Shown one piece after another: positions 1-21,710 of a DNA stretch of 21,710 nt. The notes beneath the pieces were generated by a model, which was not told where the DNA came from, did not search any database, and saw only the letters and a program-made list of their open reading frames with translations. The stretch is from positions 1-21,710 of IMG/VR virus record IMGVR_UViG_3300047443_000030. One strand, written 5' to 3'. Origin of the DNA: a virus. Made by a program: the position numbers and the translations under genes. Every line of letters begins with the position of its first letter. The first letter of the stretch is position 1.

Positions 1-2
1 CC

Positions 3-1151
3 GTCCCGCCGTGGCCCCTGCTCACCGAGGGCACCGTCGACTACTTCAAGGGCGTGCCCGTCGCCGTGTCCCAGCGCGGCGAGCCCATCATCGGCAAGCT
101 CATGGCCGCGAACTACATGGTCGGCGGCATCATGGGCTCGGGTAAGTCGTCCCTGGTCATCGCACTGCTGCTCGGCGCGATCCTCGACCCGCTCGTCATC
201 GTCGAGGCCTACGTCATGGCCTACAACGTCGACTACGACCCGCTCAAGCCGCGCATGAAGACCCTGGTCAAGGGCGACGATGACGAGGACATCGAGGCCG
301 CGCTGAAGGCCCTGCGGAACCTCCGCGACGAGGTGACCCTCCGCGGCAAGGTGCTGGAGGAACTCGGCGGCGAGGCCACGAAGGTGACGCGCGAGCTGGC
401 CCTGAAGGACCCGCGGATGCGGCCCAAGGTCGTCGTCTTCGACGAGTGCCACGAGCTGTTCATGCACAAGGATTACGGCAAAGAGGCCGCTGAGCTGGCC
501 ATCAAGGTGATGAAGAAGGCCCGCAAGGTCGCCATCACCCTCATCTGGGTCACCGTCTCCCCGACCGCGGACAGCCTCCCGCGCGACGTCACCCGCAACA
601 CCTCGCACCGTGTGGCGTTCGCCGTCGGCGACCACGTCGCCAATGACGGCCTGCTCGGCTCCGGCCGCCACAAGGCCGGCATCACCGCGACCACGCTGAT
701 TCCCGGCGAGGACGTGGGCACCGCCGTGACCGTGGGCTTCAGCAACAAGCCCTTCGAGGTCATCCGTTCGCACTACGTCGCCCGCGACCCCGACAAGGGC
801 ATCGACGAGGTCACGCCCGTCGTCGAACGCGCCATGGGCCTGTACGACGACATGACCGACCTCGGCATGCCCGCCCCCGTGCGCCTGGCCGACCCGCTCT
901 CCGACATCCTCACCGTCCTTAGCCAGCAGCCGAAGATGCGGACGCAGGACGTCATCCACGGCCTCATCGACCTCAACCCGAGCCAGTACGGCGAGTGGTC
1001 GTTCCGGGACCTGCGGCGCGTCCTCGACGACTGCGGCCACGGCGAGTACAAGACCGGCGGCGGCGTGATGCACGTCAGCCGACAGCGCATCGTCGACGCC
1101 ATCGCCGACCGCGAAGACGACGACCAGGACGACACCGACGACGAGTTCTGA
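3..1151 (+). CDS. FtsK/SpoIIIE/TraB-like DNA translocase ATPase (5' partial)
   Basis: This is a P-loop ATPase of the FtsK/SpoIIIE superfamily. Its relatives pump double-stranded DNA during chromosome segregation, sporulation or Streptomyces conjugation. The frame is already open at the left edge (it reads V-P-P-W-P-L-L-T-E-G), so the true start lies outside; the first in-window GTG is at 54. Counting from that codon, the Walker A motif GIMGSGKS is at residues 25-32 and Walker B KVVVFDE at 125-131. They are followed by the FtsK-like stretch DVTRNTSHRVAFAV (178-191), which resembles the family's segment on escape from DNA-bound states. The C-terminal part (about 280-350) looks like a small winged-helix domain, and the tail is acidic (DREDDDQDDTDDEF). 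The usual KGG motif after Walker A is not evident. The role is uncertain: it could act in plasmid-like maintenance, transfer or replication of the element. The superfamily call is firm; the exact function is not. Confidence 0.85.
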   Translation, partial: VPPWPLLTEGTVDYFKGVPVAVSQRGEPIIGKLMAANYMVGGIMGSGKSSLVIALLLGAILDPLVIVEAYVMAYNVDYDPLKPRMKTLVKGDDDEDIEAALKALRNLRDEVTLRGKVLEELGGEATKVTRELALKDPRMRPKVVVFDECHELFMHKDYGKEAAELAIKVMKKARKVAITLIWVTVSPTADSLPRDVTRNTSHRVAFAVGDHVANDGLLGSGRHKAGITATTLIPGEDVGTAVTVGFSNKPFEVIRSHYVARDPDKGIDEVTPVVERAMGLYDDMTDLGMPAPVRLADPLSDILTVLSQQPKMRTQDVIHGLIDLNPSQYGEWSFRDLRRVLDDCGHGEYKTGGGVMHVSRQRIVDAIADREDDDQDDTDDEF

Positions 1152-1153
1152 CC

Positions 1154-1268
1154 GGAGGGAGGCGGCGGGATCTTGGGGAGTTCTCCCTGCCCGCCTCCCT
1201 ACCCCGCCTCCCTACGATTGACCTGCGCGAACGCCGCGTCAGGGAGGCAAGGGAGTCAAGGGAGGAAG
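1154..1268. repeat. GGGAGG/CCTCCC iteron-like repeat cluster
   Basis: A perfect 13-bp tandem repeat CCCGCCTCCCTAC occupies 1190-1202 and 1203-1215. After a 26-bp gap come three 9-bp tandem units in the opposite sense: GGGAGGCAA (1242-1250), GGGAGTCAA (1251-1259) and GGGAGGAAG (1260-1268). Further GGAGGGAGG (1154-1162) and CCTCC-type words (about 1300-1325) flank them. The set fills the 188-bp gap between the ATPase and the helix-turn-helix gene. It could be a binding site for either neighbour: TraB-type ATPases of Streptomyces plasmids recognise short direct repeats at clt loci. That link is inference only. Confidence 0.6.
1157..1199 (+). terminator. Possible hairpin after the FtsK-like gene
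   Basis: GGGAGGCGG (1157-1165) is the exact reverse complement of CCGCCTCCC (1191-1199). A second small hairpin, GGGGAG/CTCCC, lies inside the loop (about 1175-1187). It starts six bases after the ATPase stop codon. There is no T-tract, as is common for actinomycete terminators. The same bases belong to the repeat cluster that follows, so a protein-binding role is equally possible. Confidence 0.35.
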
Positions 1269-1339
1269 GCTCTGGAAAGCGGGAAACAGGTACTCCAGCA
1301 TCCCCTCCGCCGCATCCCTCCCTGGCCCATCATGGAGGC

Positions 1340-1540
1340 ATGGAGTCGCAGATCATCCGCCCCGGCCACCTCACCGCCCACCAGGTCGCCAGGCAGCTCG
1401 GCATCACCCTCGGAGGAGTCCGCCTCCTCGTCCACCGCGGCCAGCTCACCCGCTCCGGCGGCACCGTCGGACAACCCTGGTACACCGTCAAAGACGTCAC
1501 CGCCCTCGCCGCCAAACGACAGACCCGCAAGGCCGCTTGA
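1340..1540 (+). CDS. Small MerR/excisionase-like helix-turn-helix protein
   Basis: This is a 66-residue protein with one winged helix-turn-helix domain of the MerR/excisionase type. The segment LTAHQVARQLGITLGGVRLL (11-30) forms the HTH, and the segment ending QPWYTVKDVTALA (45-57) resembles the wing and closing helix of such proteins. It probably binds DNA as a repressor, activator or directionality factor. The ATG at 1340 gives a complete domain, but the GGAGG at 1334-1338 is only one base from it, too close for ordinary use, so leaderless translation or another arrangement is possible. It follows the ATPase and the repeat cluster on the same strand and is closed off downstream by a strong hairpin. 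No integrase is adjacent, so an excisionase role cannot be claimed. Confidence 0.7.
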   Translation: MESQIIRPGHLTAHQVARQLGITLGGVRLLVHRGQLTRSGGTVGQPWYTVKDVTALAAKRQTRKAA

Positions 1541-1565
1541 CCGCAGGTCAGCGACGTGTAACGCT
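1537..1565 (+). promoter_or_regulatory. Weak sigma-70-like promoter candidate upstream of the HNH gene
   Basis: TTGACC (1537-1542) and TAACGCT (1559-1565) are separated by 16 bp, a plausible -35/-10 pair. It overlaps the stop codon of the helix-turn-helix gene. A transcript from here would pass through the 1610-1642 hairpin before reaching the HNH gene, which would make that hairpin an attenuator. This rests on motif similarity alone. Confidence 0.25.
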
Positions 1566-1609
1566 TTCGGCGTACAACTGTGCCCTCAACCGGCACCACA
1601 GACGCACAC

Positions 1610-1642
1610 GAAGCCCCAGCCAATCCCCCCGGCTGGGGCTTC
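1610..1642 (+). terminator. Strong terminator-type hairpin between HTH and HNH genes
   Basis: GAAGCCCCAGCC (1610-1621) and GGCTGGGGCTTC (1631-1642) form a perfect 12-bp stem with a 9-base C-rich loop. No T-tract follows, which is usual for actinobacterial intrinsic terminators. It marks the boundary between the ATPase/HTH module and the phage packaging genes. Confidence 0.8.
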
Positions 1643-1664
1643 GTCGTGCCAGCAGGAGGCAGCC

Positions 1665-2009
1665 ACGCCATCACGCCGACGCCGCCCCTGCCTGGTGTGC
1701 GGCACCCTCACCCGCAACGCCTCACGCTGCGACACACACCAGCAGCAGTGGCAGCAGCAGCAAGACCGCACCCGAGGCAGCGCACACCAGCGTGGCTACA
1801 CCCAGGCCTGGCGCACGGCAGCAGCGGCAGCAGTGGCACAGCACAAAGCAGAGCAAGGCGAGTGGTGCCCAGGGTTCGGCGTGCCACCCCACCAGGCCAC
1901 TGACCTGACCGCAGACCACATCGTGGCCAAGGCAGCAGGCGGCAGCAACGACCCGAGCAACATCCAAGTCCTGTGCCGTGGATGCAACAGCAGGAAGCAC
2001 GCCCGGTAG
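1665..2009 (+). CDS. HNH endonuclease, probable packaging-associated nuclease
   Basis: The product is a small zinc-binding HNH endonuclease of the kind found beside terminase genes in HK97-like phages, where such proteins assist the terminase in cutting DNA at cos. Near the N-terminus is PCLVCG (CxxC). The C-terminal core reads TADHIVAKAAGGSNDPSNIQ and then VLCRGCNSRKHAR, giving the DH, the N, a second CxxC and the final H, so the active site looks intact. A Q-rich stretch comes from CAG/CAA codons. No ATG, GTG or TTG lies at a sensible place: an AGGAGG (1654-1659) sits five bases before an in-frame ACG (1665), and the next usable codon, GTG at 1695, has no ribosome binding site and starts inside the first CxxC. 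I chose ACG provisionally (114 residues). The gene ends 174 bp before the small terminase. Confidence 0.75.
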   Translation, partial: TPSRRRRPCLVCGTLTRNASRCDTHQQQWQQQQDRTRGSAHQRGYTQAWRTAAAAAVAQHKAEQGEWCPGFGVPPHQATDLTADHIVAKAAGGSNDPSNIQVLCRGCNSRKHAR

Positions 2010-2183
2010 GCAGCAGCCCGCCGTCGCTCACCCTCGGTGACGATCGCGGCTCGCGTCGTCGCATAACGGGGGGAGGGTCATTGTGTGCAGCGTGCACGCA
2101 TTCGGACCCGGCCCCCCATCCCCCACACGGCGACGCGAAATTGAGCCGGTTTTTGATCTACATCCATTTCGGGGGTGGCGATC
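2010..2183. other. Candidate cos (packaging initiation) region
   Basis: This non-coding gap between the HNH gene and the small terminase has several structures. GGGGGG (about 2068-2073) can pair with CCCCCC (about 2112-2117), enclosing a 10-bp palindrome GCGTGCACGC (2090-2099). A locally AT-richer patch (2136-2171) is bounded by the inverted repeat CGAAAT (2136-2141)/ATTTCG (2166-2171) and contains a T5 run. Phages with adjacent HNH and terminase genes usually carry cos here. The exact cut site cannot be read from the sequence alone. Confidence 0.4.
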
Positions 2184-2672
2184 ATGCCCGCAGGACGACC
2201 GCCAACGCCCACGGAACGTAAGCGCCGAACTGGCAACCCCGGCAAGAGGAACCTCCCCGAGCCCGTAGTCCACCTCGCCGCGGTCGCTGACATCCCCTCG
2301 GCTCCCGACACGCTCGGCGAGGCGGGTGAGCGCGCCTGGGGACGGCTGTGGACGGCTGGACAGGCGTGGCTGTCGCCCGCGACCGACCTGGACGTGCTGA
2401 CGCGGCTGTGTGAGGCGCACGACGAGCGTGAGGCGATGCGGGACCAGGTCGCGCAGGACGGCTACATGGTCACGGGCTCCATGGGGCAGATGCGGGCGCA
2501 CCCGCTGCTCTCGGAGATCCGGGCGCTGGAGTCGCAGATGACGAAGTGGGAGTCGCTGTGTGGCTTCACCCCGACGGACCGGGCTCGGCTCGGATATGCG
2601 GAGGTGAAGCGTGCCTCGAAGCTCGAAGAGCTCGTCGCCCGCCGCCAAGCGCGCATCCAGGGCGCCCAGTAG
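2184..2672 (+). CDS. Terminase small subunit, P27 family
   Basis: This is the DNA-recognition subunit of the packaging motor. It binds near the packaging start and loads the large subunit. The N-terminus MPAGRPPTPTERKRRTGNPG is a basic arm typical of the P27/Terminase_4 family (AGRPP followed by GNPGKR). The middle (about 35-110) is helical, with DLDVLTRLCEAHDERE and MGQMRAHPLLSEIRALES, matching the family's conserved 'HPLL' region. The C-terminus is basic. The ATG at 2184 follows GGGGGTGG with a 5-base spacer; an in-frame GTG at 2175 is possible but lies inside that binding site. The length (162 residues) is normal. It overlaps the large subunit by 62 bp. Confidence 0.9.
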   Translation: MPAGRPPTPTERKRRTGNPGKRNLPEPVVHLAAVADIPSAPDTLGEAGERAWGRLWTAGQAWLSPATDLDVLTRLCEAHDEREAMRDQVAQDGYMVTGSMGQMRAHPLLSEIRALESQMTKWESLCGFTPTDRARLGYAEVKRASKLEELVARRQARIQGAQ

Positions 2673-4173
2673 CTGGCCCCCCAGGTTCCTGACGCCCGTA
2701 CCGGCCGCGGACGTGAAGCGCGGCGATGGCCCTGACGTCGCCGACTTCATCGAGACGCTGTGTGTCGTCACGAAGGACACGTTCGCCGGCCCGTCAGGCT
2801 CGCCGCTGGCTCTGCGGCCGTGGCAGCACAAGCTGTTGGGCCACACCTTCGCCCGGCGCGGTGACGGACGACGCCGCCACCGTGTGGCGCTGATCGGCGA
2901 GCCCCGCAAGAACGGCAAGTCCGGGCTCGGCGCGGGGATCGCCCTGGACGGCCTGTTCGAGGGCATGGGCGCCGAGGTCTACTCGTGCGCGGGCGACAAA
3001 GAGCAGGCCCGCATCGTCTTCGGTGACGCCCGCCGCATGGTGGAGAACAGCCCGGACCTGTCGGCGGCCATCAAGTGCTACAAGGACGCGCTCGAGGTCG
3101 TCGAGACCGGCGGCGTGTACCGGTGCCTGTCGGCGGAGGCCTTCACCAAGGAGGGCCTGTCCCCGACCCGCGTCCTGTTCGACGAGCTGCACGTCCAGCC
3201 CAACGACGAGCTGTTCAACGTGATGGCGCTCGCCGCCGGAGCCCGCGTCGACCCGATCCTGATCGGCATCACCACGGCTGGGGTGAAGACGGACTCGACC
3301 GGCAAGGACTCGGTCTGTTACCGGCTGTTCCAGTACGGGCAGAAGATCGCCGCAGGTGAAGAGGTCGACCCCGCGTTCTTCATGGCCTGGTGGGGCGCCC
3401 CCGACGAGGACGACCACCGGCTGCGCCGGACGTGGGAGATCGCGAACCCCGCGTTCGGCGACCTGATCGACCCCGAGGACTTCGAGGCCGCGGTGAAGCG
3501 GACCCCGGAGGCAGAGTTCCGCACGAAGCGCCTGAACCAGTGGGTGAACACCGCGCAGGCCTGGCTGCCCGCCGGCGCCTGGGACACCTGCCGCGGCGAG
3601 TTCGACGCAATCGAGGACGGCACGGAGGTCTGCCTTGGCTTCGATGGCTCGTTCAACGGCGACAGCACGGCTCTGGTGGCCGTGTCCTGCGGCGAGGTGC
3701 CGCACGTCATGGTCGTCGAGGCGTGGGAGAAACCGTCGGACGCGGGCAACGACTGGACGGTCCCGATCCTCGACGTCGAGGCGGCGATCCGGCAGGCCTG
3801 CCGCCGCTGGCAGGTCCGGGAGATCGTCTGTGACCCGTACCGGTGGGGCCGCACGTACCAGGTCCTCGAGGACGAGGGCCTGCCCGTCGTCGAGTTCCCG
3901 CAGTCTCCGGCCCGCATGATCCCGGCGACGACCCGCTTCTACGAGGCGGTCATGAACCGGTCGCTGTCACACTCCGGTGACCCCAGGCTGGCGCGGCACC
4001 TCGCGAACTGCGTGATCAGGACGGACAGCAGGGGCTCGCGGCTGTCGAAGGACGCGAAGAACAGCCCCCGAAAGATCGACCTCGCCGTCGCCGCCGTGAT
4101 GGCCCATGAACGCGCCTGCCAGGAACCCGAACCTGAGCCGACGCCGCAGTTCTTCAGCTGGGCCGACCTGTAG
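2611..4173 (+). CDS. Terminase large subunit
   Basis: The ATPase motor and nuclease that drive DNA into the procapsid and cut it. The 520-residue product has Walker A GEPRKNGKS (96-104), Walker B RVLFDE (187-192) and the coupling-type segment GITTAG (219-224). The C-terminal RNase H-like nuclease shows acidic residues in GFDGS (D345), D351, VCDPY (D408) and RKIDLAVA (D490), the expected metal-binding set. It belongs to the Terminase_1 group used by HK97-like cos phages. The GTG at 2611 is chosen because GGAGG at 2600-2604 lies six bases upstream; a later GTG at 2713 also exists but would drop most of the N-terminal strand. The 62-bp overlap with the small subunit suggests translational coupling. 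Confidence 0.95.
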   Translation: MPRSSKSSSPAAKRASRAPSSWPPRFLTPVPAADVKRGDGPDVADFIETLCVVTKDTFAGPSGSPLALRPWQHKLLGHTFARRGDGRRRHRVALIGEPRKNGKSGLGAGIALDGLFEGMGAEVYSCAGDKEQARIVFGDARRMVENSPDLSAAIKCYKDALEVVETGGVYRCLSAEAFTKEGLSPTRVLFDELHVQPNDELFNVMALAAGARVDPILIGITTAGVKTDSTGKDSVCYRLFQYGQKIAAGEEVDPAFFMAWWGAPDEDDHRLRRTWEIANPAFGDLIDPEDFEAAVKRTPEAEFRTKRLNQWVNTAQAWLPAGAWDTCRGEFDAIEDGTEVCLGFDGSFNGDSTALVAVSCGEVPHVMVVEAWEKPSDAGNDWTVPILDVEAAIRQACRRWQVREIVCDPYRWGRTYQVLEDEGLPVVEFPQSPARMIPATTRFYEAVMNRSLSHSGDPRLARHLANCVIRTDSRGSRLSKDAKNSPRKIDLAVAAVMAHERACQEPEPEPTPQFFSWADL

Positions 4174-4181
4174 GAGGTGCC

Positions 4182-4355
4182 GTGAAGCTGCCCCGCCTGC
4201 CCCGCCTCCGCCGGCCGCGCCGCACGCTCAGCGATGTGGTGGACGTGGCTGGGCTGGGCTGCCTGGTCGGCGCCGCCTGGTGGTGGCAGCCCATCGTGGG
4301 CCTGGTCGCCCTCGGCCTGGTCCTGCTGCTCGTCGGATGGGTGGTGGACCAGTGA
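4182..4355 (+). CDS. Small membrane protein between terminase and portal
   Basis: A 57-residue protein: a basic N-terminus (KLPRLPRLRRPRRT) followed by two close hydrophobic segments, about 21-36 and 37-54, ending VVDQ. It probably spans the membrane once as a bent hairpin or twice. AGGAGG at 4172-4177 overlaps the terminase stop codon and precedes the GTG start by four bases. Its own stop overlaps the portal start as GTGA, so it is a real part of the operon and may couple portal translation. No function is known to me. It could be a morphogenesis aid or an early membrane-targeted protein. Confidence 0.75.
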   Translation: MKLPRLPRLRRPRRTLSDVVDVAGLGCLVGAAWWWQPIVGLVALGLVLLLVGWVVDQ

Positions 4356-5578
4356 GCCTCTTCCGCCGTGCGGCCGAGCGCCGCACCCTGGCGCAGTTCG
4401 GCGACAGTTCCATCCCCACGAACGGCTCCCTGATGGCGCCGACGGCGTCCGGGATGGCCGTCAATGACCAGACCGCGATGCAGCTGACCGCTGTGTACGC
4501 GTGCGTGCGGATCCTCTCCTCGGCGCTGTCGCGGCTGCCGCTGAACGCGATGGTCACCCGCGACGGCATCCAGGTCCCGACCACTCCGGCACCCACGATC
4601 GTCGTCGACCCGTTCGGCGGCGCCGGATCCACGCGCTTCCCGACGCGCCGCAACGGCTTCAAGCAGCTCGCTGTGTCCACGCTGTTGCGCGGCAACGGCT
4701 ACGGCATGGTCACCGCCCGGGACTACCTCTACCGGCCGTCCCGGATCGCCGTCCTTCACCCCGACCAGGTCAAGGTCAAGCTGAACGACGACGGCGGCCG
4801 CGTCTACGAGGTGAACCGGCAGAAGGTCGACAACCCCAACGACATGCTGCACCTGACCGGGATGTGCATGCCCGGCGCGGCGGAGGGGATGTCCCCGGTC
4901 AGCTACGCCCGCCAGGCCATCGGCCTCGGCCTGGCCGCCGAGAAGTTCGGCGCCCAGTTCTTCGGCAAGGGCGCCCACATGACGGGCGTCGTTACCGTGC
5001 CCGGCGACCTCGACAAGGCCCGCGCGCGGGATATGAAGGACGCGTTCGAGGCCTCCCACTCCGGGATGCCCAACGCGCATTCGATCGGTGTCCTGTCCGG
5101 CGGCGCCGACTGGAAGTCGATCAGCGTGACCCCGGAGGACGCCCAGTTCCTCGGCACGCGAGCCGCGCAGAACCTCGATGTCGCGATGCTGTACGGGGTG
5201 CCGCCGCACATGCTTGGGCAGGTCGACCGCACCACCAGCTGGGGCACCGGCATCGAGCAGCAGGCCATCGGCTTTCGCGTGTGGACGCTGGATGACTTCC
5301 TCGGCGTGTTCGAGGACGCGTGGACGGCGATGCTGCCGCGCGGCCAGTCCGCGATCTTCGACACGACCAGCCTGGAGCGCACCGACACCGCCGGCCGCTT
5401 CACCGGCTACGTCCAGGCCCGAACCGCCGGCCTATACACGCGTAACGAGATCCGCGCCAAGGAGAACCTGGCGCCCGTCGAGGGCGGCGACGACATCAAC
5501 GCCCCGCTCAACAGCGCGCATTCGGGGGACAGTGCCCCGCCCGCGGCTGAGCCTCCCGCACCCGACAAGGAGCCGTGA
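4352..5578 (+). CDS. Portal protein, HK97 family
   Basis: Forms the dodecameric ring at one capsid vertex through which DNA enters and leaves and on which the connector builds. The protein has 408 residues. Family features are VYACVRILSSALSRLPL near residue 45, the segment around YRPSRIAVLHPDQVKV, and the hallmark RAAQNLDVAMLYGVPPHMLG in the C-terminal half, followed by the EQQAIGF helix region. The C-terminal tail is Pro/Ala/Ser-rich and probably disordered. The start GTG at 4352 overlaps the previous stop by four bases. Frames extending further upstream run inside the terminase gene and are rejected. The stop overlaps the protease ATG. Confidence 0.93.
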   Translation: MSLFRRAAERRTLAQFGDSSIPTNGSLMAPTASGMAVNDQTAMQLTAVYACVRILSSALSRLPLNAMVTRDGIQVPTTPAPTIVVDPFGGAGSTRFPTRRNGFKQLAVSTLLRGNGYGMVTARDYLYRPSRIAVLHPDQVKVKLNDDGGRVYEVNRQKVDNPNDMLHLTGMCMPGAAEGMSPVSYARQAIGLGLAAEKFGAQFFGKGAHMTGVVTVPGDLDKARARDMKDAFEASHSGMPNAHSIGVLSGGADWKSISVTPEDAQFLGTRAAQNLDVAMLYGVPPHMLGQVDRTTSWGTGIEQQAIGFRVWTLDDFLGVFEDAWTAMLPRGQSAIFDTTSLERTDTAGRFTGYVQARTAGLYTRNEIRAKENLAPVEGGDDINAPLNSAHSGDSAPPAAEPPAPDKEP

Positions 5579-6276
5579 TGGACCTTTCCGTTCGGGCCGA
5601 GCGGCCCACCGACCTGCAGCGGCGCGCCCTGCCGTTCCGCGACGTCGAGCTGCGCGCCAAGGCCGACGGCTCGGGCGGCGACGCCCTGACGTTCAGCGGC
5701 TACGCGTGCATCACCGAGGTCGGTTACGAGATGGAGGACTGGCTCGGCTCCTTCACCGAGGTCGTCCGTGCGGGCGCCTTCACGAAGACGCTCGCGGAGA
5801 ACGCCGACGTCCCGTTCCTCGTCAACCACGCCGGCCTGACGCTGGCGCGCACGAAGTCGGGCACGATGCGGCTCGCCGAGGACGACACCGGCCTGCACAC
5901 GGAGGCCGAGCTCGACCCCGCCAGCCCGCACGTGCAGGCCCTGCGCTCGGCAATGGACCGCGGCGACGTCGACGAGATGTCGTTCGGTTTCTGGATCACC
6001 CGCCAGCAGTGGTCGCCCGACTTCGACCAGCGGGACATCCTCGAGGTGAACCTCAACAAGGGTGACGTCAGCGTGGTCAATTACGGCGCCAACCCCAATA
6101 CCGCCGGCGCCCAGCTGAACTCCCGCGCCGTCCAGGAGCAGCTGCAGCGGCTGAGCCCGGACGAGCGCCGCGAGGTCTTCGACCGGCTCGCGAGCGAGTT
6201 CGCCCCCGCCGAGGAAGTCGCCCCCGGGCCGAGCCTCGCTTTCCTGCAGGCCCGCGCCCGCGCGCTGGCCCTCTAG
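5578..6276 (+). CDS. Prohead maturation protease, HK97 family
   Basis: A serine protease that enters the procapsid with the capsid protein, removes the scaffold-like delta domain and then digests itself. The 232-residue product has the expected motifs: LVNH with His84, followed about 50 residues later by DEMSFGF with Ser135, the catalytic pair of peptidase family U35. The stretch GDVSVVNYGANPNT is also typical. The ATG at 5578 is five bases from AAGGAG (5567-5572) and overlaps the portal stop codon; an in-frame GTG at 5575 is too close to that site. It sits directly before the capsid gene, as in HK97. Confidence 0.93.
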   Translation: MDLSVRAERPTDLQRRALPFRDVELRAKADGSGGDALTFSGYACITEVGYEMEDWLGSFTEVVRAGAFTKTLAENADVPFLVNHAGLTLARTKSGTMRLAEDDTGLHTEAELDPASPHVQALRSAMDRGDVDEMSFGFWITRQQWSPDFDQRDILEVNLNKGDVSVVNYGANPNTAGAQLNSRAVQEQLQRLSPDERREVFDRLASEFAPAEEVAPGPSLAFLQARARALAL

Positions 6277-6417
6277 ACGTTCCATCGCCTGCCATCGCGC
6301 CGGAGCCGCGCCGGCCGCCCACGCCGGACCCCGTAGGGGCACCACCTGGGCCGCCACCCGGACCACCACCCGAGTTGCAGGCACGCCACCCATCACCCAT
6401 CCCACGAAGGGACGATC
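6277..6417. other. Intergenic gap before the capsid gene
   Basis: This is one of the few clear gaps in the head operon (141 bp). It contains repeated CCACCC words, a small CCCC-GTA-GGGG hairpin (about 6331-6341) and AAGGGA just before the capsid start. I see no convincing promoter or strong terminator. Confidence 0.4.
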
Positions 6418-7851
6418 ATGTCCAAGACCCTGATTCAGGGCCTCGTCCAGCGGCGTGCCGAGCGCAAGGCCGAGCTCGACCGCATCCTGGAGACGCCCAC
6501 CGCCGAGAAGCGCAATCCCAACGAGGACGAGCAGGCTCGCTTCGACGCCGTCGAGAAGGAGATCCGCGAGATCGACGCGCGGATGGCCGAGCTCGACGAG
6601 CAGCAGAAGCGCGACGACCAGGCCGCCGACATGGCCAAGCGGTACGGCGTCGGCCGTGTCGAGGTCGTCTCCGAGCCGAAGACTTACCACCGGGGCACCA
6701 AGCACAGCTACTTCCTCGACGTGGTCCGCGCCCAGATGGGCCGCGGCGACGGCGACGGCGGCGTGGATGCCGCCCGCGACCGTCTGCAGCGTCACGCGAA
6801 GGAGGTCGACGTCGAGATGCCCCTGCGCGAGAAGCGCCGGGAAGAGCAGGCGGCGAAGGAGCTGCGCGGCATCGACCGGGGCAGCGTGTTCGAGAAGCGC
6901 GTCAACCCCAACCGGACCGACGGGCAGGGCGGTTACTTCGTGCCGCCGCTGTGGCTGGTCGACGAGTACATCGACCTGCCGCGGTTCGGCAGGACGTTCG
7001 CGAACAGCGTCCGTAACCTGACGCTGCCGTCCGGGACCGACTCGGTGAACGTGCCGAAGATCGCCACCGGTACCGCGGTAGGCGTGCAGACCGCGGACGC
7101 TGCGGCGGTCACCAGCCAGGACCTGACGGACACCACAGTCAGCGCCCCGGTGCGGACGATCGCCGGGCAGCAGGACATCGCGATCCAGCTGCTGGACCAG
7201 TCTCCGGTCAGCTTCGACGAGGTCGTCTTCGCCGACCTGATCGCCGACTACAACCAGAAGTTGGACACCCAGTGCCTCAACGGCTCCGGTGCGTCCGGCC
7301 AGCTCAAGGGCGTCCTGAACGTGTCCGGCATCAACGCCGTCACGTACACGGACGCGACGCCGACCCTGCCGGAGACCTACGCGCCCCTCATGCAGGCCCT
7401 GTCCCTGTCGGCGAAGCTGCGCAAGATGATGCCGACCGCGGTGTTCCTCACCCCCAGCCGCTGGTTCTGGATGGCCTCTCAGCTCGACTCGCAGAACAGG
7501 CCGTTTATCCTCCCGGAGACCAATTCTCCGTTCAACCCGCTGGCCCTGCAGACCGGCGGCGACGTCGAGGGCCCCGTCGGGCGCGTGCTCAACTTCCCGC
7601 TGCTGGCCGACGGCAACATCCCCGCGAACCTCGGCGCCGGCACCAACGAGGACCGCATCATCGCGGCCCGCACGAGCGACCTGTTCCTGTGGGAGGGCTC
7701 GATGCGCACCCGTGTCCTGCAGGAAGTGCTGTCCGGCACGCTGCAGGTCCGCCTGCAGGTCTACAACTACGCCGCGTTCATGCCCGACCGGCGCCCGGAG
7801 ACGATCTCGGTCATCTCCGGTACCGGCCTGATCGCCCCGGCCGGTTTCTGA
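6418..7851 (+). CDS. Major capsid protein, HK97 fold, with N-terminal delta domain
   Basis: The shell-forming protein of the icosahedral head. It has 477 residues. Roughly residues 1-75 are a highly charged predicted coiled coil (for example RRAERKAELDRILE and AVEKEIREIDARMAELDEQQ), which matches the scaffold-like delta domain removed by the protease upstream. The mature region probably begins near residues 155-175, around VNPNRTDGQGGYFVPP. It then shows typical HK97-family sequence, including GTAVGVQTADAAAV, TIAGQQDIAIQLLDQSP and LNGSGASGQLKGVLN. The cleavage site is an inference. AAGGGA lies seven bases before the ATG. A strong hairpin follows the stop. Confidence 0.95.
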   Translation: MSKTLIQGLVQRRAERKAELDRILETPTAEKRNPNEDEQARFDAVEKEIREIDARMAELDEQQKRDDQAADMAKRYGVGRVEVVSEPKTYHRGTKHSYFLDVVRAQMGRGDGDGGVDAARDRLQRHAKEVDVEMPLREKRREEQAAKELRGIDRGSVFEKRVNPNRTDGQGGYFVPPLWLVDEYIDLPRFGRTFANSVRNLTLPSGTDSVNVPKIATGTAVGVQTADAAAVTSQDLTDTTVSAPVRTIAGQQDIAIQLLDQSPVSFDEVVFADLIADYNQKLDTQCLNGSGASGQLKGVLNVSGINAVTYTDATPTLPETYAPLMQALSLSAKLRKMMPTAVFLTPSRWFWMASQLDSQNRPFILPETNSPFNPLALQTGGDVEGPVGRVLNFPLLADGNIPANLGAGTNEDRIIAARTSDLFLWEGSMRTRVLQEVLSGTLQVRLQVYNYAAFMPDRRPETISVISGTGLIAPAGF

Positions 7852-7862
7852 TCCCACCTGCT

Positions 7863-7898
7863 CCCCGGGCCGCCGACTGAGGGTGCGGTGGCCCGGGG
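7863..7898 (+). terminator. Terminator-type hairpin after the capsid gene
   Basis: CCCCGGGCCGCC (7863-7874) pairs with GGTGGCCCGGGG (7887-7898): a 12-bp stem with one G-U pair and a 12-base loop, starting 11 bases after the capsid stop. There is no T-tract. It probably acts as a partial terminator, keeping capsid message high relative to the connector and tail genes, or as a 3' mRNA stabiliser. Confidence 0.65.
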
Positions 7899-7922
7899 CC
7901 CTTCCCGAGTGAGGAGTACGCG

Positions 7923-8249
7923 ATGCATGACCGCGTCGCTGAACTGGCTGGGCTCCGGGCGGAGCTGGCCATCTGCGAGAACGGGCCGCGCGAATCGCGG
8001 CGAGACAAGACGGACGAGGTCCAGGCCGAGCTCGACCGCGTCCGCGGCGAGCTGGAGGCCGAGGCCGAGCAGCACGAGGAACGGGCCGAAAAGCTCGCCG
8101 CCGACGGCCAGGACGTCCCCGCCGCGCAGGCCGCCGTCGTCGCGCGGGACATCCGCACGGCGCTGAAGGGCGACGAGCCTGCCGCCGAGTCACCCAAGCG
8201 CGCCGGGAAGCGGACCACCGCGGCGGCGAAGCCTCCCGAGACCCGCTGA
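7923..8249 (+). CDS. Small charged coiled-coil protein, unknown function
   Basis: A 108-residue protein dominated by charged heptad-like helix (about 1-60, for example DKTDEVQAELDRVRGELEAE), followed by an Ala/Lys-rich, probably flexible tail (KRAGKRTTAAAKPPETR). GAGGAG at 7911-7916 lies six bases before the ATG. It is placed between capsid and connector, where actinophages often encode small unknown virion or assembly proteins. I do not recognise a family. A minor head component or assembly helper is possible. Confidence 0.7.
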   Translation: MHDRVAELAGLRAELAICENGPRESRRDKTDEVQAELDRVRGELEAEAEQHEERAEKLAADGQDVPAAQAAVVARDIRTALKGDEPAAESPKRAGKRTTAAAKPPETR

Positions 8250-8263
8250 CGGAAGGGGGCGCC

Positions 8264-9148
8264 ATGCCACTGCTCTACTTCACCGGCCAGGACGTGCAGC
8301 TGTCCGAGACGGTGCTCGACGACACCGGCGCCCCCGTCACCGGTACCCCGGCCGTCGTCCTGACGGTTACCAATCCGCTCGGCGCCATCACCACTCCGGC
8401 CACGACGGCGACGGGCGGCGGCCAGTACATCGCTGCCGTGCCCGCGGTCGCCCAGCCTGGTATTTGGCGCTACCGGTGGACCGCCACCGGGACGGGCGTC
8501 GGATACGCATCCGAGGGTCAGTTCCAGGTGCGACCGCTCGGCGTCGAGCAGGTCGTCGACCTCGCCTCGGTCAAGGCCCACCTGAACATCCCCGCCTCCG
8601 ACACGTCGCAGGATGCGGAGCTGCAGGGCTTCATCCTCGCCGCTGGGGACCTGGCCCGGGATGTCGTCGGTCCGCTGCTGCCTGAGCAGCACACCGAGTG
8701 GCACAACGGCGGCTCACCGACCATCACCCTGGACTGGCTGCCAGTGGCCTCGGTCCTGTCGGTCACCGAGTACGTGTCGGCGTCCACGTGGGTGCTCACC
8801 GAGCAGCCGCTGGGGACCTCGACGGACGCCTATGGCTACACCGTCGACCTGGACCGAGGGCAGATCACCCGGCGGGCCACCGGCGGCGCCGTGTCCTTCC
8901 CGAGGGGCGTCAAGAACGTGAAGGCCGTCTACACCGCAGGGCGCGGGGGCGCCATCCCGTGGACGGTACGGCTCGGCGCGCTGGAGCTCATCCGCCACCT
9001 GTTCCAGCTCACCCAGCAGGGCGGCCGGCCACGTTTCGGCGGCGCCGCCCTCGACGGCGAGTCGATGGGCGTACCGACCGGGTTCGCCCTGCCGCAGCGC
9101 GTGCTCGAGCTGTGGCAGCCCTTCAAGCGGCCTCCGGGGATCGCATGA
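8264..9148 (+). CDS. Head-tail connector (gp6-like) with N-terminal Ig-like domain
   Basis: This protein of 294 residues appears to have two parts. Residues about 1-88 look like a beta-sandwich of Ig-like type (repeating strands such as VVLTVTNPLGA and PGIWRYRWTATGTGV). From about 95, VDLASVKAHLNIPASDTSQDAELQGFILAAGDLARDVVG matches the helical start of HK97 gp6-like adaptors that dock under the portal. The C-terminal part, with PWTVRLGALELIRHLFQ, continues that fold. GGAAGGGGG lies just before the ATG. It overlaps the next gene by ATGA. The adaptor call fits both sequence and position; the Ig-like call rests on strand pattern. Confidence 0.75.
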   Translation: MPLLYFTGQDVQLSETVLDDTGAPVTGTPAVVLTVTNPLGAITTPATTATGGGQYIAAVPAVAQPGIWRYRWTATGTGVGYASEGQFQVRPLGVEQVVDLASVKAHLNIPASDTSQDAELQGFILAAGDLARDVVGPLLPEQHTEWHNGGSPTITLDWLPVASVLSVTEYVSASTWVLTEQPLGTSTDAYGYTVDLDRGQITRRATGGAVSFPRGVKNVKAVYTAGRGGAIPWTVRLGALELIRHLFQLTQQGGRPRFGGAALDGESMGVPTGFALPQRVLELWQPFKRPPGIA

Positions 9149-9612
9149 CCACGCCCATCGGGGACATTCCCGCCTCGTCCATCCCCGCCGCCCGTACCTG
9201 GATCCTCGAAGGCGTACAGGCCCAGCTCGCCCTCGACAAGGGCGTCCTGGTGTGTCTGGACGAGCCGGGTACCTACCAGCCCGACGAGATCATCAACATC
9301 GGCGACGTGCACCAGCAGTACAACCCCGAGAACGTCGTCGGCAGCGGCGGGCCGTACTGGCTGCGCGAGGACTACACGATCACGGTGACCGTCGACGTGT
9401 TCCGCGGCGGCGACGACCCCGCCGCGGTGTTCGCCCGCGCCCGCCAGCTCGCCGACCTGGTCGTGGCCGTTGTCCGCTCCGATCCGTCGCTCGGCGGGGC
9501 GGTCGACCGCGGCAAGCCCGGCATGGTGCAGCACACCTCCGGCTGGGCCGAGGACCACAAGGGCCGCCAGTGCGTCATCGAGATCGGCATCGACTGCCTC
9601 AAGACCCTGTGA
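9145..9612 (+). CDS. Probable tail terminator / tail completion protein
   Basis: A 155-residue protein with alternating strands and helices: an N-terminal helix (AARTWILEGVQAQLALDKGV), a central WLREDYTITVTVDVFRGGDD and the helix VFARARQLADLVVAVVRSDP, ending in a strand (RQCVIEIGIDCLK). Length, pattern and position between connector and tube protein fit proteins that cap the tail tube and join it to the head. I cannot exclude a head-closure role. It starts by ATGA overlap with the connector and is followed immediately by the 59-residue gene. Confidence 0.55.
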   Translation: MTTPIGDIPASSIPAARTWILEGVQAQLALDKGVLVCLDEPGTYQPDEIINIGDVHQQYNPENVVGSGGPYWLREDYTITVTVDVFRGGDDPAAVFARARQLADLVVAVVRSDPSLGGAVDRGKPGMVQHTSGWAEDHKGRQCVIEIGIDCLKTL

Positions 9613-9620
9613 GGGGAACC

Positions 9621-9800
9621 GTGCAGCTCACTTACACCGGCGACGAAGGCCGGTATTACCCCACGCTCGGCCTGGCCCCTCAGCCCGGCGAGACCTACGA
9701 CCTGCCCGGCGATCCGGGCGACGGCTGCTGGGACGCCGCAAAGAACCAGGCGAAGAAGGCCGGCCGGGCGCCGGAGAAGGAGCAGGGTAGCGATGCCTAA
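9621..9800 (+). CDS. Small conserved-looking phage protein, unknown function
   Basis: A 59-residue protein beginning QLTYTGDEGRYYPTLGLAPQ, with a Pro/Gly/Asp-rich middle and a Lys-rich end. GAGGGG (9611-9616) sits four bases before the GTG start and overlaps the previous stop region. Its last eight bases overlap the tail tube gene. Many actinophages have a short protein with a similar 'YTG...YP' start just before the tube gene. No function can be assigned. Confidence 0.65.
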   Translation: MQLTYTGDEGRYYPTLGLAPQPGETYDLPGDPGDGCWDAAKNQAKKAGRAPEKEQGSDA

Positions 9801-10755
9801 GCCGTCCCATCTCGCAGTGCTCGGCGTGGCCAAGGAGGTCACGCCCGGCACTCCGGTCGCCGCCACCAAGTGGGTGCCGTACAAGACGTTGACGCCGAAG
9901 GACGACGTCAACTTGATCGAGGACAACGGGCAGCGCGGTGCGCCCGTGGACAACTTCGGCCAGTACGCGGGGCAGAAGGGCGCCGAGCTGGACCTCGGCG
10001 GCGACGTGTTCGCCGACACCATCGGCTGGCTGCTCGCGAGCGTGCTGCCCGACCTCGTCACGACCGGCGCGTCCGCCCCGTTCTCGCACGTCTTCTCCAC
10101 GCTGTGCACGGGAGACACCCAGCCCACCCCGCAGACCTGGACCATCTTCGACCCGCTCGGGACGTGGCAGTACCCGGGCGCCCAGTTCAGCGAGCTCGGC
10201 TTCAAGTGGAACGCCGACGGCCTGTTCGAGTGGTCCGCGAAGGCCCAGACGTGGCCGTATGCGACGACGACCACGCCCACGCCGTCGTTCACCGCGGTGG
10301 CCCCGGTCGCGAACTGGAACATCACCTGCAAGCTCGCGAACGTCGCTACGTTCGTCCAGGACGGCGAGCTGACGATCAAGCGGAACATGACCGTGATCCG
10401 CGGTTCGGCCGGCACTCAGAACCCGTACCGGATCTGGACCGGTGACGTGTCCGTCGAGGGCAAGCTCACTCTCGTCATGGAGGACAGCGCCCAGCGCACG
10501 ATCTTCCAGGCCGGGACGGCGCAGGCCTTTGACGTCCTGTACTCGCAGGGCGCCGGCGCGGCTCTGAACGGCCTCACGCTGCACTGTTCGCAGGTCGCCT
10601 ACACCGAGGGCACGCCGTCCTACGGCAAGGAGTACATCGAGCTCCCCGTCACCTTCAAGGCGATCGGCAATGTGACGGACGTCGGCGCGTCGGGCGGCTA
10701 CAGCCCGATCAAGGCGACGCTGCAGAACGCGGTCGCGGCGAACACCTACAAGTAG
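9793..10755 (+). CDS. Major tail (tube) protein
   Basis: Polymerises into the tail tube around the tape measure. The 320-residue product is beta-rich and opens with SHLAVLGVAKEVTPGTPVAA, the common start of this tube-protein family, in which 'G.E.TPGTPVAA' is recurrent. It has many Thr/Gly-rich strands and ends in a probable short flexible tail. Position fits: immediately before the tail-assembly chaperones and tape measure. Its start is inside the end of the preceding small gene, with GAAGGAG about ten bases upstream. No additional Ig-like decoration is obvious. Confidence 0.85.
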   Translation: MPKPSHLAVLGVAKEVTPGTPVAATKWVPYKTLTPKDDVNLIEDNGQRGAPVDNFGQYAGQKGAELDLGGDVFADTIGWLLASVLPDLVTTGASAPFSHVFSTLCTGDTQPTPQTWTIFDPLGTWQYPGAQFSELGFKWNADGLFEWSAKAQTWPYATTTTPTPSFTAVAPVANWNITCKLANVATFVQDGELTIKRNMTVIRGSAGTQNPYRIWTGDVSVEGKLTLVMEDSAQRTIFQAGTAQAFDVLYSQGAGAALNGLTLHCSQVAYTEGTPSYGKEYIELPVTFKAIGNVTDVGASGGYSPIKATLQNAVAANTYK

Positions 10756-10770
10756 AAAGATCACACCCTC

Positions 10771-11223
10771 ATGAGCATCACTCACCACCCGCTGCCCGAC
10801 GGGGGCTGGGCCGACCTGCGCGACCCTGCCGACGTCTCCGAGCGTCTGCGCCGTCCGGTGCGGGCCATTCAGATGCGCCTGGCCCAGAACCCTGCCTTCT
10901 CCGAGGTCGTCGCCGACGCCAAGAAGAAGGGCGTCCAGGCGATGGACGACATCGACGAGGCGAAGGCTGTGGAGATGGCCACGGTCATGGGCGAGGACGC
11001 CATCACGCTGATGGACGACCTCAACGACCGGCTCATCGTCTCCCGCGTAGCGGGCTGGTCGTATGAGGCCGAGGTCACCATCGACGCTCTGCAGGACCTC
11101 CCCGGGGGTGCCTACGACGAGCTGAAGAAGCTGTGCGCCGAGGGGGCCCTGTCGTCCGGTCCCGACTTCTCGCCGTCCACCGAGGCGGACAGCCCTACCG
11201 AGCCCTCTACCGCCTCCGTGTAG
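10771..11223 (+). CDS. Tail assembly chaperone (G-type)
   Basis: A 150-residue, mostly helical protein in the position of lambda gpG, between tube and tape measure. Such chaperones bind the tape measure during tail assembly and are absent from the virion. Features are a start with PDGGWADLRDPADVSERLRR, the helical stretch MEMATVMGEDAITL-like (residues 70-85) and an acidic Ser/Pro/Thr-rich tail. The ribosome binding site is weak (GAAAG). A second frame (-1) is open from 11067 through this gene's end and continues to 11420, the usual sign of a programmed frameshift making the longer GT-type protein. Confidence 0.8.
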   Translation: MSITHHPLPDGGWADLRDPADVSERLRRPVRAIQMRLAQNPAFSEVVADAKKKGVQAMDDIDEAKAVEMATVMGEDAITLMDDLNDRLIVSRVAGWSYEAEVTIDALQDLPGGAYDELKKLCAEGALSSGPDFSPSTEADSPTEPSTASV

Positions 11224-11420
11224 CGCTAGAGGGGAAGTTCGACTACTCGGCCCACGAGCTGCCAGCGGCGGCGTACCGGGACTGGCTGCTGTGCCAGGTG
11301 GTGGGGCCGCCGAACACGTGGATGGATCTCCCGTCCGAGCGCCTCGACTGGATCCTCGCCGTGGATGGCGCGGTGGAGAAGGCGAAAGCCAACGTGCAGG
11401 AGGAGGCATCCCGTGGCTGA
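11133..11420 (+). CDS. Tail assembly chaperone extension (T-type, by -1 frameshift)
   Basis: Open frame in the -1 register of the preceding chaperone gene. The recognisable part begins near 11178 (GQPYRALYRLRVALEGKFDY) and continues with YRDWLLCQVVGPPNTWMDLP and SERLDWILAVDGAVEKAKA, a helical domain resembling the T part of actinophage chaperones. No ribosome binding site precedes a start codon in this frame; the GTG at 11133 is only the first formal start. Translation is therefore expected as a fusion from 10771. The best slip site by eye is GGGGGCC (11142-11148), where the P-site GGG can re-pair one base back but the A-site codon cannot. The exact site is uncertain. Confidence 0.75.
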   Translation: MRRGGPVVRSRLLAVHRGGQPYRALYRLRVALEGKFDYSAHELPAAAYRDWLLCQVVGPPNTWMDLPSERLDWILAVDGAVEKAKANVQEEASRG

Positions 11421-11889
11421 CGGCATCACCGTGGTCGTGCGCGGCACCAAGGAAGTACGCGCTGCGCTGGTCCGCATGGACCGGCAGATCGACGTCGCCA
11501 CGGTCCGCGCGCTGAAAGCGACGCAGGCCCTGGCGAAGAAGTCCATCCGCTCGGGGATGCGGGGGCGGCCGCGGTGGGACCACCGCGGCAAGTCCGCCCG
11601 CACCGGGCCCACCGTGAACCTGCGGCTGTCCCCGCACCACGTGTCCAAGGGCGGCGGCCCGGGACGGCTGACGGGCAAGCTCACGCGCGGCGTGGGCGGC
11701 GTCCGCAGGCCCAAGCCGCTGCCTGGCGGCGGCTTCCAGGGCGGCGTGGGCGTCGGCGGCGGCGTCCGCAACCTCTACAAGAAGCGCCAGGAAGCGAAAT
11801 ACCCCTACGTCCGGCCCGGGATCCGCAAGGCCGAACCGAAGATGGCCGCCGTCTGGCAACTCCACTGGGAACGCGCCACCCGCGTCTGA
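11413..11889 (+). CDS. HK97 gp10-like / tail-completion-type protein
   Basis: A 158-residue strongly basic protein: ADGITVVVRGTKEVRAALVR at the start, an amphipathic helix (TVRALKATQALAKKSIRSG), a Gly/Arg/Lys-rich centre that may be a flexible loop, and YPYVRPGIRKAEPKMAAVWQ near the end. The layout (G-strand, helix, long loop, 'RP.l..a' ending) resembles the HK97 gp10-like family of neck/tail-completion proteins. AGGAGG (11401-11406) lies six bases before the GTG, and the start overlaps the end of the chaperone extension. Its place after the chaperones, rather than before the tube gene as in HK97, is notable. The family call is moderate. Confidence 0.6.
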   Translation: MADGITVVVRGTKEVRAALVRMDRQIDVATVRALKATQALAKKSIRSGMRGRPRWDHRGKSARTGPTVNLRLSPHHVSKGGGPGRLTGKLTRGVGGVRRPKPLPGGGFQGGVGVGGGVRNLYKKRQEAKYPYVRPGIRKAEPKMAAVWQLHWERATRV

Positions 11890-11926
11890 CAACTCCACAG
11901 CGAGAACCCGAGGGGGGTGACCTCCC

Positions 11927-14900
11927 TTGGGTGCACTGCCTCCGGTCTTCATCGAGTTCCTGGGCCACAACAAGGGTGTCAAGACCGCGATCAAGGGCGT
12001 CGAGACCGAGATGGCGACCGCGGACGCCGCCGGGGCCGGAGCGTTCAAGCGCACCGGGATGATGGCGAAGGCCGCCGTCGTCGGCATCGGCATCGCGGCC
12101 GCCGGGGTGGCCGTCCACACGGTCAAGATGGCCGGCGACTTCCAGGTCCAGATGACCCGCGTCCGAACGGGCGCCGGTGAGGCCGCGAAGAACATGGGCA
12201 TGGTCGGGCAGGGCGTGCTGTCCATGGCCGGGCAGGTCGGGCAGTCCACGGACGAGCTCACCAAGGGCCTGTACATGACGGAGTCCGCGGGCTACCACGG
12301 CGCGGACGCCCTGAAGGTCCTGAAGACCGCGGCCATGGGCGCCAAGGTGGGCGCCGCCGACCTCAATACGACCACCGACGCGGCCACGACCGCTATGAAC
12401 GCCTACAAGACGGGGGCGGGCGGCGTCACCGAGGTGATGAACGCCCTGATCGCCACGGAGGCGGAGGGCAAGACCAACCTCGAGGCCCTCGCAGGGTCGA
12501 TGTCGTCCATCCTGCCGGTGGCCGCCGCCGCGCACGTGCGCCTCAACGAGGTGCTCGGCGCGATGGCGACGATGACCGCGCAGGGCACCCCGGCAGCCGT
12601 CGCCGCAACGTATCTGCGCCAGACGATCGGCCAGTTGTCCAACCCGTCCGGCAAGGCCGCGCGGGAGATGACGGACCTCGGTCTGTCCGCGGTGAAGGTG
12701 GGCCAGAACCTCGGCAAGAAGGGCCTCGCCTCAACTCTGACGATGCTGACGGACGCCATCCAGAAGAAGATGGGACCCGCCGGGACTGTCCTCATCCAGC
12801 ACCTGCAGAAGGCCGCGAAGAACACCACTGCCTTCCAGAAGGAGTTGGCGAACCTCTCGCCCTCGCAGCAGACCTACGTCGGGGCCCTGGCAACGATGGT
12901 CGGCGGCACCAAGTCGATGCAGGCCGCGCTGCAGCTGACCGGCCCGCACATGAAGGACTTCATCAAGAACACCGAGGGCATCGACGAGCACGTCAAGGCC
13001 GGTGGCAAGAGCGTCGAGGGCTGGAGCGACGTCCAGAAGAACTTCAACCAGAAGATGGCCGAGGCCAAAGCCTCGATGCAGTCGCTGGGCATCCAGATCG
13101 GCCAGGCGCTGCTGCCGACCGCCCAGAAGATGATCCGCGTCTTCTCGCAGATCGTCTCCTGGATGTCGCGGCACCAGCAGGTCGCGAAGGCCCTGGCGAT
13201 CGTCATCGGCGTCGCCCTGGTCGCCGCGGTGGTCACCCTGACCGCGGCCCTGTGGAATGCCGCGGCCGCCGCCTGGGCGACCGGCATTCCCGAAGTCATC
13301 CTGGCAGTGGTGGCGCTGATCGCCGCGATCGTCCTGCTGGTCATGCACTGGCTGCAGGTCTGGGGTGCGATCAGACAGGTCGGCGAGGCGGTGGCCCACG
13401 CGGTCGTCAGCGCCTGGGACTGGGTGCGCGACGGCACGGTGAGCATCTGGCACTCGATCACCGACCACGTGAAGAGCGCCTGGAACTCCGTCAGTTCATG
13501 GATCGCGACGGCCTGGCACACGGTGACGGACCCGATCGTGCGCGGCTGGCACTGGCTGCAGCAGGCCACCGTGACCGTGTGGAACGCGATCACGGGATTC
13601 TTCAAACGGTGGTGGCCGCTGCTGCTGGTGATCTTCGCTTTCCCGATCGCCCTGCTGATCGCGATCTGGAATCACTTCCACACCCAGATCACATCCGTCG
13701 CGAAAGCCGCCTGGAACGGCATCCTCGGGTTTCTGCGCGGTACCTGGAACGTCATCAAGTCGACGGCGTCCGTCGTCTGGTCCGTGATCATGGCCGTGAT
13801 CGTCGCGCCCATGGTCGGAACCTGGCACTTCCTGCAGTCCATTTGGGGCACCATCTCCGGCTGGCTGAGTTCCGCATGGGGTGGGATCCGGGGTACGGCC
13901 TCGTCCTGGTGGGCGGCGATCAAGGGCGCCATGACGGGCCCCGTCACCGGGGCCTGGCACGTCATCAGCAGCACCATGAGCCGGGTCAAGGACGCGATCT
14001 CGAGCAAGCTGTCCGCGGCCTGGACCACCGCGAAAGGCTGGGGCAGCAAGTTCTTGTCGGTGGGCCACGACATCGTGATGGGCATTGTCACCGGCGTGAA
14101 GAACGCCGGCGGCGCTCTGTTCAGCTCGCTGAAGTCCCTCGCGGGCGACGCGCTGGACTCGGCCAAGAGCTTCCTGGGCATCAACAGCCCGTCCAAGGTC
14201 TTCGCCGACCACGTGGGTATGGGCATCCCCGAGGGCATCGCCAAGGGCGTTAACGATCACGCGCACTTGGCTCACGATGCCGTGCGCAACGTCGCCCAGG
14301 GCATGGTGAGCACCGCCACCGAGGCCCTGGAGATCAACAGCCCCTCGAGGAAGTTCGCCGCGATCGGCGCCTACGTGAACGCCGGCCTGGTGCAAGGCCT
14401 GACCGGCTCGACGGCCCGCGTAAAGTCCGCAGTGAACCGGATCTCGGGGATGCTCTACCGCGAGTTCGGCAGCTCCGGGCACAAGCACCTGCAGAACCTG
14501 GTCCGCAAGGACGGCGCCGCGCTGGTCAAGCTGGCCAACCAGCGCGACCGGATCGCGGTCCGGCTCAAGGCGGCGAACAAGAACCTCGCCGACCTGCAGA
14601 AGGCATGGAAGAAGACCCGGGACGACGTCGCCTCGAGCGTCCTGCAGAACGTCTCCGTCGTCACTGCCCTGCCGGAGGGCTCCGTCGAGCTCACCAGCCA
14701 GGACGTGGTGGCGAACATGCGCGAGCAGGTCGCCAAGGCGAAGAAGTTCGCCGCGGACCTGGTGGCCCTGCGCAAGAAGGGGCTGCGGGCCGACCTGGTC
14801 CAGCAGATCGCCGACTCGGGGGTCGACCAGGGCGGCGCCACCGCGGCCGCGCTCGCGGGCGGGAATAGCTCGCAGATCGCCGAGATCAACAAATTGCAGG

Positions 14901-15409
14901 GACAGGCCAAAACCGCTGCTGGGAAGGTCGGCGCCGCGACCGCCGACGCGATGTACAAGGCAGGCATCGACAGTGCGAAAGGCCTCGTCAAGGGCCTGGC
15001 CTCGCAGCAGAAGAACATCGCCAAGCAGATGCAGAAGATCGCGAAGAGCATGGCGAGCGCGATCAAGCACGAGCTGAAGATCCACAGCCCGTCTCAGCTG
15101 TTCCACGAGATCGGCGCGTTCATCACCCAGGGCCTCGCCAACGGCATCAGCGCGGGGAGCCGCACCGCCGAGGCCGCCGCGCAGGCGATGGCCGGAGCGG
15201 TCTCCACCGCCGGAATGCCGACGATCCCCCGCGTGTCCGTCCCTGGCGGATACGGCGGCTGGAGCGCGGCCGCGGCCGGCGGCGCGTTCGTCGACCTGCC
15301 CATCGTCGTCCAACTGGACGGCGACGTGCTGTTCAAGACGACGCAGCGCCGCTCCCTGCAGCACGAGCGCCGCAACACCAACAACGGCCTCTCGGCCAAA
15401 ACCCGCTGA
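11927..15409 (+). CDS. Tape measure protein
   Basis: Determines tail length and sits inside the tube, later helping DNA passage through the cell envelope. It has 1160 residues. About 65-350 matches the TP901-type core (FQVQMTRVRTGAGE, MYMTES-like and LEALAGSMSSILPVAAAAHV). Hydrophobic stretches lie near 422-480 and 561-583 (WWPLLLVIFAFPIALLIAIW), with a Trp-rich segment between them (AWDWVRDGTVSIWHSITDHV). Three related units I[NH]SPS..F...G occur near residues 751, 802 and 1051. The TTG at 11927 follows an AGGGGGG run with about nine bases of spacing. By the usual length rule it would give a long flexible tail, consistent with a siphovirus. Confidence 0.95.
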   Translation: MGALPPVFIEFLGHNKGVKTAIKGVETEMATADAAGAGAFKRTGMMAKAAVVGIGIAAAGVAVHTVKMAGDFQVQMTRVRTGAGEAAKNMGMVGQGVLSMAGQVGQSTDELTKGLYMTESAGYHGADALKVLKTAAMGAKVGAADLNTTTDAATTAMNAYKTGAGGVTEVMNALIATEAEGKTNLEALAGSMSSILPVAAAAHVRLNEVLGAMATMTAQGTPAAVAATYLRQTIGQLSNPSGKAAREMTDLGLSAVKVGQNLGKKGLASTLTMLTDAIQKKMGPAGTVLIQHLQKAAKNTTAFQKELANLSPSQQTYVGALATMVGGTKSMQAALQLTGPHMKDFIKNTEGIDEHVKAGGKSVEGWSDVQKNFNQKMAEAKASMQSLGIQIGQALLPTAQKMIRVFSQIVSWMSRHQQVAKALAIVIGVALVAAVVTLTAALWNAAAAAWATGIPEVILAVVALIAAIVLLVMHWLQVWGAIRQVGEAVAHAVVSAWDWVRDGTVSIWHSITDHVKSAWNSVSSWIATAWHTVTDPIVRGWHWLQQATVTVWNAITGFFKRWWPLLLVIFAFPIALLIAIWNHFHTQITSVAKAAWNGILGFLRGTWNVIKSTASVVWSVIMAVIVAPMVGTWHFLQSIWGTISGWLSSAWGGIRGTASSWWAAIKGAMTGPVTGAWHVISSTMSRVKDAISSKLSAAWTTAKGWGSKFLSVGHDIVMGIVTGVKNAGGALFSSLKSLAGDALDSAKSFLGINSPSKVFADHVGMGIPEGIAKGVNDHAHLAHDAVRNVAQGMVSTATEALEINSPSRKFAAIGAYVNAGLVQGLTGSTARVKSAVNRISGMLYREFGSSGHKHLQNLVRKDGAALVKLANQRDRIAVRLKAANKNLADLQKAWKKTRDDVASSVLQNVSVVTALPEGSVELTSQDVVANMREQVAKAKKFAADLVALRKKGLRADLVQQIADSGVDQGGATAAALAGGNSSQIAEINKLQGQAKTAAGKVGAATADAMYKAGIDSAKGLVKGLASQQKNIAKQMQKIAKSMASAIKHELKIHSPSQLFHEIGAFITQGLANGISAGSRTAEAAAQAMAGAVSTAGMPTIPRVSVPGGYGGWSAAAAGGAFVDLPIVVQLDGDVLFKTTQRRSLQHERRNTNNGLSAKTR

Positions 15410-15422
15410 TCAGGGGGCTTTC

Positions 15423-18368
15423 GTGACCGTTCCCACCGGATTCCCCGTCAACGACGGCCCCCTGATTCCTACCTGGCCGCGCATCCTCCTGCAGGTCGCA
15501 TGGAACGCAGGCGGCAACAGCACGGCGCCCAACCACTGGTACACCGTCTCCAAGCGCATGCGCGGCCAGTGGAAGGCCCAGTTGGCCGGGCGGCAGTACG
15601 AGATGGACACCGTCACCAGCGGCCAGATGACCTTCAAGCTCGACAACGTCGACGGCGTCTTCGACCCCGACAACACGGCCTCGTTCTTCTACCCCTACGT
15701 GCTGCCCTACCGGCGCGTGCGCCTGATCGCGCAGTCCAACCCCAGCCAGAACCTGCTGTACCTCTGGGTCGCCAGCGCCATCAGCACACTGTCCATGGCC
15801 GTCTCCACCGGCACCCTCACCGCGGCCACCGGCCTGGCCGCTTCCCCGTCGGGCCTGACCACCGCGCACGCCTGGGCTCTGCCCAACGGGACCGGAATGT
15901 TCCAGGGCCTCGGCCTGTCCGGGGCCGTCCAGCCGTGGACGAACGTCGACTGCGACGGCATCACCGTCACGCCGGGCGCCGCCTACGCGGCCGGCGTCGA
16001 TCTGCAGCTCGCGCCCGGCGGGATGACGTCGCTGTCCGCACAAGTGAAGATCCAGTGGTACGACCTGGTGGGCAACCAGCTGTCCGCCAGCGCCGGGACC
16101 CCGGTGTCGCTGACCACCACCTGGCAGCGCACCACCATCTCCGGCACCGCCCCGGCGGGCGCCGCCTTCGGCATCCCGCTCATCGTCACCCTCGCCGCGA
16201 CCACCGCGGCAACCACGATCCGCGCCACCGGCTGGCAGCTCGAGCAGAACTTCGCCGCCACCGCCTGGGCCCCGTCCGGCGACTGGTACGAACTGTGGCA
16301 AGGCTTCGTCGAGCGCTGGCCGCAGTCCTACGACAACAACGGCAAGTACGGAATGGTCGACGTCACTTGTGTCGACGCGCTCGCCCCGCTGTCGCAACTG
16401 ACCTACCAGGACGTGATGCCCGGCTGGGTGGCCCAGACCCAGTCGGCGAGCCTCCAGTGCGTATACGACCTCGCCACCCCCGGCACCAGCCCCGACGTGC
16501 CCGGCGGCTCCGCGTTCCTGCCGTATACAGGCGCCCAACTAGGCATCGGCGGCCTGGACATCGTCGGCGCGAACATCATCACGGGCACGTCCATCACGTC
16601 CACCACCGACCTCGGCGCCCTGTGGGGCGTGCCCGGACCGGTCACCACCCTCGCCAACAACCAGGCGTCAAGCCTGGGCAACTCCGCAGGGGCGACCTAT
16701 CTGGCGCCCTGGGACGGCGCAGACCGGCTCATGCTGCCCAACGGCGGCTGGACCCGCATCATTTGCTTCCGGACCGCCGTGACCCCGGGCACCGGCGGTC
16801 GTTTCGGCTCGGCCACCCTGTGGGCCGCCACCGGGCCCGGCTTCCTGGCCGGCAGTGGAAACCAGTCCGTGGCCAGCGTGGAGATCTACTCCTCCGGGCA
16901 GGTCACCATGAGGTTCCAGAACGCCGGGAACACGGCCGGAACCTACCTGCTCAACCCAATTCCCGTCACCGACGGGAACTGGCACTGCGTCGTGCTGTCG
17001 CTGTCGGCGGACGGGAAGACCGGGAAACTGGTCGTTGACGGCAGCCAGACCAGCTTCGTCGCATCGGCGAGCATGGCCTCGTCCACCTACACGGTCGACG
17101 CGATCGGCGCGACGCTCACCACCAACGGCGCCGGCGAGAACACCAGCCCGTTCAACGGGGACATCGCCTATTTCGGGCAGTGGAACACCCAGCTGGACTC
17201 CGCCACCGCCAGCGACCTGTCCCGCGGCTTCGCCCTCGGCTGGGCGGGCGACAGCATCGGCTCCCGCATCCAGCGCCTGCTCAACCTCGCCTCGTTCCAC
17301 CCCGGCAGCGGCTTCCCCTTTGGGCAAACCGGCAGCCAAGGGACCCTCGGCTCGATCTCCCTGAACGGGCGCTCCGCCCTGGACGCGATCCAGTCGGCCG
17401 CCGACACCGAGAACGGCCAGTTCGCCGTCGACAATTTCGGCATCCCTACCCTGTTCGGGCACCTGTGGCGCTGGATCCAGAACACGCCCATCGTCACCTT
17501 CGGCGAGAACGTCGCGGGCGGCGAGATCCCCGTCGCGGGCGACATCAAGTTCGAGCAGGACCCGGCGCACCTCTACAACGACATCCAGATCACGGTCGAG
17601 GGCGCCGCCGATGCCACCGACTTGACCCGGCTGCAGGAAGTCGAGAACACGGCCAGCCAGACCGCGTACTTCCCGCAGACCCTCGCCCGGACGATCAACC
17701 CGCAGACCGTGCAGACCGGCAAGAGCATGGCCAACTACCTGGTCTCTCTCTACAAGGACCCGCACACCCGGCTGCAGGGCCTGACCGTCGACCTCGCCCA
17801 CAGTCCCGCGCTGCAGCGCAAGGTGATGGGGCTGAGGTTCTCCGACCTGGTGCGCGTCATGAAACGCCCCGAGCTCGCACCCGCCAAGCAGCTGGACGGG
17901 TTCATCGAGCAAATCGAATGGTCCGGCGACGACACCGGGCAGGCCCTGCAGCTCAAGCTGCAGATCTCCCCGGCCTCGCAGTACCGCTACTGGATGATCT
18001 CCGCCGCCTGGGCCGCGCTGTCCACCTCACCGGCTGCCGGGGTCAGCGTCATCACGGTCGGCCCGGTCTCCGGCAATAACGCGATCGCCGCCCAGTACGT
18101 CATCCCCGCCGGTTTCACCATGGTCCTCGGCTACGGCACCGCCAACTCGGAGACGGTCACCGTGCAGTCCGTGCAGACCGTCACCGCCGGATACAGCACC
18201 GTGCAGCTCACCCTCACCGCCCCGACCACCAAGAGCCACACCACGGGCGACGTGATCTGTTCGCCGCTGCCCATCAACCCCACCCTGCCGCCCGGCGGCA
18301 GCTATCCCACCTGCTACGACGCCGCCGCCGTGTTCGGAGGCACCTCACCCCTGTTCGGATTCGGATGA
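15423..18368 (+). CDS. Large minor tail / baseplate hub protein with lectin-like insertions
   Basis: A 981-residue tail-tip protein, following the tape measure as hub proteins do. Residues about 1-105 (with GQMTFKLDNVDGVFDPDN and YPYVLPYRRVRLIA) and about 293-330 (WQGFVERWPQSYDNNGKYG) look like pieces of one hub-type domain. The part between, about 120-290, resembles a carbohydrate-binding jelly roll. Residues about 425-610 look like a concanavalin/LamG domain (GNWHCVVLSLSADGKTGKLV, then GDIAYFGQWNTQLD). The hub theme resumes at about 620-880 (AGDIKFEQDPAHLYNDIQIT; then LRFSDLVRV). A beta-rich C-terminal domain ends the protein. The start is GTG at 15423 after AGGGGG. Role in host-surface binding is inferred. 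Confidence 0.8.
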   Translation: MTVPTGFPVNDGPLIPTWPRILLQVAWNAGGNSTAPNHWYTVSKRMRGQWKAQLAGRQYEMDTVTSGQMTFKLDNVDGVFDPDNTASFFYPYVLPYRRVRLIAQSNPSQNLLYLWVASAISTLSMAVSTGTLTAATGLAASPSGLTTAHAWALPNGTGMFQGLGLSGAVQPWTNVDCDGITVTPGAAYAAGVDLQLAPGGMTSLSAQVKIQWYDLVGNQLSASAGTPVSLTTTWQRTTISGTAPAGAAFGIPLIVTLAATTAATTIRATGWQLEQNFAATAWAPSGDWYELWQGFVERWPQSYDNNGKYGMVDVTCVDALAPLSQLTYQDVMPGWVAQTQSASLQCVYDLATPGTSPDVPGGSAFLPYTGAQLGIGGLDIVGANIITGTSITSTTDLGALWGVPGPVTTLANNQASSLGNSAGATYLAPWDGADRLMLPNGGWTRIICFRTAVTPGTGGRFGSATLWAATGPGFLAGSGNQSVASVEIYSSGQVTMRFQNAGNTAGTYLLNPIPVTDGNWHCVVLSLSADGKTGKLVVDGSQTSFVASASMASSTYTVDAIGATLTTNGAGENTSPFNGDIAYFGQWNTQLDSATASDLSRGFALGWAGDSIGSRIQRLLNLASFHPGSGFPFGQTGSQGTLGSISLNGRSALDAIQSAADTENGQFAVDNFGIPTLFGHLWRWIQNTPIVTFGENVAGGEIPVAGDIKFEQDPAHLYNDIQITVEGAADATDLTRLQEVENTASQTAYFPQTLARTINPQTVQTGKSMANYLVSLYKDPHTRLQGLTVDLAHSPALQRKVMGLRFSDLVRVMKRPELAPAKQLDGFIEQIEWSGDDTGQALQLKLQISPASQYRYWMISAAWAALSTSPAAGVSVITVGPVSGNNAIAAQYVIPAGFTMVLGYGTANSETVTVQSVQTVTAGYSTVQLTLTAPTTKSHTTGDVICSPLPINPTLPPGGSYPTCYDAAAVFGGTSPLFGFG

Positions 18369-18381
18369 CCCCGGAGGCCTC

Positions 18382-18942
18382 GTGACCGTCCGCCCCGCCC
18401 TCACCCCAGCCACGGCCGGATTCCCCTCCTCGGATGCCTGGTGGCTCGCCCAGGTCTACAACCCGCTCAACTACCTGTACGGGCAGCTGCCCATCGAGGT
18501 CTACAAGGCCAACGACTGGCTGATCACCAACACCACGACGTTCGCCTCCGACCCCGACCTGCAGTGCACGCTGGCCGCGAACTCCACCTACCGCGTCGAG
18601 TTCTACGTCCATTACGCCGCGATCGACCTCGCGCGTCTCAAGACGCAGTGGCTGGTCCCCGCCTCGGCCACCGGCGGCCGCTCGGCCATCGGCCCGGACC
18701 AGGGCCAGATCCTCTCCGCCACGTCCGGCGGCCAGGGCCGATGGGGGTCCCACGCCTTCAACACGGCCTGCACCTACGGCACCCGTGACAGCGCCTCGAA
18801 CCAGTGCGCCCTGATCGAGGAAGGCATCGTCTCCACGGTCGGCGGCGGGACGCTCGCCATCCAGGCAGCCCAGGCCACCGCGAACGCCACCTCTTCGAAG
18901 ATCGCCGCGGGCTCATACATGCGCGTCAAGTTGATCTCTTAG
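18382..18942 (+). CDS. Minor tail protein with beta-sandwich C-terminal domain
   Basis: A 186-residue protein. The N-terminus (SSDAWWLAQVYNPLNYLYG) is followed by a short linker. From about 50 a beta-rich domain begins (DPDLQCTLAANSTYRVEFYV) and ends with NATSSKIAAGSYMRVKLIS. That pattern, a start with 'anttY.vef' and an end with 'G S Y . R . . . I', recurs in tail-tip proteins of Streptomyces phages. It probably forms part of the tail tip or fibre. GGAGG (18373-18377) precedes the GTG by four bases. The host-binding role is inferred from position. Confidence 0.65.
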   Translation: MTVRPALTPATAGFPSSDAWWLAQVYNPLNYLYGQLPIEVYKANDWLITNTTTFASDPDLQCTLAANSTYRVEFYVHYAAIDLARLKTQWLVPASATGGRSAIGPDQGQILSATSGGQGRWGSHAFNTACTYGTRDSASNQCALIEEGIVSTVGGGTLAIQAAQATANATSSKIAAGSYMRVKLIS

Positions 18943-18953
18943 GAGTCCCTCTC

Positions 18954-19175
18954 ATGGCAGATCTGCCGTACCCGTACTACCGGATCCAGGCCTACCGCGA
19001 CGACGAGTCCGGGTTCGGGCTCCTGATCCACATCGAGGACGGGGCGGGCGGCCCTCTCACCGGCCAGACCAGCCAGGGAGTCCTCGACGAGCTGTGCGCG
19101 CGACTGCGCGGTGACAGCGGCGACGTGACCGTCGCCCTCACTCGCTACGAGATCACCACCACCACCAACCTGTGA
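18954..19175 (+). CDS. Small protein between tail and lysis genes, unknown function
   Basis: A 73-residue protein (start ADLPYPYYRIQAYRDDESGF; end ALTRYEITTTTNL) of mixed strand and helix pattern. AGGAG (18941-18945) lies eight bases before the ATG. No hydrophobic segment or known motif is visible. It is followed directly by the endolysin gene. A small tail or regulatory protein is possible; I assign no function. Confidence 0.65.
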   Translation: MADLPYPYYRIQAYRDDESGFGLLIHIEDGAGGPLTGQTSQGVLDELCARLRGDSGDVTVALTRYEITTTTNL

Positions 19176-19186
19176 GAGGCACTCCG

Positions 19187-20044
19187 TTGACTACAACCCT
19201 CATCCCCGGCTGGCGCCGCCTCACCGACCACGTGATGGCCGTACCCGAGCGAATCTACGAGACGTGGAACTCCAGCGTCGGCTGGGACAACCACACCCAG
19301 TTCGGCAAGGAGTACAGCTGGGACGGCGTCGCGTGGTGCGCCATCTTCGACTGGGACATGTACCACGACGTCGGCCTCGACGCGATCGTCCCCAAGACTG
19401 CCTCCGTGTCCGGCATGGCCGCCTACGCCCGGCAGCACGGCCAGTGGTCGCAGTACCCAAGCGTGGGCGCGTGGGTCGACTTCGGCAACGGCGCCCACAC
19501 GGAGATCGTCGTCGGCTTCGACGACCAGCTCATCTACACCAAGGGCGGCAACAGCGTGAAGGCCGGGTCGACCGACGCCGGGCAGGGCAACGGCGTCTGG
19601 TCCCATGCCACGCCGCGCGGATCCGCGCGGGTCACTGGCTACTTCGCGCCGCACTACCCGGACGGGATCTGCCCGCCGACCGCTGACCCGAACGACCCGC
19701 GCGGCGGCAAGGCCGTCACCTCCTGGCGCTGGTCGCCGCCCGCCCCGGCGGTGAAGCCGTCCGTGTCCCTCGCGCACATCGTGTACGCCGCCCGGCACGA
19801 CCCGGCCGCCGCGCAGGGCCACACCAGCCACAAGGACGACGTCCTGCTCGTCGAGAAGGCACTCAAGGCCGAGGGGCTCCTGGCCGGCGGGTACGTCGAC
19901 GGCTCCTTCGGCTCGATGACGGTCGACGCATACAAGGCGTGGCAGAGGCGGCTCGGCTACACCGGCTCGGCCGCCGACGGCATCCCCGGCCAGACCTCAC
20001 TGTCGAAGCTCGGCGCGAAGCACGGCTTCCAGGTCGTCGCATGA
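19187..20044 (+). CDS. Endolysin: CHAP-like amidase/endopeptidase plus peptidoglycan-binding domain
   Basis: The cell-wall hydrolase that releases phage particles. From the TTG start it has 285 residues. The N-terminal domain (about 20-125) shows the CHAP/NlpC-P60-like arrangement: WCAIFDWDMY with probable catalytic Cys51, and NGAHTEIVVGF with probable His104. A linker rich in Pro and Trp follows. Residues about 217-285 form a PG_binding_1-type domain (DDVLLVEKALKAEGLLAGGY, DGSFGSMTVDAYKAWQRRLG and DGIPGQTSLSKLG). No signal peptide is seen, so it should depend on the holin. TTG 19187 is preferred because GAGAGG (19174-19179) sits seven bases upstream; GTG 19172 lacks a binding site. Confidence 0.9.
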   Translation: MTTTLIPGWRRLTDHVMAVPERIYETWNSSVGWDNHTQFGKEYSWDGVAWCAIFDWDMYHDVGLDAIVPKTASVSGMAAYARQHGQWSQYPSVGAWVDFGNGAHTEIVVGFDDQLIYTKGGNSVKAGSTDAGQGNGVWSHATPRGSARVTGYFAPHYPDGICPPTADPNDPRGGKAVTSWRWSPPAPAVKPSVSLAHIVYAARHDPAAAQGHTSHKDDVLLVEKALKAEGLLAGGYVDGSFGSMTVDAYKAWQRRLGYTGSAADGIPGQTSLSKLGAKHGFQVVA

Positions 20045-20628
20045 CCGCAATCGACTACGACCTGGAGTTCCTGGAGGACGGCCGCACCATCGATCTGATC
20101 TCCATCGGAATGGTGTGCGACGACGGCCGCGAGTACTACGCCGTCAACAGCGACGCCCCCTGGGAGCGCATCAGGAAGAACGACTGGCTGATCCGGAACG
20201 TACTTCCGTCGCTGCCCATCACGGGCCGCACCTCGCTGGACAGTTACCTCAAGATCCAGGCGAACAGCTACCCCAAGACCACGCTCGAAATGGTCGGCGC
20301 GGACACCAAGGACACGCTGGTCAAGCCGCACTGGGTGATTGCCAACGAGGTCCGCGACTTCATCCAGGCGGCTGGACCCGACGTCGAACTGTGGGCGAAC
20401 TACGGGGCCTATGACCATGTCGCGCTCGCTCAACTCTGGGGCCGAATGATCGACCTCCCCGAGGGCGTGCCGATGTTCACGCACGACATCCAGCAGGAAC
20501 GATCCCGTCTCGGCCTCGCCTGGGACGACCTTCCCCAGCAGGAAAGCGGCGAGCACAACGCGCTCGCGGACGCCCGCCACAACCAGACCGTCCGGCGCTG
20601 GCTCGCCAGCCACTCGAAGGAGTCCTGA
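20041..20628 (+). CDS. Rv2179c-like DEDDh 3'-5' exoribonuclease
   Basis: The 195-residue protein closely follows the pattern of the mycobacterial Rv2179c exoribonuclease family: YDLEFLEDGRTIDLISIG, DDGREYYAV, and ELWANYGAYDHVALAQLWG. The complete DEDDh active site is visible: D7 and E9 (DLE), D125 (AYDH), H172 and D177 (HNALAD). Such enzymes trim RNA 3' ends with metal ions. Compared with what I recall of Rv2179c, the middle (about 60-100) appears extended. It starts by ATGA overlap with the endolysin gene, and the holin ATG follows its stop by two bases, so it is co-translated with the lysis genes. Its purpose there is unknown. The family call is strong. Confidence 0.88.
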   Translation: MTAIDYDLEFLEDGRTIDLISIGMVCDDGREYYAVNSDAPWERIRKNDWLIRNVLPSLPITGRTSLDSYLKIQANSYPKTTLEMVGADTKDTLVKPHWVIANEVRDFIQAAGPDVELWANYGAYDHVALAQLWGRMIDLPEGVPMFTHDIQQERSRLGLAWDDLPQQESGEHNALADARHNQTVRRWLASHSKES

Positions 20629-20630
20629 CC

Positions 20631-20900
20631 ATGCCCGAGTTCACCCTGCCCGGCGACGCCGAGACCGTCATCAAGACGGCGAAGACCTACGGTCGCGACC
20701 TCGCCGAGCGCACCCTGTCCACGGCCGTCGTCGCTGCGGGCGGCGTGGCCGTGGCAGCTGGCCCCGCCGACATGTTCCACGCCTCCTTCTGGCAGACCAT
20801 GGGCGCGGCCGGCATCGCCGCGGCGGGCACCCTGCTGAAGGGCATGGCCGCCAGAGCCTTCGGCACGAAGAACAGCGCCTCCCTGGTCAAGGGCGTCTGA
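20631..20900 (+). CDS. Holin, r1t-type
   Basis: Forms lesions in the cytoplasmic membrane so that endolysin can reach the wall. It has 89 residues. The start (VIKTAKTYGRDLAERTLSTA) fits the r1t holin family, followed by two hydrophobic segments, about 29-48 (AVVAAGGVAVAAGPADMF) and 52-72 (FWQTMGAAGIAAAGTLLKG), with a short loop. The end, FGTKNSASLVKGV, matches the common 'DSASLV' tail of this family. AAGGAG lies upstream of the ATG, overlapping the end of the exoribonuclease gene. Confidence 0.87.
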   Translation: MPEFTLPGDAETVIKTAKTYGRDLAERTLSTAVVAAGGVAVAAGPADMFHASFWQTMGAAGIAAAGTLLKGMAARAFGTKNSASLVKGV

Positions 20901-20930
20901 CCTGCCCCGTGCGAGCGTCTTGGAGGTGGC

Positions 20931-21197
20931 ATGGACGCCGCCCTCGTCACAGCTATCGGCGTGATCGGCAGCGCCGCGGTGGCCGGGGCGGCAGCCATGT
21001 ACGGCTCGAAGGTCGCCGGACGAGCCCAGCGGGAGGGCAACGCAGTGAACGGCTTCAACAGCCTGACGGACCAGCTGCAGGAAGAGCGCAAGGAGCTGCG
21101 CACCGAGGTGGCCACGCTCAAGGCCGAACTGGCGGCCGAGCGGGCAGAGTCGGCGCGGCTCCGGCTGCAGATCCAGCAGCTGGGGGGTGCGATATGA
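20931..21197 (+). CDS. Membrane-anchored coiled-coil protein of the lysis cassette
   Basis: An 88-residue protein with one N-terminal hydrophobic segment (ALVTAIGVIGSAAVAGAAAM, about 3-25), then a basic patch and a long charged helix (about 45-84, for example EERKELRTEVATLKAELAAE) with heptad-like spacing, so probably a coiled coil. GGAGG lies four bases before the ATG. Its stop overlaps the next gene as ATGA. Such single-span coiled-coil proteins are often next to actinophage holins and may be holin partners or antiholins. That role is inference. Confidence 0.75.
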   Translation: MDAALVTAIGVIGSAAVAGAAAMYGSKVAGRAQREGNAVNGFNSLTDQLQEERKELRTEVATLKAELAAERAESARLRLQIQQLGGAI

Positions 21198-21710
21198 CGC
21201 GCGCCGAGCGGGTCCTTGCCCACCGCTGGAAGCCGATCGCGCTCTTGGCGTTCCTGCTGTTCCTCACCGGCGCCGTGCTCCTGGTGTACGTGCGCGTCCA
21301 GTCCGAGGCCACGCGCGCCGACCAGCTCGCCGACGAGGCCGACCTCCGGGGCAGCGCCGTGTCCACCCTCGCCGGGGACGTCCGGGCGCTGCGGGCGCAG
21401 GTGAAAGCCCGGGGCGGCACCCCGGTTGCCCCGGACCCCACCAAGGCCGTCAAGGACTTGCCGGACCGCGCCGAGGTTCCAGTGCCCATCCCCGGGCCGC
21501 CCGGACCGAAGGGCGACAAGGGCGACACCGGGAAGGCGGCGCCAACCGTGACGCCGTCGCCGGGGGCATCCGGAGCGGCCGGCGCCTCGGGAGCCGACGG
21601 GGCGACCGGGCCTCAAGGCCCACAGGGCGAGCCCGGCGCGGTTGGACCGCAGGGCCCCGCCGGGCCACAGGGCGACCCAGGGCCCGCCGGCGCGGACGGC
21701 AAGGACGGCC
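21194..21710 (+). CDS. Membrane-anchored collagen-like protein (3' partial)
   Basis: The frame is open to the right edge (172 full codons seen). After a short basic N-terminus comes one hydrophobic span, ALLAFLLFLTGAVLLVYVRV (about 16-35). A charged helical stalk follows (about 36-75, DQLADEADLRGSAVSTLAGD). Then a Pro-rich linker leads to collagen-type G-X-Y triplets: GPPGPKGDKGDTG, a Ser/Thr/Pro break, and a longer run including GPQGPQGEPGAVGPQGPAGP, continuing past the window. This predicts a trimeric rod fixed in the membrane, presumably facing outward. ATG 21194 overlaps the previous stop (ATGA). Whatever domain follows the collagen part is out of view. A tail-fibre role seems less likely because of the membrane anchor. 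Confidence 0.85.
   Translation, partial: MTRAERVLAHRWKPIALLAFLLFLTGAVLLVYVRVQSEATRADQLADEADLRGSAVSTLAGDVRALRAQVKARGGTPVAPDPTKAVKDLPDRAEVPVPIPGPPGPKGDKGDTGKAAPTVTPSPGASGAAGASGADGATGPQGPQGEPGAVGPQGPAGPQGDPGPAGADGKDG

Follow-up and report, generated by a model that had tools for sequence, protein, structure and literature searches.

An optional RNase AS-like exoribonuclease gene at the endolysin-holin junction of Streptomyces-type phages

Two described enzyme groups are relevant for the locus analyzed here. One is RNase AS (Rv2179c) of Mycobacterium tuberculosis, for which a resemblance to RNase T has been described (PMC8628891). The other is Crn4, which cuts cA3 and cA4 (cA6 in the case of Crn4a) to linear products with 2',3'-cyclic phosphates; phage copies have been proposed to be anti-CRISPRs, and Crn4 was reported in 11 of 28,137 phage genomes (PMC12830947). 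The protein studied here is a new member of the RNase AS family, which is already known. Its placement in a slot between lysin and holin genes and its association with Crn4b were not found in the openly licensed literature.

The exoribonuclease and its surroundings in the window

The window, i.e. the whole stretch of DNA that was analyzed, is an IMG/VR virus record and a linear fragment of 21,710 bases. Its plus strand carries, in this order, an FtsK-like gene, an HNH endonuclease gene (1173-2009, upstream of the terminase gene; phrog_144, 6e-19), the genes for terminase, portal, head protease, and major head protein, followed by head-tail and tail genes, the tape measure gene, and the lysis region. 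The relatives of the phage point to a Streptomyces-like host. The features of the lysis region are:

19187-20044, plus strand: endolysin, 285 aa, with a C-terminal peptidoglycan-binding domain (phrog_9589, 2e-51; PG_binding_1, 8.5e-6)
20041-20044, plus strand: ATGA, the exoribonuclease start over the endolysin stop (read from the sequence; the 4-bp overlap is also present in relatives)
20041-20628, plus strand: Rv2179c/RNase AS-like DEDDh 3'-5' exoribonuclease, 195 aa (PF16473, RNase AS in the PDB, Foldseek, conserved catalytic residues)
20631-20900, plus strand: holin, 89 aa (phrog_443, 1.9e-9; sequence)
20931-21197, plus strand: small hydrophobic/coiled-coil protein, often found after the holin (phrog_2658 'hol-like chemotaxis', 2.2e-15; cluster c6 in relatives)

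The exoribonuclease ORF extends from the ATG at 20041 to the TGA at 20626-20628. The holin start lies 2 bp past this stop, and the SD-like aaggag of the holin gene is located in the 3' end of the exoribonuclease gene. The position between endolysin and holin and the ATGA overlap, both claimed in a first-pass annotation, were thereby verified (ATGA at 20041-20044, holin at 20631). No promoter-like or terminator-like sites were found in 18300-21300, and a search for RNA elements near the exoribonuclease gene yielded none. Late production of the exonuclease would result from read-through of the operon and from coupling of its translation to the lysin stop codon within the ATGA. The window contains no tRNA gene, and a Crn4 gene and a HAD gene (see below) are both absent from it. 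Its last ORF (21194-21710) encodes a membrane segment and then collagen-like Gly-X-Y repeats that run off the fragment end.

Residues 6-184 of the exoribonuclease matched PF16473 with an E-value of 4.3e-13 and 49.8 bits, above the gathering cut-off of 27, and the full DEDDh set is present. Further matches were obtained with PHROG 2259 (4.7e-53), with the RNase AS structures 4oke and 4hec (about 1e-29), and with the NCBIfam model RNase_AS (NF033638; 1.9e-43), the latter with 148.4 bits and below its equivalog cut-off of 200. By sequence comparison, the protein is classified as a member of PF16473 and, by the NCBI cut-off, not as an RNase AS equivalog. An AlphaFold model was built from 21 window and locus sequences (pLDDT 93.4). 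Foldseek assigned it to the RNase AS fold, with TMt values of about 0.9 to 4hec, 4hvj (with AMP), 4oke, and 6s0m; RNase T and oligoribonuclease ranked next. Among 100 relatives, D7, E9, H172, and D177 were invariant and D125 was present in 99. The proposal of the first-pass annotation that the gene encodes an intact DEDDh exoribonuclease of the Rv2179c family was therefore corroborated by the matches to PF16473 and RNase AS and by the conservation of all five residues. The median pairwise dN/dS between lysin-linked copies was 0.22, showing that the gene is under purifying selection.

Many cultured homologs are labeled 'DnaQ-like' or 'Rnase H' in GenBank and some reside beside RecE/RecT/RusA genes, as would befit a DNA exonuclease or a DnaQ-like proofreading subunit. 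However, RNase AS is the closest match in both sequence and fold, followed by RNase T and oligoribonuclease, and the window contains no polymerase gene, so that this reading is highly improbable. A DNA proofreading role was rejected on fold and sequence. The labels 'RNase H' and 'DnaQ-like DNA polymerase III subunit' on many cultured actinophage homologs are thereby corrected, as sequence and fold point to RNase AS.

The gene itself appears to be composite. Its variable middle segment (window 20218-20334) resembles mycobacteriophage/phiM2-type copies and its C-terminal half is almost that of the lysin-linked copies, and these differing affinities suggest mosaicism within the gene.

Slot occupancy and optional presence

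A search of IMG/VR with the window exonuclease retrieved 80 relatives, 76 of which remained after removal of identical copies; these are close relatives, mostly with more than 55% identity. Lysin or holin genes were neighbors in 54 of these 76 distinct viral contigs (71%), with 53 copies residing by a lysin gene and one by a holin gene. Of the others, seven were located among head genes, in a region of the ZL12 type, and 15 elsewhere. The PF16473 search and the scoring of neighbors that had been proposed as a check of the first-pass annotation thus both gave positive results, as the family was matched and linkage to lysis genes was not random.

Across all collections, 62 lysin-linked exonuclease loci were available. 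An overlap of exactly 4 bp with the lysin gene was present in 39 and a 4-bp overlap with the next gene in 40 of them, with the reservation that genes in the relatives were called by a simple script, so that errors in small genes and in start positions are possible. Lysin and holin genes in relatives were labeled by BLAST to clusters identified with PHROG and Pfam. The lysins by the exonuclease belonged to six N-terminal groups without detectable similarity to one another (Amidase_2, GH25, CHAP, and others) and to at least two C-terminal types, and the holins to three families. Along the exonuclease tree, switches between lysin N-terminal groups numbered 27 and those between holin families 14, and 27 lysin/holin combinations were observed. 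The slot is thus constant while its surroundings are shuffled: the exonuclease gene holds the same place while the flanking lysin and holin genes are exchanged.

The reverse sampling, with two lysins of these phages as queries, yielded 93 usable loci. The exonuclease gene was present in only five of them and absent from 88, and thus it does not regularly accompany the lysin/holin pair as a core gene of the lysis cassette would. In its absence, the lysin gene was followed directly by a small, holin-like gene, typically after a gap of 8-30 bp. Filled and empty states of one cassette type were seen in the loci L190 (with exonuclease) and L191 (without), and presence or absence at a fixed site, the pattern of an accessory (moron) gene, was evident from L190 and L181 versus L191 and L184-L186.

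Six loci contained the exonuclease gene in divergent orientation to the lysin gene (L007, L039, L045, L048, L050, and L094), and in three of these (L039, L045, and L048) a gene for an XRE-type regulator follows. The gap between the two divergent genes is about 190-230 bp in all six. On the family tree, lysis-linked copies are interspersed with copies from the head region and from other contexts, with at least 21 changes of this label; therefore, the exonuclease gene moves. The further members retrieved by a profile search are more distant, and most of them do not reside in lysis cassettes. Other neighbors were capsid genes, glycosyltransferase cassettes, RecE/RecT/RusA genes, tRNA arrays, and RtcB. 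The homologs of cultured phages that were examined reside by RecE/RecT/RusA genes, between tRNAs, in the head region (ZL12), and in other places. The nearest cultured case to placement in the lysis slot is Zuko, in which the exonuclease gene lies two genes before the endolysin gene. One locus (L009) harbors two tandem copies in its head region, and in another one (L081) the match covers residues 1-134 only, without a full gene call.

These results bear on a control of lysis timing, in which the exonuclease would degrade lysin/holin or other late mRNA and thereby set the time of holin accumulation. In many relatives, the gene is tightly coupled to both of its neighbors, the lysin and the holin gene, and this arrangement would agree with such a control. 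However, the gene is missing from most lysin loci (88/93), diverges from the lysin gene in six loci, three of them with an XRE-type regulator gene after it, goes together with unrelated lysins and holins, and occurs in capsid, tRNA, recombination, and glycosyltransferase regions as well. Timing control is therefore very unlikely and was rejected as the main reading, and the role in lysis or its timing that the first-pass annotation had offered was not supported by the comparison. The exonuclease is an optional passenger and not a core lysis gene; optional presence and the many non-lysis contexts together argue against a core lysis role.

A mobile and optional gene might also be a neutral hitch-hiker, kept at the junction solely because shared lysin and holin flanks recombine and thereby move it, and some lysins do share C-terminal domains that could serve as such flanks. 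The catalytic residues retained in 99 of 100 relatives, the dN/dS of about 0.22, and the precise start/stop overlaps with unrelated flanks speak against neutrality, which we regard as quite improbable.

Several contexts involve stable RNA. Homologs reside inside the tRNA arrays of Faust and Birchlyn, the copy in L080 lies beside five tRNAs, and in L316 an RtcB RNA ligase gene adjoins the exonuclease gene (L316:4680-5873). Such placement inside or beside phage tRNA arrays was seen in L109, L110, and L080, and one of the homologs adjoins a tmRNA. The RtcB and tRNA-array neighbors point to work on RNA 3' ends. On the host side, the window exonuclease matched only 20 of 393 Streptomyces genomes, and the RNase AS cut-off of NF033638 was exceeded in 0 of 51 Streptomyces genomes, whereas it was exceeded in the Corynebacterium control. 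These two queries replaced a PF16473 scan of Streptomyces, which was swamped by weak matches that we take to be other DEDD exonucleases. Because the Streptomyces genomes lack an RNase AS ortholog, the phage supplies an enzyme that is absent from the host genus. The enzyme could have a housekeeping function and supply the phage with an activity that the host genus lacks: it could trim the 3' ends of tRNAs or stable RNAs in the manner of RNase T, repair RNA, or recover nucleotides. The RNA-related neighbors, the RNase T-like character of Rv2179c, and the result for Streptomyces are in favor of this function. However, the window contains no tRNA gene, a late, lysis-adjacent position is poorly suited for nucleotide recovery, and this function would not account for the two slots that the exonuclease shares with ring nucleases. 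Housekeeping is a possible but rather unlikely explanation.

Crn4b and HAD genes at the same junction

A second optional gene of the slot encodes a protein of 113-117 aa and follows the lysin or the exonuclease gene, again with a 4-bp overlap. It matched PADLOC Unk_01 (2e-18) and the Crn4b structure 9r7b (1.4e-12), and the catalytic motifs NLTPH and GCR (catalytic T, H, and R) were found in 11 of 12 aligned Crn4 copies, the one in L313 having NLTLY. Crn4b-like genes reside between lysin and holin in L027 (8546-8896), L070 (8573-8923), L202 (4900-5238), and about 45 further IMG/VR loci. In total, 97 IMG/VR stretches were matched by the Crn4 search. Lysin or holin neighbors were present in about 50 of 70 distinct called Crn4 loci, a count made up of 46 distinct lysis loci and five near-copies.

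The exonuclease gene was found within 3.5 kb of Crn4 in 14 of the 70 distinct loci. Inside the slot, co-occurrence was modest, with the exonuclease in 8 of 30 Crn4 loci versus 5 of 93 lysin loci (p=0.003 in a Fisher test, near-duplicates still included). Outside lysis cassettes, adjacent exonuclease-Crn4 pairs occur in L341/L408, L410, and L413; as L341/L408 and L313/L417 were part of the query alignment, the unbiased pairings outside the slot are only L406, L410, and L413. Both genes also share a glycosyltransferase-methyltransferase-epimerase cassette, which carries Crn4 in L354 and L393 and the exonuclease in L018, L030, L065, L066, and L271. A third slot gene encodes a HAD protein that weakly matched the RNA-repair phosphatases of HAD_SAK_2 (0.002, below the cut-off). 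It adjoins Crn4 in L356 (4591-5001) and L387 (4612-5001) and the exonuclease in L321 (2964-3326), and it may represent a phosphatase partner.

With moderate confidence, we favor the explanation that the exonuclease is an accessory enzyme for counter-defense or RNA repair in a cargo slot of the late operon, and that it is unlikely to drive lysis. The moron-type gene would have been inserted precisely at the endolysin-holin junction in the late operon of a Streptomyces-type temperate phage, a junction that the relatives show to be an optional cargo slot. From RNase AS, a preference for single-stranded, A-rich 3' ends is expected by analogy, and the most likely job in the infected cell would be the removal of oligoadenylates or of damaged or signaling RNA 3' ends. 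Because the slot is optional and is also used by a family of enzymes that destroy bacterial alarm signals, a counter-defense accessory is likelier than a part of the lysis machinery; the association with Crn4b is what suggests the counter-defense role. Removal of RNA or cyclic-nucleotide-derived signals, another option of the first-pass annotation, thereby gained circumstantial support. Most slot copies of the exonuclease, including that of the window, are without a Crn4 or HAD gene, which counts against the counter-defense reading. The same holds for the modest co-occurrence with Crn4 inside the slot, the few unbiased pairings outside it, the cyclic phosphate on Crn4 products, and the negative searches with PADLOC and with Cas10 models described below.

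A more specific version would be a joint disposal of cyclic oligonucleotides by genes assembled in differing combinations in the slot of Streptomyces temperate phages. Crn4b would open the ring and yield a linear oligoadenylate ending in a 2',3'-cyclic phosphate, the HAD phosphatase would clear this end, and the RNase AS-like exoribonuclease would digest the adenylates to AMP. Expression tied to lysin translation would ensure that late-acting abortive defenses based on cyclic nucleotides (CBASS) cannot pre-empt lysis. The 2',3'-cyclic phosphate should resist direct attack by a DEDDh exonuclease, and because Crn4 leaves this blocked 3' end, a simple relay from Crn4 to the exonuclease is not straightforward. 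The HAD gene, of which there are few instances, could clear the block. We judge a counter-defense slot with this complete pathway to be distinctly unlikely.

If cyclic-nucleotide defense is the target, CBASS is the better candidate: SMODS synthases of the CBASS type were found in 22 of 150 Streptomyces genomes, and no type III Cas10 (Csm1/Cmr2; TIGR02577/TIGR02578) was found in the same number of genomes with models that may miss the Cas10 of type III-D. The window exonuclease matched no PADLOC model, a collection that covers defense more than anti-defense.

Significance and comparison with known systems

If the counter-defense reading is true, counter-defense genes of Streptomyces phages could be sought in the cargo slot of the lysis cassette, and the poorly understood RNase AS family would gain a testable role in phage-host conflict. 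The 97 IMG/VR stretches also widen the phage range of Crn4 compared to the 11 of 28,137 phage genomes reported previously (PMC12830947).

Among known systems, Cap18, a CBASS-associated 3'-5' exonuclease (PDB 7t2s), shares the broad DEDD fold (Foldseek rank 44, E=6e-4). However, its identity to the window exonuclease is 11%, and it is encoded in a host defense operon and not in a phage lysis slot. The cultured actinophage homologs (phrog_2259, e.g. Sbash gp62, Fruitloop gp65, and ZL12 pZL12.59c) belong to the same family with 55-62% identity, but in the records examined they reside in recombination, tRNA, head, and other regions and not between lysin and holin. RNase AS/Rv2179c (PF16473; 4oke, 4hec, 4hvj, 6s0m) shares the fold and the DEDDh residues, with 37% identity in the structural alignment at a TMt of about 0.9. 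In contrast to it, the window exonuclease is a phage-borne accessory that stays, with 148 bits, below the equivalog cut-off of 200, and it has a variable extra loop (residues 60-98). Crn4b (PDB 9r7b; PMC12830947), which is absent from the window, differs in fold and chemistry, as it opens cyclic oligoadenylates and does not trim 3' ends, yet it is the slot-mate of the exonuclease at the same lysin-holin junction and with the same 4-bp overlap.
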